DNA from: Oscillospiraceae bacterium
Lineage (GTDB): Bacteria > Bacillota > Clostridia > Oscillospirales > Acutalibacteraceae
Reading direction: 5' to 3'
Assembly (NCBI GenBank): GCA_910574995.1
Contig: CAJTCS010000001.1
Span: 434,001 to 498,000 of the forward strand
Length of the DNA: 64,000 nt
The position numbers and the translations under genes are program-made. Under the pieces are notes generated by a model. The model made no database searches. It had not been told where the DNA came from and saw nothing but the letters and a program-made list of their open reading frames with translations. Positions 1-64,000 of the stretch are shown piece by piece; the first letter of the stretch is position 1, and every line of letters starts with the position of its first letter.

Positions 1-294
1 GGCTTTTGCCCCCGCCCATTGCTGGGCGGGGGCAAAAGCTGTGTCCCACTGGCGTACATACAGGCCCAGGGCCAACGCCGCGGCCAGGCAGGAAACAGCA
101 AACAGGGGCGCCCGCACTGCGAACGCCCCCGCCAGCCCATTTGCCTTTTTCCAGGCCTTCCATGCGGCCAGGCCGCATGCAGCCGCCCCCAGGCATAGCC
201 ATATGAGCCAACGGGCAGCCTCCGGCCCGGCCCAGGCTGCCAGCATCAGCCCAACATAAACAGAGAAGCCCAACGCCGCAAAAGGCCTTTTCAT
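1..294 (-). CDS. ComEC/Rec2-like competence membrane protein, N-terminal part (runs off the left edge)
   Basis: The reading frame opens with ATG one base after the stop codon of the phosphoribosyltransferase gene and stays open to the window edge. About 98 residues are visible. They form three hydrophobic segments (roughly residues 5-23, 28-46 and 62-80) separated by short basic loops, ending in a Tyr-Val-Arg-Gln-Trp stretch and a Gln-Gln-Trp-Ala-Gly motif. This is how the N-terminal DUF4131-type region of ComEC/Rec2 DNA-uptake channels usually looks. The competence domain itself lies outside the window, so the name rests on the N-terminus alone. The 17-bp palindrome at 2-39 falls inside this coding sequence. 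It could instead be another polytopic membrane protein. Confidence 0.55.
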   Translation of the reverse strand, partial: MKRPFAALGFSVYVGLMLAAWAGPEAARWLIWLCLGAAACGLAAWKAWKKANGLAGAFAVRAPLFAVSCLAAALALGLYVRQWDTAFAPAQQWAGAKA

Positions 295-295
295 C

Positions 296-835
296 TTATT
301 TGAAGAACAAAGGCAGCGGTTCTAAGTAAAGGATATCCTCCCGGTCTTTGGCGTCCCCCTCTGCCAAAACGCAGGCCTTGCCCACTACTTCCCCACCGAT
401 AGCGTGGAGCAGTTCTTCCATGGCGGCCAAAGACTCCCCCGTGGAGATCACGTCGTCCACAATGAGGATGCGTTTGCCCTTCAGGTTTTCGCAGTCGGCC
501 TTAGAGAGGTATAGCTTCTGCACATGGTCGGTGGTGATGGATTTCACCTCTACATGGATGGGGTCTTCCATGTATGCCTTGACGCCCTTGCGGGCTACCA
601 CATAATTCCGGCAGCCAATGCGCGCCATCTCATAGGCCAGGGGTATCCCCTTGCTTTCCGCGGTCACGATCACATCGTGCCCCGGGCATTTCCCCAGCAA
701 GGCCTTGGCCGCTTGCTCGGTCACCTCTACATCCCCGAACATCACAAAGCCCGCAATGTCCAAACGCTCGTCTATGGGGCAGATGGGCAGCGCCCGCTTG
801 CACCCGGCAATCTCCAGCTCGTATGTCTTGCTCAT
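296..835 (-). CDS. apt: Phosphoribosyltransferase, adenine phosphoribosyltransferase-like
   Basis: A type I phosphoribosyltransferase of about 179 residues, the usual length of adenine phosphoribosyltransferase, which makes AMP from adenine and PRPP in purine salvage. The PRPP-binding loop is plain near residues 124-136 (ILIVDDVISTGES), and a Glu-Ser-Lys-Gly motif near residue 62 fits the pyrophosphate-contact loop. I chose the ATG at 835, ten bases behind AGGG. A TTG six bases upstream is an alternative but sits too close to that site. Its stop precedes the comEC-like start by one base, so the two are probably co-transcribed. The family assignment is firm; the exact base specificity is not visible from sequence. 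Confidence 0.8.
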   Translation of the reverse strand: MSKTYELEIAGCKRALPICPIDERLDIAGFVMFGDVEVTEQAAKALLGKCPGHDVIVTAESKGIPLAYEMARIGCRNYVVARKGVKAYMEDPIHVEVKSITTDHVQKLYLSKADCENLKGKRILIVDDVISTGESLAAMEELLHAIGGEVVGKACVLAEGDAKDREDILYLEPLPLFFK

Positions 836-881
836 TCCCAATACACCCTTTCTTTTTGGCCGGGCCGCCGCCCAGGCCCGC

Positions 882-912
882 TTTAAGGGGCTTTTTCAAA
901 AAGCCCCTTAAA
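882..912. repeat. CTTAAG-type palindrome, copy 1 (terminator-like hairpin)
   Basis: Two perfect 15-base arms (882-896 and 898-912) flank a single central C. The inner stem reads GGGGC/GCCCC next to runs of T and A. It lies between clpE and the phosphoribosyltransferase gene and is the closest thing to a clpE terminator. Related palindromes with different but still complementary arms lie at 7326-7360 and 30338-30372. Confidence 0.75.
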
Positions 913-935
913 AAACCTTTAAAATTTTCAACGCC

Positions 936-3239
936 TCACAACACGTCTAAAGCGAGTTCGCCGTCACGGGCGGCAAGGGCAATGGCGGCGATAGCCCCCT
1001 CGCCCCGTTCCACCAGAAGCATGGCCAGCTTATCCTCTACCATGCGCCGCAGGTTGTTGCGTAAATCCCGGGCCCCGCTGCGGCCGTGGATAGACTTCTC
1101 CGCCAACAGGGCGCAAGCGGAAACGTCGTATTGCAGGGCAATGCCTTTTTCTTTTAACGAACCTGTGTATTCGTCCAGCATCAAAGCGCAGATTTTTTTG
1201 TAGTCTTCCACGTCCAAAGGCCGGAACACCACCACCTCGTCTATGCGGCTGAGAAATTCCGGGCGGAGGAAATCATGTAAAGCCTTCATGGCTTTTTCCT
1301 TGCTCAGGTCCGCCGTGGATTTGGCAAAGCCCAGCGCGCCCTCTTTTTTGTCGCTGCCTGCGTTGGAAGTCATGACGATGACGGTGTTTTCAAAGTTTAC
1401 CGTGCGGCCGTGGGCGTCTGTGATGCGCCCTTCGTCCAGTATCTGTAAAAGGATGTTCAAGACGTCCGGGTGGGCCTTTTCGATCTCGTCGAACAGCAGC
1501 ACCGAATAGGGCCTGCGGCGCACCTTTTCCGTCAGCTGGCCTGCCTCGTCATAGCCCACATAGCCTGGGGGCGAACCAATAATTTTAGAAACCGAATGCT
1601 TCTCCATAAACTCGGACATGTCCAGGCGGATGAGGGTCTCTGGCGTGTCGAACAGCTCTTGGGAGAGCACCCGCACCAGCTCGGTCTTGCCGGTACCTGT
1701 GGGCCCCACAAAGATAAACGAGGCCGGGTGCCGCCGGGGGCTGATTTGTACCCGGCTGCGGCGCACGGCGGCGGATACTGCCGCGATAGCCTCTTCCTGG
1801 CCGATGATCCGCTTAGAAAGCACTCCCTCCAGCCCGGCCAGCTTCGAGAGCTCGTTCTCTTCCACCCGGGCGGCGGGGATGCCGGTCCACAACTCGATGA
1901 CATAGGCCAGGTCCTGCTCCTCCACCTGGGAGAACACCCCTTCCTGCCGCAGTTTGTCCAGCTCTTCCTCTAAGGTGGCGATGCGGTAGTGGGTTTTGGC
2001 CAGTTCTTCATAGTCCACCATGGCCCCTGTGGGGGCGGTCAGGTCCTGTTCCCGGACCCGCTCTTTGCCCAACGCCCGTTCCTTGCTTTCATATTCTTCC
2101 AGGCGCTTGTTCCGCAGGGCCGCGCAGGCGCAGGCCTCGTCTAAAAGGTCGATGGCCTTGTCGGGCAAGTAACGGTCGCTGATGTACCGCTCGGAAAGCA
2201 CCACCATACGCCGGGCAATGTGCTCGGGTACGGTCACCCGGTGGAATGCCTCGTAATAGCCCTTGATGCCCAGCAATACCTGCACGGCGTCCTCCATAGA
2301 GGGCTCTGTAACCGTAACGGGTTGGAAACGGCGCTCTAGGGCCGCGTCTTTTTCAATATATTTCCGGTATTCAGAGAAGGTGGTGGCCCCAATTACCTGT
2401 ATTTCCCCCCGGGACAGGGCGGGCTTTAAAATATTGGCGGCGTTCATGCTGCCCTCGGCGTCGCCTGTGCCCACCAGGTTGTGCACCTCGTCAATGAACA
2501 AAATGATATTGCCGTCTGCCTTCACTTCGTCGATGAGCCCCTTTATCCGGCTTTCGAATTGCCCCCGGAACTGGGTGCCCGCCACCAGGGCGGTCAGGTC
2601 CAGCAGCTGCACTTCTTTTTCCAGCAGCTTGCCAGGCACTTCCCCCCGGGCAATACGCAGGGCCAGGCCCTCGGCTACGGCGGTTTTGCCCACGCCGGGC
2701 TCGCCTATAAGGCAGGGGTTGTTTTTGGTGCGGCGGGAAAGGATCTGCACCACCCGCTGTATCTCTTTTTCCCGGCCGATGATATTGTCCAATTCCCCCT
2801 TGCGGGCCTTGCCCGTCAGGTCGGTGCAATAGTTCTGGATGTGCTTGCGCTTTTTCTTATGTGGGTTTTCCCGCCTTTCCCGGACGTGCTGGGCGCTGCG
2901 CCCGCCGTTCTCCCCAGGCGCGCCCCCCAGCAGCATGTCGGTGGGCAATGTCTGGGCCCCGCCAGGGGAAAAAAGGCTGGTGCTTTCGCTGGTATCGCCG
3001 TCCTCTGGGGACATGCCCAGCATCTGGGCCATCTGCTCGGTTGCCTCGGCGAATTCCTCCTCGCTCATGCCCGTCTGTTCTTTCAGGTTGGATATCATGT
3101 TGTTCATAAAATCGTTTACAGGCTGTATGCCCAGTTCTTTCGCGCACACAAAGCAATAGCCCTTTATCTCTTTGCTGTTTGCGGCCTGGGAAACGAACAC
3201 CGTAGCCGGACGTTTATGGCACCGGGTACACATCATCAT
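936..3239 (-). CDS. clpE: ClpE-type AAA+ unfoldase, ATP-binding subunit of Clp protease
   Basis: About 767 residues. A four-cysteine zinc finger (CTRC and CFVC, residues 4-32) opens the protein and replaces the Clp N-domain, as in ClpE. The first AAA+ module has Walker A GEPGVGKTA (179-187) and Walker B near 246-252. A coiled linker lies near 375-435. The second module has Walker A GPTGTGKTE (512-520). A Leu-Gly-Phe tripeptide (636-638) matches the loop by which Clp ATPases dock on ClpP. The start is the first of three Met codons, seven bases behind GGAAAG; the longer upstream frame covers the promoter and is not coding. No ctsR, mcsA or mcsB lies nearby, and I saw no CtsR heptad repeat at the promoter. 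Confidence 0.9.
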   Translation of the reverse strand: MMMCTRCHKRPATVFVSQAANSKEIKGYCFVCAKELGIQPVNDFMNNMISNLKEQTGMSEEEFAEATEQMAQMLGMSPEDGDTSESTSLFSPGGAQTLPTDMLLGGAPGENGGRSAQHVRERRENPHKKKRKHIQNYCTDLTGKARKGELDNIIGREKEIQRVVQILSRRTKNNPCLIGEPGVGKTAVAEGLALRIARGEVPGKLLEKEVQLLDLTALVAGTQFRGQFESRIKGLIDEVKADGNIILFIDEVHNLVGTGDAEGSMNAANILKPALSRGEIQVIGATTFSEYRKYIEKDAALERRFQPVTVTEPSMEDAVQVLLGIKGYYEAFHRVTVPEHIARRMVVLSERYISDRYLPDKAIDLLDEACACAALRNKRLEEYESKERALGKERVREQDLTAPTGAMVDYEELAKTHYRIATLEEELDKLRQEGVFSQVEEQDLAYVIELWTGIPAARVEENELSKLAGLEGVLSKRIIGQEEAIAAVSAAVRRSRVQISPRRHPASFIFVGPTGTGKTELVRVLSQELFDTPETLIRLDMSEFMEKHSVSKIIGSPPGYVGYDEAGQLTEKVRRRPYSVLLFDEIEKAHPDVLNILLQILDEGRITDAHGRTVNFENTVIVMTSNAGSDKKEGALGFAKSTADLSKEKAMKALHDFLRPEFLSRIDEVVVFRPLDVEDYKKICALMLDEYTGSLKEKGIALQYDVSACALLAEKSIHGRSGARDLRNNLRRMVEDKLAMLLVERGEGAIAAIALAARDGELALDVL

Positions 3240-3284
3240 GACGTTGCTTTCCTTTCTTCTGAAGAGATAATCTCTCATGCTTCC

Positions 3285-3313
3285 ATTATACAGACGAAAA
3301 TTCCCCCGCGCAA
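3285..3313 (-). promoter_or_regulatory. Predicted sigma-A promoter of clpE
   Basis: On the minus strand a perfect TATAAT (3285-3290) stands 17 bases from a weak -35 hexamer TTGCGC (3308-3313). It lies about 45 bases ahead of the chosen clpE start. Confidence 0.6.
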
Positions 3314-3433
3314 GTGCCCTGCCCGGGGAAGTTTCCAAAATTTACAAATATTTTTCATTGGCAAGCGGCTGGGCGGCGCGGGCGCATACCCCGCGGCTGT
3401 TAAAGCCCAGAAGATAGTATGCCCGTTGCAGGG

Positions 3434-4102
3434 TCAGCTTACCCGCTTGCCCCTGCCCGGCTTTTTCCGCCTTTCCCGGATGGTTTTCGCGTGTATCTCG
3501 TCAGGCAGGTCAAATTCATACTCCCCCTCTCCAGAATGGAGTATACGCAGGAAGATTTGAAAATATTTTACCGCCGAGTAGGCCATCATGACCCCGGTAA
3601 GGGCCAGCAGCGCATAAGAGGCCACGTAAAAAGATTCTATTGGCAAAAGCTGGAAAGCGTCCATCACCACAATGGCGGACACGGACACGTAGAACATCAC
3701 CGTGGCCACCTTGCCGTACCATTTGGCCGCGCCCGGGTGCTTGTGCTTTTTCAGCAGTACGATGGCGCAGCACAGCATAGACAGCTCTTTGGCGATGAAC
3801 AGCCCTAACACAGGGCCGATCATCGGAAACTTGATAGCCAGGCACAGGGCAACCGTCCCTTGGGTCAGTTTGTCGGCAAAAGGGTCCAAAATCTTCCCCA
3901 GCTCGGTAATCTGGTTGAACCGCCGGGCGATAAAGCCGTCCAGCAGGTCTGAAAGCCCGGAAAGCAGCAGCAGCGCAATGGCCCAGCACAATTGGTCCGC
4001 CAAGAAACACCAGGCAAAAAACGGTACGATCAGGATGCGCAGCGCCGATAGGGCGTTGGGTATGGTCAGGTTTTTGTTGATGGGTTTTTTCTCTCGGGGC
4101 AT
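3434..4102 (-). CDS. pgsA: CDP-diacylglycerol-glycerol-3-phosphate 3-phosphatidyltransferase
   Basis: A 222-residue integral membrane enzyme that makes phosphatidylglycerophosphate, the committed step to phosphatidylglycerol. The full CDP-alcohol phosphotransferase signature is present: Asp55-Gly56, Ala59-Arg60, Gly69, Asp73 and Asp77, spaced exactly as D-G-x2-A-R-x8-G-x3-D-x3-D. Several hydrophobic helices follow and the C-terminus is basic. I took the ATG before PREKKPINKN, the usual basic N-terminus, not the longer open frame. It lies 65 bases downstream of cvpA on the same strand and probably shares its promoter. Confidence 0.88.
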   Translation of the reverse strand: MPREKKPINKNLTIPNALSALRILIVPFFAWCFLADQLCWAIALLLLSGLSDLLDGFIARRFNQITELGKILDPFADKLTQGTVALCLAIKFPMIGPVLGLFIAKELSMLCCAIVLLKKHKHPGAAKWYGKVATVMFYVSVSAIVVMDAFQLLPIESFYVASYALLALTGVMMAYSAVKYFQIFLRILHSGEGEYEFDLPDEIHAKTIRERRKKPGRGKRVS

Positions 4103-4167
4103 TCCCTTATTTTCCCTTCTCTTTCTTTGCAATTTCCTTTTCCAGAATGGATGCGGGGCGGCCCGCG

Positions 4168-4875
4168 TTATACCGTGAACAGGTTCCCCAGGGGGTTCAT
4201 GTTGATGAAAGCGCCCGCCACAATGGAATGGTCCAGGGTGTCCTGTATCTGGGACTGGGCCGGTACGCTTAGCATGGGTACGAACACCTGCACCCCGGCC
4301 ACCACAACCCATACCAGCACCAGGGCCATTAAGAAGCCGCACACGCCGCCCAGGATGCTGTCAAGCTGGCCCAGAAGGGGCAGGCGCAGCACGCCGCCGA
4401 CAACCTCGGCCAAAATGCGCACCACCACCATCAGCAGGGCAAAGATGACCATGACGGCCAGCACCTTCAAAAAGCTGACGAACACAGGGGACAGCAGGTC
4501 GGCCACCCGCTCGGCGGCCTGGCCGCTTTGCCCCGCGATGCCCCGGCTGATGGCCGAAGCCGATACCCCCGCGTCTTCCAGGGCCCGCACCAGGAAATCC
4601 GGCAGGGTGGCCAACACGCTGTCTATGGCGGAGGTGGCTTCCCCCGCGCCTAAGGCGTTTATAGAGCTGGCCACCTTTTCCACCAGCGCGCTCCGGAACA
4701 TGGAATCGAACAGCCATTGGGCGGCCATCCCCCCCAACGCGCCAGCCAGGCAGGCCGCGATGATCGAGCCCAAAAACTGGATGGCGGAGCGGATGAAGCC
4801 CCGGTGCACCCCCACAAGCACAAACAATACGAAGATGCCGACAAGCACCAGATCCAGCGCGTAATTCACTGGCAT
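4168..4875 (-). CDS. cvpA: CvpA family membrane protein
   Basis: A 235-residue protein with hydrophobic segments at about residues 7-22, 30-50, 128-150 and 160-185. The N-terminal Gly-hydrophobic-Arg-Gly pattern is typical of CvpA (colicin V production) proteins, whose precise role in Firmicutes is not settled. The ATG follows an AGGAGG at close spacing, while the longer open frame upstream includes the promoter. It heads a likely two-gene unit with pgsA. Confidence 0.75.
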   Translation of the reverse strand: MPVNYALDLVLVGIFVLFVLVGVHRGFIRSAIQFLGSIIAACLAGALGGMAAQWLFDSMFRSALVEKVASSINALGAGEATSAIDSVLATLPDFLVRALEDAGVSASAISRGIAGQSGQAAERVADLLSPVFVSFLKVLAVMVIFALLMVVVRILAEVVGGVLRLPLLGQLDSILGGVCGFLMALVLVWVVVAGVQVFVPMLSVPAQSQIQDTLDHSIVAGAFINMNPLGNLFTV

Positions 4876-4908
4876 ACCCCTCCTCTTATAAAAAAAGCTT
4901 GCCTTATA

Positions 4909-4937
4909 AATATACCACGCTTTGCCAGATTCCACAA
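4909..4937 (-). promoter_or_regulatory. Predicted promoter of cvpA-pgsA
   Basis: Minus-strand TTGTGG, a 17-base spacer ending in TGG (extended -10), and TATATT, about 35 bases ahead of the cvpA start. Confidence 0.6.
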
Positions 4938-4995
4938 CCCCCAGAGGCTTACAGAAATCTTACGCAAAGCTTTATAGGATTCTTAGCGGCCGCGC

Positions 4996-6297
4996 TCATT
5001 CCACCTTTATAGAGCGCACCTCGCTTACGCCCAGCACATAGCAGGCGCTTTCGCTGGACAGGGCCAAAGCCTTGGCGTCGCCGCCGGCGTCGGCCCGGCC
5101 CAGCTCTGCCCCTGTGTAAAAGTCGTAAAACACGGCCTGCCCGTTCATCAGGACCCCTACCGAGCCCCCATACACGGAGATAGCTTCAATGCGCCTGTCT
5201 TCCTCCACCTTCACCGGCTGGGCGCTGCCCGTACCGTACACGAAAAGCGTGCTGGGCCCGGCGTGCTCGTAAGCGGAGATGGACAGGAACGCCCGGCCGC
5301 CCTCTAGCCGGAAAGCGGTGAGCTGCCGGCCCTGGTAGTTTTCCTCGGCAAACTGGTAATCGGAAGAACTGGCTGAAAGCAGGGCCGTGTCCCCTACGGC
5401 GTACAGCATCCCATTCTCCCCCCAGTGGGCGGCCAAAAGTAAGTTGTCGCTGGTTTCATATTCCGCCACAGGGTTTTCGCTGTTGAAATCGTATATCAGG
5501 ATCTTGGAGACCAGCGTACCCTTGTCGCTGCGCACGGTGCACACCATGCCGTATGAGCCGTCATAATTCAACGCCACAGCCGTAATATAGTCCCTGGCCA
5601 GCAGGTAATGGGCCTGCAGGGCCCCGTTGCGTTGATAGACGTTCAGCTCAGAAGCCCCGTTGGACCCCTGGATGCCCAAAGCGAAACGGCCGTTTTGGGC
5701 AATGGCGCCAGACAGGATATCCTGCCGCTGCACGCCGCTGGCCACCGTCTCGGCGCCAGACAGGGTCATGTATCCGGTGCTGCCGCTGTTGTACAGCAGG
5801 AACCGCCCCCCCGCCCCTTGCAGGACGGGATTGTTCAGGCTGTGGCGCAGGGATAGCTCGTCCCGGCCGGTAGGGTTCAGGATGGTCAGGGCCGTGTCGC
5901 TGAGGATTACGGCGTTGCCGTTTTGGGCCAGGAAATTGGCGTCCGCCACCTCGGAACCGGTGATCTGTACGGGGTAGCCGTCGCCTATTTCCGCGCCGGT
6001 CACCTGCAGCTTCAGCCAGGCCCCGATGTTCTCTGGGGAAAGGTTGGTGCGGTTCATCCATATGGAGAGACCCACCACCAGCGCCAACAAGATGACCGCC
6101 ACCTGGTATACGGCCTTGGGCATGCCGGCCACCATGCGCTTTTTTTTCTGCCCCGGGGCCTCTGCCCCTTCATATTCGATCTCCGCCTCTGGGCGGTCAG
6201 CTCCCTCCTCTGGCTGCCCTTCCGGATCCGGGGGCAGGGGCTGGTAGTCCCGCAGCTGTATAATGCGGTGCTCGTCCTGCCTATCGTGTTTTCCCAT
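4996..6297 (-). CDS. DUF5711 family protein, membrane-anchored predicted beta-propeller
   Basis: 433 residues. The first 60 are hydrophilic and strongly acidic and end in a KKKR basic patch. One transmembrane segment follows at about residues 64-82, and then a long extracytoplasmic part of repeated beta-strand units with Asn-Gly and Gly-Ser turns, such as a beta-propeller would give. No catalytic motif is visible and the function is unknown. I used the ATG six bases after GGGGGA; a TTG two codons upstream is possible. It starts 52 bases after truA on the same strand and may be read from the same transcript. Confidence 0.7.
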   Translation of the reverse strand: MGKHDRQDEHRIIQLRDYQPLPPDPEGQPEEGADRPEAEIEYEGAEAPGQKKKRMVAGMPKAVYQVAVILLALVVGLSIWMNRTNLSPENIGAWLKLQVTGAEIGDGYPVQITGSEVADANFLAQNGNAVILSDTALTILNPTGRDELSLRHSLNNPVLQGAGGRFLLYNSGSTGYMTLSGAETVASGVQRQDILSGAIAQNGRFALGIQGSNGASELNVYQRNGALQAHYLLARDYITAVALNYDGSYGMVCTVRSDKGTLVSKILIYDFNSENPVAEYETSDNLLLAAHWGENGMLYAVGDTALLSASSSDYQFAEENYQGRQLTAFRLEGGRAFLSISAYEHAGPSTLFVYGTGSAQPVKVEEDRRIEAISVYGGSVGVLMNGQAVFYDFYTGAELGRADAGGDAKALALSSESACYVLGVSEVRSIKVE

Positions 6298-6348
6298 AAC
6301 CAATCCCCCTTTTGCCCGGGCCCGTCCGGCCTGGGGCGGGCTATCCCC

Positions 6349-7086
6349 TCAATAGAATACCCGGCCTAGGTACAGGCCGCAGGCAGGGGCCGTGGGCCCG
6401 GCGGCCCGGCGGTCCCTTGCGGCGATAATGCCCGGGATGTCGCCCGGGGCCAGCTTGCCTTGCTGTACCCGCAGCAAAGTCCCTGCCATAATGCGCACCA
6501 TGTTATACAAAAACCCGTCCGCCGCCACGGTGAATACCACCAGGTCCCCCCGGCGTTCTACCCTTGCCTCTGTCACAGTCCGGACCAAATCCCCACGCTC
6601 CCGGCTGTCCAAGGTACAGAAGGAGGTGAAATCGTGCCGGCCCATATAGTGCCGGGCCGCCTGGTCCAGCAGCTTTTCGTCGATGGGGTACCAATAGTGC
6701 AGGGCCCGCCCCTCTAAAAAGGGGTCCCGCACCGGGTGGTTCCAAATCTCATACATGTACGCTTTCCCCTTGCAGCTGTAGCGCGCGTGGAAATCCGCGG
6801 GTACTTCGCGGCAGTTTTTTACGGCGATGTCCGGCGGCAGGTAATGGTTCAGCGCGGCGGGCAGCCGTTCTGGCGGGATGGGGCTTCCCGTCTGCAGGCT
6901 CACGCAGAATTCCCTGGCGTGCACGCCGGTATCCGTGCGGGAACAGGCCTTGATATCCTCCCCGCCCCCGGTCACTTTTGCCAGCGCCGACTGGAACGCC
7001 TCTTGTACGGTCAGGGCGTTTTCTTGTATCTGCCAGCCGTGGTAATGGGTGCCTACATAGGACAGGGTGATGAGTAGGTTACGCAT
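6349..7086 (-). CDS. truA: tRNA pseudouridine(38-40) synthase TruA
   Basis: A 245-residue enzyme that isomerises uridines 38-40 in the anticodon arm of tRNAs. The catalytic Asp52 lies in the RTDTGVHA motif, and the N-terminal Y-x-G-T-x-Y-x-G-W-Q-I-Q sequence and the FLYNMVRIMAG motif near residue 200 are diagnostic. The ATG is set by AAGGAG five bases upstream; the open frame continues far upstream without a gene-like composition. truA following an ecfA1-ecfA2-ecfT module is the classical Firmicute order, preserved here. Confidence 0.92.
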   Translation of the reverse strand: MRNLLITLSYVGTHYHGWQIQENALTVQEAFQSALAKVTGGGEDIKACSRTDTGVHAREFCVSLQTGSPIPPERLPAALNHYLPPDIAVKNCREVPADFHARYSCKGKAYMYEIWNHPVRDPFLEGRALHYWYPIDEKLLDQAARHYMGRHDFTSFCTLDSRERGDLVRTVTEARVERRGDLVVFTVAADGFLYNMVRIMAGTLLRVQQGKLAPGDIPGIIAARDRRAAGPTAPACGLYLGRVFY

Positions 7087-7325
7087 AGGGGCTCCTTTTT
7101 TGTTTGATGTGGAAACAACAGCAGTCGTCCCCTTGTAAAATGCTTTTTCCATTTCGATTGTGAACCTGTGCCCCGGCAATACGCGCCGCAAACAATAGGC
7201 TATGCTCAGCCGGGAGCACTCGCACTGGGGGTGGACGCATACCCGCCCGCAAAGCCGCGGAACCAAAGGCGTGTAACATTTTCGTCCACCCCAAACCAAC
7301 TCCTAATAAAAGGTTTTGGAAGATC

Positions 7326-7360
7326 CTTAAGGAACTTTTTCCTCAAAAAAGTTCCTTAAG
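7326..7360. repeat. CTTAAG-type palindrome, copy 2
   Basis: Perfect 15-base arms (7326-7340 and 7346-7360) around a 5-base loop. The inner stem is GGAAC/GTTCC, differing from copy 1 on both arms. It begins just past the ecfT stop codon, within the 286-base ecfT-truA gap. I saw no other structure or gene in that gap. Confidence 0.8.
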
Positions 7361-7372
7361 CCGCCGGAGGCC

Positions 7373-8191
7373 CTACCGCGCCACAGCGGGCGGGAACACG
7401 ATGTTCAGCGCGATAAACGCCCCCAGCGCCAGCACCGCCGAGCCCAGCACCAGCCAATCCCCCCGGCCAAAACGCAGCACCTTCATTTTCGTGCGGCCCC
7501 CGCCCCCGTGGTAGCAGCGGCTTTCCATAGCGATGGCCAGGTCGTAGGCCCGGCGGAAGGCCGACACGAACAGGGGGATCAGGATGGGCACCAGGGCCTT
7601 GATGCGCTGGAGGACCGAGCCGCTTTCCATGTCCGCGCCCCGGGCTTTCTGGGCGCTCATGATCTTGTCGGTCTCCTCCAGCAGCAAGGGCACAAAGCGC
7701 AGGGCGATGGTCATCATCATGGCAAATTCATGCACGGGCACCCGCAGCCGGGAGAGGGGGCGCAGCAGCCGCTCGATGGCGTCGGTAAGCTGGGTGGGGG
7801 AGGTGGTGAACGTGAGCACCGAGCTTGCCAAGATCAGCGTGATGATGCGTATGGACACAAACAGGCTGTTTACCAGGCCGTTTTGGGTAATTTTGAAGAC
7901 GCCCCACTGCCACAGGGGCTCCCCCGTGCCGTAAAACACGTTGAGCACCGCCGTGAACACCACCAGGAACAGGATGGGCTTTAGGCTTCTCAGGTACAGC
8001 TTTACGGCTATCCTGGACAAGGCCATGCCCAGCCCGATATACGCCACCGCCGCCCCCAGGGAAAAGAAGTTCCCGGCGCAGAAGATGAGCACGATGGAGA
8101 AGATGGTCAGGCAGATCTTCAGCCGGGGGTCGGCCCGGTGCAGGGGGGATTTAGCCGGGAAATATTGGCCAAGGGTGATATCAGACAGCAT
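7373..8191 (-). CDS. ecfT: Energy-coupling factor transporter transmembrane protein EcfT
   Basis: About 272 residues with five to six membrane segments. The coupling helices carry the two Ala-Arg-Gly-type motifs of EcfT: ARGADMESG near residue 183 and the variant ESRCYHGG near 225. EcfT links the two ATPases to exchangeable S components that bind vitamins. The ATG at 8191 lies about ten bases from AGGA; a GTG three codons upstream overlaps the ribosome site. It follows ecfA2 by 51 bases. Confidence 0.9.
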   Translation of the reverse strand: MLSDITLGQYFPAKSPLHRADPRLKICLTIFSIVLIFCAGNFFSLGAAVAYIGLGMALSRIAVKLYLRSLKPILFLVVFTAVLNVFYGTGEPLWQWGVFKITQNGLVNSLFVSIRIITLILASSVLTFTTSPTQLTDAIERLLRPLSRLRVPVHEFAMMMTIALRFVPLLLEETDKIMSAQKARGADMESGSVLQRIKALVPILIPLFVSAFRRAYDLAIAMESRCYHGGGGRTKMKVLRFGRGDWLVLGSAVLALGAFIALNIVFPPAVAR

Positions 8192-8242
8192 ATGGAACAC
8201 GTCCTTTCTGTGTAAGGGGCCCTTTGGGAACCCGCCCGCTTA

Positions 8243-9115
8243 TCAAAGGGGGCCTGCGGCCTGCCGCTGTTTGCAGTAAGGGATCAGCTGCTTCAAGGCG
8301 TCGTCCACTGTCAGGGCGGTGGGGTCTACCGGGAAGCCCAGCTTTTGCAGCCCTTGCAGGATCTTGGTGACCTGGGGCACCCGCAGCCCCATCTTTTCCA
8401 GCTCCTCCCCCCGGGCAAAAGCCTCTTTTGTGGGGGCCAGCATGGCCTTGCGGCCGTCGTTCATCACCAGCAGGCGGTCCGCCACCCGACCGATGTCCTC
8501 CATGCTGTGGGACACCAGCAGCACGGTGTTGCCCCGTTCTTTATGGTATTGGGCAATCTGCGCCAACAGTACGTCCCGGCCCCGGGGATCCAGCCCGGCG
8601 GTGGGCTCGTCCAGGATGAGCACCTCCGGGTCCATGGCAATGACCCCCGCGATGGCCGCCCGGCGTTTCTCCCCGCCGGAAAGCTCGAACGGGGATTCAT
8701 CCAGCAGGCTGGGCTTCAGCCCGGTGAACGCCGCCGCCTGCACAGCGCGGGCTTTTGCCGCTTCGTCGGGAAGCCCCATGTTTTTGGGGCCGAACATGAT
8801 GTCCTGCAGCACAGTCTCCTCGAAAAGCTGGTATTCCGGGTATTGGAACACCATCCCAACCCGGAAGCGCACCTGGCGTATTTTTTTAGGCTCTTGCCAG
8901 ATATCCTGCCCGTCCAGCAGCACTTGCCCAGAGGTGGGCCGCAGCAAACCGTTCAGCATTTGGATCAGGGTGCTTTTCCCGCTGCCTGTATGGCCGATGA
9001 CCCCCACGAACTCGCCCTTCCCGATAGACAGGGACACATCCTCCACCGCCGTCTTCTCAAAGGGCGTGCCGGCGCCATATTTGTAGGTCAAGTTTTTAGT
9101 TTCTAAGATGGTCAA
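8243..9115 (-). CDS. ecfA2: ECF transporter ATPase EcfA2
   Basis: 290 residues. Walker A is GHTGSGKST, the Q-loop follows as FQYPEYQLF, the signature is ELSGGEKRR and Walker B is LILDEPTAGLD, all as in the second ECF ATPase. I chose a TTG start eight bases behind GGAGG, because no in-frame ATG lies near the conserved MTILETKNLTYKY N-terminus and the longer frame is low-complexity. It pairs with EcfA1, but an unrelated PPOX gene stands between the two. Confidence 0.9.
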   Translation of the reverse strand: MTILETKNLTYKYGAGTPFEKTAVEDVSLSIGKGEFVGVIGHTGSGKSTLIQMLNGLLRPTSGQVLLDGQDIWQEPKKIRQVRFRVGMVFQYPEYQLFEETVLQDIMFGPKNMGLPDEAAKARAVQAAAFTGLKPSLLDESPFELSGGEKRRAAIAGVIAMDPEVLILDEPTAGLDPRGRDVLLAQIAQYHKERGNTVLLVSHSMEDIGRVADRLLVMNDGRKAMLAPTKEAFARGEELEKMGLRVPQVTKILQGLQKLGFPVDPTALTVDDALKQLIPYCKQRQAAGPL

Positions 9116-9198
9116 ACCGTTCGCCTCCCGCCTGCGCGCGCTGCCATATGCCTGCCTATAAGCCTTCCCCCGCCTTTCCCGCAGCCCAGAAAAAGCCG

Positions 9199-9597
9199 TC
9201 AAAAGGCGGTCTCTCCCACAACGTCCCCCATCGCGTACAAAAGGGCCCTGGCCTCCTCCAGGTGGAATACGGCAAGGGTAAGCCCGCTTTCCGGGTTATA
9301 GATTTTTCTCAGCCCTGGCCGCGCCTCCAAAAACCTTTCCGCATAGGCCGGCCCGTCCTCAAACACGGCGCGCCCCGTCAGCCGGAACCACCGGCCCCCG
9401 TCCAGCATCCCTGCGATCTGGCAATGTGGGTTGCCAAGCAGCTGTTTGTAAACCTCTTTATGGGATCCGATGCTGAAAAGCACTTTCCCATCCTTTTCCA
9501 TGTGGGCGCCTATAGGCCGCAGCTTAGGCTGGGGGCCGTCCGCCGTTGCCAGAAAGAAGACGCCGCTTGTATCCAACCATTCCATTACAGTATGCAT
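9199..9597 (-). CDS. Pyridoxamine 5'-phosphate oxidase-like flavin-binding protein
   Basis: 132 residues of the split-barrel PPOX-like fold. The N-terminal Gly-Val-Phe-Phe-Leu-Ala-Thr strand and the R-P-I-G-A-H motif near residue 30 are the FMN-contact elements seen in small PPOX proteins annotated only by fold. The ATG is eight bases from GGAGG; an earlier ATG has no ribosome site. The gene sits between ecfA1 and ecfA2, which is unusual, and nothing in the sequence ties it to vitamin transport. Substrate unknown. Confidence 0.78.
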   Translation of the reverse strand: MHTVMEWLDTSGVFFLATADGPQPKLRPIGAHMEKDGKVLFSIGSHKEVYKQLLGNPHCQIAGMLDGGRWFRLTGRAVFEDGPAYAERFLEARPGLRKIYNPESGLTLAVFHLEEARALLYAMGDVVGETAF

Positions 9598-9680
9598 GTT
9601 CCTTACCTCCAAGATAGCGTGGATATTTCCCATCTTTTACCTAAGTGGGCACCCTAAAGCGATGAAAGCCGCCCGTATGC

Positions 9681-10523
9681 TTACTGGGCCAGCAGCTTTT
9701 GGAACATCCCCACACACTCCTCTACCGAGAGGGGGATATAGGGCAGCTCTATCCCGGCGGCCCGCAGCTGGTAGCACAGCTCGGTAGCCTGCGGCACGTC
9801 CAGGCCGTGGCGCTTCAGGCGCTCTACATGGCTGAATACCTGCTGTGGCGTGCCGTCCAGCAGTATGCGCCCCTCGTCCATCACCACCACGCGCCCGGCC
9901 TGGACAGCCTCGTCCATATAATGGGTGATCAGCACGATGGTGACGCCCTTCTCCCGGTTCAAACGGGTGATGGTTTCCATCACTTCTTGCCGCCCCTGGG
10001 GGTCCAGCATGGCGGTGGGCTCGTCCAGCACAATAAGCTTTGTCTCCATGGCGATGACGCCCGCGATGGCCACGCGTTGCTTCTGCCCGCCGGAAAGCTT
10101 GTGGGGGGCATGCAGGCGGTACTGGTACATGTCCACCGCCTGCAGGGCCCCGTCTACCCGGCGGCGGATCTCCTCTGGCGGCAGGCCCAGGTTTTCCGGG
10201 CCAAAGGCTACGTCTTCTTCCACCACGCCAGCTACCAGCTGGTTGTCGGGGTTTTGCAGCACCAGGCCCACCCGGCGGCGCACTTCCAGCTGGTTTTCCT
10301 CCTGGGAGGCGTCTAGGCCGTCTACCAGCACCTGCCCCGAGGCGGGCAGAAGCATCCCGTTGAAAAGCTTTGCCATGGTAGATTTGCCGCAGCCATTGTG
10401 CCCCAACAGCGCCACAAACTCCCCTTGCTCTATTTCCAGGCTTACGCCGTGGAGCACCTCCCGGCCCCCGGCCTCCTCCTGGTCGTAGGAAAAGCGCACA
10501 TCTTTCACTTGTATAAAAGCCAT
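9681..10523 (-). CDS. ecfA1: ECF transporter ATPase EcfA1
   Basis: 280 residues with Walker A GHNGCGKST, the Q-loop LQNPDNQLVAGVVEEDVAFG (the long form that marks EcfA1), the signature KLSGGQKQR, Walker B IVLDEPTAMLD and a switch His in ITHYMDEA. It should form the heterodimer with EcfA2. The start is taken as ATG at 10523. A GTG four codons upstream lies closer to AAAGG and is a real alternative. Confidence 0.9.
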   Translation of the reverse strand: MAFIQVKDVRFSYDQEEAGGREVLHGVSLEIEQGEFVALLGHNGCGKSTMAKLFNGMLLPASGQVLVDGLDASQEENQLEVRRRVGLVLQNPDNQLVAGVVEEDVAFGPENLGLPPEEIRRRVDGALQAVDMYQYRLHAPHKLSGGQKQRVAIAGVIAMETKLIVLDEPTAMLDPQGRQEVMETITRLNREKGVTIVLITHYMDEAVQAGRVVVMDEGRILLDGTPQQVFSHVERLKRHGLDVPQATELCYQLRAAGIELPYIPLSVEECVGMFQKLLAQ

Positions 10524-10585
10524 ACGGCCTGCCACCGCCTTTCTGGAGTTTTACCGCGCGGTTATCCGCCGCCCTGTGAAGCCCT

Positions 10586-10972
10586 TTACCGCTTTGCCGC
10601 TGAGAAAGCGGCGGCCTCCTGCAGCCAGCCCACCAGTTCCCCATCGATCTCCGCGGCGTCCCCCACCGCCACATGGTGGGTCCAGCGCCCTGGGTATGGC
10701 TCTACCGCCACAGAAACGCGGGGCGAATCCAGCCGGTAGGGCAAGCCGAAAGTTACCGCCAGGTAGGGGCTAGGCAGGTCCTTGGCCTTCCGTACCCGCA
10801 TAAGGGAGGCGCAGGCGAACAGCCGCCGGCTGGAAAAGGCGATCTGGGTTTTCTGTACCTTCCGCACCGCGCCGGGGACGGCCGCCAGGATACGGCGTTC
10901 CAATTCCTGGTAAAGGGGCAGGGCGGCCGGCATAGGGCTGAAAAAGGATAGGACCTGTCCATCTATGTCCAT
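10586..10972 (-). CDS. DUF5655-like protein
   Basis: 128 residues. The centre holds the pattern KTQIAFSSRRLFACASL followed by RVRKAKD, the C-terminus has EPYPGRWTHHVAVGD and ends with the GELVGWLQEA helix. I recognise this as the DUF5655 type of small conserved Firmicute protein, with no established activity. The start lies five bases after the stop of the upstream membrane protein gene, whose end supplies AGGTGA as the ribosome site, so the pair is translationally linked. Confidence 0.6.
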   Translation of the reverse strand: MDIDGQVLSFFSPMPAALPLYQELERRILAAVPGAVRKVQKTQIAFSSRRLFACASLMRVRKAKDLPSPYLAVTFGLPYRLDSPRVSVAVEPYPGRWTHHVAVGDAAEIDGELVGWLQEAAAFSAAKR

Positions 10973-10977
10973 GCCGG

Positions 10978-11334
10978 TCACCTGCGTTCCTGCAGTTCTT
11001 TCCACCACATATATAGGCCGGCGCCTATAAAGTAGAGGAACATGACCAGGTAAAAGGGCATAAACCGCACATGCGATCCGGCCTTTGCGGCGTTTTCCAG
11101 GGCCATGTAGAACAAGGCGCAGGAGAGCGCCGCGCCCATGAAATGGAACATTTTGGGCACGGGTTTCTGTTCGCCGCCCCGGACCATATCCCGTACAAAC
11201 AGGATGGCCAGCACCGTGGCCCCCGCAATGCCCGCCGTCAGATAGGCCGCCCCGTTGCCGCCCGCCTGTATACACTCGTACACCATGCTGGACACCCAGC
11301 CCACGGCCAGCGCCGCATAAATCCATCTTGCCAT
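10978..11334 (-). CDS. Small hypothetical membrane protein
   Basis: 118 residues with four predicted membrane helices (about 3-19, 24-44, 58-76 and 92-112) and a basic C-terminus (KELQERR). The ATG follows AGGAGG by eight bases. I do not recognise a family. It is directly followed by the DUF5655-like gene, five bases away, and preceded at 74 bases by the methyltransferase gene on the same strand. Confidence 0.6.
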   Translation of the reverse strand: MARWIYAALAVGWVSSMVYECIQAGGNGAAYLTAGIAGATVLAILFVRDMVRGGEQKPVPKMFHFMGAALSCALFYMALENAAKAGSHVRFMPFYLVMFLYFIGAGLYMWWKELQERR

Positions 11335-11408
11335 CAAACCATCCTCCTGTCTCAGGCGTACAAGGGCTTGCCTCCCGCGCCCCGCCAACGTACATAAAAA
11401 GCCAAGCC

Positions 11409-12269
11409 TTATGCTTGCCAAATGGCCGTGCTGCCGCAGGGCAGCGTAAGCCCGGTGGCCGTCACTGGCAGGCCGATCTCGTCGGCGGATACGGCCCCGC
11501 CGAACCTTTTTTGCAGCGTCAGGCCCAGCAGGTATGCCATTACGGCGGGGGAAAGGCCGGTTGTGTAAGAGTTAAGGATAAAAAACAGGGGCTTTTCCGA
11601 CAAAATGGGCACGCACATGGCCAAAAGCCCCGCCAGCTGTTCCTCCAGCTTCCACACCTCGCCCCCGGGCCCCCGCCCATAAGAGGGGGGGTCCATGATA
11701 ATGGCGTCATAGGCGTTCCCCCGGCGCTGCTCCCTCTGGACAAATTTTACGCAATCGTCCACCAGCCAGCGCACCGGCCTGCCTTCCAGGCCCGAAGCGG
11801 CGGCGTTTTCTTTGGCCCACTGTACCATGCCCTTCGAGGCGTCCACGTGGGTGACCGCCGCCCCGGCCCGCAGGCAGGCCAGCGTGGCCGCCCCCGTGTA
11901 GCCGAACAGGTTCAGCACCTTTACGGGCCTTTTTGCCTGTTCAATCTGCCCCGCCGCAAAGCGCCAGTTCACTGCCTGTTCGGGGAACAGCCCTGTGTGC
12001 TTGAAGCCCATGGGCTTCAGGCGGAAGGCAAGCCCCTCCCAGCCCACCTGCCACACATCGGGCATTTTTTTGTAGGCTTCCCAGCGCCCGCCGCCTTTGT
12101 TAGAGCGCAGGTACCGGGCGTGCGCCCCCTTCCACAGGGGCCCTGTTTTGGCCCCTGGCCAGAGGATCTGGGGGTCTGGCCGGATGAGGAAGATATCCCC
12201 CCAGCGTTCCAGCCGCTCGCCTCCGGCTGTGTCTATCAGTTCATAATCCTGCCAATCTGCCGTACGCAT
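11409..12269 (-). CDS. Class I SAM-dependent methyltransferase, RlmI/RlmK-like
   Basis: 286 residues. The Rossmann core carries a SAM-binding loop NLFGYTGAATLAC (about residues 119-131), an acidic turn THVDASKG near 140, and the catalytic-site motif MDPPSYGRG near 193. This matches the rRNA methyltransferase group related to RlmI (m5C) and RlmK (m7G), but the N-terminal PUA domain of RlmI is absent. It probably methylates 23S rRNA, though the exact target cannot be read from sequence. Confidence 0.72.
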   Translation of the reverse strand: MRTADWQDYELIDTAGGERLERWGDIFLIRPDPQILWPGAKTGPLWKGAHARYLRSNKGGGRWEAYKKMPDVWQVGWEGLAFRLKPMGFKHTGLFPEQAVNWRFAAGQIEQAKRPVKVLNLFGYTGAATLACLRAGAAVTHVDASKGMVQWAKENAAASGLEGRPVRWLVDDCVKFVQREQRRGNAYDAIIMDPPSYGRGPGGEVWKLEEQLAGLLAMCVPILSEKPLFFILNSYTTGLSPAVMAYLLGLTLQKRFGGAVSADEIGLPVTATGLTLPCGSTAIWQA

Positions 12270-12289
12270 GCCGCACCTTCCCCTATATC

Positions 12290-12658
12290 TTACCTGGCCT
12301 GGCCCAGCCGGGCCAGTGCTTCCTCTTTCGTGCCTACAAAGAAGAAGTCGTTCCCCTGGTTGGATTCGTACAGGAAATCATGCAGGGGCTTGCTGGTGTA
12401 CCGGGAAAAATCGCCCCATATGGCCAGTTTTATGTGATAGTTGATAAATTTTTGCAAGATTTCCCCTGCCATGCCGCTGCTGAGGATGAAGAATTCCTCT
12501 GCCACCAGCTTTTTCGGCAAGGCGATGCGATGGGCCCCCGTCTCATATTGTACGGTCATGGCCATGTCCAGGGCTGCCTGGGCGCTGGTAACCAGCTTTT
12601 CCCCTTGCTCTATCACGGCCACTGCCACGCCGTTTTCCATTATAGTCTCGATTTTCAT
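12290..12658 (-). CDS. DUF4180 family protein
   Basis: 122 residues. The alternating strand-helix pattern, the ALDMAMTVQYETGAHRIALP segment and the C-terminal NDFFFVGTKEEALARL segment are the hallmarks of DUF4180, a small soluble protein of unknown function. The ATG lies five bases behind GAGG. The 263 bases upstream, before glmM, hold several GC-rich hairpins but no gene and no convincing promoter that I can see. Confidence 0.68.
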   Translation of the reverse strand: MKIETIMENGVAVAVIEQGEKLVTSAQAALDMAMTVQYETGAHRIALPKKLVAEEFFILSSGMAGEILQKFINYHIKLAIWGDFSRYTSKPLHDFLYESNQGNDFFFVGTKEEALARLGQAR

Positions 12659-12921
12659 ATCTGCCTCTTTCCGCGCAATTCGCGCTTTTTCCCATGCCCG
12701 GCACAAAAGTGGTTAGGCCGCGTTGGCAGCCGGCATGCGGGCCGTTCTTTTGGGGCCGGGGCCTTCCTCTTTCCCGGCAAAGCCCCGTGAAAGCAGCCTG
12801 TGCGCAGGCCTGTCTGTTCCAGGCGCCTTTATTGTTTGTGTGGCGATCATGGATACGCTTCTTAAGCGGCTTCCCCGTTCCCCTTTGCCGGGTTGGCGGC
12901 GGCCTTCCGGCTGTACCCCGT

Positions 12922-14274
12922 TCAGCACAGCTCCTCCCGGATTACTTTCGCCACGCTGTCCGCCAGCTGCTGGATCTGCCCTTCGTCCCGGCCCTCCACC
13001 ATTACCCGCAGCAGGGGCTCGGTGCCGCTGGGCCGCACGATGACCCGGCCATCCTTGCCCAAGGCAGCGGCGGCTTGGTCAATGGCGGCCTTCACTTTGT
13101 GGTCGGTGTAGAAGCCCAGCTTGCCCTCGGGCGTTACCTGGATGTTTACCATGGTCTGGGGATAACGCTGCATCAGCGTAGCCAGGCTGCTAAGCTTCGC
13201 TTCCCGCCGGCGTACCAGGCTTAAAAGCTGGCAGGCGGTCAGCTGGCCGTCGCCGGTGGTGGCAAAATCGTGGAAAATCACATGGCCGCTCTGCTCGCCG
13301 CCGAAATTGTACCCGTCCAGGCGCATCTGCTCCAGCACATAGCGGTCCCCCACCTTGGTGGCCTCAAAGCGCATCCCGTGGTCCTCGCAGAACCGCTGGA
13401 AGCCCAGGTTCGTCATGATAGTGCCTACCACGGTGTTGCCGTTCAGCTTGCCCCGGCTTTTCATGTCCATGGCGCAGATGGCCATGATAAAGTCGCCGTC
13501 GATGAAGTCCCCCTTTTCGTCCACCATCAGGCAGCGGTCGGCGTCCCCGTCAAAGGCCACGCCCGCGTCCACCTCATGGGCCTTTACATAATCAATCAGG
13601 CCCTCCATATGGGTAGAGCCGCAGTCCCGGTTCACGTTTATGCCGTCGGGGCTGTCGTTAAGCATGGTCACCTGCGCGCCCAGCTCGGTAAACAGCATTT
13701 CAGCGGTGGCGCTGGCTGAGCCGTTGGCGCTGTCGATAACGATCTTCAGCCCGTCCAAAGAGAAATGGACCGTGTTTTTCACATGGTCGATATAGTCCCG
13801 CACGGCGTTGTCCGCGTGGGCAACGGTGCCGATGCCGCCGTCGGGGGGGAACTCGTGGGAGATGTCCGTCTTGCCCAAGATAATATCCTCAATGCGCTCT
13901 TCCAGGTCGTCGGGCAGCTTATAGCCGTCGCCGGAAAAAATTTTGATGCCGTTATATTCGAAGGAGTTGTGGGAGGCGGAGATCATCACCCCCGCGTCAG
14001 CCTTATACTTTTCCACCAGGTACGCCACCGCCGGGGTGGGCACCACGCCCAGGGTGACCACGCTGGCCCCAATGCTGCACAGCCCTGCGGCCATGGCGTT
14101 CTCCAGCATGTCAGAGGAAAGCCGGGTATCCTTGCCAATAAGCACCCGGGGATGGCGGGTGGATTTATTCGTTAGTACCTGGGCGGCGGCCCGGCCCAGC
14201 TGGGTGGCCAGCTCGCAGGTCAAGTCTTGGTTTGCAATGCCGCGGATGCCGTCTGTCCCAAAAAGTCGTCCCAT
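12922..14274 (-). CDS. glmM: Phosphoglucosamine mutase
   Basis: 450 residues, full length. GlmM converts glucosamine-6-phosphate to glucosamine-1-phosphate for peptidoglycan precursor synthesis. The phosphoserine loop ISASHN places the catalytic Ser at 101, the magnesium loop is FDGDADR near 240, the sugar loop GEQSGH lies near 328 and the phosphate loop RPSGTEP near 415. The ATG is seven bases from GAGGTG. A TATAAT at 14309-14314 on the minus strand may be its -10 box, but no good -35 accompanies it. Confidence 0.95.
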   Translation of the reverse strand: MGRLFGTDGIRGIANQDLTCELATQLGRAAAQVLTNKSTRHPRVLIGKDTRLSSDMLENAMAAGLCSIGASVVTLGVVPTPAVAYLVEKYKADAGVMISASHNSFEYNGIKIFSGDGYKLPDDLEERIEDIILGKTDISHEFPPDGGIGTVAHADNAVRDYIDHVKNTVHFSLDGLKIVIDSANGSASATAEMLFTELGAQVTMLNDSPDGINVNRDCGSTHMEGLIDYVKAHEVDAGVAFDGDADRCLMVDEKGDFIDGDFIMAICAMDMKSRGKLNGNTVVGTIMTNLGFQRFCEDHGMRFEATKVGDRYVLEQMRLDGYNFGGEQSGHVIFHDFATTGDGQLTACQLLSLVRRREAKLSSLATLMQRYPQTMVNIQVTPEGKLGFYTDHKVKAAIDQAAAALGKDGRVIVRPSGTEPLLRVMVEGRDEGQIQQLADSVAKVIREELC

Positions 14275-14357
14275 AAAGATACACCTCGTTTTTCAAAGTT
14301 TAAGTCTTATTATATCATCTTTTCATTTTTTATGCTTTATTGGCAAGTTCCATGCCC

Positions 14358-14381
14358 CGGCCCCTTTTTTAAAAGGGGCCG
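14358..14381. terminator. Hairpin after ruvB, likely end of the ruv transcript
   Basis: Perfect 11-bp stem (CGGCCCCTTTT with its complement) closed by two bases, ten bases past the ruvB stop. The A/T half of the stem stands in for a separate U-tract. Confidence 0.6.
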
Positions 14382-14390
14382 CAGGCGCTC

Positions 14391-15491
14391 TTACAGGGTG
14401 GTCTGCTCGGGGGCGGGGGACGGGCGCAGGGCCGGGGGCACCGGCAGGCCCAGGTGCAGGTATGCCGCCGGGGTGGCGCAGCGCCCCCGGGGCGTGCGGG
14501 AAAGGAACCCCACCTGCATCAGGTACGGCTCGTTCACGTCCTCAATGGTCACGGCCTCTTCGCCAATGGCCGCCGCCAATGTCTCCAGGCCCACGGGGCC
14601 GCCGCCATAAAACTGTATGATAGCCGTAAGCATACGGCGGTCGCTGGCGTCCAGGCCCAGCTCGTCTATTTCCAGGCGGTCCAGGGCGATTTTCGCCGTG
14701 TTCAGGGTGACCACCCCGCCGCTCATCACCTCGGCAAAGTCCCGCACCCGCTTCAGCAGCCGGTTGGCGATGCGGGGGGTGCCCCGGGCCCGGCTGGCTA
14801 TCTCCAGGGCCGCGTCCGCCTCGATTTCCGCCCCTAAGATCTTGGCGCTGCGGGTAACGATCTTTCCCAGCTGCTGGGGATCGTATAATTCCAGCCGCAG
14901 CACCACGCCGAAGCGGTCCCGCAAAGGGGCCGAAAGCTGCCCCGCCCTGGTGGTGGCCCCCACCAGGGTGAACCGGGGCAGGGGCAGGTGGTAGCTGGCC
15001 GCCATCTGCCCTTTGCCGGTGATGATGTCCAAGGCAAAGTCTTCCATGGCCGGATACAAGATCTCCTCCACTTGCCGGGAGAGCCGGTGTACCTCGTCGA
15101 TGAACAGCACGTCGCCGGGGGAAAGGTTTGTAAGCAAAGCGGCCAGGTCGCCGGGCTTTTCAATAGCCGGGCCGCTGGTCACCCGCAGGTTCACCCCCAT
15201 CTCGTTGGCCACGATGCCGGCCAGGGTGGTTTTGCCCAGGCCGGGCGGGCCGTACAGCAGCACATGGTCTAAGGCTTCTTTCCGGCTTAACGCCGCGCCG
15301 ATATATACCTTTAAATTTTCTTTTACCTTCTCTTGGCCGATATATTCCGAAAACGTCCGGGGCCGCAGGGGGTTTTCCGTGTCCTTGTCCCCGGGGGTAT
15401 AGCCTGTATCGGTCAGGCGGTTTTCCAGGTCCAGGTCGTCCTGTGCGTCCCAGTCGATCCCGTACTCTGTACCGCCGCTTTTTTCTATCAT
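14391..15491 (-). CDS. ruvB: Holliday junction branch migration helicase RuvB
   Basis: 366 residues. The AAA+ core has Walker [10 protein letters not shown] (81-89), Walker [10 protein letters not shown] near 131-139 and sensor 1 GATTRAG near 177. The winged-helix C-terminus has the DNA-binding R-T-P-R-G-R motif near 334. RuvB drives branch migration with RuvA in recombinational repair. The protein ends in a proline-rich tail slightly longer than usual. GGAGG lies eight bases before the ATG. Confidence 0.96.
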
Positions 15492-15606
15492 GGCAATCCC
15501 CTCCTTTCCGGCCCACCCGGCCCCGGCGGGCCGCTTCAGCAGCCAATGGCTCCTTCCAGCTTCACGGCGTCCCCCTGCAAAGGGGATGCCGGTAGGCCAA
15601 AACGCT

Positions 15607-15864
15607 TTATTTGCCCTTTTTTGTGGCTGTTCCGTGCTTTTTTATCTTCCTGACGACAAGGAACAGCGCCAGGCCCTCCAGCAGCAATATGCCCGCCGTG
15701 ATGGCCGCGCCGGACAGCAGGGGCGTATACCAGGGGGCGGGATTCATCTCGTAAAGCCCCGGCCGGGCCTTATGATCCTGCCACAGCCACAGGCAGCGCC
15801 CCATATACGCCCCGATGGTGGAGCCCATGGCAATGTATAGAAACTGTTTCACTTTTTGCAGCAT
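15607..15864 (-). CDS. Small hypothetical membrane protein between ruvA and ruvB
   Basis: 85 residues with a short hydrophobic segment near 8-26, a second at about 47-70, and a basic tail ([14 protein letters not shown]). A GGGAGG lies before the ATG. I do not recognise the family. Its position inside the ruv operon implies co-transcription but not a role in recombination. Confidence 0.6.
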
Positions 15865-15891
15865 GGCCGCCGCCCTCCCAACACACCGCGT

Positions 15892-16491
15892 TTATTGGCT
15901 GGCAAAGCCTTTCAGCGCCAGCCTGATCAATTCTTCTACTGGCAGCGAGCTGTCTAAACGGCCCACCGCCGCGGCCGCGTCTGTGGGGGAGTAGCCTAAG
16001 GTGGCAAGGGCTTCTACCGCCTGGGCCGCGTTGCCCGAGGCGGAAGGCCCCCCGGGCCCGGCAAAGCCCATGCCCAGCTCCCCAGTGGAGAAGTCCACTA
16101 CCTTGTCTTTCAGCTCTAATACAATGCGCTGGGCCAGCTTGGGCCCCACCCCCGCTGCCCGGCAGAAGCGTTTCACATCCCCGCCGGCGGCGGCTAAAGC
16201 CACCTCTTCGGGGCTCAGCTCGGACAAGATGGCCACGCCCACCTTGGGCCCCACCCCGCTGATAGCCGTCAGCAGCCGGAAGCACCGCAGTTCCCCCTGG
16301 GTGGCAAAGCCGAACAGGTCCAGGGCGTCCTCCCGGACATTCAGGTGGGTATACAGGGTGGCGGTTTCGTTTAGGCGCAGGGTGCGCAGGGTGCCCATAG
16401 AGGTGGCGCACTTGAACGCCACGCCCCCCACGTCCACCACGGCTGTGCCGGGCTCGGTATGGACGATTTTCCCAGTCAAACTATAAAACAC
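15892..16491 (-). CDS. ruvA: Holliday junction DNA helicase RuvA
   Basis: 199 residues. The N-terminal OB-fold begins MFYSLTGKIVHTEPG. Two helix-hairpin-helix motifs follow (LLTAISGVGPKVGVAIL near 75-91 and AAGVGPKLAQRIVLELKDK near 110-128), and a C-terminal RuvB-binding domain follows a Gly/Pro-rich linker. RuvA grips the four-way junction. It lies 66 bases after ruvC, with a GC-rich hairpin in the gap. Confidence 0.95.
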   Translation of the reverse strand: MFYSLTGKIVHTEPGTAVVDVGGVAFKCATSMGTLRTLRLNETATLYTHLNVREDALDLFGFATQGELRCFRLLTAISGVGPKVGVAILSELSPEEVALAAAGGDVKRFCRAAGVGPKLAQRIVLELKDKVVDFSTGELGMGFAGPGGPSASGNAAQAVEALATLGYSPTDAAAAVGRLDSSLPVEELIRLALKGFASQ

Positions 16492-16535
16492 AGGAGGGCC
16501 CTCCTTTTATAACAGCTGGTTTTTAGGTTTCAAAA

Positions 16536-16554
16536 CGCGGGGCGGCGCCCCGCG
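16536..16554. other. GC hairpin between ruvC and ruvA
   Basis: Perfect 8-bp stem CGCGGGGC/GCCCCGCG with a 3-base loop, four bases past the ruvC stop codon. There is no U-tract, so this is more likely a processing or stability hairpin than a terminator. Confidence 0.5.
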
Positions 16555-16557
16555 GCC

Positions 16558-17055
16558 TTACCGCAAAAGCCGGCGGCGCAGGGGGGAGCCCGCCGCCTGG
16601 CCATGGCAGATGGCCAGGGCTAGGGCGTCGGCGGTGTCGTCGGGTTTGGGTACCGCGGGCAAGGCCAACAGCCGCCGGGTCATTTCCTGCACCTGGGGCT
16701 TCAGCGCCTTGCCATAACCGGTGACCGCCTGCTTTACTTGCGGGGGGGTATACTCATACAGGGGTACGCCCTGCTGCGCCAGCGCCAGCAGGATGACCCC
16801 CCGGGCCTCTGCCACACCGATGCCGGTTGTCTTGTTGTTGGTAAAGTACAGCTTTTCCACCGAGGCCGCCTGGGGCCGCAGGGTGGAGAGCAGCTGGGTC
16901 ATGCCGTCATAGATCTCCTTCAGCCGCAGGCCGAAATCCGCCCCGGCGGGCGTGGTGACCGCCCCATATTCAATGGGCCTATAGGCCCCGTTCCTGGCTT
17001 CTATGACCCCATACCCCACGATGGCGTAGCCGGGGTCGATACCCAAAATGCGCAA
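16558..17055 (-). CDS. ruvC: Crossover junction endodeoxyribonuclease RuvC
   Basis: 165 residues. Asp7 in ILGIDPG, Glu67 in VEKLY and the C-terminal DDTADALALA aspartates form the metal-binding active site that cuts Holliday junctions. The start is TTG, six bases after AAGGGGGG; no in-frame ATG or GTG is nearby. It is the first gene of ruvC-ruvA-orf-ruvB, and its leader contains the large four-helix element at 17086-17194. Confidence 0.93.
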   Translation of the reverse strand: MRILGIDPGYAIVGYGVIEARNGAYRPIEYGAVTTPAGADFGLRLKEIYDGMTQLLSTLRPQAASVEKLYFTNNKTTGIGVAEARGVILLALAQQGVPLYEYTPPQVKQAVTGYGKALKPQVQEMTRRLLALPAVPKPDDTADALALAICHGQAAGSPLRRRLLR

Positions 17056-17085
17056 GGCGCGCCCCCCCTTCCGCCGGCCGCCTTT

Positions 17086-17194
17086 CCCCCGCGCCCCGCC
17101 CGCAAACCGGGCCCGCCCTGAAAGGCGGGTTCAGCCGCGGGCTTTGCCCGCGGGCCTGGGCTGCGCCCAGGCGTTTGCGGGCGGGGCGCGGGGG
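17086..17194. repeat. Four-helix structured element in the ruvC leader (copy A)
   Basis: Perfectly complementary 21-base outer arms (17086-17106 and 17174-17194) enclose three perfect hairpins: 17112-17129 (6 bp), 17135-17153 (8 bp, loop TTT) and 17155-17171 (7 bp, loop TGC). It lies between the predicted ruvC promoter and the ruvC start, so it should be transcribed. A second element of the same layout lies at 39058-39155. Confidence 0.8.
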
Positions 17195-17214
17195 CGGCCG
17201 CATAATCAAAATAG

Positions 17215-17243
17215 AGTATACCACATTTTACCGGGCTTGAACA
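17215..17243 (-). promoter_or_regulatory. Predicted promoter of the ruvC operon
   Basis: Minus strand: TGTTCA, a 17-base spacer ending TGG (extended -10), then TATACT. It implies a leader of about 150 bases containing the four-helix element. Confidence 0.5.
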
Positions 17244-17339
17244 GCCAAAAAATTTGAAACAGGCTATGAATTTTTCCTTGTTCCCGGCACAGGCTACGGC
17301 TATATGCGAAAAAACCAATGGGGAAAGGTTGCGATAAAG

Positions 17340-18689
17340 ATGAAAAAAACCGCAAAGGTACGGCTGTGGGCTTTCGGGTGCGCTTTGGCGCTGGCTGGGG
17401 CGGGGCTGCTGCTGGATTCCCGCCTGGCTCTGGGCCAAAGCAGCGCCCGGCTGGAGTATATGTACCAGCGGGCCCTGGGCGACCTGACCGACCATGTCTC
17501 TTCCATGGGCCGGACCCTGCGCAAGGCCCGGTACGCGGGCACCCCGGCTATGCAAAGCAGCCTGTCCGCCCAGCTTTTAGAGCAGGGCGGCAGCGCCAAG
17601 GCCGCCCTGGCCAGCTTGCCCTTTTCGCAGGAAAAGACGGAACGCATCAGCCGCTTCCTGTCCCAGACAGGGGACTACGCCCTGGCCCTGACACGGAAGA
17701 CCTTTTCCGGGCAAAAGCTGGAGGCGGGGGACCTGGACGGCCTGGAGAGCCTGGAGGCATATGCGGGGAAGCTGGCTGAGGCCCTGGGGGATATCCAAGC
17801 CCGGCTGTCGGCTGAAAAGGATTCCATCCATAAGCTGGAAAGCCTGTTGAACAATGTGGACGCGGTGGAGGGCATGGCGCTTTTGGATGACGATTTCGAT
17901 GAGGTTGCCAAGGAATTTGCCCAGTTCCCGGCGCTTCTGTACGACGGCCCCTTTTCCGACCACATCCCCCAGCGGAAGCCCCTGGCCCTGGAAGGGGCGG
18001 GGGAGGTTACCCAAGAGCAGGCGGCGGGGAAGGCCGCCGCCTTCCTGGGCTGCGGGGCCCAGGAGCTGGAATGCACAGGCGGGGGCGGCGGCCAGCTTCC
18101 GGTTTTCGCCTTTGTGCGGGAGGGGGAACAGGTGCATGTCACCCGCCTGGGCGGGGAGATCGCGTATTATAAAAAGGAAAGCCACAGCGGCGCGGAGCTT
18201 TCTTACGAAGAAGCATTGGCAAGGGCAAAGGAAGAGCTGGAAAAGCTGGGTTTGCCAGGGCTGCGGGAAAGCTATTATGTGATGAACGACGGGCTTTGCA
18301 CCATCAATTTCCACACGGTCCTGCCAGTGGGGGAGGACGGGCAGGCCTTGTGCTACCCCGACCTGGTGAAGGCTACCATCGAGCTGGGGAAGGGGGGCAT
18401 GGTGGAATATGACGGCACAGGCTACTGGATGAACCATCACCAGCGCAAGCTTTCGCCCCCGTCCTTGACGGCCCTCCAGGCCGGGGAGTCTGTCAGCCCG
18501 CTTTTGCAGGTGGAAAAGGCCGGTTTAGCGGTAATCCCCACCCCGGGGCTGGACGAGGTGCTGTGCTGGGAGTTCCTTTGCAAGGGGGAGGGCGGCGCCG
18601 GGGTGCTGTGCTATATCAATGCGGATACAGGCATGGAGGAACAGCTGTACCTGCTGCAGACTGACGAGCACGGCACTTTGGCCGTGTAA
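17340..18689 (+). CDS. ypeB: Germination protein YpeB
   Basis: 449 residues. A signal anchor (about residues 8-24) is followed by a helical region, then a C-terminal pair of PepSY-like YPEB modules rich in EEALARAKEELEKLG-type helices. YpeB stabilises the cortex-lytic enzyme SleB in the spore, so this is the clearest sign that the organism sporulates. sleB, usually adjacent, is not in the window. The start is the ATG before KKTAKVRLW, 11 bases from AAAGG; an earlier in-frame ATG has no ribosome site. I could not identify a convincing sigma-G promoter in the 284 bases upstream. Confidence 0.85.
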   Translation: MKKTAKVRLWAFGCALALAGAGLLLDSRLALGQSSARLEYMYQRALGDLTDHVSSMGRTLRKARYAGTPAMQSSLSAQLLEQGGSAKAALASLPFSQEKTERISRFLSQTGDYALALTRKTFSGQKLEAGDLDGLESLEAYAGKLAEALGDIQARLSAEKDSIHKLESLLNNVDAVEGMALLDDDFDEVAKEFAQFPALLYDGPFSDHIPQRKPLALEGAGEVTQEQAAGKAAAFLGCGAQELECTGGGGGQLPVFAFVREGEQVHVTRLGGEIAYYKKESHSGAELSYEEALARAKEELEKLGLPGLRESYYVMNDGLCTINFHTVLPVGEDGQALCYPDLVKATIELGKGGMVEYDGTGYWMNHHQRKLSPPSLTALQAGESVSPLLQVEKAGLAVIPTPGLDEVLCWEFLCKGEGGAGVLCYINADTGMEEQLYLLQTDEHGTLAV

Positions 18690-18774
18690 AACCGAGGGGG
18701 TTTCAACAGGCGCCTATCCCTGGCCCCGGCGTTTTCGCAGCGGGGGCGTACGCCCCCCAATGGAATGTTGGGGC

Positions 18775-18803
18775 TTGATTATTCCCGCCTGTTGTGGCAT
18801 AAT
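18775..18803 (+). promoter_or_regulatory. Predicted sigma-A promoter of the ABC exporter gene
   Basis: TTGATT, a 17-base spacer, CATAAT. The predicted transcript starts near 18810, which rules out the ATG at 18809 as an ordinary start codon and moves the gene start downstream. Confidence 0.65.
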
Positions 18804-18835
18804 TTCATATGTATGGGATTTTTACTAGGAAAGGC

Positions 18836-20617
18836 GTGGGTGTTTTGGGCGGAAGCAAGCGGAGGGGGAAGGGCCTGCTGGGCCGGTTCCTCCCCTATTT
18901 CAAAAAGTACCGGGCCGTGCTGGCATTCGACCTGTTCTGCGCGGCCCTTACCACTGTGTGCGAGCTGGTGCTGCCTATGCTGGTGCGGTATATCACCAAT
19001 ATGGGTATCAACGACCTGGGGGCCATGACCCTGGAGCTGGTGCTGAAGATCGGCGGGCTGTACCTGTTTTTGCGGCTGGTAGACGCGGGGGCCAACTTCT
19101 TCATGGCCTCTGTGGGGCACATCATGGGCACAAGGATCGAGACAGATATGCGGTCAGATATGTTCGCCCACCTGCAAAAGCTGTCTTTCAACTATTTCGA
19201 TAACACCAAGGTAGGGCAGATCATGACCCGCATTACCACCGACCTGTTCGACGTGACAGAGTTTGCCCACCACTGCCCAGAGGAGTTTTTTATCGCCGCC
19301 GTGAAGATCGCGGGCTCTTTTATCATCCTGTGCGGGGTGAACCTGTGGCTTACCCTGATCGTGTTCGCGGTGGTGCCGCCCATGGTGGCGGTGGCCATTT
19401 ATTTCAACCACCAGATGAAAGAGCAGTTCCGCTCCCAGCGGGTGCAGCTGGGGGAGATCAACGCCCAGGTAGAGGACAGCCTTCTGGGCGTGCGGGTGGT
19501 AAAGTCCTTTGCCAACGAGGGGCTGGAAACGGAAAAGTTTGAAAAGGGCAACCGCACCTTTTTTAACGTCAAGCGAAAGCGGTACTTCTTCATGGGCGGG
19601 TTTGAAGCCTCCAACCGGCTTTTCGACGGCCTGATGAACCTGCTGGTGCTGATAGCCGGCGCCGTCTTCATGATGGACGGCCAGATACAGCCCGCCGACC
19701 TGGTGGCCTATATGCTGTATGTGGGCACGCTTATCACCTCTATCCGCAGGCTGGTGCAGTTTGCCGAGCAGTTCCAGCAGGGCATGACGGGCATCGAGCG
19801 GTTTTTCCAGGTGCTGGACGCGGACGTGGAGATTTTCGACGAGCCCGGCTCTAAGCCCCTTGCCATAGAAAAGGGGGACGTAACCTTTGAAAACGTGGGC
19901 TTCAGCTATGCGGACGACGGCAAGCAGGTGCTTTCCCACATCAGCCTGGATGTAAAGGCCGGGGAAAACGTGGCCCTGGTGGGGCCCTCTGGGGGCGGCA
20001 AGACCACCCTGTGCAACTTGATCCCCCGGTTTTACGACGTGACCCAGGGCCGCATTTTGATAGACGGGCAGGACGTGCGCCAGGTGACGCTGGATTCCCT
20101 TCGGAGCCAGATCGGCTTTGTCCAGCAGGACGTATACCTGTTCTCTGGCACCGTGTTCGACAACATCCAGTACGGCAAGCCCGGCGCCAGCCGGGAGGAG
20201 GTGGTGGAGGCCGCCCGCCAGGCCGGCGCCCATGGTTTCATCCTGGGCCTGCAAGACGGCTATGATACATATGTGGGCGAGCGGGGCGTGAAGCTCTCGG
20301 GCGGGCAGAAGCAGCGCATCAGCATTGCCCGGGCTTTCCTGAAAAACCCGCCCATCATGATCCTGGACGAGGCCACCAGCGCCCTGGACAACGAAAGCGA
20401 GAAGCTGGTGCAGGCGTCCCTGGAGAAGCTCTCGAAAGGCCGCACCACCTTTACCATCGCCCACAGGCTTACCACCATCCGGGGCGCCACGGTGATTTTG
20501 GTGCTGACGGACAAGGGCATAGAGGAAAAAGGCACCCACCAGGAATTGATGGACCTGCACGGCGTATATTATAATTTGTATAACAGCTATGCCGAAAACC
20601 CGGCGGCAAGGGCATAA
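18836..20617 (+). CDS. ABC exporter, fused membrane and ATPase domains (half-transporter)
   Basis: About 593 residues. Six membrane helices (roughly 25-310) precede an ATPase domain with Walker A GPSGGGKTT, Q-loop FVQQDVY, signature KLSGGQKQR, Walker B MILDEATSALD and switch His in TIAHRLTT. All catalytic residues are intact, consistent with a homodimeric MsbA/BmrA-like exporter. The substrate is unknown. I placed the start at GTG 18836, five bases after AGGA, because the promoter overlaps the upstream ATG; TTG 18845 is a second choice. Confidence 0.85.
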   Translation: MGVLGGSKRRGKGLLGRFLPYFKKYRAVLAFDLFCAALTTVCELVLPMLVRYITNMGINDLGAMTLELVLKIGGLYLFLRLVDAGANFFMASVGHIMGTRIETDMRSDMFAHLQKLSFNYFDNTKVGQIMTRITTDLFDVTEFAHHCPEEFFIAAVKIAGSFIILCGVNLWLTLIVFAVVPPMVAVAIYFNHQMKEQFRSQRVQLGEINAQVEDSLLGVRVVKSFANEGLETEKFEKGNRTFFNVKRKRYFFMGGFEASNRLFDGLMNLLVLIAGAVFMMDGQIQPADLVAYMLYVGTLITSIRRLVQFAEQFQQGMTGIERFFQVLDADVEIFDEPGSKPLAIEKGDVTFENVGFSYADDGKQVLSHISLDVKAGENVALVGPSGGGKTTLCNLIPRFYDVTQGRILIDGQDVRQVTLDSLRSQIGFVQQDVYLFSGTVFDNIQYGKPGASREEVVEAARQAGAHGFILGLQDGYDTYVGERGVKLSGGQKQRISIARAFLKNPPIMILDEATSALDNESEKLVQASLEKLSKGRTTFTIAHRLTTIRGATVILVLTDKGIEEKGTHQELMDLHGVYYNLYNSYAENPAARA

Positions 20618-20638
20618 GGGGGCTTAACGCGGAAAAAC

Positions 20639-20658
20639 GGGCCCGTTTGCGCGGGCCC
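20639..20658 (+). terminator. Hairpin after the ABC exporter
   Basis: GGGCCCG and CGGGCCC arms around a 6-base loop, 22 bases past the stop codon. The U-tract is poor, so termination strength is uncertain. Confidence 0.5.
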
Positions 20659-20759
20659 TGTATCCTAATGGAGGCGAATGTGAAAAATAGGAAAGGAAGG
20701 GATGATACCGGGCATAAAAGGCCGTGTTTTCATGGCGTTTTGTGGGGACCCGGTATCGC

Positions 20760-21242
20760 ATGGCGGATTTTATGGAAAAGCTGACGGCACAAACGGCCGC
20801 TTTGCTGGAGGGGCGCTTCGGCAAAGACAGCCTGATCGCCCTGGCCACCACAGAGGGCGGCGCGCCCCGGGTGCGCGTGGTGAACGCTTATTATGAAAAC
20901 GGGGCATTCTATGTGTTGACCCATGCCCAGTCTGGCAAAATGCGGCAGCTGGGCCAGGACCCCCGGGCCTCTGTCGCCGGGGAATGGTTTACCGCCCAGG
21001 GGGAGGGGGCCAGCCTGGGTTTTGTGGGCAGGCCGGAAAACCAGGCCATAGCCGCCCGGCTGCGGGAGGCTTTCGCGGGCTGGCTGGACAATGGCCATGC
21101 AGACCTGTCGGACGAAAACACCTGTATCCTCTGCGTCCGGCTGACGGAAGGCGTGCTTTTCTCCCAGGGCACGCGCTTTGACATCGATTTTACGGACGCG
21201 GGAGCACCTCTATCCAAGAAAGGGGCGGGAGCCCATGTATAA
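20760..21242 (+). CDS. Pyridoxamine 5'-phosphate oxidase family protein
   Basis: 160 residues of the split-barrel flavin-binding fold. The core reads LIALATTEGGAPRVRVVNAY, then a strand FYVLTHAQSGKMRQL with the usual S-x-K-x-x-Q motif, and a FVGRPENQA loop. The substrate is unknown. The ATG at 20760 follows GGGGA by 11 bases; ATG 20775 is possible. The last eight bases overlap murD, so the two are almost certainly co-transcribed, an unusual partner for murD. Confidence 0.75.
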   Translation: MADFMEKLTAQTAALLEGRFGKDSLIALATTEGGAPRVRVVNAYYENGAFYVLTHAQSGKMRQLGQDPRASVAGEWFTAQGEGASLGFVGRPENQAIAARLREAFAGWLDNGHADLSDENTCILCVRLTEGVLFSQGTRFDIDFTDAGAPLSKKGAGAHV

Positions 21243-22626
21243 GAATAGCAAGAGCGAAGCTTTTTATAAGGGCCTTATGGGCAGGCGGGTGGCTTTTTGC
21301 GGGATAGGCCGCAGCCACATGCCGTTAATTGGGCAATTCCAGCAGGCGGGGGCCGTTGTTTCCGCCCGGGACAGGCGGGGGCTGGAAGGGCTGGGGGAGA
21401 ACGGGAGGAAGCTGGCAGAGATGGGGGTGGCCCTCCATCTGGGGGAGGGCTACCTGCAGGAGCTGACCGAGGATGTCATCTTCCGCACGCCGGGGATGCC
21501 CTTCCATCTGCCAGAGCTGGAGGCCGCCCGGGCCCGGGGGCAGGCGGTTACCAGCGAGCTGGAGGTGTTCTTCCAGCTGTGCCCCTGCAAGGCCTACGCC
21601 GTTACCGGCAGCGACGGCAAGACCACCACCACCACCCTTATCGCGGAGTTTTTAAAGGCCCAGGGCAAAACCGTACACCTGGGCGGGAACATAGGCAAGC
21701 CCCTGCTACCCCAGGTTGGGGATATAGGGCCAGGGGATTGCGCTGTGGCAGAGCTTTCCAGCTTCCAGCTTATCTCTATGCGGGAGGCCCCGGACGTGGC
21801 GGTGGTGACGAACCTTTCCCCCAACCATTTGGACGTGCACAAGGACATGCGGGAGTATATCGACGCGAAAAAGAACGTTTTCCTGCACCAAAACGCCTTT
21901 TCCCGTACAGTTTTAAACGCGGACAACGAAATAACGGCGTCTTTTGCCCCAGAGGTCCGGGGCGACGCCTGGCTCTTCAGCCGGAAGGCGCGGCCCGCCC
22001 GGGGCGTGTGGTGCGACGGGGAGGCTATCTTTGTAAACGGGGAGGAAGTGCTGCCTGTCAGCGAAATCAAGATACCCGGCTGGCACAACGTGGAGAATTA
22101 TATGTCTGCCATCGCCGCCGTATGGGGGGACGTGGACCCGGAGAACATCCGCCAGGTGGCAAGGGCTTTTAGCGGGGTAGAGCACCGGGCCGAGTTTGTC
22201 CGGGAAGTGGACGGGGTAAAATACTATAACGATTCCATTGCCAGCTCGCCCACCCGCACCATCTCCGGCACCTTGTCCCTGTACCCGGGGAAGATCGTCC
22301 TCATCTGCGGCGGCTATGACAAGCACATCCCTTACGCCCCCCTGGGGCCCGTTATCTGCGATAAGGTGAAGGCCCTTGTCGTAATGGGGGACACCGGGCC
22401 CAAGATTGAAGAAGCCGTGCGCCAGGCAGGGAATTACCAAGAGGGCGCGCCGGCCATCCTGCGCGCCAAAACCATGGAGGAAGCCGTCGCTTTGGCCCGG
22501 CAGCATGCCCGCCCCGGCGATGTGGTGTCCCTTTCCCCGGCCTCTGCGGCGTTCGACTTGTACCCCAACTTCGAGGTGCGGGGCCGGCACTTTAAAGAGC
22601 TGGTGGGCGCCCTTGTAAAAGGATAA
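21235..22626 (+). CDS. murD: UDP-N-acetylmuramoylalanine-D-glutamate ligase
   Basis: 463 residues. MurD adds D-glutamate to UDP-MurNAc-L-alanine. Visible are the N-terminal Rossmann CGIGRSHMPL, the ATP loop TGSDGKTTTT near 124, the E-L-S-S-F-Q motif near 176, the NLSPNHLDVH metal site near 195 and the C-terminal CGGYDKHIPY segment. The gene lies outside the usual division and cell-wall cluster, behind a PPOX gene whose end it overlaps by eight bases. The ATG is set by GGGAG. Confidence 0.93.
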   Translation: MYKNSKSEAFYKGLMGRRVAFCGIGRSHMPLIGQFQQAGAVVSARDRRGLEGLGENGRKLAEMGVALHLGEGYLQELTEDVIFRTPGMPFHLPELEAARARGQAVTSELEVFFQLCPCKAYAVTGSDGKTTTTTLIAEFLKAQGKTVHLGGNIGKPLLPQVGDIGPGDCAVAELSSFQLISMREAPDVAVVTNLSPNHLDVHKDMREYIDAKKNVFLHQNAFSRTVLNADNEITASFAPEVRGDAWLFSRKARPARGVWCDGEAIFVNGEEVLPVSEIKIPGWHNVENYMSAIAAVWGDVDPENIRQVARAFSGVEHRAEFVREVDGVKYYNDSIASSPTRTISGTLSLYPGKIVLICGGYDKHIPYAPLGPVICDKVKALVVMGDTGPKIEEAVRQAGNYQEGAPAILRAKTMEEAVALARQHARPGDVVSLSPASAAFDLYPNFEVRGRHFKELVGALVKG

Positions 22627-22685
22627 GCGTACCGCGCAAAGGGCGGGACCGACATAAACAGGATTTGGAAACGGAGGCAGGCTAT

Positions 22686-23348
22686 ATGTTTGCAGCGGCA
22701 ATAGACGGCCCCGCCGGGGCGGGGAAATCCAGCGTGGCCCGGGAAGCGGCCAAAAGGCTGGGGTTCGTATATGTGGATACCGGGGCCCTGTACCGGACGG
22801 TCGCCCTGTACCTGTTAGACCAGGGCGTCCCCCTCCGGGACAGCCAAAGGGTAGCGGCGGCGCTGCCGGGCGTCCAGGTCGGGCTGGAATATGGGGAAGA
22901 GGGCCAGCGCATGCGCCTGAACGGCCAGGACGTGACCGGGCGTATCCGCACGCCAGAGGTATCCATGGCCACATCGGCTGTGGCGGCCATCCCGGCGGTG
23001 CGGGCTTTCCTGCTGGGTTTGCAGCGGCAGCTGGCCCGGGAAAACAACGTGCTGATGGACGGCCGGGACATCGGCACGGTGGTGCTGCCCCAGGCGCAGC
23101 TGAAGGTGTTCCTTACCGCCTCGCCAGAGGAGCGGGCCCGCCGCCGGGTGCGGCAGCTGGAGGAAAGCGGCCAGCCGGCCGACCCGGCGGAAGTCCTGCG
23201 TGAAATACGGCAGCGGGACCTGCAGGATTCCACCCGGGAAACAGCCCCCCTGAAGCCCGCCCCGGACGGGGTTTTGCTGGACACCAGCGGGCTGACGTTC
23301 CAGGAATCGGTGGAAAGCCTGATAGGGCTGGTGCGGGAGCGCATGTAA
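22686..23348 (+). CDS. cmk: Cytidylate kinase
   Basis: 220 residues. The P-loop DGPAGAGKSS (residues 7-16) and YVDTGALYRTVALYL mark CMP/dCMP kinase. DGRDIGTVVLPQAQLK forms the nucleotide lid, and R-x-R-D-L-Q-D-S-T-R the C-terminal motif. It makes CDP for nucleic acid synthesis. GGAGG lies eight bases before the ATG. The usual downstream partners of this gene in Clostridia (ispH, rpsA) are absent; a terminator and convergent genes follow. Confidence 0.94.
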   Translation: MFAAAIDGPAGAGKSSVAREAAKRLGFVYVDTGALYRTVALYLLDQGVPLRDSQRVAAALPGVQVGLEYGEEGQRMRLNGQDVTGRIRTPEVSMATSAVAAIPAVRAFLLGLQRQLARENNVLMDGRDIGTVVLPQAQLKVFLTASPEERARRRVRQLEESGQPADPAEVLREIRQRDLQDSTRETAPLKPAPDGVLLDTSGLTFQESVESLIGLVRERM

Positions 23349-23382
23349 GCCGGGCGCGGCGCATCGCCAAAAACAAAACGCG

Positions 23383-23411
23383 AAAGGCCCTGGATCATCC
23401 AGGGCCTTTTT
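23383..23411 (+). terminator. Rho-independent terminator of cmk
   Basis: A 13-bp perfect stem (AAAGGCCCTGGAT with its complement) followed by TTTTTG. It also separates cmk from the convergent acetyltransferase gene. Confidence 0.85.
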
Positions 23412-23426
23412 GTGTTTATGCTTTTG

Positions 23427-23999
23427 TCAATCCCCTTTTGCCCGCAGCCTGGCATATTCCCCTTGTAGCAGGCGGTATTCCAGCCGGGTTTTCATCCCGC
23501 CGCCGTGCCATTCCCAGTCTACATGTTCGGCTTCCCGGATGAGCCCGCATTTTTCCATGATCCGCCGGCTGCCCGCGTTTTCCGCTAGGCACCCGGTGGT
23601 CAGGCGGTACACGCCCCCTTCCGTAAAGGCAAAATCGATTACCCGCCGGAAAGCCTCTGTCCCATAGCCCCGGCCCCAGAATTCCGGCAGGTAGAAATAC
23701 CCCGCGTGCACCAGCTTCCCCACCGGCGTGGTGTTTTCTACCGTGTAGCCCACGCTGCCCACCTGCCGGCCATCGGCTTTCAGCCCGGCCCGCAGGAAAT
23801 AGAACTTCCTGTCCGGCCCTTTGGCGGCGTCTGCCAGCACCTGCGCAAACTCTTCCCGGGCTTCCTCCCGGCTGTGCGGCATGATGTCCCGCATGTAGCG
23901 GCCCATGGTTTTTTCGTCTGTTTTCAGCTGGCAATATTCTTCCTCGTCCCCGGGCACATAGTCCCGCAGGACAAGCCGCCCTGTCTCCAAACGGATCAT
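23427..23999 (-). CDS. GNAT N-acetyltransferase, RimJ/RimL-like
   Basis: 190 residues. The N-terminal ETGRLVLRDYVPGDEE strand, the acetyl-CoA loop region FWGRGYGTEAFRRVIDFAF (about 107-125) and the C-terminal NAGSRRIMEKCG helix are typical of the family that acetylates protein or small-molecule amines. The start ATG overlaps the stop of the upstream nucleotidyltransferase-like gene by four bases (ATGA), so the two are translated together. Substrate unknown. Confidence 0.82.
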   Translation of the reverse strand: MIRLETGRLVLRDYVPGDEEEYCQLKTDEKTMGRYMRDIMPHSREEAREEFAQVLADAAKGPDRKFYFLRAGLKADGRQVGSVGYTVENTTPVGKLVHAGYFYLPEFWGRGYGTEAFRRVIDFAFTEGGVYRLTTGCLAENAGSRRIMEKCGLIREAEHVDWEWHGGGMKTRLEYRLLQGEYARLRAKGD

Positions 24000-24403
24000 G
24001 TCTGGCGCCTTCCTTCCAAAAATTTGTCTATCAGCCGGATGTCGGCCCAGTCCTTTTCCCGGCCCAGGGCCGCTTTCTGCTGGCGGATACTCTCCAGGCT
24101 GGCCACCGGCAGGCCTTCTACCATATCCACCCGCTCTGTGTGCCAGTCCTCCAGCACCTCCACCTGCCCGCTTACCGCGAATATCCGGGTATTGCCCAAG
24201 GGGCTGCGCCGGAAGGGCACGCCCTCTTGTTCCAGCTGGTCTGCCAGCTGGCTACCGCATACCAGGTCTACATCCCGGGTGCGCTCTTTTACGCCGTATA
24301 GCACCAGCGCCGCCCCAGAGGTGACCCAGCAGCCTTTTTCCAACAAACCGGCGCCCCGCAATATCGCCAGCACATCTTCCCGGCCCAGCATAGGTTCTTC
24401 CAT
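23996..24403 (-). CDS. Nucleotidyltransferase-like protein (minimal NTase fold, AbiEii/DUF6036-type)
   Basis: About 135 residues. The motif TSGAALVLYGVKERTRDVDLV (near 28-48, shown in part) is the G-S-x-A-L-x-L-x-G and R-x-T-x-D-x-D-L pattern of minimal nucleotidyltransferases such as AbiEii antitoxin-system toxins. No AbiEi partner gene is next to it; its neighbour is a GNAT gene with which it overlaps. It might modify a small molecule or RNA. The start is the second of two close Met codons, seven bases behind AAGGAG. Confidence 0.55.
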   Translation of the reverse strand: MEEPMLGREDVLAILRGAGLLEKGCWVTSGAALVLYGVKERTRDVDLVCGSQLADQLEQEGVPFRRSPLGNTRIFAVSGQVEVLEDWHTERVDMVEGLPVASLESIRQQKAALGREKDWADIRLIDKFLEGRRQT

Positions 24404-24477
24404 GCGCATGCTCCTTTACATGTAATTTACCTGAAAATGTCCAAAACCAGATACAAAATTACGGGAAAGCAAAGGCT

Positions 24478-25776
24478 TTAAAAAGGGCAAGGGGGGCTTT
24501 TCCCAAGAAGCTCCCCTTGCGGGGTTTGGGGCTGGATCCCAACTGAATCCCCGGCCAAGCGGCCGGTGGCGAAAGCAATCTGTAGGTTGTAGCCGCCGGT
24601 GGGGGCGTCGCAGTCCAGCATCTCCCCGGCAATATACAGCCCGGGGCATAGCTTTGATTCCATGGTGCGGGGGTCCACCTCGGTCAGCGTCACGCCCCCC
24701 GCCGTGACAATGGCCTCGGCCAGGGGCCGGGTGCCGGCTATTTCAATGGTAAAATCCTTCAGTAAGGACAGCAAAGCCCGGCGCTGCCCTTTCGTCACCG
24801 AGTGGCAGCGGGTTTCCGCCGGTATGCCGCTGCGCTGCACCACCACGGGGATAAGCTTTTTGGGCAGCAGCCCGTCTAACGAATGGACGAACATCCGGTT
24901 CTTCCCAGCTTCCAGATCCCGCACTAGGCGGGCGTCCAGGGTGGCCTCGTCCAGGGCTGGCTTCAGGTCCACGTGCACCGTGTACTGCCCCGGGTCTATG
25001 GGCCGCATGTAAGCGGAGGCACTGAGGATGGTGGGCCCGGACAGGCCGAAATGGGTGAACAGCAGCTCGCCAAAATCCTCATATATGGGCTTCTTTTTCC
25101 CAGCCACGGCCACTTTTACGCCGCAGTTGCGCAAAGAAAGGCCCATCAGCGCCTGGCACCAGCCGCCCCGCTCTACCAGGGGCACCAGCGAAGGGCCGGC
25201 GGGCTGGATGGTGTGCCCGGCCTGCTGGGCCAGCCGGTAGCTCTTGCCGTCCGACCCTGTGCCCGGGTAAGAGGCCCCGCCGCAGGCCAGCACCGCCGCC
25301 GGGGCGCGGTAGGCGCCCCGGGAGGATTTGACGCCGGCCATATGGCCGGCGTCTATCAGAAGCCCCAGGGCCTGGCCCTGGACGGCTTTTATGCCCAGCC
25401 GCCGGGCGTAGCCCGCCAGGGCGTCCGCTATGTCGTGGGCATTGTCAGACTGTGGGAACACCCTGCGCCCGCGTTCCACCTTCAGGGGCACGCCCAGCCT
25501 CTCGAAAAAGGCCATCACATCCTCTGGGGGGAACTTGGACATGGCCCCCCGCAAAAAGCGCCCGCCCCGCACAGCGTGGGCGCACACCTCCTGGGCGGAG
25601 CACTGGTTGGTCACATTGCAGCGGCCCTTCCCGGTGATGCGCAGTTTTTTCCCCAGGCGGCTGTTCTTGTCCAGCAAAAGCACCCGTCCGCCCCGCTCTG
25701 CGCAGGCGCAGGCCGCCATCAGGCCCGCGGGGCCCCCGCCTATTACAATAACGTCATATACACTATATACGCTCAC
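24478..25776 (-). CDS. NAD(P)/FAD-dependent oxidoreductase, HI0933/BaiN family
   Basis: 432 residues. The FAD-binding dinucleotide fold VIVIGGGPAGLMAA (about 9-22), the GKGRCNVTN motif near 49-57, and the C-terminal GLYIAGEMLDCDAPTGGYNLQ motif define the HI0933-like flavoprotein group, which includes the bile-acid reductase BaiN. Most members have no known substrate, so I do not assign bile-acid activity. Its start overlaps the stop of the RpiR gene by four bases. Confidence 0.85.
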   Translation of the reverse strand: MSVYSVYDVIVIGGGPAGLMAACACAERGGRVLLLDKNSRLGKKLRITGKGRCNVTNQCSAQEVCAHAVRGGRFLRGAMSKFPPEDVMAFFERLGVPLKVERGRRVFPQSDNAHDIADALAGYARRLGIKAVQGQALGLLIDAGHMAGVKSSRGAYRAPAAVLACGGASYPGTGSDGKSYRLAQQAGHTIQPAGPSLVPLVERGGWCQALMGLSLRNCGVKVAVAGKKKPIYEDFGELLFTHFGLSGPTILSASAYMRPIDPGQYTVHVDLKPALDEATLDARLVRDLEAGKNRMFVHSLDGLLPKKLIPVVVQRSGIPAETRCHSVTKGQRRALLSLLKDFTIEIAGTRPLAEAIVTAGGVTLTEVDPRTMESKLCPGLYIAGEMLDCDAPTGGYNLQIAFATGRLAGDSVGIQPQTPQGELLGKSPPCPF

Positions 25777-26645
25777 GGGTTTTTTTCATCCACCTTTTCA
25801 TATACCCCATATTCGTCCCAGATGGACTCGATCTTCCGCAGGGTATCCGCCACTTCCTGCTTTTTGCGGATGGCCACGGTGACGATGAGGGCGTTTATCA
25901 CGCTTTGAGGGCCCACCAGGGAATCTACAAAGGAGACCATATCGCTGCGGGCCAGCAGCAAGTGGGCGGCGTGCTCGGCCAGGGGGGAGAGGGGGCTGTC
26001 GGTGATGGCGACGGTCACCATGCCCCGGTCTGAGGCATAGCGCAGGGTCTTGGCGGCCTTTTTAGAGTAGCGGGGGAAACTGATGGCGATCACCGCGTCG
26101 TCTTTGCCGGCCCGGACAATCTGCTGCAAAATGGTGGCCTCGCTGGTGGCTTCTACCAGCTGTACCGTGTCGTAAATCAGCCGCAGGTAATGTGCCAAAA
26201 AGGTGGCCAGGGCCAACGAGCTGCCCGCCCCCAGCACGTAGACCTTCTTCGCCCCCATCAAGGCGTCCGCCGCCCGGTAGAAGGCCTCCCGGTCAATGGT
26301 CTCCTTGGTGCGCTTCAGGATGTCGATGTCCTGGTCCAGCACGGCGTCCAGCAGCTTCTCGGCCCCAATGTTCCGGGAGGTCATCTCCAGGCGCTGTACG
26401 CTGGTCAGTTTGCTGCGTATCATCTCCTGCATGGCCCGCTGCAGGGCGGGGTAGCCGGAGTATCCGATCTCTGTGGCAAAGCGTACCACGGTGGATTCGC
26501 TGACCCCCACCGTAGCCCCCAGCTTCGAGGCGGTCATAAAGGCCACCTGGTCGGGGTGCTCGTGTATATACCGGGCAATGGCCCTTTGGCCTTTGGAAAA
26601 GCCGGGGCTGCTGCGTTGTATCCTTTCAGAAAGCTGGCTGTTCAT
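25773..26645 (-). CDS. MurR/RpiR family transcriptional regulator
   Basis: 290 residues. An N-terminal helix-turn-helix (about 15-75, with SKLGATVGVSESTVVRFATE as the recognition part) and a SIS sugar-phosphate-binding domain (about 115-255, VYVLGAGSSLALA opening it) are clear. Such regulators sense phosphosugars. It overlaps the HI0933-like oxidoreductase gene downstream, which may be a target. GGAGGAAGT precedes the ATG. Confidence 0.85.
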   Translation of the reverse strand: MNSQLSERIQRSSPGFSKGQRAIARYIHEHPDQVAFMTASKLGATVGVSESTVVRFATEIGYSGYPALQRAMQEMIRSKLTSVQRLEMTSRNIGAEKLLDAVLDQDIDILKRTKETIDREAFYRAADALMGAKKVYVLGAGSSLALATFLAHYLRLIYDTVQLVEATSEATILQQIVRAGKDDAVIAISFPRYSKKAAKTLRYASDRGMVTVAITDSPLSPLAEHAAHLLLARSDMVSFVDSLVGPQSVINALIVTVAIRKKQEVADTLRKIESIWDEYGVYEKVDEKNP

Positions 26646-26915
26646 ACTTCCTCCTCATAATGGCCAAAACGGTTGGCATAGTCCTGCTTCATTTTAAGGC
26701 TTTGCCCTGCAAAAAGCAAGGGATTTCCCGCGCTTTTATCAGATTTTCCTGCCCATTCTGCAAGCCGGGGGGCCCATAAGGCCAAAATGCCCGTCCCTCC
26801 CCCAGCCGCGTGGGGAGGCGGGGGCGCGTTTTTATGGGTGGGGCTGTGGCTTTTCCCCTGGGCCTGTGGTACAATAAATAGGCGCAAGCAAAAATATAGA
26901 GAGGATGAACGCCCT

Positions 26916-27197
26916 ATGGCAAAAGACCCCTTGCAGCCCTTCTTAGACCAGGAGGGCAGGCTTACGGCCTTCCCGTCCAAGCGGCTCAAGCGCCTGCTGG
27001 CCCTGTCCTACCTGGCCGGGAAGTTCCAGCCAGGCAGACCGTACACAGAAAAAGAAGTGAACGCTTTGTTGTGCCAATGGCACACCTTCCGGGACCCGGC
27101 CACCTTACGGAGGGAGCTATATGACAACCGTTTCCTGGACAGGGCCCGGGATGGCTCGGCCTATTGGCTGGAGGGGCCCCAGCCGGGGGATATATAG
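26916..27197 (+). CDS. DUF2087 domain protein
   Basis: 93 residues. The segment YTEKEVNALLCQWHTFRD followed by ATLRRELYDNRFLDRA and a G-x-x-Y-W-L ending is the DUF2087 signature, a small winged-helix-like domain often fused to or near ArsR regulators. Here it stands alone. The stop codon lies within the left end of the MITE-like element at 27193-27245, so the C-terminus may have been reshaped by that insertion. The 270 bases upstream contain a TACAAT with no good -35. Confidence 0.7.
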   Translation: MAKDPLQPFLDQEGRLTAFPSKRLKRLLALSYLAGKFQPGRPYTEKEVNALLCQWHTFRDPATLRRELYDNRFLDRARDGSAYWLEGPQPGDI

Positions 27198-27245
27198 GTA
27201 ACGCAGTACAAAAGCGGCAGTGCCTTTTCAAACGCGTTTACTATA
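27193..27245. repeat. MITE-like element, copy 1 (short form)
   Basis: Terminal inverted repeats TATAGGTAACGC (27193-27204) and GCGTTTACTATA (27234-27245) match at 10 of 12 positions. They enclose a small imperfect hairpin. Longer relatives are at 50576-50681 and 62759-62853. Confidence 0.65.
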
Positions 27246-27261
27246 GCGCGGTTTTCTCGAA

Positions 27262-27287
27262 AAAATAGTTGCAAACACAACTATTTT
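27262..27287. promoter_or_regulatory. Predicted MarR-type operator over the exporter promoter
   Basis: A perfect 10-bp inverted repeat, AAAATAGTTG and CAACTATTTT separated by six bases, covers the -35 box of the promoter below. A repressor bound here would block transcription. No marR gene is adjacent. Confidence 0.65.
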
Positions 27288-27297
27288 CTGGTATACT
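27269..27297 (+). promoter_or_regulatory. Predicted promoter of the first heterodimeric ABC gene
   Basis: TTGCAA, a 17-base spacer ending TGG, then TATACT. It overlaps the palindromic operator at 27262-27287. Confidence 0.75.
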
Positions 27298-27430
27298 GGG
27301 CTACAGGCTTCCAAAAGGGTTATTCCTTTTGCGGCAGGCCTGGGCGGCGGCGCTACCCGGCCTGTTGTTTGCAGAGGCTTTGGCAAGAAACGGGCGGCAT
27401 GGTGCGCCGCCTTTCCTGGAGGGATATGCT

Positions 27431-29155
27431 GTGAAAATGATCTTCCGCTACCTGCGGCCCTTTGTGCCCCGCATGAGCCTGGGCCTGGCCATCAAGTTCA
27501 CCGGGGCCATTATGGACCTGCTGCTCCCCTGGATCCTCTCATACCTCATCGACGAAGTGGCGCCCACCCGGGACATGGGGCGGGTGCTGCTGTGGGGCGG
27601 CGGGATGGTTTTGGCGGCGGTGCTGGCGTTGGTAACCAACATTGTGGCCAACCGCATGGCTGCCTGGGTGGCCCAGCACACCACACAGGCCATCCGCCAC
27701 GACCTGTTCCAGCGGATATCCCTGTTGTCCTGCTCCCAGCTGGACAGCTTTTCCATCCCGTCGCTGGAATCGCGCCTGACCAGCGACACCTACCATATCC
27801 ACCAGTTTATCGGCATGGCCCAGCGCATGGGCGTGCGGGCCCCTATATTGCTGGTGGGCGGCATCCTCATCACCCTGACGCTGGACCCGGTGCTGACGCT
27901 GGTGCTGGTATGTACCCTCCCCTTCCTGGGGGTATTGGTATACCTGGTGTCGAAAAAGGGCGTGCCTTTGTACGTCGAGCTGCAGCACGGCATAGATTCC
28001 ATGGTACGCACCGTGCGTGAGACCATCTCTGGCATACGGGTCATCAAGGCCCTTTCTAAAACCGAGTATGAGCGGGAACGCTTTGACGGGATCAATAAAG
28101 AGGTGGTGCGCCGGGAAAAGAAGGCGGGCATTACCATGGGGCTGATGAGCCCATCCTCCAACCTCTTCCTGAACCTGGGGCTTACGGCTGTCGTCATCGT
28201 AGGGGCTTTCCGGGTAAACGCCGGCCTGACCCAGCCTGGGAAGATCATCGCTTTCCTCAGCTATTTTACCATCATCCTCAATGGGCTGATGGCGGTCCCC
28301 CGCATTTTCACCATGTATTCCCGGGGCGCGGCTTCGGGCAACCGCATTGCGGAGGTGCTGGGCACAGCCCCAGACCTGCCCGTGTCCCCCAGCCCCCGGG
28401 AGGACAGCCCCTACCACATCGAATTTGACGGCGTGGCCTTTTCCTATGGCAAGAAAGAGCCCACCGTGCAGGATATCTCGTTCCAGGTGAAGCCCGGCGA
28501 AACGCTGGGCATTATCGGGGCCACGGGCTGCGGCAAGTCCACCGTCATGGCACTGTTGATGCGCCTGTACGACCCGGACGCGGGCAAGGTGGCCATATCT
28601 GGCAGGCGGGTGGATTCCATCCCCCCGGAAGAGCTGCATACCAAGTTCGGCGTGGTGTTCCAGAACGATGTGCTGTTCGCGGATACCATCTACGAGAACA
28701 TAGACTTTGGCCGGGGCCTGCCCCGGGAGGCCATTGAGAAGGCCGCCCGCTGCGCCCAGGCCTGGGAGTTCATCTCTGCCCTGCCAGACGGGCTCTCCCA
28801 CATGCTCACCGCTAAAGGCACCAACTTAAGCGGCGGCCAGCGCCAGCGGGTGCTGGTGGCCCGGGCCCTGGCAGGCGGCCCGGAGATTTTGCTGCTGGAC
28901 GATTCCTCCTCCGCCCTAGACTATAAGACGGACGCCGCCTTGCGCCAGGCCCTGCGGGAAGAATACCCCCGCACCACCACCGTGATAGCCGCCCAGCGGG
29001 TCAGTTCCTTGCTGCACGCCCAGCACATTTTGGTGCTGGAGGAAGGTAAAGCTATCGGCTATGGCGGCCATGCCCACCTGATGGATACCTGCCCCGTTTA
29101 CCGGGAGATCGCCCAGACCCAGCTGGGGCAGGGCAGCACGGCCCAGGCGGGATAA
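27431..29155 (+). CDS. ABC exporter subunit with degenerate ATPase site (BmrC/TM287-like)
   Basis: 574 residues: six membrane helices, then an ATPase domain with Walker A GATGCGKST and signature NLSGGQRQR. The residue after the Walker B Asp is Asp, not Glu (LLLDDSSSALD), and the switch His is Gln (IAAQRVSS). Both changes are the known mark of the catalytically impaired half of heterodimeric exporters. Its partner is most likely the gene at 30446. The start is GTG, seven bases after GGAGGG. Such pairs usually follow a marR gene; only the operator-like repeat is present here. Substrate unknown, probably a drug or lipid. Confidence 0.88.
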   Translation: MKMIFRYLRPFVPRMSLGLAIKFTGAIMDLLLPWILSYLIDEVAPTRDMGRVLLWGGGMVLAAVLALVTNIVANRMAAWVAQHTTQAIRHDLFQRISLLSCSQLDSFSIPSLESRLTSDTYHIHQFIGMAQRMGVRAPILLVGGILITLTLDPVLTLVLVCTLPFLGVLVYLVSKKGVPLYVELQHGIDSMVRTVRETISGIRVIKALSKTEYERERFDGINKEVVRREKKAGITMGLMSPSSNLFLNLGLTAVVIVGAFRVNAGLTQPGKIIAFLSYFTIILNGLMAVPRIFTMYSRGAASGNRIAEVLGTAPDLPVSPSPREDSPYHIEFDGVAFSYGKKEPTVQDISFQVKPGETLGIIGATGCGKSTVMALLMRLYDPDAGKVAISGRRVDSIPPEELHTKFGVVFQNDVLFADTIYENIDFGRGLPREAIEKAARCAQAWEFISALPDGLSHMLTAKGTNLSGGQRQRVLVARALAGGPEILLLDDSSSALDYKTDAALRQALREEYPRTTTVIAAQRVSSLLHAQHILVLEEGKAIGYGGHAHLMDTCPVYREIAQTQLGQGSTAQAG

Positions 29156-29173
29156 AAAAAGCCCCTTGCCCCC

Positions 29174-29204
29174 TTGACTTGGACACCGTGTCGTACTTTA
29201 TACT
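29174..29204 (+). promoter_or_regulatory. MerR-type promoter with 19-bp spacer and internal dyad
   Basis: TTGACT and TATACT are separated by 19 bases instead of 17, and the spacer contains the perfect dyad GACAC-C-GTGTC. This is the classic architecture of promoters that MerR-family proteins activate by twisting DNA, and it lies directly upstream of a merR gene. Confidence 0.85.
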
Positions 29205-29228
29205 AGTTGCCAGAGAGGAGCGGGGGCC

Positions 29229-30227
29229 ATGGAACAGGAGCAGATGACCGTTACCCAGGTATCGCGGCTGTTAGGGCTGTCCACCCGGATGCTGCGGTAT
29301 TATGAAGAGCAGGGCTTGGTGGAAAGCATGCGGCGGGAGGGCTATGCCTACCGCGTATATGACAGGGAAGCTGTATCCAGGCTGCGGCAGGTCATCCTTT
29401 TGCGCAAGCTGCGGCTGCCCCTGCGGCAGATCCGGCAGGTTGTAGACGACCCCACCGCCCAGGAAGCCATCCGGGTATTCCAGGAGAAGCTGGCGGAGCT
29501 GGACGGCGAGATGGACGCCCTAAGCGCCATCCGGGATATCCTGGCGGGCTTGCTGGACGTGTTGAAAAGCCGGTATTGGATGCCGGCGGGCCGGGCCTTG
29601 CTGGAAGACGCCCAGCTGGCGGAAATGGCCCAGGCTTTCGCCCCTCCCAATCTGCAAATCCAAAAGGAGCGTGCCAAGAAAATGGAAGACCTGGACCGGG
29701 CGGAAGAAACCGCCAAACTGCAAGACGTGCGGATCGTACACCTGCCTGCCTCGGCGGTGGCCGCCGCCCATTACATCGGGCCGGACCCGGAAAGCCACGC
29801 GGGGCGGATGATCGCGGACTTTGCCCGCCAAAGCCGCATATGGGAAACTGGCAGCAGCGTGCGGCTGTATGGTTTCAACAGCCCCAACCCGCCCCCAGGG
29901 GGCGGCGAGTATGGCTATGCGTTCTGGCTGACCATCCCGGAGGATATGGAGGTGCCCGCGCCCCTGGAGAAGAAATACTTCCCCGGCGGCGCCTACGCGG
30001 CCCACTGTATCCGGATGGGCGATTTCCACCAGTGGGCGTGGCTGGCCCGGTGGGTAGAGGAAAGCCCGGAATATGAAGCCAACGGTTCCGGCTCGCCAGA
30101 GGACATGTTCGGCGGCTTAGAGGAGCACCTGAACTATTACGACCATATCCGCAGCACCCCGGAAGGCGAGCCGGAAATACCCCAGCTGGACCTGCTGATC
30201 CCGGTAAAGCCCAGGGGGATCCGATAG
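29229..30227 (+). CDS. MerR family regulator with GyrI-like effector domain
   Basis: 332 residues. The MerR helix-turn-helix (about 7-75, VTQVSRLLGLSTRMLRYYEE opening it) is followed by a coiled coil (80-110) and a C-terminal GyrI/BmrR-type ligand domain (about 165-330). Such regulators sense drugs or other hydrophobic compounds and activate efflux. It is probably autoregulated through the 19-bp-spacer promoter just upstream. The gene stands between two halves of a heterodimeric ABC exporter, which suggests it controls at least the second half. GAGGAG lies eight bases before the ATG. Confidence 0.88.
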   Translation: MEQEQMTVTQVSRLLGLSTRMLRYYEEQGLVESMRREGYAYRVYDREAVSRLRQVILLRKLRLPLRQIRQVVDDPTAQEAIRVFQEKLAELDGEMDALSAIRDILAGLLDVLKSRYWMPAGRALLEDAQLAEMAQAFAPPNLQIQKERAKKMEDLDRAEETAKLQDVRIVHLPASAVAAAHYIGPDPESHAGRMIADFARQSRIWETGSSVRLYGFNSPNPPPGGGEYGYAFWLTIPEDMEVPAPLEKKYFPGGAYAAHCIRMGDFHQWAWLARWVEESPEYEANGSGSPEDMFGGLEEHLNYYDHIRSTPEGEPEIPQLDLLIPVKPRGIR

Positions 30228-30337
30228 AAGGGTTCGTGCGCCATGCCAAGCGGAAAAAGCCCGCGGGCCTATGGGCGCCGGGCCAAAAGCGCGGCTGTTG
30301 CCCCACAGCCGGGGCGGGTAAAGGTTTTTTGAAGATT

Positions 30338-30372
30338 CTTAAGAAACTTTTTCCTTAAAAAAGTTTCTTAAG
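30338..30372. repeat. CTTAAG-type palindrome, copy 3
   Basis: Perfect 15-base arms (30338-30352 and 30358-30372) around a 5-base loop. The inner stem GAAAC/GTTTC differs from the other copies on both sides. It lies between merR and the second ABC gene and is followed by two near-identical GGGAG(C/T)TTGAGGGC repeats. Confidence 0.8.
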
Positions 30373-30445
30373 CGGGAGCTTGAGGGCAGGGCCCTCAACA
30401 GGGAGTTTGAGGGCGGGGGCCCTTGACAAAAAGGAGTGAAGGCAA

Positions 30446-32221
30446 ATGCCCATGCGTATGCCCAGGGGGCCTATCGAGAAGCCGAAAGACCGGAAGAAAG
30501 TGCTGCGGCGGCTGGGGGGGTACATATTGGCCCACAAGTGGATGGCGCTGGGGGCGGTGGCGCTGACGGCGGCCAGCAACCTGTTGGCGCTGCTGGGCCC
30601 TATGCTGTCGGGCCGGGCCATAGACGCCATTGGCCTTACGGCGGGCGGGGTGGATTTCCCCACCGTGTTTTTCTACTGCGGGCTGATGGCCCTGTTCTAC
30701 GCGCTGTCTTCGGGGCTTTCGTATGGGCTGTCCATCCTGATGATCCAGTTAAGCCAGAAGATTGTCGAGCGGATGCGCCGGGAGGTTTTCAACCGGCTGA
30801 CCATTTTGCCGGTGCGGTATTTTGACAGCCATCAGACCGGGGACATCGTCAGCCGTATCTCCTATGACATCGACACGGTGAACGCCTCGTTGTCCAACGA
30901 CCTATTGCAGATAGCCGCCAGCGTCATCACCGTGCTGGGGTCCCTTATCATGATGCTGCTCATCTCCCCGGTGCTGGTGCTGGTGTTCGCCGTCACCATC
31001 CCCATGTCCATCCTTTTCACCCGGTATATGACCCGGAAGGTGCGGCCCCTGTTCCATAAGCGTTCGGTGATGCTGGGGGAGCTGAACGGCTATGTGGAAG
31101 AGGTCATCACCGGGCAGAAGACCACCAAGGCCTACCACCAGGAGGATACCATGTTAGGGCGCTTCGACAAGCGGAACCAGAACGCGGTGGACGCCTATTA
31201 TAACGCGGACTATTACGGCGGCATGACGGGCCCCTCGGTAAACTTCATCAACAACCTGTCCCTGGCTTTCATCAGCATTTTTGGCGCTATCCTGTTTATT
31301 ATGGGCAAGCTGACCATCGGCCCCCTTTCCTCCTTCGTGCTGTATTCCCGGAAGTTCTCCGGGCCCATCAACGAGATGGCCAACATCATCAGCGAGCTGC
31401 AGTCTGCCTTTGCCGCCGCCGAGCGTGTGTTCACCCTTATCGACGAGGAGCCCGAGCCCGCCGACGCCCCCGGGGCGCTGGCCCTTACCCAGGCGGAAGG
31501 GGACGTGGAGATGGAGCATGTGCGCTTTGGGTATGACCCGGGGAAGACCATCATCCACGACCTAAGCCTCCACGCGCCCCCAGGCGGGTTGATCGCCATT
31601 GTAGGGCCCACCGGCGCGGGGAAGACCACCTTGATCAACTTGCTGATGCGCTTTTATGACCCGGACAGCGGGGAGATCCGCCTGGACGGCCACGGGGCCC
31701 GGGCCATCACCCGGGCCAGCCTGCGGGGGGCTTACGCCATGGTTTTGCAGGAGACATGGCTGTTCACGGGGAGTATTTACGAAAACCTGGCCTACGGCAA
31801 AAAGGGCGCCCGCCGGGAGGACGTAGAGGCAGCCGCCAAGGCCGCCCGCATCCACCGGTATATCACGGCCCTGCCCCAGGGCTATGACACGGTGCTGGAC
31901 GAGAACGGCATAAACATCTCCCAGGGGCAAAAGCAGCTGCTGACCATTGCCCGGGCCATGCTGTTAGACGCCAAAATGCTCATTTTGGACGAGGCCACCT
32001 CGAACGTGGACACCCGCACCGAACGGCGGATCCAGTCTGCCATGCGGGAGCTGATGCGGGGCCGTACCTGTTTCGTTATCGCCCACCGGCTGTCCACCAT
32101 CCAGAACGCGGATAACATCCTGGTGGTGCGGGGCGGGGACATTGTAGAGCAGGGCACCCACAGCCAGCTGATGGCTGCAAACGGCTTTTACGCCTCCCTG
32201 TATAATTCCCAGTTCCTGTAA
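30446..32221 (+). CDS. ABC exporter subunit with degenerate signature (BmrD/TM288-like)
   Basis: 591 residues. Six membrane helices precede an ATPase domain with Walker A GPTGAGKTT, Walker B MLILDEATSNVD and an intact switch His (IAHRLST). The ABC signature reads ISQGQKQ instead of LSGGQ, the deviation typical of the partner half of heterodimeric exporters. It therefore complements the gene at 27431, so that one complete ATP site forms. AAGGAG lies nine bases before the ATG. The two halves are separated by a merR gene, not adjacent as usual. Confidence 0.88.
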   Translation: MPMRMPRGPIEKPKDRKKVLRRLGGYILAHKWMALGAVALTAASNLLALLGPMLSGRAIDAIGLTAGGVDFPTVFFYCGLMALFYALSSGLSYGLSILMIQLSQKIVERMRREVFNRLTILPVRYFDSHQTGDIVSRISYDIDTVNASLSNDLLQIAASVITVLGSLIMMLLISPVLVLVFAVTIPMSILFTRYMTRKVRPLFHKRSVMLGELNGYVEEVITGQKTTKAYHQEDTMLGRFDKRNQNAVDAYYNADYYGGMTGPSVNFINNLSLAFISIFGAILFIMGKLTIGPLSSFVLYSRKFSGPINEMANIISELQSAFAAAERVFTLIDEEPEPADAPGALALTQAEGDVEMEHVRFGYDPGKTIIHDLSLHAPPGGLIAIVGPTGAGKTTLINLLMRFYDPDSGEIRLDGHGARAITRASLRGAYAMVLQETWLFTGSIYENLAYGKKGARREDVEAAAKAARIHRYITALPQGYDTVLDENGINISQGQKQLLTIARAMLLDAKMLILDEATSNVDTRTERRIQSAMRELMRGRTCFVIAHRLSTIQNADNILVVRGGDIVEQGTHSQLMAANGFYASLYNSQFL

Positions 32222-32253
32222 AAACAGGCCTTGGCCTGGAGGGAGGCGCCGGT

Positions 32254-32412
32254 ATGTTGGACCGGCAGGATAAGGGCAGCCGCCCCAACCTGGAAGAAGT
32301 AAGCCAATATGTAGGGAACCCGGTTTTCATGCGGTTCTGCTCCGCCATAAAGGGGGCGTACGGCTTTTCCATTTGGAAATGGACGAACAGCCTTTGTTGT
32401 GCCATGCTATAG
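32254..32412 (+). pseudogene. Truncated DUF3788-like gene remnant
   Basis: A 52-codon frame with a GGAGG-type ribosome site. Its first 35 residues (starting MLDRQDKGSRPNLEEVSQYV, then a P-V-F-M-R-F-C segment) read like the N-terminus of DUF3788 proteins, which are usually about 140 residues long. The resemblance stops abruptly after residue 37, and a short unrelated tail ends at a TAG. I interpret this as a gene that lost its 3' two-thirds by deletion. The family call is from memory of the N-terminal pattern. Confidence 0.5.
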
Positions 32413-32446
32413 GCAGGGGCTGTTTTTTCTATGGGAGGCGCGCACT

Positions 32447-32707
32447 ATGGGTAAAAGGAAGAAACGGGCCTTGCTGTGGGCCGCGGCCGTGCTGGTGCTG
32501 CTGCTGTGCCTCGTCCCGGAAAGGCGGGCGTATAAAGACGGGGGCACGGTGGAGTACCGGGCGCTGCTGTACCGGGCGACTTGCTGGCACGTTATGGTAG
32601 AGGCTTCCGGCAATGTGGAGGTTACCCAGGAAGGGCTGGAGCTGCGGGTTTTGGGATTCCTCGTTTACGATGGGCGGCGTCTGGTGGAAACCCGCTATTG
32701 CGGCTAG
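32447..32707 (+). CDS. Small membrane-anchored or secreted hypothetical protein
   Basis: 86 residues. A basic start (MGKRKKR), a hydrophobic signal-anchor (about 8-22) and a small extracytoplasmic domain that begins with the conserved-looking YKDGGTVEYRALLYR motif. I have seen this motif in short Firmicute proteins without function. GGGAGG lies eight bases before the ATG. The strong hairpin at 32788-32830 may end its transcript. Confidence 0.6.
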   Translation: MGKRKKRALLWAAAVLVLLLCLVPERRAYKDGGTVEYRALLYRATCWHVMVEASGNVEVTQEGLELRVLGFLVYDGRRLVETRYCG

Positions 32708-32787
32708 GACCTTGTTTGGGGGCCCGCGGGCTTTCCCCCAATAGGGCGGGGGAGGGTCCAAAAAGCCCTGGACAGATCCAAAATATA

Positions 32788-32830
32788 AAGGGGCGCGTCC
32801 ACACACAGAAACCGTGTGGACGCGCCCCTT
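32788..32830 (+). terminator. Strong 17-bp hairpin, likely terminator
   Basis: Perfect 17-base arms (starting AAGGGGCGCGTCCACAC) around a 9-base loop, followed by GGTTTTG. The 330-base stretch from 32708 to 33038 holds this hairpin, an apparent remnant of the MITE-like family at 32869-32886 and several smaller GC hairpins, but no convincing gene. Confidence 0.65.
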
Positions 32831-33038
32831 GGTTTTGCCGCCGGCGCCCAAAAGGCGCTTTACCTCTTTGAAGCCGCGTTACCTATGAAGCGGCAGCTGC
32901 CTTATGCCCAGGGCAGATGCACAAAGCAGGCCAGTTCAAAATGGGCCGCGGCGTGCTGGGCGCCGCGCTTTTGGGCAAATCCCCCGCATGGGGGACCGCC
33001 TTATTCCCATACCGCTTCAGCATGATGCGGGGCGGCTG

Positions 33039-33350
33039 TCAAGGGGTTTTGGATATAAGGAACAGCTTTCCCGCAAAGCCGCCCCTGGCTTCATGTTTTT
33101 CCACATACGCTTGGGTAAGCTCGCCCAGGGTATGGCCGTCCGCTTCACAGAGGGCGTACACCACTTCCAAGATGTCCGCCAGCTCGGCAAGCTCTTGGCT
33201 CTCCAAATATTCAGCGGTTTCTTCCCGAAGCTTCTGCTCTAGGGCGGCGTGGAATTCTTCCCCGCTTAACACCCGCGTGACTGGCTTTTCCCCCTGGGCT
33301 TCTATAATCTGCGGGATCTTGTCCCGTACGAGTTTGTTGTATTCTGCCAT
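33039..33350 (-). CDS. MazG-like nucleotide pyrophosphohydrolase
   Basis: 103 residues. It begins with the conserved YNKLVRDKIPQII motif, and the helical core LREETAEYLES and ELAELADILEVVYAL supplies the E-x-x-E and E-x-x-D metal-binding residues of the all-alpha NTP pyrophosphatase superfamily. Small members of this type are often labelled phosphoribosyl-ATP pyrophosphohydrolase-like; the substrate is not known. AAAGGA, which overlaps the stop of the upstream ligase gene, sets the ATG. The gene follows the T-box-controlled ligase with a five-base gap, so it is in the same transcript. Confidence 0.75.
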   Translation of the reverse strand: MAEYNKLVRDKIPQIIEAQGEKPVTRVLSGEEFHAALEQKLREETAEYLESQELAELADILEVVYALCEADGHTLGELTQAYVEKHEARGGFAGKLFLISKTP

Positions 33351-33355
33351 GTTTA

Positions 33356-35647
33356 TCATCCTTTCAACTCCACCCGGCGGATCTTCCCGCTGATGGTTTT
33401 GGGCAGGTCGTCCCTGAATTCTACGATGCGGGGGTACTTGTAGGGGGCGGTGTGCTTTTTTACGTAGCCCTGTATCTCCTTTTTCAGGGCCTCTGTCCCC
33501 TCGGTACCCTTGGTCAGTACCACAAAGGCTTTTACCACCTGGCCGCGTACGGGGTCGGGGGCGCTGGTAACGGCGCACTCCAGGACATAGGGCAGTTCCA
33601 TGATGACGCTCTCGATCTCGAAGGGCCCTATGCGGTAGCCGCTGGATTTGATCACATCGTCGGTACGGCCTACGTACCAATAGTAGCCGTCTTCGTCCCG
33701 CCAGGCCGTGTCGCCAGTGTGGTACATGCCGTCATGCCAGGCTTCCCGGGTGTTTTCCTCGTCCCGGTAATAGCCCATGAACAGGCCGCAGGGCGCGCCC
33801 TTGTCCGTGCGGATGACGATCTCGCCCGTTTCGCCCACAGGGGCGGGGGAGCCGTCTGGCAAGACGATATCTACGTCGTACAGGGGGCTGGGGACGCCCA
33901 TAGACCCGGTTTTGGGCACGGTGCCCACAGGGTTATAGATCGAGAGGGTGGTCTCCGTCTGGCCAAAGCCTTCCATCAGGGGAAGGCCCGTGGCCCGCTT
34001 CCACTGCTCGTATACCTCGGGGTTCAAGGCTTCGCCGGCGGTGGTAGAGTACTCGATGGAGGACAGGTCGTACCGGGACAGGTCCTCTTTGATGAAGAAG
34101 CGGTACATGGTGGGCGGGGCGCAGAAGGTGGTGATATGGTACCTTGCAAACATGGGCAAAATGTCGTGGGCGTCGAACTTGTCGAAGTCATAGGTGAAGA
34201 TGGCGGCCTCGTTCATCCATTGGCCATAATATTTCCCCCACAGGGCTTTGCCCCAGCCGGTGTCGGAAATGGTGAAATGCAGGCCGTCGGGGTTCACGTT
34301 GTGCCAGTATTTGGCGGTGATGAAGTGCCCCAGGGCGTATTTGTAGCTGTGCTCGGCAATCTTGGGGTAGCCCGTGGTGCCGGAGGTGAAGAACATCAGC
34401 ATGGGGTCGCTGCCGCAGGGGGAGTCGGGCTTTCTCTCGTAGGCGCCGGGGAAGGCCTCCACCTCTTTGTCAAAGTCATGCCAGCCCAGGCGGCTGCCGC
34501 CCACCATAATCCGGATATCTACCCCGCTGCCCTGGGCGGCGCGGTCAGCCTCTTCGGCTACCTGGCCGTCTGCTGTACACAGGATGGCCTTGACCCCGGC
34601 GGCCTTATAGCGGTAGTCGAAGTCGTGCTCCATCAAAAGGTTGGTGGCGGGGATGACCACCGCGCCCATCTTGTGCAGGGCCGTGATGACGAACCAGAAT
34701 TGGTAATGGCGTTTCAGCACCACCATCACCCGGTCGCCCCGCCGGACGCCCAGGGACTCCAGGTAGTTGGCAGTTTTGTTGGACCATTTTTTCATGTCCC
34801 CAAAGGTGAACCGGCGTTCGGTTTTATCCCGGGAAACGTGGAGCATGGCCAGCTTGTCCGGGCTCTTTTCCGCGATGGCGTCCACCACGTCGAAGCCGAA
34901 GTTGAACTCTTCCTCGTTCGTGAAATGGATGCCCTTCAAGATGCCGTTCTCATCAAGTTCTGTATGCACAAAGGGGTCAGAGACGGTTTCCCGGTTCTGG
35001 CGGGCGATCCTGGCGTCGATAAGCTTCTGGAAGCGGTCCTCCTCCTGCCCCTGGGCAAATTCCTCCGGCCCCTTCAATACCAGGGCGTAAAATTCGCAGT
35101 CCTCGCCGCCGGCGGCGATCATGCCATGGGGTGTGGCGGAATTATAATAGATGGTGTCGCCGGGGTATAGGGTCTCTACGTGGCTGCCTACCTGTACCTT
35201 CATGGTACCTTTTATGACGATGTCGAACTCCTGCCCCACGTGGGTGGAAAGCTTGATGGCCACCTTCTGCTCGGCCTCGTTGTAGGGCATGGTGACATAG
35301 AAGGGCTCGGCGGTCTTGTTCTTGAACAAAGGAGCCTTGTTCAGGTACTTGAAGCCTTGCCGCCGGGTGATGGGAAGGCCGTCCCCTTTGCGGGAGACCG
35401 TATAGCTGGACAAGGTGGGGCTTGCCCCTTTTATCAGGTCCGTGGGGTCAATGGTGAACCGCTGGGCGCATTTGTAGATAAAGGTAAAGCTGAAGTCCCG
35501 CTCCCCCTGTTCGCATGCCTGGTATTCCTCTTTAGAAATGCCGGTGCATTTGGCCATTTCCTCCTCTGACAAGCCCATGATTTCCCGCATGGTGCGGATG
35601 CGCTGGGCAACTTCCCCCAGCTGTGCTTTCAGGTCTGCCTTTTCCAT
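33356..35647 (-). CDS. XRE helix-turn-helix + cupin + medium-chain acyl-CoA synthetase fusion
   Basis: 763 residues in one frame. Residues about 10-72 are an XRE-type helix-turn-helix (LGEVAQRIRTMREIMGLSEE, then E-E-M-A-K). Residues about 115-190 form a cupin barrel with GTMKVQVG and YPGDTIYYNSATPHG. From about 205 a complete AMP-forming acyl-CoA synthetase follows: TSGTTGYPK, the SDTGWGKALWG segment of medium-chain synthetases, GFGQTETT, YVGRTDDVIKSSGYRIGP and the catalytic Lys in PKTISGKIRR. The natural substrate is a carboxylic acid, probably short, branched or medium chain. AAGGAG precedes the ATG. A T-box leader lies upstream. A DNA-binding/cupin sensor fused to the enzyme suggests it also regulates. 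Confidence 0.85.
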   Translation of the reverse strand: MEKADLKAQLGEVAQRIRTMREIMGLSEEEMAKCTGISKEEYQACEQGERDFSFTFIYKCAQRFTIDPTDLIKGASPTLSSYTVSRKGDGLPITRRQGFKYLNKAPLFKNKTAEPFYVTMPYNEAEQKVAIKLSTHVGQEFDIVIKGTMKVQVGSHVETLYPGDTIYYNSATPHGMIAAGGEDCEFYALVLKGPEEFAQGQEEDRFQKLIDARIARQNRETVSDPFVHTELDENGILKGIHFTNEEEFNFGFDVVDAIAEKSPDKLAMLHVSRDKTERRFTFGDMKKWSNKTANYLESLGVRRGDRVMVVLKRHYQFWFVITALHKMGAVVIPATNLLMEHDFDYRYKAAGVKAILCTADGQVAEEADRAAQGSGVDIRIMVGGSRLGWHDFDKEVEAFPGAYERKPDSPCGSDPMLMFFTSGTTGYPKIAEHSYKYALGHFITAKYWHNVNPDGLHFTISDTGWGKALWGKYYGQWMNEAAIFTYDFDKFDAHDILPMFARYHITTFCAPPTMYRFFIKEDLSRYDLSSIEYSTTAGEALNPEVYEQWKRATGLPLMEGFGQTETTLSIYNPVGTVPKTGSMGVPSPLYDVDIVLPDGSPAPVGETGEIVIRTDKGAPCGLFMGYYRDEENTREAWHDGMYHTGDTAWRDEDGYYWYVGRTDDVIKSSGYRIGPFEIESVIMELPYVLECAVTSAPDPVRGQVVKAFVVLTKGTEGTEALKKEIQGYVKKHTAPYKYPRIVEFRDDLPKTISGKIRRVELKG

Positions 35648-35760
35648 ATCTGCTTGTGCTCCTTTCTGGTTGGGCCGTATAAAGTCTGCCAGTTTTCTTA
35701 CAGTGGATATAATGGGCTGGACATGCTGTGGATTTTCAACGCCGGCCTCCCGGGAAAAAG

Positions 35761-36068
35761 AAAAAACCGCCCCACGGAAGGAAATCCTTCCATGAGACGG
35801 GCTGCTATCAGTCCGCGGTACCACTCATCTTGCGCTTTCGCGCCCCTTATTGGGCTCTGACAAGCCCTATGCACTAACGCAGCATACGCGGAGGACGCCT
35901 ACTTACCCCTTTTTATGGTTTCCCAAAACAGGCTTTTGGGCCCTCGGCTCGGAAGGGATTGGCCTATGGAACGCCTTGCGCTGGCTTGCAGCAGCCGCCA
36001 GCTCTCTGAAGCAAGGTATGTTCCCGCCGTCTTCGTCACAGCCTTTTGCCTATGGAATTGTAAAATCT
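35761..36068 (-). ncRNA. T-box leader (tRNA-sensing) with terminator
   Basis: On the minus strand the T-box sequence TGGTACCGCGG (35813-35823) is followed by a 16-bp terminator stem with a 2-base loop (35767-35800) and six T residues (35761-35766). The 5' half has the Stem I hallmarks: GACGAAGA near the base, then AGAGAGCTGGCGG and a CTGCTGCAAGCCAG distal loop. ATGAG ahead of the T-box can pair with CTCAT in the terminator, giving the antiterminator. The specifier is best read as ATC (isoleucine), in CCA-ATC-CCTTCCGAG, but this is tentative. The T in TGGT fits a tRNA with discriminator A. The controlled genes are the acyl-CoA synthetase fusion and the MazG-like gene. Confidence 0.9.
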
Positions 36069-36074
36069 TTTCCA

Positions 36075-36103
36075 ATTATATACGCCTGCCCCCGTTTTGT
36101 CAA
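36075..36103 (-). promoter_or_regulatory. Consensus sigma-A promoter of the T-box transcript
   Basis: Perfect TTGACA (36098-36103), a 17-base spacer and perfect TATAAT (36075-36080) on the minus strand, giving a start near 36068. It is divergent from the gntR promoter at 36144. Confidence 0.93.
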
Positions 36104-36143
36104 GAGGGAAATCCCCAGGGGGAAGGGCCCGCTGAAAAAAGCC

Positions 36144-36172
36144 TTGACAAGCAAACGCGGGCGGTGTATACT
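36144..36172 (+). promoter_or_regulatory. Promoter of the gntR-ABC operon
   Basis: TTGACA, a 17-base spacer and TATACT, followed about nine bases later by the inverted repeat at 36181-36204. Confidence 0.88.
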
Positions 36173-36180
36173 ACAAACAT

Positions 36181-36204
36181 GGTTAATTACTGAAGTGGTT
36201 AACC
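36181..36204. promoter_or_regulatory. Predicted GntR/YtrA operator
   Basis: GGTTAATTACT-GA-AGTGGTTAACC: the arms match at 9 of 11 positions. It sits between the transcription start and the ribosome site of gntR, where a bound repressor would block transcription, so autoregulation is likely. Confidence 0.7.
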
Positions 36205-36225
36205 AATTTGGAAAGGGGGCACGGC

Positions 36226-36606
36226 ATGTTTAAGTTGGAGCTGGACGGGGAAAGGCCCATCTTCCAGCAGATAGCGGATGGGCTGGAGGATGCGGTCCTT
36301 TCCGGCGCGCTGGGCGAAGGGGCGCAACTGCCCTCCATTACCGAGCTTTCCGTACAGTACACCATCAACCCCGCCACCGCCTTGAAAGGCATAAACCTGT
36401 TGGTAGACCAAGGCGTGGCCTACAAAAAGCGGGGCGTGGGGATGTTCGTGGCGGAAGGGGCCCGGGCTGCCTTACAAAAAAAGCGCCAGGGCGAATTTGC
36501 CAGGCGTTATGTGCGGGCCTTGGCCGCGGAGGCCAGGCGGCTGGGCCTGGGACGGGAGCGGCTGCTGGAAATGGTCGCCCGGGAATATGACCGGGACAGC
36601 GATTGA
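36226..36606 (+). CDS. GntR family regulator, YtrA type
   Basis: 126 residues, the short YtrA form. A winged helix (about 8-75, with PIFQQIADGLEDAVLSGAL and TINPATALKGINLLVDQGV) is followed by a brief C-terminal helical dimerisation arm and no effector domain. YtrA regulators repress adjacent ABC transporters and often respond to cell-wall antibiotics. The ATG follows AAAGGGGG. It heads gntR-ATPase-permease with short gaps. Confidence 0.87.
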   Translation: MFKLELDGERPIFQQIADGLEDAVLSGALGEGAQLPSITELSVQYTINPATALKGINLLVDQGVAYKKRGVGMFVAEGARAALQKKRQGEFARRYVRALAAEARRLGLGRERLLEMVAREYDRDSD

Positions 36607-36625
36607 GAAAGGGATGTGAGCAGAG

Positions 36626-37477
36626 ATGGCCATACAGACCGACAAAATATGTAAAAGCTTTGGGAACGTGCAGGCCCTGAAAGGGGTGTCCGTATCCTTC
36701 GAGGAAAACAAGATCTATGGGCTGCTGGGGCGTAACGGCGCGGGGAAATCCACCCTGCTGAACGTGCTGGCAAACCGCATGTTTGCCGATTCAGGGTCTT
36801 TCACCGTAGACGGGGAGCCTGGAGGGGAAAACGACCGGGCCCAGTCGAAGCTGTTTTTGATGAGCGAACAGACTTTGCACCCAGAGGGCATGCGGGTGGG
36901 CAAGGCGTTCCAGTGGACCCAGGCGTTTTACCCCAGCTTCGACCAGGGGTATGCCCTGCGGCTGGCCGGGGAGTTCCAGCTGGATACCCATACGAAGATG
37001 TCCGGGCTTTCCACCGGCTACCGCTCGATCTTCAAGCTGATTTTGGGCCTTTCTGTAAACGTGCCTTATGTGCTGCTGGACGAGCCGGTATTGGGGCTGG
37101 ACGCCAACCACCGGGAGCTGTTTTACCGGCGGCTGCTGGAAAAGTATGCGGAAAACCCCTTCACGGTGGTGCTGTCCACACACCTGATCGAAGAGGTGGC
37201 CGACCTGATCGAGGATGTGGTCATCATCAAGGCGGGGACGGTCATCCGCCAGGAAAGCCGGGAAAGCCTGCTTTCACAGGGATACACCGTTTCCGGCGGG
37301 GCCGGGGCGGTAGAAGCGTATATCCAGGGGCGGCAGGTGCTGGGGGTAGACGCCCTGGGCGGCCTGCGCACAGCCTATGTGCTGGGCGAGGCGGACAAAA
37401 CCGCCCAATCTGCCAAAGACTTGGAATTTGGCGCCATGGACCTGCAGAAGCTGTTCATCCAGCTGACCAATTCTTGA
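36626..37477 (+). CDS. ABC transporter ATP-binding protein, YtrB-like
   Basis: 283 residues. Walker A is GRNGAGKST (about 33-41), Walker B VLLDEPVLGLD near 150, and the switch His lies in STHLIEEV near 185. The signature is degenerate: LSTGYRS in place of LSGGQ, as often seen in YtrB-type ATPases. A roughly 80-residue C-terminal extension follows. It is 19 bases after gntR and 16 before the permease gene, forming one operon. Confidence 0.85.
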   Translation: MAIQTDKICKSFGNVQALKGVSVSFEENKIYGLLGRNGAGKSTLLNVLANRMFADSGSFTVDGEPGGENDRAQSKLFLMSEQTLHPEGMRVGKAFQWTQAFYPSFDQGYALRLAGEFQLDTHTKMSGLSTGYRSIFKLILGLSVNVPYVLLDEPVLGLDANHRELFYRRLLEKYAENPFTVVLSTHLIEEVADLIEDVVIIKAGTVIRQESRESLLSQGYTVSGGAGAVEAYIQGRQVLGVDALGGLRTAYVLGEADKTAQSAKDLEFGAMDLQKLFIQLTNS

Positions 37478-37493
37478 GAAAAGAGGCTGCCTT

Positions 37494-38267
37494 ATGAAAA
37501 TCAAACCTTCCCTCCGTTACCAGCTGTATGACCAGCGCACCGCCGTTTTGGTCTATTATGGCGTTATGGTAGCCATGATCCTGCTGAACCTGCTGTTTCT
37601 CCCTTTCGCAGGGGATTCTGACCTCCGCGTCACCTCCGGCGGCATAACCGCCGTGACCGCCGTGTTCGTCTTTGTAGTGGCGCTTTGTTCTTTCAAAGAA
37701 AGCTTCCTGTTGGAGCTGCAGCACGGGGTTTCCCGCCGCTGCCAATTCCTGTCCCATCTGGCGGCCATGGGCGTTTCCTGCGCGGTAATGGCCGTTGCGG
37801 ACGAGATATATACCCTTTTCATCGCCCTGCTTAGCTTTCCCTTCCCCAACAGCGTTTTCTCCTACTCCCTCTACGAGATGCTCTATGCCTCTGACCTTAC
37901 GGAAGCAGGCGGCAGCGTCTCCTATACCATACACACTTCGGGTTCTACTGTGCTGTTCTCTGTTGTGTTCAGCTTTTTTGTGCTGCTGGCCATCAGCGCC
38001 TTTGGTTATTTGATCACCACGTTCAACTACCGGCTGCACAAGTGGGGGAAGATCATCTTCTGGGCAGGCTGGCCCGTGATGCTGATAGCCCTGGGTACGC
38101 TGCTGGACCATTACCCGGCCCAGGTTGCCAGCATGAAAGCGTGGCTGCTGCAAGCTTGTTCCACTTTGCTGGGGTCGCTGCCCCTCTGCTGCCTTACCTG
38201 CCTGGCGCTGGCCGCGGTATTTTCCGGCCTCAGCTGGCTGCTGATGCGCCGGGCGCAGATGAAGTAA
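37494..38267 (+). CDS. ABC transporter permease (partner of the YtrB-like ATPase)
   Basis: 257 residues with six predicted membrane helices (about 20-40, 50-70, 88-118, 140-170, 180-202 and 222-248) and no other domain. The size and gene order fit the membrane half of small GntR-linked ABC systems. The ATG follows AGAGG by seven bases. Substrate unknown. Confidence 0.8.
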   Translation: MKIKPSLRYQLYDQRTAVLVYYGVMVAMILLNLLFLPFAGDSDLRVTSGGITAVTAVFVFVVALCSFKESFLLELQHGVSRRCQFLSHLAAMGVSCAVMAVADEIYTLFIALLSFPFPNSVFSYSLYEMLYASDLTEAGGSVSYTIHTSGSTVLFSVVFSFFVLLAISAFGYLITTFNYRLHKWGKIIFWAGWPVMLIALGTLLDHYPAQVASMKAWLLQACSTLLGSLPLCCLTCLALAAVFSGLSWLLMRRAQMK

Positions 38268-38287
38268 ATGTATCCTCCAAACCCGCA

Positions 38288-38323
38288 GGGAAGGGGGCCC
38301 CCATTTAAGGGGGCCCCCTTCCC
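38288..38323. terminator. Strong hairpin between the convergent permease and sfsA genes
   Basis: Perfect 15-base arms (GGGAAGGGGGCCCCC and its complement) around ATTTAA. It has no U-tract but is well placed to end transcripts from both sides. Confidence 0.7.
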
Positions 38324-38368
38324 GATTGCCTCTGAAGCTTTTTCTGACAAAGCTGCCTTGCCCGGCGT

Positions 38369-39043
38369 TTATAGGCGTACCTCCACGGGCCTGCCAGGCA
38401 GAATAAAGCCGGGCGCCACCGCGCAGTCTACCGCCTCTACCCGCACGCCCTGGGCCCGCGCCCTGCAAAGGGCCTGGGCGAATTCCGGGTGGGTGTGGGC
38501 GTTGGGCGTGAAATACCGCACGCCTGCCATCTGTACCACAAACAACGCCATGGCCTGGAAGCCTTGCGCCATGGCTTCGCACAGTCCGTGCAGGTGTTTC
38601 ACCCCCCGCTGCGTGGGCGCGTCCGGGAAGAGCACCACGCCGTCTTCTTCCAGTGTTACGCCTTTTACCTCGATAAACCAACGGCCTCCGGCGGCTTCGG
38701 CGTAGAAATCGAACCGGGAAGGGCCGAACTTTACCTCTGGGCGCAGCAGGGAAAGGCCAGGCAGCAGCCGGGGCAGATACTCTGCCGCCACCTTATTAGG
38801 GGCTTGGCTGTCCATGTTGATAAGCCGGGGCCCTTTTTCCACGGCTATCAGGTCAAAACGGGTCTTCCGGCTGGGGTTCGCGCTTTCCTCCAGGTAAACT
38901 GTAGCGCCCTCTACCAGCAGCTCCCGGCACCGCCCGGTATTTTTTACGTGGCAGACCTCTACCCGGCCGCCTACCTCCACATGGGCGATGAACCGGTTGG
39001 GCCGGGCCTGGAATGTGCCTGCCAGTATTTTGCCGTAGGTCAT
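38369..39043 (-). CDS. sfsA: SfsA family DNA/RNA nuclease
   Basis: 224 residues. An OB-like N-terminus with the AHVEVGGRVEVCHVKNTGRC segment is followed by a nuclease-like core: the acid EVK motif in WFIEVKGVTL near 124-133, and PDAPTQRGVKHLHGL near 140. SfsA was first named for sugar fermentation stimulation and is now treated as a nuclease; its physiological role is unclear. The ATG begins MTYGKILAGTFQARPNRF, the normal N-terminus. Confidence 0.88.
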   Translation of the reverse strand: MTYGKILAGTFQARPNRFIAHVEVGGRVEVCHVKNTGRCRELLVEGATVYLEESANPSRKTRFDLIAVEKGPRLINMDSQAPNKVAAEYLPRLLPGLSLLRPEVKFGPSRFDFYAEAAGGRWFIEVKGVTLEEDGVVLFPDAPTQRGVKHLHGLCEAMAQGFQAMALFVVQMAGVRYFTPNAHTHPEFAQALCRARAQGVRVEAVDCAVAPGFILPGRPVEVRL

Positions 39044-39057
39044 GCTCCCCCTCCTTA

Positions 39058-39155
39058 CGCCCCCCGGCCGCGGCCCGCGCTAAGGCGCGGGAGGCCAAAA
39101 CCCCCGGGTTTTGGCCAGCGGGGCTTTGCAGAAGCCCCGGCGCGGCCGGGGGGCG
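39058..39155. repeat. Four-helix structured element between polA and sfsA (copy B)
   Basis: Perfect 15-base outer arms (39058-39072 and 39141-39155) enclose three perfect hairpins: 39074-39091 (7 bp), 39093-39116 (11 bp) and 39119-39139 (8 bp). The layout is the same as at 17086-17194 although the sequences differ throughout. It fills almost the whole polA-sfsA gap and also stands where a polA terminator would be. Confidence 0.8.
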
Positions 39156-39164
39156 TTGGTTGTT

Positions 39165-41744
39165 TTACCCCTTTGCCGCATACCAGGTGTGCCCGGCGTT
39201 GGCGTCCGCCACCATGGGCACGGAAAGGGATACCGCCTGTTCCATCTCTTCGGTCAACAGGGCCTTTACCTGTTCCTGTTCTTCTTCTGGGCATTCCACG
39301 ATAAGCTCGTCATGCACCTGCAGGATCATCCTGGCCTGCAGGTTTTCCTGTTCCAGCCGGCGGGAGACCCGGATCATGGCGATTTTGATGATGTCTGCCG
39401 CCGCGCCCTGGATGGGCATGTTCCGGGCCACCCGCTCGCCAAAGGCCCGCATGTTGAAGTTGGAGCTTTTTAGCTCTGGCAGGTAGCGCCTGCGGCCAAA
39501 CATGGTTTCCACATAGCCCCGTTCCCGGGCTTCGTCCGCCACCCGTTTCATATAGGCGTCTACCCCGGCGTAGTTGCGCAGGTATCCCTTTATATATTCG
39601 TCCGCCTCCTGGCGGCTGACGCCGATGTCCTTGGAGAGGGAAAAGGCCCCGATGCCGTACACGATGCCGAAGTTTACGGCTTTTGCCTTGCTGCGCATGG
39701 CGCTGGTCACCATCTCTGGGGGCATGTTGAACACCCTGGCCGCTGTAGAAGTGTGGATGTCCCGGCCCTCCCGGAAGTCCTCCTGCATGGCCGGGTCCTG
39801 CGCCACGTGGGCTAAAACCCGCAGCTCAATCTGGCTGTAGTCCGCGTCCACCAGCACGCCCGTTTTGGCGGCGAAAAATTTCCGCAGCTCCCGGCCAATC
39901 TCCGTACGTACGGGGATGTTCTGCAGGTTGGGCTCGGTGCTGGAGATACGCCCGGTGCGCGTCTCCGTCTGGTTGAAGCTGGAATGGATGCGTCCGTCTG
40001 GGCCGATGACCTTCAAAAGCCCGTCGCAGTAGGTAGACTTCAGCTTGGCTACCGTGCGGTAGCGCAGGATATCCTCTACCACCGGATGCAGGTAGCGAAG
40101 GTCGTTCAAAACGTCTGCGTTGGTGGACCAGCCGGTCTTGGTCTTCTTGCCGTGGGGAAGCCCCATTTTTTCAAAAAGGGCTTCCCCCAGCTGCTTAGGG
40201 GAGTTGATATTGAAATCATACCCCACCTGCTCGATAATGGAATCGTGCAATTCCTGTACCTGCCGCTCCATCTCCTGGCCGTAGGCCTCTATGGCAGAGC
40301 GGTCCACGAAGAATCCGATATGCCCCATCTGGGCCAGCACCAGGGCCAGGGGGATCTCGATGTTTTCCAGCAGCTCCCGTTGGCCGTTCTGGTCGATGGC
40401 CTTGCCCAGGGCTTGGCACAGGGCGGGCAGGGCGGCGCAGGCGGCCAAAGCCGGGTCTTCCAGGGCGGGCAGGGCACAGCCGTATTCCGCCGCAAGCCGG
40501 GGCACGTCATACCCGCTGGCAGAGGGGTTCAGAAGATAGCCCGCCAGGGCGGTGTCCATCCGCACATTCTCCAGCCGCGCCCCCAGGGACAAAGCCAGCC
40601 GGTGCAGGGGCTTCACATCATGGGTATATTTCCCAATGCGCCTATTGCCCAGGAACGCCCGCAAAAACGCCTCGTCCGGCCGCACCCGGTAGATTTCCCC
40701 CCGGTGGCAGAAGCTGACGGCGGCCAACACCCCGTCTTTTTCCCAGGCGCACAGGAACCAGGCCGCGCCCTCGTCCTCCAGCCGGGGCAGCATGGGGGCG
40801 CCGTCCGCCAGCTCGGTAACGGGCACGTCCTGGGGGGCCTGGGCCCCCTCGGATGGGGCGGCGGGGGAAACCGCCCCATCCAGGCCAAAGCGTTCGAGCA
40901 AGGAGAAAAGCTCCAGGCGCACCATGCAGGCCCCGGCCTTCTGGGGGTTGCCGGGGGCTTTTTCATAATGGGTAAGGTCTATGTCGATGGGGGCGTTGCG
41001 GCGGATGGTGCCCAAGTCATAGCTTAAAAAAGCGTTTTCCCTGGAGGCCTCCAGTTTTTTCCGGGCCGCGGGTTTAATGGCGGGGTCTTCCAGGTTTGCG
41101 TAGACCTGTTCCAGGCTCCCGAATTTCTGGATCAACTCGCCGGCCCCCTTGGGCCCAATGCCCGCCACCCCGGGGATGCAGTCGGAACTGTCCCCCTGGA
41201 TGGCTTTCAGGTCGATCATCTGCCGGGGGGCCACGCCGTATTCCTCTAAGATCTTGGCTTCGTCGTACAGGCTTACCTGGGGCTGGCCGAACTTGGTGGT
41301 GGCCAGGCGCACGCTGGTGTTCTCCGACACCAGCTGCAGGCTGTCCCGGTCCCCGGTAGCAATGAGGCAGGCGTGGCCGTTTTTTTCGCAGGCGGCGGAC
41401 AAGGTCCCCAGGATATCGTCGGCTTCCCAGCCCTCGCAGGAGACCACCTTGTAGCCCAGGTCGGCCAGCAGCTGCTGCAAAACGGGCAGCTGCTGGGCCA
41501 GTTCCTGGGGCATACCCTTGCGGTTGGCCTTATACCCAGCGTATTGCTTGTGCCGGAAGGTGGGGGCCCGCATGTCGAAGGCCACGGCCACGCCGTCCGG
41601 TTGGGTCTCGTCCAACAGCTTCAAAAGCATGGTCAAAAAACCGTAGATGCCGTTGGTAAAGTCCCCTGACTTTGTAGAGAGCAGCTTGATGCCATAAAAG
41701 GCCCGGTTCAGGATGCTGTTGCCGTCCAATACGAGAAGTTTCAC
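39165..41744 (-). CDS. polA: DNA polymerase I
   Basis: 859 residues. Residues 1-290 form the 5'-nuclease domain (opening LLVLDGNSILNRAFYG, with metal-site aspartates in the region starting EGWEADDIL). The middle domain corresponds to the 3'-5' exonuclease, but the D-x-E motif is absent (WFLCAWEKDG stands in its place), so proofreading is predicted to be lost, as in Bacillus Pol I. The polymerase domain has motif A DADYSQIELR, motif B RSKAKAVNFGIVYG and motif C QVHDELIVE. The start is GTG behind GGAGG. It serves Okazaki-fragment maturation and repair. Confidence 0.95.
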   Translation of the reverse strand: MKLLVLDGNSILNRAFYGIKLLSTKSGDFTNGIYGFLTMLLKLLDETQPDGVAVAFDMRAPTFRHKQYAGYKANRKGMPQELAQQLPVLQQLLADLGYKVVSCEGWEADDILGTLSAACEKNGHACLIATGDRDSLQLVSENTSVRLATTKFGQPQVSLYDEAKILEEYGVAPRQMIDLKAIQGDSSDCIPGVAGIGPKGAGELIQKFGSLEQVYANLEDPAIKPAARKKLEASRENAFLSYDLGTIRRNAPIDIDLTHYEKAPGNPQKAGACMVRLELFSLLERFGLDGAVSPAAPSEGAQAPQDVPVTELADGAPMLPRLEDEGAAWFLCAWEKDGVLAAVSFCHRGEIYRVRPDEAFLRAFLGNRRIGKYTHDVKPLHRLALSLGARLENVRMDTALAGYLLNPSASGYDVPRLAAEYGCALPALEDPALAACAALPALCQALGKAIDQNGQRELLENIEIPLALVLAQMGHIGFFVDRSAIEAYGQEMERQVQELHDSIIEQVGYDFNINSPKQLGEALFEKMGLPHGKKTKTGWSTNADVLNDLRYLHPVVEDILRYRTVAKLKSTYCDGLLKVIGPDGRIHSSFNQTETRTGRISSTEPNLQNIPVRTEIGRELRKFFAAKTGVLVDADYSQIELRVLAHVAQDPAMQEDFREGRDIHTSTAARVFNMPPEMVTSAMRSKAKAVNFGIVYGIGAFSLSKDIGVSRQEADEYIKGYLRNYAGVDAYMKRVADEARERGYVETMFGRRRYLPELKSSNFNMRAFGERVARNMPIQGAAADIIKIAMIRVSRRLEQENLQARMILQVHDELIVECPEEEQEQVKALLTEEMEQAVSLSVPMVADANAGHTWYAAKG

Positions 41745-41798
41745 AGGCGGACACCTCCATGGGAAAGTTTGGGATGGATAGGGTATAATTGCAAAGAA

Positions 41799-41824
41799 GC
41801 CCCGGAGAATACCGTCTCCGGGGC
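41799..41824 (-). other. Hairpin in the polA leader
   Basis: A perfect 10-bp stem (GCCCCGGAGA with its complement) and 6-base loop; on the minus strand it is followed by TTCTTTG. It lies between the polA promoter and start codon and may attenuate the transcript or shape its 5' end. Confidence 0.5.
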
Positions 41825-41867
41825 CCTGCTCCTGGATACATGGAACACGACAAAATCTTTATAGATA

Positions 41868-41896
41868 ATTTTACCATAAACCCCGCGGGATTGCAA
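41868..41896 (-). promoter_or_regulatory. Predicted promoter of polA
   Basis: TTGCAA, a 17-base spacer ending TGG, and TAAAAT on the minus strand. The 472-base polA-atpB gap holds this promoter, the hairpin at 41799, small hairpins at about 41905-41965 and the atp promoter; I see no gene in it. Confidence 0.7.
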
Positions 41897-42028
41897 GAGG
41901 GATTTTAGAAGGGCCAGCCCTTTTGCTGTGCTGCGCTTTCCCGCCTGGCGAGAAAGCGGCGCTATAGGGCCGTTAAAAAAGTACTGCTTTTCCGCTGGGG
42001 AAGGGATACTTCTTTGTACGGGCTGCCC

Positions 42029-42057
42029 TTGACAGGGAAGGGCATAATTGTTATAAT
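42029..42057 (+). promoter_or_regulatory. Consensus sigma-A promoter of the atp operon
   Basis: Perfect TTGACA, a 17-base spacer and perfect TATAAT. The leader of about 150 bases contains hairpins at roughly 42075-42102 (CTGTCCGGC arms) and 42167-42191. Confidence 0.92.
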
Positions 42058-42216
42058 TTTCACGATATACGGTGCTGTCCGGCGCGTCTTGGGCCGGACA
42101 GGGCGTTGCTAAAATTACATGTGGATATAGCGGCCGTTTCCTGGCTGTTATAATAATTCCTGCCGCCTTTGTACCCTGCGGGGCGGCAGATTCAAGGAAA
42201 AGAGAGGAAGTGCGCG

Positions 42217-43460
<1,244 letters not shown>

Positions 43461-43474
43461 GGCAGGTGGGAAGC

Positions 43475-43975
43475 GTGTCTAATATACCCTTGAATATCGA
43501 TTGGCAGCAGATTCTGCTGCACTGGATGAACCTGGCCATTTTGGTGGGTGGGCTATACTTTTTGCTGTTTAAGCCTGTGAAGCAGTTTATGGAGAAGCGG
43601 GAAGCCCACTATAAAGAGCTGGACCGGCAGGCCGCCCAGAAGCTGGAAGAGGCAGAGGCTGTAAAAACCCAGTACCAGCAGAAGCTGGACGGCATGGAGG
43701 AAGAGCTGCATGCCGCCCGGGCAAAGGCCCAGCAAGCGGTACAGCAGTCTACCGAGGAGCAGCTGAAAGAGGCCCGGAAGCAGGCCCGGCAGATCGTGGC
43801 TCAGGCCCAGGCCCAGGCCGAGCACAGCAAAGAGAAGGCCATCAAGGACTCCCACAGGGAACTGCGGCGGCTGGCCATGGAAGCGGCTGAAATGCTGGCC
43901 TTCCACCCAGAGGTGGACCCCTTCGAACAATTTTTGGATATGACAGAGGAGGGGGCAGAGCATGAGGGCCGATAG
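43475..43975 (+). CDS. atpF: F1Fo ATP synthase subunit b
   Basis: 166 residues: one membrane helix (about 18-36) and a long charged coiled coil rich in Ala, Gln and Glu that forms the peripheral stalk. The GTG start is eight bases after AGG; an in-frame GTG three codons earlier is possible. The last 14 bases overlap atpA. The C-terminal end, which normally contacts the delta subunit, must here meet the reduced delta-like segment of the alpha chain. Confidence 0.9.
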   Translation: MSNIPLNIDWQQILLHWMNLAILVGGLYFLLFKPVKQFMEKREAHYKELDRQAAQKLEEAEAVKTQYQQKLDGMEEELHAARAKAQQAVQQSTEEQLKEARKQARQIVAQAQAQAEHSKEKAIKDSHRELRRLAMEAAEMLAFHPEVDPFEQFLDMTEEGAEHEGR

Positions 43976-45722
43976 GGGACAGCTTACGGCGGCGCTGCGC
44001 AGCGCGAAAGAGCCCACCCCCCAGCAGCTGGAGCGTTTCGCCACTTTCCTCAGCGGGAAATACCAACGGGAAGTGCCCATCCAATGGGAGCATGACCCCG
44101 CCTTGCAAACCGGCTTCCGGCTGCAGGTAGGCTCTGACATATACGACTGGACCCCCCAGGGCCGCCTGCGGCAGTTCCAGGATTACCTGCGCCAGCTGCG
44201 GCCCGGCCAGGAAGACCTGATGCCGCTGATGCGCCAGGCCGTGGAGGAATGGGAGCTGGCCGTGGCGCCCGAGGAGATCGGCCAGGTGCTGACAGTGGAC
44301 AACGAGATTGCCACGGTGGGCGGGCTGGACCACGCCCAATATGGGGAGATATTGGTGTTCGATTCCGGCGTGAAGGGCATGGTGCAGGACCTGCGGGAGG
44401 ACGACCTAAGCGTTATCCTGTTTGGGGACAGCGAGGAGATCAAGGCGGGCAGCATGGTGCGCCGCACCATGAAGACCGCCGCCATGCGTGTGGGCGAAGG
44501 CTTTTTGGGCCGCGTGGTGGACGCCCTGGGCATCCCCATCGACGGCAAGGGGCATATCGAGGCGGAGACCCATTATCCCATCGAATCCCCGGCCCCGGGC
44601 ATTTTAGACCGCCAGCCGGTGAACACCCCCATGGAGACGGGCCTTTTGTCCATCGATTCCATGTTCCCCATCGGCCGGGGCCAGCGGGAACTGATTATTG
44701 GCGACCGGCAGACCGGCAAGACGGCCATCGCCCTGGATACCATCCTGAACCAGAAGGGCAAAGGCGTGGTATGTATCTATGTGGCCATCGGCCAGAAGAC
44801 CAGCTCTATTGCCCAGATGGTGGAGAACCTTTCCCGCCGGGGCGCCATGGAGTATACCACCGTGGTAAGCGCGCCCGCCGGGGCCTCGGCCGCTTTGCAA
44901 TATATCGCCCCCTATGCGGGGTGCGCTTTGGGCGAATATTTCATGCGCCAGGGCCGGGACGTGCTGATTGTATACGACGACCTGTCCAAGCACGCCATCG
45001 CCTACCGGGCGCTAAGCCTTTTGCTGGAGAGGTCCCCTGGCCGCGAGGCCTACCCTGGGGACGTGTTCTACCTGCATTCGCGCCTGTTGGAACGTGCCGC
45101 CCACCTGTCGGACGAACTGGGCGGGGGCAGCATGACGGCCCTTCCCATCGTGGAGACCCAGGCTGGGGACGTGTCCGCTTACATCCCCACCAACATCATC
45201 TCCATCACCGACGGGCAGATCTTCCTGGAAAGCGACCTGTTTTTTGCCGGCCAGCGGCCCGCCGTGAATGTGGGCCTGTCTGTGTCCCGCGTGGGCGGCG
45301 ACGCCCAGACCAAGGCCATGAAGTCCGCCGCCGGGGCCATCCGCCTAGAGCTGGCCCAATACCGGGAGATGGAGGTGTTTACCCAGTTCTCCAGCGACCT
45401 GGACGACGCTACCAAGCAGCAGCTGGCCTACGGCCAGGGCCTGATGCGCCTGCTGCGCCAGCCCCAGTACGCCCCCTTCTCCCAGCACCAGCAGGTGGTC
45501 ATCCTGGTGGCGGCCATGGCCCATGTGATGCAGGACGTCCCCTTAGAGCGGCTGGACGATTTCCGCGCCAGGCTGCTGGCTTATGTGGAAGAGGCCGCCC
45601 CGGACATCTGCCGCCGCGCCGACCAGACCGGGCAGCTGTTCCCTGACGACCGGGAAGAGATCATTGCCCTGGCAAAGGAATGCCTCCAGCAATTTACCCA
45701 GAACGGAAAGCGTGGTGGCTGA
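43962..45722 (+). CDS. atpA: F1Fo ATP synthase subunit alpha with N-terminal delta-like domain
   Basis: 586 residues, about 80 longer than normal alpha. Residues 1-80 match the C-terminal domain of subunit delta, with LERFATFLSGKY, then D-P-A-L-x-x-G-F-R-L-Q-V-G and Y-D-W-T-P-Q-G-R-L. From about residue 88 a normal alpha begins (EEIGQVLTVDNEIATVGGL), with Walker A GDRQTGKT at 247-254 and the VYDDLSKHA and S-V-S-R-V-G-G motifs. No separate atpH exists, and the delta N-terminal six-helix domain is missing altogether. There is no frameshift. GGAGGGGG precedes the ATG, which overlaps the end of atpF. Confidence 0.93.
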   Translation: MRADRGQLTAALRSAKEPTPQQLERFATFLSGKYQREVPIQWEHDPALQTGFRLQVGSDIYDWTPQGRLRQFQDYLRQLRPGQEDLMPLMRQAVEEWELAVAPEEIGQVLTVDNEIATVGGLDHAQYGEILVFDSGVKGMVQDLREDDLSVILFGDSEEIKAGSMVRRTMKTAAMRVGEGFLGRVVDALGIPIDGKGHIEAETHYPIESPAPGILDRQPVNTPMETGLLSIDSMFPIGRGQRELIIGDRQTGKTAIALDTILNQKGKGVVCIYVAIGQKTSSIAQMVENLSRRGAMEYTTVVSAPAGASAALQYIAPYAGCALGEYFMRQGRDVLIVYDDLSKHAIAYRALSLLLERSPGREAYPGDVFYLHSRLLERAAHLSDELGGGSMTALPIVETQAGDVSAYIPTNIISITDGQIFLESDLFFAGQRPAVNVGLSVSRVGGDAQTKAMKSAAGAIRLELAQYREMEVFTQFSSDLDDATKQQLAYGQGLMRLLRQPQYAPFSQHQQVVILVAAMAHVMQDVPLERLDDFRARLLAYVEEAAPDICRRADQTGQLFPDDREEIIALAKECLQQFTQNGKRGG

Positions 45723-45723
45723 C

Positions 45724-48031
<2,308 letters not shown>

Positions 48032-48032
<1 letters not shown>

Positions 48033-48451
48033 TGGAGGCGTTTCAGGTGCACATCCTGGCAGCTGACAAGACCTTTTATGAGGGCCCCTGCGAAAGCCTG
48101 ACCATCTCCACCTCGGACGGGGACCAGTGCATTTGGGCCCACCACAGCAGCATGATTGCCGCCGTGCTGCCGGGTACCCTGCGGTTCCGGGTGCCGGGAG
48201 AAGCCACCCAAGTGGCGGCGGTGTCTCCAGGCATGATGAAGGTAGAGGACAACGAGGTGTTGGTTTTGGTGGACTCTGCCGAGCGGCCAGAGGAGATCGA
48301 CGCGGCCCGGGCCCGGCGGGAAGCCGACGAAGCCATGGAGGCGATTTTGCAGAAGAAAAGCCGGCAAGAATACCAGGTAGCCCAGGCCACCCTGGCCCGG
48401 GCCCTGAACCGCCTGCGGGTCAAGTCCTCCACCGGCCATTTGGAACATTGA
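48032..48451 (+). CDS. atpC: F1Fo ATP synthase subunit epsilon
   Basis: 139 residues: an N-terminal beta-sandwich (VHILAADKTFYEGPCESL opening it, with a GxMKVEDNEVLVLVD strand) and a C-terminal two-helix hairpin that can inhibit ATP hydrolysis. The ATG shares its A with the atpD stop (TAATG). It is the last gene of the operon and is followed by a strong terminator. Confidence 0.92.
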
Positions 48452-48490
48452 AACAGCGGCCAAAGCATGCACGGCTGTACGGCGCAAAAG

Positions 48491-48530
48491 AAGGCCCCTT
48501 GGGAATGCCTATTCCTAAAGGGGCTTTTTT
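48491..48530 (+). terminator. Rho-independent terminator of the atp operon
   Basis: GGCCCCTT-GGGAAT stem with its complement, a 4-base loop, then six T residues. Confidence 0.92.
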
Positions 48531-48570
48531 ATATAGGGAGGATGATGCCTGCCCTTGGGCCAGAACTGTC

Positions 48571-48600
48571 TTGCAAAAAGCGCCCTGCCCGTGGTATAAT
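48571..48600 (+). promoter_or_regulatory. Predicted promoter of the DUF4364-dockerin pair
   Basis: TTGCAA, an 18-base spacer ending TGG (extended -10), and a perfect TATAAT. Confidence 0.75.
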
Positions 48601-48665
48601 GCCAGAAAGAAGGAGCGTCCCGGCTGGGGCGTAGAGAAGGCCTGTCTGAATGGGAGGGGAACGGG

Positions 48666-49250
48666 ATGGAGCATGATGCCTTTACCGGCGGGGTAGGACC
48701 TGGCGGGCTATGGAATCAGAACGATATACGCATTTTGGTGTGTTACCTTTTAAGCAGCGTAGGCGCGCCCCTTGCTCAGGGGGATATGGCCCGCATCCTG
48801 CAGCAGAAGGGCTTGGCCAATTATTTCGAGGTGGGGGACGCCCTGGCGGCCCTGGCCCGTCTGGGGCACATCCGCCTGGAGGAAGGGGGGGCGTGCATCC
48901 TGGAGGACACCGGGAGGGAGATTGCCGGCACATTGGCGGATACGCTTCCCCTTTCCGTGCGGGACAAGGCGGTGGAGGCGGCCCTGGCGCTTTTGGCGGA
49001 CGCCAAGGCCCAACGGGAAAACCGGGTTGACATAGAGGACACGGGGAACGGCTGCCGGGTTACCTGCCACATTTCCGGGGGGGAGTTGGACCTGATGGCC
49101 ATTTCCCTTTATGTGCCTGACCGCGCCCAGGCCGAGCTGGTGCGTACGAACTTCCACAAGGACCCGGAAGGGGCCTATAGGCTCCTTCTGTCCTTCCTGA
49201 CCGGCGACATGGCCTATGCCAAGGAACTGTTTGAGGGGAAGAGGCTGTGA
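48666..49250 (+). CDS. DUF4364 family protein
   Basis: 194 residues. An N-terminal winged-helix-like region (QNDIRILVCYLLSSVGAPLA and ALAALARLGHIRL) is followed by a domain ending LLLSFLTGDMAYAKELF. This is the DUF4364 pattern, common in Clostridia and distantly like PadR regulators; the function is unknown. GGAGG lies before the ATG. Its stop overlaps the GTG of the dockerin gene. Confidence 0.75.
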   Translation: MEHDAFTGGVGPGGLWNQNDIRILVCYLLSSVGAPLAQGDMARILQQKGLANYFEVGDALAALARLGHIRLEEGGACILEDTGREIAGTLADTLPLSVRDKAVEAALALLADAKAQRENRVDIEDTGNGCRVTCHISGGELDLMAISLYVPDRAQAELVRTNFHKDPEGAYRLLLSFLTGDMAYAKELFEGKRL

Positions 49251-50593
49251 AGCGGCGGATCCGGTTGGCGGGGGCTGTGGGCGTATGGGTGGCGGCATGC
49301 CTGCTGGCCGGCGTGTTGTGGGCCGCCGGGCAAGAGCGGCCGCTGCCCGGGACGCAGTTGATCCCGGGGCCTTTTGGGGATGGCCAGGTGATGTTGTTTG
49401 CAGAGGGGGCCGCTGGGCCGGTGGTGGCGGTCAGCCGGGCGGAAGGCAGCTTTTTGGCCTGCCTGGAGACGGCCTCCCAGACGGTGGAAAGCCTGGAGTT
49501 GCCCGGCCCGCTGCTGGGGACGGCCTATGGGCCGTCGGGCTTTTTTGCGCTGCAAGAAAAGGATTCCCTTTTGCAGGTTTCGGCCTTCTCCCCTGGCCTA
49601 GAGGAGGCCGGGAGCAATATCGTCTTCCTGCCCGCGGACAGCCTGGCCATGGCACAGTGCTCGCCCCTGGGGACGGTATATTGTGTGGCTTTCGATGCGC
49701 CCAGCCTTTTGCAGTGCTTTGCCTGGGATGGGCAAGAGGGGGGACGGGATTTCGGCCAGCCTATCGAGGGGCTGTGGTTTACCCCTGGCGGCCAGCTGTG
49801 GGTGCGGGCCGGGGGCCAGGCATACGTGGGGGAGGGGGAGGACCTGCAATGTTTGGAACCGGTAGACTGCCCTTCCCCGCCCATCGGCGTGGTGGGAGAG
49901 GGCGTTTTCTGCTGTGAGGCCGGTTCCCTGTGGCAGCTTCACGATGGCGGGGCGCGGCTTTTGATGCAGGGCGGCTTTGCGCCCAACTTGTGCTGGGCCG
50001 GGCCCCAGGGGGTGCTGTGGGCCCAGGAGGCCACCCGTGTGGCCAGATTGGGTTTGGACGGTTCTGCCGGGGGCAGCTGCCAGGTGGCGGGAGAACTGCT
50101 GGCGTTGACAGAAGCCAGTGCGCTGTACATAGGGGAAAACGGCCTATACTGCGCTGTGCACAGCTTGTTTTCCCAAGAGCCGCCCGTATCCTCCCAGCCT
50201 GGTGAGTCCCAGCCAGAGGGGCCCCTGCCCAGCTGGATACCGGTTTATCAGGAGGGGTATATGGTCGTGCCCCCAGGGGCTTTGGCCGAAGAACTGCGCC
50301 GCCTGCTATATCCCCAAGAATTGGATATCTTTACAGTGGAAGGGGAGCCGGTCCAGTCCGGGCCCCTGGCAACAGGGATGCGGGCCGGTGAGTGGCAAGT
50401 CGTGGCCCTGGGGGATTGCGACGGCGATGGGCGTACCACCCGGCGGGATGTGGAGATGGCCCAGGCCATGCTGCTGGAGGGGAGCCCAGAGGAGCTCCCG
50501 CTTTTGGCCTCCGATATGGATGGGGATGGTTCCCTTACTACCGCGGACCTGGTGCGCATGGCCGCCTGCGTGGGATATAGTAAACGCACTTGA
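49247..50593 (+). CDS. Secreted or anchored protein with predicted beta-propeller and C-terminal type I dockerin
   Basis: 448 residues. An N-terminal hydrophobic segment (about 6-27) is followed by a Gly-rich region of short beta units resembling a propeller (about 40-300) and a Pro/Ser linker. At the C-terminus two calcium-binding dockerin repeats read GDCDGDGRTTRRDVEMAQ and SDMDGDGSLTTADLVRMA. Dockerins bind cohesins; no cohesin gene is in the window. No glycosidase motif is visible. The final five codons come from the MITE-like element that begins at 50576. GTG start, coupled to DUF4364. Confidence 0.75.
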   Translation: MKRRIRLAGAVGVWVAACLLAGVLWAAGQERPLPGTQLIPGPFGDGQVMLFAEGAAGPVVAVSRAEGSFLACLETASQTVESLELPGPLLGTAYGPSGFFALQEKDSLLQVSAFSPGLEEAGSNIVFLPADSLAMAQCSPLGTVYCVAFDAPSLLQCFAWDGQEGGRDFGQPIEGLWFTPGGQLWVRAGGQAYVGEGEDLQCLEPVDCPSPPIGVVGEGVFCCEAGSLWQLHDGGARLLMQGGFAPNLCWAGPQGVLWAQEATRVARLGLDGSAGGSCQVAGELLALTEASALYIGENGLYCAVHSLFSQEPPVSSQPGESQPEGPLPSWIPVYQEGYMVVPPGALAEELRRLLYPQELDIFTVEGEPVQSGPLATGMRAGEWQVVALGDCDGDGRTTRRDVEMAQAMLLEGSPEELPLLASDMDGDGSLTTADLVRMAACVGYSKRT

Positions 50594-50681
50594 AAATCGG
50601 TACATCCGATTTTCAAGTTGAGCGGCTAAGCCCTCTGGTTCAAAAGAGGTATTCTACCTTTTTTGAACCGCGTTAACTATA
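50576..50681. repeat. MITE-like element, copy 2 (full length)
   Basis: Terminal inverted repeats TATAGTAAACGC (50576-50587) and GCGTTAACTATA (50670-50681) match at 11 of 12. Inside are a perfect 13-bp hairpin (50588-50618), a short GC stem, and a 15-bp hairpin (50637-50669, one G-U pair). The 106-bp unit supplies the last codons of the dockerin gene. Confidence 0.8.
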
Positions 50682-50811
50682 AGCCTTTGCCGGGAAAGCG
50701 GAGCGCCTGGCCTTGGATAGAAAGCTTTTTTCCGCGGCTGGCCTTATGTATCCTTGCCAGGGGGACGATAGTAAGAATAGATACGCTTTGGAAAAGGAGG
50801 GTGTGTTTTAT

Positions 50812-51318
50812 ATGGAAATGCGTGTAACAGGGAAGCGCCTGGGCGGGGCATCGGTTCGCACAGCCGTGAAACAGGAAGCGCCCGCTGGGAAGCCCGCTTC
50901 CGGCGGCAAGGCCCAGCAGGATCGACTGGAACTCTCCCGGCAAGCGGCCCGCTATCTGGCAGAGCAGGTCAGCCGCATGGCAGAGCAGATTGCCCAAATC
51001 GGCAGGCCGGACGAGGAAGGGCAGCAGTCTGGGGGAAGTTCTATGTGGGATTCCTTCCAGGAGGAACTGGATGTGATGGACAAGTGCAACCGCATTTCCT
51101 CCAGTATTTCCTCTGGGGACCGGGTGCCGCCAGAAGACCTGCGTTACCTGAAGAAGCATGATATCCATGCCTACCTGTTGGCCTTGGCCACCCGAAAGCC
51201 TAAGGAGGACCCCAAAGATAAGGAAAGCGTCCTTTCAGAGGAGGACCTGGCCCAGGAGGAAGAGGCTTCCAGCGTAAGGGCGGCCCCGGTTTCCATGGAT
51301 AGCGGGAGCGTAGAATGA
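50812..51318 (+). CDS. Hypothetical soluble protein
   Basis: 168 residues, hydrophilic, with no signal peptide. The first 35 residues are rich in Gly, Ala and Lys. A helical stretch follows (RLELSRQAARYLAEQVSRMA, then EQI), then a compact segment FQEELDVMDKCNRISSSISS with DLRYLKKHDIHAYLLAL, and an acidic tail. I do not recognise a family. AAGGAGG lies 11 bases upstream of the ATG. Confidence 0.6.
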   Translation: MEMRVTGKRLGGASVRTAVKQEAPAGKPASGGKAQQDRLELSRQAARYLAEQVSRMAEQIAQIGRPDEEGQQSGGSSMWDSFQEELDVMDKCNRISSSISSGDRVPPEDLRYLKKHDIHAYLLALATRKPKEDPKDKESVLSEEDLAQEEEASSVRAAPVSMDSGSVE

Positions 51319-51347
51319 GCATACGCAGATAGCGGCTCTCAGCTGGG

Positions 51348-51387
51348 TGTAAGAAGGGCGCAGCCATATGGCTGCGCCCTTCTTACA
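51348..51387. terminator. 18-bp bidirectional hairpin between convergent genes
   Basis: Perfect 18-base arms (TGTAAGAAGGGCGCAGCC and its complement) with an ATAT loop. It separates the hypothetical gene from the convergent GNAT gene. Confidence 0.8.
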
Positions 51388-51403
51388 GTATATGCCATCT
51401 TGC

Positions 51404-51904
51404 CTATAATTCTTTCCGGTAATAGAGAACCAACGCCCCGTCCTCCTCCTCCGCCATGACGAACCGGCCATATCCCCAGTGGAGGTAGATACCCAGGTTC
51501 CGGGTCTCCCAGGCATCCACACCGATGGTCAGCGCCTGATAGCCCCGGGCCTTTGCCCAATTCTCCATGGCCCGCATCAGCCGGGAGATATGCCCCTGCC
51601 CCTCGTACGCTTTTTCAATGCGCAGGGCGTTCACGTTGGCTACAGTGGAGCCGTCCGCCAGCGCGGTACGCCCCTCTATGGCGCCGCATCCCGGCGAAAA
51701 AAGCAAGGTTCCTTCGCCCACCGGCTCGCCGCCCAATACCACCGCGAAAGTAACGGCCATACCCTTTCGGTTGTAGCCGATATACGCGTCCCGCCAGCGC
51801 ACCCAACGGCTATCCCCTGGGTTGCGGGCGATATTCTTCTCCCACAGCCGTTCCAACTCTTGTGGGGACGCGATGCGGTATTCGTTTTCTTTCTTCGTTT
51901 GCAT
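51404..51904 (-). CDS. GNAT N-acetyltransferase
   Basis: 166 residues. The acetyl-CoA loop is in YEGQGHISRLMRAMENWAKA (about 99-118), followed by the typical V-D-A-W-E-T-R-N-L-G-I-Y-L-H-W-G-Y C-terminal motif. Substrate unknown. It lies 13 bases after a second GNAT gene of different sequence on the same strand; the two are likely co-transcribed. Confidence 0.82.
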   Translation of the reverse strand: MQTKKENEYRIASPQELERLWEKNIARNPGDSRWVRWRDAYIGYNRKGMAVTFAVVLGGEPVGEGTLLFSPGCGAIEGRTALADGSTVANVNALRIEKAYEGQGHISRLMRAMENWAKARGYQALTIGVDAWETRNLGIYLHWGYGRFVMAEEEDGALVLYYRKEL

Positions 51905-51917
51905 GTGGCGCTCCTTG

Positions 51918-52439
51918 TTAAGTTATACCCGGCCCGGCTTTTTGGCTTGGGGCATTGGGGATACTGGGGCTTTCTTTTACCATGATAAAAAATGGGATTT
52001 TGAACCAGCTGTTTGTAACCGTGCCCACCACGGCAAAGCCACACTTTTGGTAGGCCCTGATGGCGCGCTGGTTGAATGCCGCCACAGAAAGCCGGAAACG
52101 GCTGGCCTGGAAAACCTCCCGGCCGAAGGCCAGGCCTGCCTGTATATACCCCGTGCCATGGCCTTGGCCGCATAGGTCTGGACGCAGGCGCAGGCCTATG
52201 TCCAAAAAGCCTGGCTGATAAGGGTTTTCCTCCACTGTGGGGATCTGCCCATCCGCGCCGAAAGAAAAGGTGCCCGCCGGCCGGCCCTGGGCGTCGAAAC
52301 AGACAAAGGCGTTTGGCGCCGCCAGTCTGGCGGGGTCATATCCTGGGGGGCAGTTGTAAAAATCATAGGGCGGCGGGTAACGCCACTGGAGGATGTCTGC
52401 GGCGGCTTCCTCGGTCATGGGGGTAAAACTCCAGTCCAT
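51918..52439 (-). CDS. GNAT N-acetyltransferase
   Basis: 173 residues. The N-terminus WSFTPMTEEAAADILQWRYPPPYDFYN is typical of a GNAT subgroup of RimJ/RimL-like enzymes (shown only as a pattern: W-R-Y-x-x-P-Y-x-F-Y). The coenzyme-binding region is LRPDLCGQGHGTGYIQAGL, and NQRAIRAYQKCGF follows. Substrate unknown. It is the first of two tandem GNAT genes. Confidence 0.82.
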   Translation of the reverse strand: MDWSFTPMTEEAAADILQWRYPPPYDFYNCPPGYDPARLAAPNAFVCFDAQGRPAGTFSFGADGQIPTVEENPYQPGFLDIGLRLRPDLCGQGHGTGYIQAGLAFGREVFQASRFRLSVAAFNQRAIRAYQKCGFAVVGTVTNSWFKIPFFIMVKESPSIPNAPSQKAGPGIT

Positions 52440-52458
52440 AGGGCCTCCTTTGGTCTTG

Positions 52459-52875
52459 TTACGGGGTTACCAGGGTTACATCACCGTGGATGACAGTGGG
52501 TGAAAAGGCGCTAATCTCATCATAGAGCAGCCCCTGGGGGATATCGTTCCAAAGATAAATTTTCTTGCCTGCCATAAAGGCTTCGTATAGTTCTAAGAAG
52601 GTGGAGCCGCCAATATAGTTTGGCTGGCCGTCCTTGTCAAAGTTCAAGGTCAGCACCGCGTCCATAACGAGGATGCGCTCCCGGCTGCGGTGGAACAGCT
52701 GGCTTTTCATGCGGCTGTGTTCCTCCGGGCCCTGGGCGTACCATTGGCTTTCCGCCTCGGGCCTGTCGTGGGTAAAGGGGATATAGACCTCCCAGCCCCT
52801 CCCCTCCAATTCCTTCTGGATGGGGCCAAGCCGGGGATAGGACGCCTTGCTGCAAACCAAAAATATTTTTTTCAT
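52459..52875 (-). CDS. Nucleoside 2-deoxyribosyltransferase-like protein
   Basis: 138 residues with an opening strand IFLVCSKASYP and a C-terminal core G-G-S-T-F-L-E-L-Y-E-A-F-M-A-G-K-K-I-Y-L. The Glu in this helix and the Rossmann-like order recall nucleoside deoxyribosyltransferase and related SLOG proteins that bind nucleotides. A middle segment with R-M-K-S-Q-L-F is helical. Activity is not proven by sequence. It lies between the GNAT pair and the tsf gene on the same strand. Confidence 0.5.
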   Translation of the reverse strand: MKKIFLVCSKASYPRLGPIQKELEGRGWEVYIPFTHDRPEAESQWYAQGPEEHSRMKSQLFHRSRERILVMDAVLTLNFDKDGQPNYIGGSTFLELYEAFMAGKKIYLWNDIPQGLLYDEISAFSPTVIHGDVTLVTP

Positions 52876-52893
52876 CGTATCACTCCTGGGTAC

Positions 52894-52927
52894 AAAAGCG
52901 GCGCGGCCCTAAAAGCCGCGCCGTTTT
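52894..52927 (-). terminator. Rho-independent terminator of tsf
   Basis: On the minus strand CGGCGCGGC pairs with GCCGCGCCG around a 7-base loop, followed by CTTTTGT. Confidence 0.85.
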
Positions 52928-52977
52928 ATAAACGTATTGCAGAAACACGTCCGCAACGCAGGCGCAGCGTTCTGCTG

Positions 52978-53892
52978 TTATTTTACCATGCTGGCGATTT
53001 CTTCCGCAAAGTTGTCTTCGCGCTTCTCCAGGCCTTCGCCCTTCTCAAAGCGTGTGAATGCCTGGATCTTGATTTCGCCGCCCAGTTCCTTGGCAACGCT
53101 TTCGGTGTACTGCTTCACGCTCATGCTGCCATCCTGCACATAAGCCTGGTCCACCAGGCAGATTTCCTTGAAAAACTTGCCTAAGCGGCCGGCAACAATC
53201 TTTTCAGCAATGTTGGCGGGCTTACCCTCGTCTACAATCTGCTGGGTAAGGATCTCCTTTTCCTTCTCCACACGCTCGGCAGGGACAGAGGTTTCGTCCA
53301 GATACTCGGGGTTCAAAGCGGCAATCTGCATGGCCACGTTGTGGGCATAGGTCTTAAAGCCTTCGGTAGCGGCGATATCCTCGCTGGTATCAAAAGCGGC
53401 GATAACGCCAATGCGGCCCCCCGCATGGACGTAAGAGGTGACAGCGCCCTCATAGCGGGCAAAACGGCGCACCTTGATGTTCTCGCCGATGGTGAGGATC
53501 TTGTCTTTCAGCAGGGCGTCCACAGTCTGGTCAGAGCCATGGGCCTTGCACTGGAGCAAAGCCTCCACGTCGGCGGGATTCTCATAAATGACAGTATCGG
53601 CGCAGGTCTTGACAAAGGCCTGGAAATCGGCGTTCTTAGCCACGAAGTCGGTCTCGGCATTTACTTCCACCACAACGGCTACCTTGCCGCACTCGCTAAC
53701 CTCGGCGAAAGCTACGCCCTCGGCGGCGATGCGCCCGGCTTTCTTTACAGAAGCGGCCAGGCCCTTCTCCCGCAACAGGTCAATGGCCTTGTCCATGTCG
53801 CCGTTGGCGTCGGTCAGGGCTTTTTTGCAATCCATCATGCCGCAGCCGGTTTTTTCCCGCAGCGCGGCAACGTCTTTCGCTGTAAAATTCAT
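52978..53892 (-). CDS. tsf: Elongation factor Ts
   Basis: 304 residues. The N-terminal UBA-like domain contains LREKTGCGMMDCKKALTDANGD and the core has the TDFVAKN motif near residue 82. EF-Ts recycles EF-Tu by releasing GDP. It follows rpsB, as in nearly all bacteria. The 282-base gap contains a hairpin at 53929-53946 just before the start and no gene. Confidence 0.96.
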   Translation of the reverse strand: MNFTAKDVAALREKTGCGMMDCKKALTDANGDMDKAIDLLREKGLAASVKKAGRIAAEGVAFAEVSECGKVAVVVEVNAETDFVAKNADFQAFVKTCADTVIYENPADVEALLQCKAHGSDQTVDALLKDKILTIGENIKVRRFARYEGAVTSYVHAGGRIGVIAAFDTSEDIAATEGFKTYAHNVAMQIAALNPEYLDETSVPAERVEKEKEILTQQIVDEGKPANIAEKIVAGRLGKFFKEICLVDQAYVQDGSMSVKQYTESVAKELGGEIKIQAFTRFEKGEGLEKREDNFAEEIASMVK

Positions 53893-53928
53893 CTTCTCTC
53901 ATCCTTTCTTGTCAAAGGCTTCGCCTCT

Positions 53929-53946
53929 GCCCTTATGCGTAAGGGC
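53929..53946 (-). other. Hairpin in the rpsB-tsf gap
   Basis: GCCCTTA-TGCG-TAAGGGC, a perfect 7-bp stem 36 bases ahead of the tsf start. It may attenuate read-through from rpsB or be a processing site. Confidence 0.5.
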
Positions 53947-54174
53947 CCCAAGCCCTTAAAGTTCCCGCTCCCGCGCCCCCGACCGCCCTGAACAGGCGTC
54001 CTTTGCGGCGGGGAAGCAAGGGCGGGAAAATGATAACAATCAAAAACAAAGTAAAAGCGTATAGGTTCTTGCCCCGGCCTTTGCCTTTTTTGCAATTCCC
54101 CCGCCCCTGGCAAAACTGGCGGCGGAGGGGCCTCCCAAGTGGCTTGTCCCTTTGGGGGGTGGGGCGTACATTTT

Positions 54175-54921
54175 TTATTCAGCGGCTTCCTCGGCGGGGG
54201 CCTCCTGGGGCTCGGCCGCACGGGCGGCGGCGCCCATCTGGCCTTCGCGGCCTTCGATGACGGCGTCGGCCATAGCGCCTGCAATCAGCTTCACGGCACG
54301 GATGGCGTCGTCGTTGCCAGGGATCACATAGTCGATCTCATCGGGGTCGCAGTTGGTGTCTACAATGGCCACAATGGGGATATGCAGCTTCTTGGCCTCC
54401 GCTACGGCAATGCGCTCCTTGCGGGGGTCCACAATGAACAAGGCGCCGGGGAAGGTCTTCATTTCCTTGATACCGCCCAGGAACTTCTCCAGCTTTTCAA
54501 TCTCCAGCTGCAGCTTGCTGACCTCTTTCTTGGGCAGCAGGTCGAAAGTGCCGTCCTCTTCCATTTTGCGCAGCTGGCCCAGGCGCTGGATGCGGGTGCG
54601 GATGGTGGTGAAGTTTGTGAGCATGCCGCCCAGCCAACGGGCGTTCACATAGTAAGCGCCGGCGCGGGTGGCTTCCTCGCGGACGGATTCCTGCGCCTGC
54701 TTCTTGGTCCCCACGAAGAGGATATTCTTCCCTTCGGTGGACAGGTCGCGGACGAAGTTGTAGGCCTCTTCCAGCTTGCGCACGGTTTTCTGCAGGTCAA
54801 TGATGTAGATGCCGTTGCGCTCGGTAAAGATATAAGGGGCCATCTTGGGGTTCCAGCGGCGGGTCTGGTGGCCGAAGTGGACGCCAGCCTCCAAAAGCTG
54901 TTTCATAGAAACGACTGCCAT
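54175..54921 (-). CDS. rpsB: 30S ribosomal protein S2
   Basis: 248 residues. The N-terminal [19 protein letters not shown] motif and [10 protein letters not shown] and [10 protein letters not shown] segments are diagnostic. The C-terminal tail is extended and Ala/Glu-rich. AAGGAGG lies ten bases upstream of the ATG; the longer open frame includes the promoter region. The leader from 54922 to about 55040 contains GC hairpins that could serve autoregulation, which is common for rpsB. Confidence 0.97.
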
Positions 54922-55047
54922 GTTACAAATACCTCCTTGGTTTTTCCTCCGCCGCCCGGTTATATTCCCGGGCAAACCCCCAGGCCCTTTGCAGGGCCGC
55001 TGGGGCACCAATCCGCCGGGCGGCGTGTGTTTTGCTGTAACTGCCTT

Positions 55048-55077
55048 ATTGTACCACAACTGTCCGGGGAAAAGCAA
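55048..55077 (-). promoter_or_regulatory. Predicted promoter of rpsB-tsf
   Basis: TTGCTT, an 18-base spacer ending TGG, and TACAAT on the minus strand, about 120 bases before the rpsB start. Confidence 0.75.
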
Positions 55078-55139
55078 GAGCTTTTTTCCTTTTGGGGGCC
55101 GGATGAATCGCGGGCCTGGCCTCTTCCCGCGGGCTTGCC

Positions 55140-55168
55140 TTGACTTCCAGGCAAGGGCGTAGTATACT
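55140..55168 (+). promoter_or_regulatory. Predicted promoter with adjacent LexA-like box
   Basis: TTGACT, a 17-base spacer and TATACT. The predicted start near 55175 is followed at once by GAACAGATGTTC. The 590 bases between rpsB and the next plus-strand gene hold this promoter, a second one at 55245 and GC hairpins near 55380-55460, but no gene I can support. Confidence 0.7.
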
Positions 55169-55177
55169 TAAGCTTCA

Positions 55178-55189
55178 GAACAGATGTTC
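55178..55189. promoter_or_regulatory. Candidate LexA (SOS) box
   Basis: GAACAGATGTTC matches the Gram-positive GAAC-N4-GTTC operator exactly and lies at the predicted transcription start. A second site with one mismatch, CGAATTTTTGTTCG, is at 55223-55236. Confidence 0.5.
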
Positions 55190-55244
55190 CGAGACCCGGG
55201 ATGAGGATTTGCCAGCTGTTTTCGAATTTTTGTTCGTTTTTTTC

Positions 55245-55274
55245 TTGACTTCCTTTCCGCCCCTGTGGTATGCT
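55245..55274 (+). promoter_or_regulatory. Second predicted promoter upstream of the GNAT-DUF3795 gene
   Basis: TTGACT, an 18-base spacer ending TGG, and TATGCT. It begins nine bases after the second LexA-like site. Confidence 0.6.
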
Positions 55275-55511
55275 GTTGAAAGAAAGTGGATATCGCGGGC
55301 TTGTTTTTTGAAAACCGGAAGAAGACGCCGGGGTTTTGGATGGACGGCGGCTTCACAGGGGAAGGGCCGAAAGCGTAACGATGCTGCGGCCCGAAAGCCG
55401 GGGCGCCCCGCAAAGGGCGTTTTGGGCCCTTCGGGGAGCCCAAACACAAAGCGCCCCAAGGCGGTTCCCAGCTTTGCAAGCCCTAAACCTAAACGGTAAA
55501 GGAGCGTAGAC

Positions 55512-56408
55512 ATGGACAAGAATAAGGAGGAGCGGGGCTACCGATATGAGACGGCCAGCTTTATCCTGCGGCAAGTGGAAATAGGCGACGCGCCCGCCCT
55601 GCTGCAATGCTACAGCGACCCGGCCGCCGTGGCCTTGATGAACGACGACAACTGTAGGCGGGGCTTCCTGTGCGGGACGCTGGAGGACATGGAAGCGTAC
55701 ATATCGATCTGGCGGGGGGAAAGCTATGCCCGCCCTGTGGTCCTGGATAAAAAGGCCGGGGAAGCCGTGGGCACGGTGGAGATTTTCGGCGGCGAAACGG
55801 GGGTATTGCGGGTAGACCTGCGGGTAGATTACGAGAGGGAGGACGTGCTGGAAGAGCTGTACCGGCTGGCGTTGGGGGCTTTTGTCCAAGATTTCCCCAT
55901 GGGGGCTTTGGTGACGAAGGCCGTGCCTGCCGCTGCGGCCCGCCGCCGGGTGTTAGAGGGGCTGGGCTTTTCCGGGCCGGAGGTGTTCCGGGGGTATGGG
56001 GATTATTACAGGGCCCCGGCGCAGCCTTTCCGGCGGGGACTCGGGCTGGCTATATGCGGGCTGGCCTGCTGCTTGTGCGGCGAATCGGCCAGCTGCCCCG
56101 GCTGCCAGAAGGACGGCTGCCCCGGGCACGGGTCTTGCCACAACTATGCCTGCGCCAAAGGGCGGGGCGTCCCCGGCTGCTGGGAGTGCCCAGACTTCCC
56201 TTGCGGGGAGGGGATGCACCAGAACCCGCGGATACAGGCCTTCGCCCGGTTTGCCCGGGAGCACGGCCCAGACAAGCTGCTAAACTGCCTGGAACGGAAC
56301 CAGAGGGCCGGGGTGGTGTACCACTACCCCGGCGGCCTGACGGGGGACTATGACCGGCCCACGGAGGAAGCGGTTTCCCAGCTGATAGAGACAGGGCGTT
56401 GGAAATGA
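55512..56408 (+). CDS. GNAT-like N-terminal domain fused to a Cys-rich DUF3795 domain
   Basis: 298 residues. Residues about 10-165 look like a GNAT acetyltransferase of the RimJ/RimL type (FILRQVEIGDAPALLQCY, then a divergent coenzyme region). Residues about 185-298 are Cys-rich: CCLCGESASCPGCQKDGC, then C-H-N-Y-A-C and GCWECPDFPC. This fits DUF3795, which probably binds metal. The fused enzyme may acetylate or sense something redox- or metal-related; this is unknown. AAAGGAG lies seven bases before the ATG. A MazG-like gene follows 11 bases later. Confidence 0.75.
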   Translation: MDKNKEERGYRYETASFILRQVEIGDAPALLQCYSDPAAVALMNDDNCRRGFLCGTLEDMEAYISIWRGESYARPVVLDKKAGEAVGTVEIFGGETGVLRVDLRVDYEREDVLEELYRLALGAFVQDFPMGALVTKAVPAAAARRRVLEGLGFSGPEVFRGYGDYYRAPAQPFRRGLGLAICGLACCLCGESASCPGCQKDGCPGHGSCHNYACAKGRGVPGCWECPDFPCGEGMHQNPRIQAFARFAREHGPDKLLNCLERNQRAGVVYHYPGGLTGDYDRPTEEAVSQLIETGRWK

Positions 56409-56419
56409 GGAGGGAAGGG

Positions 56420-56719
56420 ATGGGACAGGGCAAAAGCTTGCAGGAATGGATTGGCGCGGTGTGCACAGTGGATAACTGTTCTGGCGTGCCCCAAAGCGTG
56501 TATGTGATCGAGGAGTGCGCCGAGCTTATTAAAGAGCTGATGAAAGAGCAGCGGGGCAAGGGCCAGCGGGAGCAGATTGTGGGGGAGGCATGCGACGTAT
56601 TGACCACAGTGGCTGTGTTGCTGCACCAGTATGGCGTATCCCGGGAAGAGGTCGAGGCACAGATCGCCTTTAAATGCCGCCGGGCTGTAGAGCGGTGGGA
56701 GAAGGCGGGGGAAGCGTAG
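56420..56719 (+). CDS. MazG-like nucleotide pyrophosphohydrolase
   Basis: 99 residues, all helical. The metal site is visible as VIEECAELIKELMKE (E-E-x-x-E) followed by GEACDVLTTVAVLL (E-x-x-D). Such small proteins hydrolyse nucleoside triphosphates, perhaps damaged ones; the substrate is unknown. The ATG follows GGAGG. It is 11 bases after the GNAT-DUF3795 gene and 80 before the HD-domain gene, so a small operon is likely. Confidence 0.75.
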   Translation: MGQGKSLQEWIGAVCTVDNCSGVPQSVYVIEECAELIKELMKEQRGKGQREQIVGEACDVLTTVAVLLHQYGVSREEVEAQIAFKCRRAVERWEKAGEA

Positions 56720-56799
56720 GCATATATTTGCAAGGCCCGCCCAGGGAAAGCGGGCCCCGAATTAAAATAAAAGCAATATGCGGGAAGGATGTTTGTAAG

Positions 56800-57363
56800 A
56801 TGCGGGAAAAAGCGTTGGCACTTTTGCAGGAGTACAACCAAAGCCAGGCCCTGGTGGCCCACGGGCTGGCAGTAGAGGCTATTATGCGGCATTATGCCCA
56901 GAAGGCGGGGGAGGAGAACGCGCCGGAGGGCGTGGAGTATTGGGGCTGCGTAGGGCTTCTGCACGACGTGGATTATGAAAAGTATCCGGAGGAGCACTGT
57001 AAAAAGGCGGTCGAGATCCTGCAAGGGGCGGGATACGACGAAGGCTTCATCCACGGGGTGGTATGCCACGGCTATGGCCTGGTAACAGACGTGGAACCGG
57101 AGCGGTATATGGAAAAGGTGCTGTACACGGTCGACGAGCTTAGCGGGCTGATCAACGCCACAGCCATCATGCGGCCTTCCCGGTCGGTGATGGACCTGGA
57201 GGTAAAAAGCGTGAAAAAGAAGTTCAAAGATAAGAAATTCGCTGCCGGGGTGAACCGGGAAGTGGTGCTGGACGGCTGCAGGCGCATGGGCGCAGAGCTG
57301 GACGAGGTTATAAACGAGTGTATTTTGGGCATGCGGGAGAACCATGAGGCCCTAGGGCTGTGA
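56800..57363 (+). CDS. HD-domain hydrolase
   Basis: 187 residues. His in VAHGLAVEAIMRHYA and the His-Asp pair in GLLHDVDYEKYPEEH define an HD metal site, and D in YTVDELSGLINA completes it. The family contains nucleotidases and phosphodiesterases; this subtype (often simply called hydrolase) has no known substrate. AAGGA lies ten bases before the ATG. Confidence 0.75.
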   Translation: MREKALALLQEYNQSQALVAHGLAVEAIMRHYAQKAGEENAPEGVEYWGCVGLLHDVDYEKYPEEHCKKAVEILQGAGYDEGFIHGVVCHGYGLVTDVEPERYMEKVLYTVDELSGLINATAIMRPSRSVMDLEVKSVKKKFKDKKFAAGVNREVVLDGCRRMGAELDEVINECILGMRENHEALGL

Positions 57364-57383
57364 GAAAACCGAAGGGAAAAGCG

Positions 57384-57437
57384 CGATCCCCCGCGCGGCG
57401 CGCGATGCATTGCATCGCTTAGCCGCGCGGGGGATCG
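57384..57437. terminator. 16-bp hairpin enclosing a second palindrome
   Basis: Outer arms CGATCCCCCGCGCGGC (57384-57399) and their exact complement (57422-57437) enclose an 8-bp palindrome GCGATGCA-T-TGCATCGC. It lies between the convergent HD-domain and small membrane protein genes. Confidence 0.7.
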
Positions 57438-57449
57438 TACATAGGAGGC

Positions 57450-57656
57450 TTATACTGGGCCGTCTTCCGGGCCGGGCGTGGGTCCCAACTGCCCTTTCTC
57501 CTTTTCATATTGCTCCAGGCCTTTTCGTACAGCCCTGGCTATAGCGTTCTTGCTGCTATCGATGGCGGCACGCACCGCCCACTTGACGACAAAATACAAT
57601 ACGACAAGCAGTACCAGCGCCGTGCCGCCGCTGATGCCCAGCTCTTTCCAGAACAT
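57450..57656 (-). CDS. Small membrane protein downstream of an ECF S component
   Basis: 68 residues: one membrane helix (about 12-32), then a short amphipathic helix (RAAIDSSKNAIARAVRKGLE) and a polar tail. I do not recognise it. AAGGGG lies within the last codons of the S-component gene, four bases separate the two, and they should be translated together. Confidence 0.6.
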   Translation of the reverse strand: MFWKELGISGGTALVLLVVLYFVVKWAVRAAIDSSKNAIARAVRKGLEQYEKEKGQLGPTPGPEDGPV

Positions 57657-57660
57657 CTGC

Positions 57661-58236
57661 TCAACCCCTTTGCAGTTTGTCCAACAGGCGGCTCTTCTTC
57701 AGGGCCGCGCGCACGATGGCGCACAAGGGTACGGATACCGCCACCGCGATTATGGCGTTTACGCCAGAGGTGACCGATTTAGTGGCCAAAGAGGTAAGCA
57801 CCGCGCCCATCTCACTGCCCAGCAGCAGGCCGGTGGCAAAGGCCTTGCCCAAATACAGAACCATATAGGTAACGCTGCCCGCTGCCGCGGCCAGGACATT
57901 TTGCCTATGGCGGCCACCGCTGCTGCCACGCGCGTAGGCTACCCAGCCGCACACCGCCGCCAGCAGGAATTTAAAGATAAAGGTAAAGGGCGCCGAGGCG
58001 ATGTACGCCGGGTTGGTCACGTCATAAAGCGCCGACCCGATGCCCGCCGCCAGGCCCCCGCCCACCGGCCCCAGCACAAAGCCGGACAGCAGGCAGAAGA
58101 TGTTCCCCAGGTGGATGCGGCTCACATCGCCGATAGCCACAGGGATGGGGATGCTGATCATATTGGACACGAACACCAGGGCGGCAAACACCCCCACCGC
58201 CGCCACTTTGTACACAGTTTTCCCATTTTTGCCCAT
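57661..58236 (-). CDS. ECF transporter S component
   Basis: 191 residues with six membrane helices. The N-terminal VAAVGVFAALVFVSNMISIP segment with the A-A-L motif that binds EcfT, and the repeated GPVGGGLAAGIGSALYD loop, are typical of ECF S components. It would use the EcfA1A2T module encoded elsewhere in this window. The vitamin or base bound cannot be read from the sequence. The ATG follows AGAGGGG. The 95-base leader is GC-rich and could hold a regulatory element, but I could not match a known riboswitch. Confidence 0.8.
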   Translation of the reverse strand: MGKNGKTVYKVAAVGVFAALVFVSNMISIPIPVAIGDVSRIHLGNIFCLLSGFVLGPVGGGLAAGIGSALYDVTNPAYIASAPFTFIFKFLLAAVCGWVAYARGSSGGRHRQNVLAAAAGSVTYMVLYLGKAFATGLLLGSEMGAVLTSLATKSVTSGVNAIIAVAVSVPLCAIVRAALKKSRLLDKLQRG

Positions 58237-58309
58237 TGCAAACCCCTCTTCACCCAAATTTCCGGTCCCTGATCCAACCCTAATTGCCACAGGGTACGTT
58301 ATGTAAAAC

Positions 58310-58338
58310 AAGATATCACTATGCCGGCGGTTTGTCAA
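58310..58338 (-). promoter_or_regulatory. Promoter of the ECF S-component gene
   Basis: TTGACA, a 17-base spacer and TATCTT on the minus strand. Confidence 0.75.
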
Positions 58339-58471
58339 GCCCATGTCTGGGAAAGAAAATATCGAAAAAGTGAAAATGGGCCGGCACGGCAAAATGGAAA
58401 AGTTTTGGCACATCCTGCAGGGGCTTTTCTTCAAAAAGGTCCTTTAAGGCGGGGTTAGGCGGCCCCATTTT

Positions 58472-59644
58472 TCAGATGCGCGCCACGCCGGAGTCCCTTG
58501 CGGCCTGGGCTACAGCGGCGGCCACAGCGGGGGCCACGCGTTTGTCAAAGGCAGAAGGGATGATGTTGTCCTCCCGCAGCTCGCTGTCCGGGATAAGGCC
58601 GGCCAGCGCCCGGGCGGCGGCAATCTTCATCCCGTCGTTGATATCGCTGGCCCGGACGTCCAAGGCGCCCCGGAAGATGCCTGGGAAAGCCAGCACGTTG
58701 TTGATCTGGTTGGCATAGTCCGACCGGCCGGAACCCACCACCCTGGCGCCAGCGGCCAGGGCCTCTTCCGGGAAGATTTCCGGGGTGGGGTTGGCGCAGG
58801 CAAAGACGATAGGGTCTTCCGCCATGCTGGCTACCATCTCCTTTGTCACGCAGCCTGGCGCGGAGAAGCCCATGAATACATCCGCGCCCCGCATCACACC
58901 GGCCAGGGGCCCCTTCTTTTTCTGGGGGTTTGTCTGGGCTGCCAGCTCTGCCTGGGCAGGGGTAATGCCCTCCATGCCCTCATATAGGGCGCCCGCCTTG
59001 TCGCACACCACCACGTCCCGCAGGCCCAGGGCCATCAGCAGCCGGGTGCAGGCCGTGCCCGCCGCCCCCGCGCCGTTGACTACCGCGGACACCGACCCGA
59101 TGTCCCGCCCAGTCAGCCGTAAGGCGTTCAACATAGCGGCCACCGTCACCACGGCGGTGCCGTGCTGGTCGTCGTGGAATACGGGGATATCCAGCCGCTT
59201 TTTCAGCTCCGCTTCGATCTGGAAGCACCGGGGCGCGGCAATGTCCTCCAGGTTCACCGCCCCAAAGGAACCCGCCACCAGCTCTACCGTGCGGACAATC
59301 TCCCCCACGTCCTTAGAGCGGATGCAGATGGGGAAAGCGTCCACCCCGGCGAAAGCCTTGAACAGGGCGCATTTGCCCTCCATAACGGGCATGCCGGCCT
59401 CGGGGCCGATGTCCCCCAGGCCCAGAACAGCGGTGCCGTCCGTCACCACTGCCACCAGGCTGCCGCGCCGGGTATATTCATAGGAAAGGGCCGGGTCTTT
59501 GGCGATTTCCAGGCAGGGGGCCGCTACGCCGGGGGTATAGGCCACGGAAAGGTCTTCCCGGCCATCTAAGGGGCAGGGCGTTTCCACGCGTATCTTCCCC
59601 CGCCACTCTCTGTGCATTTCCAGGGCTTTTTTTCCATAATCCAA
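58472..59644 (-). CDS. NAD(P)-dependent malic enzyme
   Basis: 390 residues, the short bacterial form. It oxidatively decarboxylates malate to pyruvate. Visible are the substrate loop LSVAYTPGVAAP, the Tyr/Lys catalytic pair region with GKCALFKAFAGVDAFP, the metal site FHDDQHGTA near 155, and the nucleotide fold VVNGAGAAGTAC near 188. The start is TTG, eight bases after GGAGG; no ATG is available near the normal MDYGKKAL N-terminus. A strong promoter lies about 120 bases upstream. Confidence 0.93.
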   Translation of the reverse strand: MDYGKKALEMHREWRGKIRVETPCPLDGREDLSVAYTPGVAAPCLEIAKDPALSYEYTRRGSLVAVVTDGTAVLGLGDIGPEAGMPVMEGKCALFKAFAGVDAFPICIRSKDVGEIVRTVELVAGSFGAVNLEDIAAPRCFQIEAELKKRLDIPVFHDDQHGTAVVTVAAMLNALRLTGRDIGSVSAVVNGAGAAGTACTRLLMALGLRDVVVCDKAGALYEGMEGITPAQAELAAQTNPQKKKGPLAGVMRGADVFMGFSAPGCVTKEMVASMAEDPIVFACANPTPEIFPEEALAAGARVVGSGRSDYANQINNVLAFPGIFRGALDVRASDINDGMKIAAARALAGLIPDSELREDNIIPSAFDKRVAPAVAAAVAQAARDSGVARI

Positions 59645-59764
59645 TGCTTATTCCTCCTCTTGATCCTTTACAAAGATGTGCCCCCTCTGCGGCCTCGCGC
59701 ATGTTCCCGTTCGTTATGGGGGAAAGCAGTACGTGCCATGTGGGCGTCTGGATATTCTGGTCCG

Positions 59765-59794
59765 ATTATAGCACAGGGGGCGGCGGGGAATCAA
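59765..59794 (-). promoter_or_regulatory. Promoter of the malic enzyme gene
   Basis: TTGATT, an 18-base spacer ending TGC (extended -10), and a perfect TATAAT on the minus strand. Confidence 0.8.
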
Positions 59795-59823
59795 GTGGGC
59801 GGTGGGGAAGGGCCTGTTCCCGC

Positions 59824-59852
59824 TTGCTTTTTATGCGGGGGGATGTTATTAT
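59824..59852 (+). promoter_or_regulatory. Promoter of the HAD phosphatase gene
   Basis: TTGCTT, a 17-base spacer and TATTAT, about 48 bases before the start codon and divergent from the malic enzyme promoter. Confidence 0.65.
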
Positions 59853-59899
59853 TTATATAAAGTATTTTAGCTGTGCCTTGTGGGAAGGAGTGTATGCTT

Positions 59900-60613
59900 A
59901 TGCCGCGCTATAAGGCTTGCCTGTTCGACTTGGACGGGACCCTGGTGGATACCCTATCTTCCATTGCGTATTTCGGCAATGGCGCCCTGGAAGCCTTTGG
60001 CCTGCCTGCCATAGAAACGGCGGCCTACCGGCAGCTGGTGGGGAACGGGGCGGATGTGCTCATCCGCCGGATGCTGGAAACGGTGGGGGCCCAGCTGCCC
60101 CCGGGGCGGGTACAGTTGCTACGGGCCGAATATGACCGCCGCTATGAAGACGACCCCCTGGCCCTGGCGGGCCCTTACCCCGGCCTGCCCGAGGTGCTGG
60201 GGAGGCTGCACAGGCGCGGCATGCGGCTGGGGGTGCTTTCCAACAAGCCGGACAACATGGCCTGTTATGTGGCCCGGGCCTTTTATGGGGATGTGCTGAG
60301 CCAGGTGCGGGGCCAGCGGGAGGGCTGCCCCCAAAAGCCCGACCCTGCGGCGGCCCTGGAAATGGCCGCAGGGTGGGGCCTGCGGCCCCAGGAGGTCCTT
60401 TATGTGGGCGACAGCGGTGTGGACATGGAAACCGGCAAAAACGCGGGCATGGATACCTGCGGCGTGCTGTGGGGCTTCCGGGGGGAGGCGGAGCTGGCGG
60501 CCCACGGGGCCAAACACCTGGCGGGGGACCCGGGGCAGCTGGAAATGGCCGCGATGGGCCGGTTTACCCAGCTGTTCCTAAAGCAGGCGGCCTTATGGGG
60601 CCCGGATGCGTAA
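59900..60613 (+). CDS. HAD-superfamily hydrolase, phosphoglycolate phosphatase-like
   Basis: 237 residues. The HAD motifs are complete: DLDGTLVD (residues 9-16) with the nucleophile Asp, LSNKP near 119, K-P-D-P near 147 and GDSGVDMETGKNAG near 171. The four-helix cap between motifs I and II places it with Gph-type phosphatases, which clear 2-phosphoglycolate, but related proteins act on other sugar phosphates. The ATG nine bases from GGAG is preferred over one six bases earlier. Confidence 0.85.
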   Translation: MPRYKACLFDLDGTLVDTLSSIAYFGNGALEAFGLPAIETAAYRQLVGNGADVLIRRMLETVGAQLPPGRVQLLRAEYDRRYEDDPLALAGPYPGLPEVLGRLHRRGMRLGVLSNKPDNMACYVARAFYGDVLSQVRGQREGCPQKPDPAAALEMAAGWGLRPQEVLYVGDSGVDMETGKNAGMDTCGVLWGFRGEAELAAHGAKHLAGDPGQLEMAAMGRFTQLFLKQAALWGPDA

Positions 60614-60703
60614 GCCCCGCCGGTTCCCAACCCAAAAGCACCATAAGCATAGGCTATAAACAACATACATAAAAATGGATCATAGAAGGGGAAAAGGATA
60701 TAT

Positions 60704-61030
60704 ATGAGCGCCTTTGGCTTTGAAGAGATGCAAAGTATCCAGCGGGAGCTGCAGGAAAAATATTTCGATAAGTGGGGCGGGCTGGGCCCCCGCAAGGGCC
60801 GGGATACCCTGCTGTGGATGATGATCGAGGCCGGGGAAGCGGCGGACATCATCAAAAAACAGGGGGACGCGGCCATTATGGAGGACCCGGAGATCCGGAT
60901 GCGGTTCATTGAAGAGCTGTGCGACGTGATGATGTATTTTAATGACGGGCTGCTGTGCTATTCCATCACCCCGGATGAGGTGGAGAAGGTATATAAGGAG
61001 AAGCATAAGCGGAACATGGGCCGGTGGTGA
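60704..61030 (+). CDS. MazG-like nucleotide pyrophosphohydrolase
   Basis: 108 residues. The core LLWMMIEAGEAADIIKKQGD and FIEELCDVMMYFNDGL has the E-A-G-E-A-A-D and E-L-C-D-V-M metal-binding patterns of the MazG superfamily. Substrate unknown. It is the third small pyrophosphohydrolase of this general fold in the window, with sequence unlike the other two. AAAAGG precedes the ATG. Confidence 0.78.
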   Translation: MSAFGFEEMQSIQRELQEKYFDKWGGLGPRKGRDTLLWMMIEAGEAADIIKKQGDAAIMEDPEIRMRFIEELCDVMMYFNDGLLCYSITPDEVEKVYKEKHKRNMGRW

Positions 61031-61081
61031 AGGAGGTTTTCTCTGTTTTTTCAGAAAAGCCACCGCATCCCGTCACATGGT

Positions 61082-61174
61082 TTTCACAAAGATGGGGGAT
61101 AATATAGCCACAGTCAACGAAGGGCCGCGGCAAGGTTCTACAGCACAGGCCCTCAACCATACATCTTTGTGAAA
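61082..61174 (+). promoter_or_regulatory. Long-range 13-bp inverted repeat ahead of htrA
   Basis: TTTCACAAAGATG (61082-61094) is exactly complementary to CATCTTTGTGAAA (61162-61174), and the second arm runs directly into the htrA ribosome site GAAAGGAG. A GATAAT between the arms may be a -10 box without a good -35. It could be a two-site operator or an RNA stem, depending on where transcription starts. Confidence 0.55.
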
Positions 61175-61187
61175 GGAGCGGTGGTTT

Positions 61188-62660
<1,473 letters not shown>

Positions 62661-62714
62661 GCGTATAAGGGAACTTATAGCGTACAAGTTTCTTTTTCAT
62701 AAATCTCCTTTTTC

Positions 62715-62754
62715 AGCGAAAGGCCCGGGGTTTTACCTCCCTGGGCCTTTCGCT
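62715..62754 (+). terminator. Hairpin after htrA
   Basis: AGCGAAAGGCCC pairs exactly with GGGCCTTTCGCT (12 bp) around a GC-rich loop. It lies 54 bases past the htrA stop and just before the MITE-like element. Confidence 0.7.
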
Positions 62755-62758
62755 GTGC

Positions 62759-62853
62759 TATAGTCAATGAAGTTCAAAAGAAACTTTTGAACCAGGCGGC
62801 AAAGCCGCCTGACTTGAGAATTGGATTTTCAATTCTCAAGTTAATTTACTATA
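62759..62853. repeat. MITE-like element, copy 3
   Basis: Ends TATAGTCAATGAA (62759-62771) and TTAATTTACTATA (62841-62853) match at 11 of 13. Inside are a 9-bp hairpin GTTCAAAAG/CTTTTGAAC, a 7-bp hairpin AGGCGGC/GCCGCCT and a 12-bp hairpin ACTTGAGAATTG/CAATTCTCAAGT. The order is the same as in the reverse complement of copy 2. Confidence 0.8.
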
Positions 62854-62858
62854 TAGAA

Positions 62859-62890
62859 CGAAAAGGCAGCCCCCGGGGAAGTCGGGGGCT
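62859..62890 (-). terminator. Rho-independent terminator of the right-edge ABC exporter
   Basis: On the minus strand AGCCCCCG pairs with CGGGGGCT around a 7-base loop, followed by GCCTTTTCGTTC. Confidence 0.75.
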
Positions 62891-62907
62891 GAGGGGGCGG
62901 GCGCTAT

Positions 62908-64000
62908 TTAAAAAGCGGACGAGGTCTGGTATAGCCGGGCATATACGCCGCCCTGGGCCATCAGCTGCTGATGGGTGCCTTGCTCGCAGATGCCGTTTTC
63001 GTCCAGCACCAGGATACGCCCGGCCCGCTGTACAGTGGAAAGCCGGTGGGCGATGACCAAAGTCGTGCGGCGCTGCGCCAGCCGCTCTAAGGATTGCTGG
63101 ACCACCTTCTCGCTGGCCGTATCCAGGGCGCTGGTGGCCTCGTCAAAGATGAGAATGGGCGGGTCCTTCAGGAACACCCGGGCGATCGACAGCCTTTGCT
63201 GCTGTCCCCCGGAAAGCCGGACCCCATGGGGCCCGATATCCGCGCCGTAGCCGCCGGGGAGTTTTTCGATGAATTCGTGGGCCCCAGCTTGTTTGGCCGC
63301 GGCCACGATCTCTTCCTGGCTGGCGCCGGGCCTGCCATAGGCGATGTTTTCCGCCACGGTGCCGGTGAACAGGTATACGTCCTGCTGCACCACGCCCACA
63401 GCCTGCCGCAGGGCGCGCAAGGGGTACTGTTCCACAGGCAGGCCGTCTAACAGGACGCTGCCCTGCTGCGGCTGGTAAAACCGGGGGATGAGGGCGCACA
63501 GGGTGGTCTTGCCCACGCCAGAAGCCCCCACCAGGGCTACATATTCCCCAGCCTCCACTGTCAGGTCCAGGTTTTGGAATACACTTTCCCCCTGGCCATA
63601 CCGGAAGCCCACGTGGCGGAATTCCAGCTTCCCGCTGATTTTTTCCCGGGGTTCCTCCTGGGGCGCGTCCTGTATCTCGGGCTGGGCTTCCATCAGCTCC
63701 CGGTAACGGCAAAAGCTGGTACGGCCTTCCTGCAAAAGGCGGCTGGTGTTTACCAGGCTTTGGATGGGGCCGGTAAAGTACCCCACGTACAGCAGGAACA
63801 GCAGCAGGTCTGGCAGGGACATAGAGCCCTTCCAGATAGCCAATCCCCCCAGCACCACCACGGCAATGGGGAGCAGGGCTGCGAAAGTGTCCATGCCGCC
63901 GTACAACAGGGCCTCGCTTTGATAGCCCGCCCGGCGGTCTTCCAAAAACTGCTGGTTCTGGCGGGAGAACTTCCTCTCCTCCAGTTCCTCCCCGGTAAAG
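62908..64000 (-). CDS. ABC exporter, C-terminal two-thirds (5' end beyond the right edge)
   Basis: About 363 residues are visible and the frame is open to the window edge. It opens with FTGEELEERKFSRQN, the conserved cytoplasmic loop of exporter membrane domains, followed by the last two membrane helices. The complete ATPase domain has Walker A GASGVGKTT, Q-loop VQQDVY, signature RLSGGQQQR, Walker B LIFDEATSALD and switch His IAHRLST. All catalytic residues are intact, so it could act as a homodimer. Substrate unknown. Confidence 0.9.
   Translation of the reverse strand, partial: FTGEELEERKFSRQNQQFLEDRRAGYQSEALLYGGMDTFAALLPIAVVVLGGLAIWKGSMSLPDLLLFLLYVGYFTGPIQSLVNTSRLLQEGRTSFCRYRELMEAQPEIQDAPQEEPREKISGKLEFRHVGFRYGQGESVFQNLDLTVEAGEYVALVGASGVGKTTLCALIPRFYQPQQGSVLLDGLPVEQYPLRALRQAVGVVQQDVYLFTGTVAENIAYGRPGASQEEIVAAAKQAGAHEFIEKLPGGYGADIGPHGVRLSGGQQQRLSIARVFLKDPPILIFDEATSALDTASEKVVQQSLERLAQRRTTLVIAHRLSTVQRAGRILVLDENGICEQGTHQQLMAQGGVYARLYQTSSAF

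Follow-up and report, generated by a model that had tools for sequence, protein, structure and literature searches.

The question raised by this locus is why a T-box leader stands before a gene for an acyl-CoA synthetase. Within the window (the whole stretch of 64,000 nucleotides analyzed here), the original prediction had placed a full leader of this kind, behind a perfect-consensus promoter, directly upstream of an XRE-cupin-ligase gene and a MazG-like gene, had tentatively read its specifier codon as ATC (Ile), and had suggested that the enzyme activates 2-methylbutyrate for isoleucine synthesis.

The leader and its specifier codon

The leader, on the minus strand from 36103 to 35767, is a T-box. 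A cmscan of positions 35500-36300 returned a minus-strand match to Rfam model RF00230 at 36048-35790, with a score of 68 bits, an E value of 1.6e-14, and coverage of model positions 1-219 of 219. This score lies below the Rfam gathering score for RF00230 of 93 bits, and therefore the whole-window scan at the gathering threshold found no T-box, the match being revealed by the low-threshold scan of the smaller region. Only one of the ten RF00230 matches in the organism's own genome exceeded 93 bits, and the nine below threshold included the leaders of genes named by eye as pheS, thrS, alaS, and ileS.

The promoter, TTGACA-17-TATAAT (36075..36103, minus strand), agreed with the consensus at 12/12 positions, as had been claimed. 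Downstream of it are Stem I (35946..36044, minus strand), which was delimited by the RF00230 alignment and by two-sided helix changes in 110 homologues and carries AGAGAG at 36007-36002; the T-box sequence TGGTACCGCGG (35813..35823, minus strand), identified from the same alignment and from the sequence, whose UGGU pairs with the tRNA end ACCA; and an intrinsic terminator (35767..35800, minus strand) of 15 pairs, 9 of them G-C, with a T run, which is the alternative to the antiterminator. The fold of the last 75 nt of the leader was calculated at -29.7 kcal/mol, and three tRNA-Val species of the genome end in ACCA. A specifier codon, AGAGAG, a UGGN sequence, and a downstream terminator, the features by which a T-box is recognized, are all present, and together with the full-length RF00230 match they bear out the full leader that had been described. 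Its layout suggests a T-box of the transcription-terminating type, in which tRNA would decide between the two alternative structures.

The letters AGUA/GAA are common, although not universal, in the specifier loop of T-boxes. They were absent from the specifier loop of this leader, the 5' side of which reads ACGGCGG; in their place, a GGC/GCC helix directly adjoins the specifier in Stem I (36044-35946), forming a compact specifier loop. The pairs of the helices beside the codon were found to vary on both sides in a Stem I alignment of 110 distinct sequences, built without structure, with one pair being A-U in 99 and G-C in 10 and a second being U-A in 47, C-G in 35, U-G in 7, and A-U in 6 of 107, and since the rows were chosen by a rule requiring three of the four pairs in the first helix beside the codon, that first helix is biased towards pairing. 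Two other T-box leaders (L023 and L025) apparently carry, as judged by eye, a repeat-like sequence between Stem I and the remainder of the leader. Diverging from the T-box promoter in the window (36226-38267, plus strand) are what look by eye like a GntR-like regulator gene and a pair of ABC transporter genes, whose own promoter matches 11/12 of the consensus.

The specifier codon was read as ATC (Ile), at 35959..35957 on the minus strand. The Rfam alignment places ATC on the consensus columns preceding the helix. The same codon was given by the layout of codon, one base, 4-base helix, one base, and GAGC-like sequence, which yielded the expected codon in 8/8 other T-boxes of the genome (tyrS, ileS, pheS, leuA, alaS, thrS, cysE/cysS, and trpB-like, with codons and gene names assigned by eye). 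The ninth other T-box of the genome has TGG before an aminotransferase gene, and because this gene names no amino acid it was left outside the 8/8 check. Homologous leaders agreed, with ATC the commonest codon (95/151 ORFs). The tentative reading of the specifier thus held up on both grounds, and the RF00230 alignment, which had been proposed as a check, yielded no unrelated codon.

The ileS T-box of the genome (L009) resembles this leader in its Stem I, ATC specifier, T-box sequence, and terminator, but the leader examined here controls an acyl-CoA synthetase. The Ile-type leaders differ from the tyrS leader in being without its AGUA/GAA specifier-loop letters. The tRNA-Ile(GAU) itself was not found among the 39/51 tRNA matches of the genome that were examined, and an approximate pattern search for it was also empty; the draft genome comprises 54 contigs, and tRNA-Ile(GAU) genes often lie inside rRNA operons, which draft genomes lose.

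The fused ligase and its Ile-type and Val-type relatives

The gene behind the leader (33356..35647, minus strand) encodes an XRE-cupin-AMP-ligase fusion of 763 aa (P0002), which is probably a 2-methylbutyryl-CoA synthetase, judging from its Pfam domains (HTH_19, residues 15-76; Cupin_2, 132-188; AMP-binding, 257-627; AMP-binding_C, 677-755) and its similarity to the solved structure 3ETC. Its ATG at 35647 is preceded by GAAAGGAG, and no missed gene lies between leader and ligase in the window's locus, which confirms that the leader is directly upstream of the ligase. In L031 and L036, a 268-aa gene lies between the T-box and the ligase. The claim of a MazG-like neighbor fared less well: a gene is present at 33350-33039, but it had no Pfam or NCBIfam match at 1e-3 and is not conserved, as tblastn detected it in only 2/29 other loci among L012-L040 (directly behind the ligase in L013 and approximately 0.9 kb behind it in L014) and in none of loci L058-L062. 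It therefore appears to be local to the nearest kin, and a conserved role for it was rejected. Behind the ligase in L038 (3877-5262) and L039 is a gene for a protein of more than 460 aa with, by eye, an ACT-like start and a metallo-hydrolase-like later part.

The best solved relative of P0002, with 631 bits compared to 344 bits for the next structure, was 3ETC, which is MacsMa, the 2-methylbutyryl-CoA synthetase of Methanosarcina acetivorans. The catalytic part aligned over P0002 residues 245-762, whereas no XRE-cupin part is present in the matched stretch of MacsMa (chain residues 52-574 of 580). Having AMP-binding and C-terminal domains and lying closest to 3ETC, P0002 groups by sequence with the MacsMa-type medium-chain acyl-CoA synthetases. 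The available text of PMC10455477 gives 2-methylbutyrate as the preferred substrate of MacsMa. Trp259 of MacsMa is reported to be critical. The position of Trp448 in P0002 is W in 94/94, 24/24, and 19/19 rows of the class alignment; its counterpart in 3ETC is the Trp of KYW, which the chain numbering suggests to be MacsMa Trp259.

P0002 was matched somewhere in 137/148 relatives, many through the common ligase domain only. The specifiers were surveyed in 30 loci from this search, the best 80 of at least 565 confirmed GTDB matches, and 40 chosen stretches, with some genomes counted twice via two collections. Before 151 homologous ligase ORFs, a codon-blind rule read ATC in 95, GTA (Val) in 23, another codon in 3, and none in 30, some of these last being due to the ends of contigs or to errors made by the rule. 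The "none" label was wrong for L099 and for copy 1 of both L123 and L127, all of which have ATC T-boxes, and these three errors leave the ATC/GTA result unaffected. Other ORFs read as "none" are without a T-box, in particular those of most rumen loci named Ruminococcus, including R. flavefaciens 007c and SAb67. The absence in these two counts against the reading proposed below, as it was in bacteria of their type that branched acids were studied. Of the three "other" reads, L155 and L168 proved by eye to be ATC, and L135 had no T-box; L035, in which no T-box motif was present, was missed by the ORF filter of the survey.

Eight tandem ligase pairs were inspected, and in seven of these an Ile T-box (ATC) precedes copy 1 and a Val T-box (GTA) precedes copy 2; Rfam recovered both T-boxes in all seven ATC-GTA pairs (14/14, E <=1.9e-13). 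Copy 2 of the eighth pair (L143) has no T-box of its own. Among the best GTDB matches there were 11 further two-copy loci, 10 of which carry ATC and then GTA (L123 and L127 by eye); in the remaining one, L095, copy 1 is truncated at its beginning. A FastTree tree was built from 142 proteins plus an outgroup; the method is quick, and several end branches are long. In this tree, the 23 GTA rows and L143 copy 2 formed one clade with a support of 100, and there was a single ATC/GTA change. For the tree labels, L031 and L104 were set to ATC, L155, L166, L168, and L171 were labeled by eye, L079, L095 copy 1, and L125 were left unlabeled because their upstream regions are cut off, and L025 and L177 were dropped.

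Sixteen alignment columns passed a screen for differences between the two classes, 13 of them upstream of the catalytic domain. Within that domain, residue 466 was the only separator without exceptions, being Gly in 94/94 Ile-type proteins and Ala in 24/24 members of the Val clade; it was also Gly in 19/19 rows labeled as being without a T-box. The XRE-cupin part has two positions, 96 and 116, that separated the classes equally cleanly. Residue 466, which is Gly in P0002 (codon at 34250..34252, minus strand) and tracks the Ile/Val specifier, directly follows the invariant Trp in SDTGW(G/A)K. It is Gly in 3ETC as in P0002 and Val in acetyl-CoA synthetase 9g79, and we take it to be the position of Val310, a pocket residue in the acetyl-CoA synthetase of Salmonella. 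Ala466 would then place one extra methyl in the pocket, as would be needed for isobutyrate, which is one carbon shorter than 2-methylbutyrate. A second ligase of the genome (C1:618458-619999) has Ala at this position.

Sequence by itself cannot fix a substrate, and MACS enzymes can be broad in their first half-reaction (available text of PMC10455477), which would allow that some other acid, straight chain or aromatic, is activated and that the Ile T-box was merely inherited. We consider this very improbable, however, since the Ile and Val specifiers track both the two paralogues and residue 466, and since ligase genes cluster with those of a ketoisovalerate-type ferredoxin oxidoreductase (VOR).

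Genes for the later steps and for the classical route

According to match coordinates, the best VorB match was 0.9-2.8 kb behind the ligase and on the same strand in 14/64 fusion genomes (G031, G032, G038, G050, G055, G068, G077, G080, G085, G088, G103, G111, G130, and G146); among the best VorB matches of the 29 genomes of the window's genus, none was adjacent to the ligase. In each of the five clusters inspected by eye, the order of genes was P-loop ATPase, ferredoxin, VorB, beta, gamma, and IlvE-like aminotransferase, and in four of the five a LeuA-like gene preceded by a T-box motif comes next; in three, the specifier was read by eye as CTC (Leu). Rfam confirmed the LeuA-side T-boxes in both clusters that were searched. 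VorB and IlvE were above their NCBIfam cut-offs in the one cluster tested (L180), and the one LeuA-like gene tested fell below all cut-offs.

The original prediction had advised looking for ketoacid:ferredoxin oxidoreductase genes elsewhere in the genome, and such a cluster was found at C7:33262-36848, where a VorB above cut-off is accompanied by ferredoxin, beta, and gamma genes. An IlvE above cut-off is at C2:62707. In the VOR cluster, the alpha gene is separated from the beta gene by one that appears by eye to be alpha/beta-hydrolase-like (L055:8562-9365). The ligase and VOR reactions are reversible in principle, and the two enzymes could serve to break down isoleucine and valine fermentatively, with a gain of ATP. 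We give this almost no credence, because a T-box that is on under amino-acid shortage would have the wrong sign for degradation and because most of the inspected clusters run on into a T-box and a LeuA-like gene. Since a T-box is on when its amino acid is short, the sign fits biosynthesis.

IlvC, from the classical route, was not found in the genome, as neither KARI_C nor KARI_N had a match while 14/14 controls did. Outside the genus, IlvC was present in 5/35 genomes with the fusion compared to 57/84 without it (p = 7e-8), the fusion genomes being drawn from the P0002 match table after matches with inner stops were left out; with one genome per genus, again outside the window's genus, the values were 5/32 and 50/73 (p = 5e-7). 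Within the genus, the fusion and IlvC occur together in 8/29 genomes, and the fusion is thus no simple replacement for IlvC. The sole IlvD/Edd match of the genome (L178) scored 506 bits versus the ilvD cut-off of 618 and adjoins an apparent KDPG aldolase gene (by eye). Of the five PALP matches, one was CysK; the rest appeared by eye to be threonine synthase, a trpB-type gene, and two fragments of a single gene, so that no IlvA was seen. Two adjacent PALP-family pieces at C6:147363-147976, in different frames, are perhaps one broken gene. The genome keeps CimA (C4:40777) and acetolactate synthase (C5:62071) although no IlvC was found, and because these two are present the proposition that it has no other isoleucine route at all was softened.

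The best NCBIfam model for P0002 was the methylbutyryl-CoA synthetase MbcS (NF047394), with 420.7 bits; this is below the equivalog cut-off of 850, which speaks against the substrate assigned here. MbcS of S. aureus activates 2-methylbutyrate and isobutyrate for membrane fatty acids (available text of PMC10026030), and the acyl-CoA made here could likewise serve mainly to prime the synthesis of anteiso branched-chain membrane fatty acids, with an Ile T-box inducing the ligase since 2-methylbutyryl-CoA ordinarily derives from isoleucine. We judge this to be unlikely, as the ligase genes that cluster with those of VOR and an IlvE-like aminotransferase, and the anti-correlation of the fusion with IlvC, point to amino acids. 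Dual use, for an amino acid and for membrane fatty acids, is possible. The activation of 2-methylbutyrate for isoleucine, as originally suggested, is supported by the similarity to 3ETC, the ligase-VOR-aminotransferase clusters, the Ile/Val pairs, and the absence of a detected IlvC in a genome with VOR and IlvE.

A proposed route from branched acids to isoleucine

We think it likely that the locus encodes the first enzyme of a route from 2-methylbutyrate through its CoA thioester, VOR, and transamination to isoleucine, under the control of an Ile T-box. Uncharged tRNA-Ile would pair with the AUC specifier and with UGGU, the antiterminator would be favored, and the XRE-cupin-ligase would be made. 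The ligase would convert 2-methylbutyrate to 2-methylbutyryl-CoA, VOR would carboxylate this reductively to 3-methyl-2-oxopentanoate, and a branched-chain aminotransferase would yield isoleucine; the organism itself may rely on this route. The paralogue that relatives carry behind a Val (GUA) T-box would serve the same kind of route, from isobutyrate to valine. The ligase gene most likely belongs itself to amino-acid biosynthesis, and the contrast drawn in the original prediction, that the T-box controls neither an aminoacyl-tRNA gene nor an amino-acid gene, therefore falls.

The fused XRE-cupin part might, as one tentative idea, be a second sensor of its own pathway, with the acyl-adenylate or acyl-CoA state setting DNA binding. 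BirA is an HTH-ligase of this kind and acts as a sensor in the biotin pathway, and by analogy the gene would answer both to tRNA charging and to branched-acid supply. An apparent separate XRE-cupin gene (by eye) is directly upstream of the second ligase of the genome (C1:618458-619999), as in L152-L154, and the fusion may thus unite a regulator with its target.

Rumen organisms such as Methanobrevibacter ruminantium take a comparable branched-acid route, with 2-methylbutyrate as the precursor of isoleucine and isobutyrate as that of valine, and the available text of PMC7356843 cites work of 1962-1969 for these precursors. That route is cited as physiology or genome inference, whereas the present locus offers a candidate activating enzyme with tRNA-reading control. 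The iorAB-paaK genes of Geobacter also combine an acid-CoA ligase with a 2-oxoacid:ferredoxin oxidoreductase under amino-acid-linked control, at a predicted tryptophan-linked regulatory site, but they are aromatic, and in the available text of PMC2700814 only the leuA element is called a T-box. The genome studied here has an IorA above cut-off and two PaaK-like ligases at C1:626914-632056 (L054); in L002 and L005, an aminotransferase gene and a trpB-like gene each have a T-box of their own with a Trp codon (TGG). These are perhaps an aromatic counterpart of the branched-acid route. No acyl-CoA synthetase under a T-box appears in the available portions of the T-box literature (PMC2494555, PMC3766115, PMC7778990, PMC2700814, and PMC11477304). 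The literature searched, which did not extend to two main T-box surveys, gave no precedent for branched-acid ligases that are controlled by Ile and Val T-boxes and associated with VOR clusters. T-boxes, MACS enzymes, and the branched-acid route are each known, and within that literature their combination appears to be new.

Taken together, these results suggest that these gut and rumen bacteria build isoleucine, and valine by means of the Val twin, from short branched acids and not by the textbook route. For the activating step of the branched-acid route, they provide candidate genes that extend over a broad range of gut clostridia. They also offer a way of reading the regulation whereby the specifier codon would name the product, a prediction of the substrate from a single residue (Gly466 versus Ala466), and a marker in the genome for bacteria possibly dependent on the branched acids of their neighbors.
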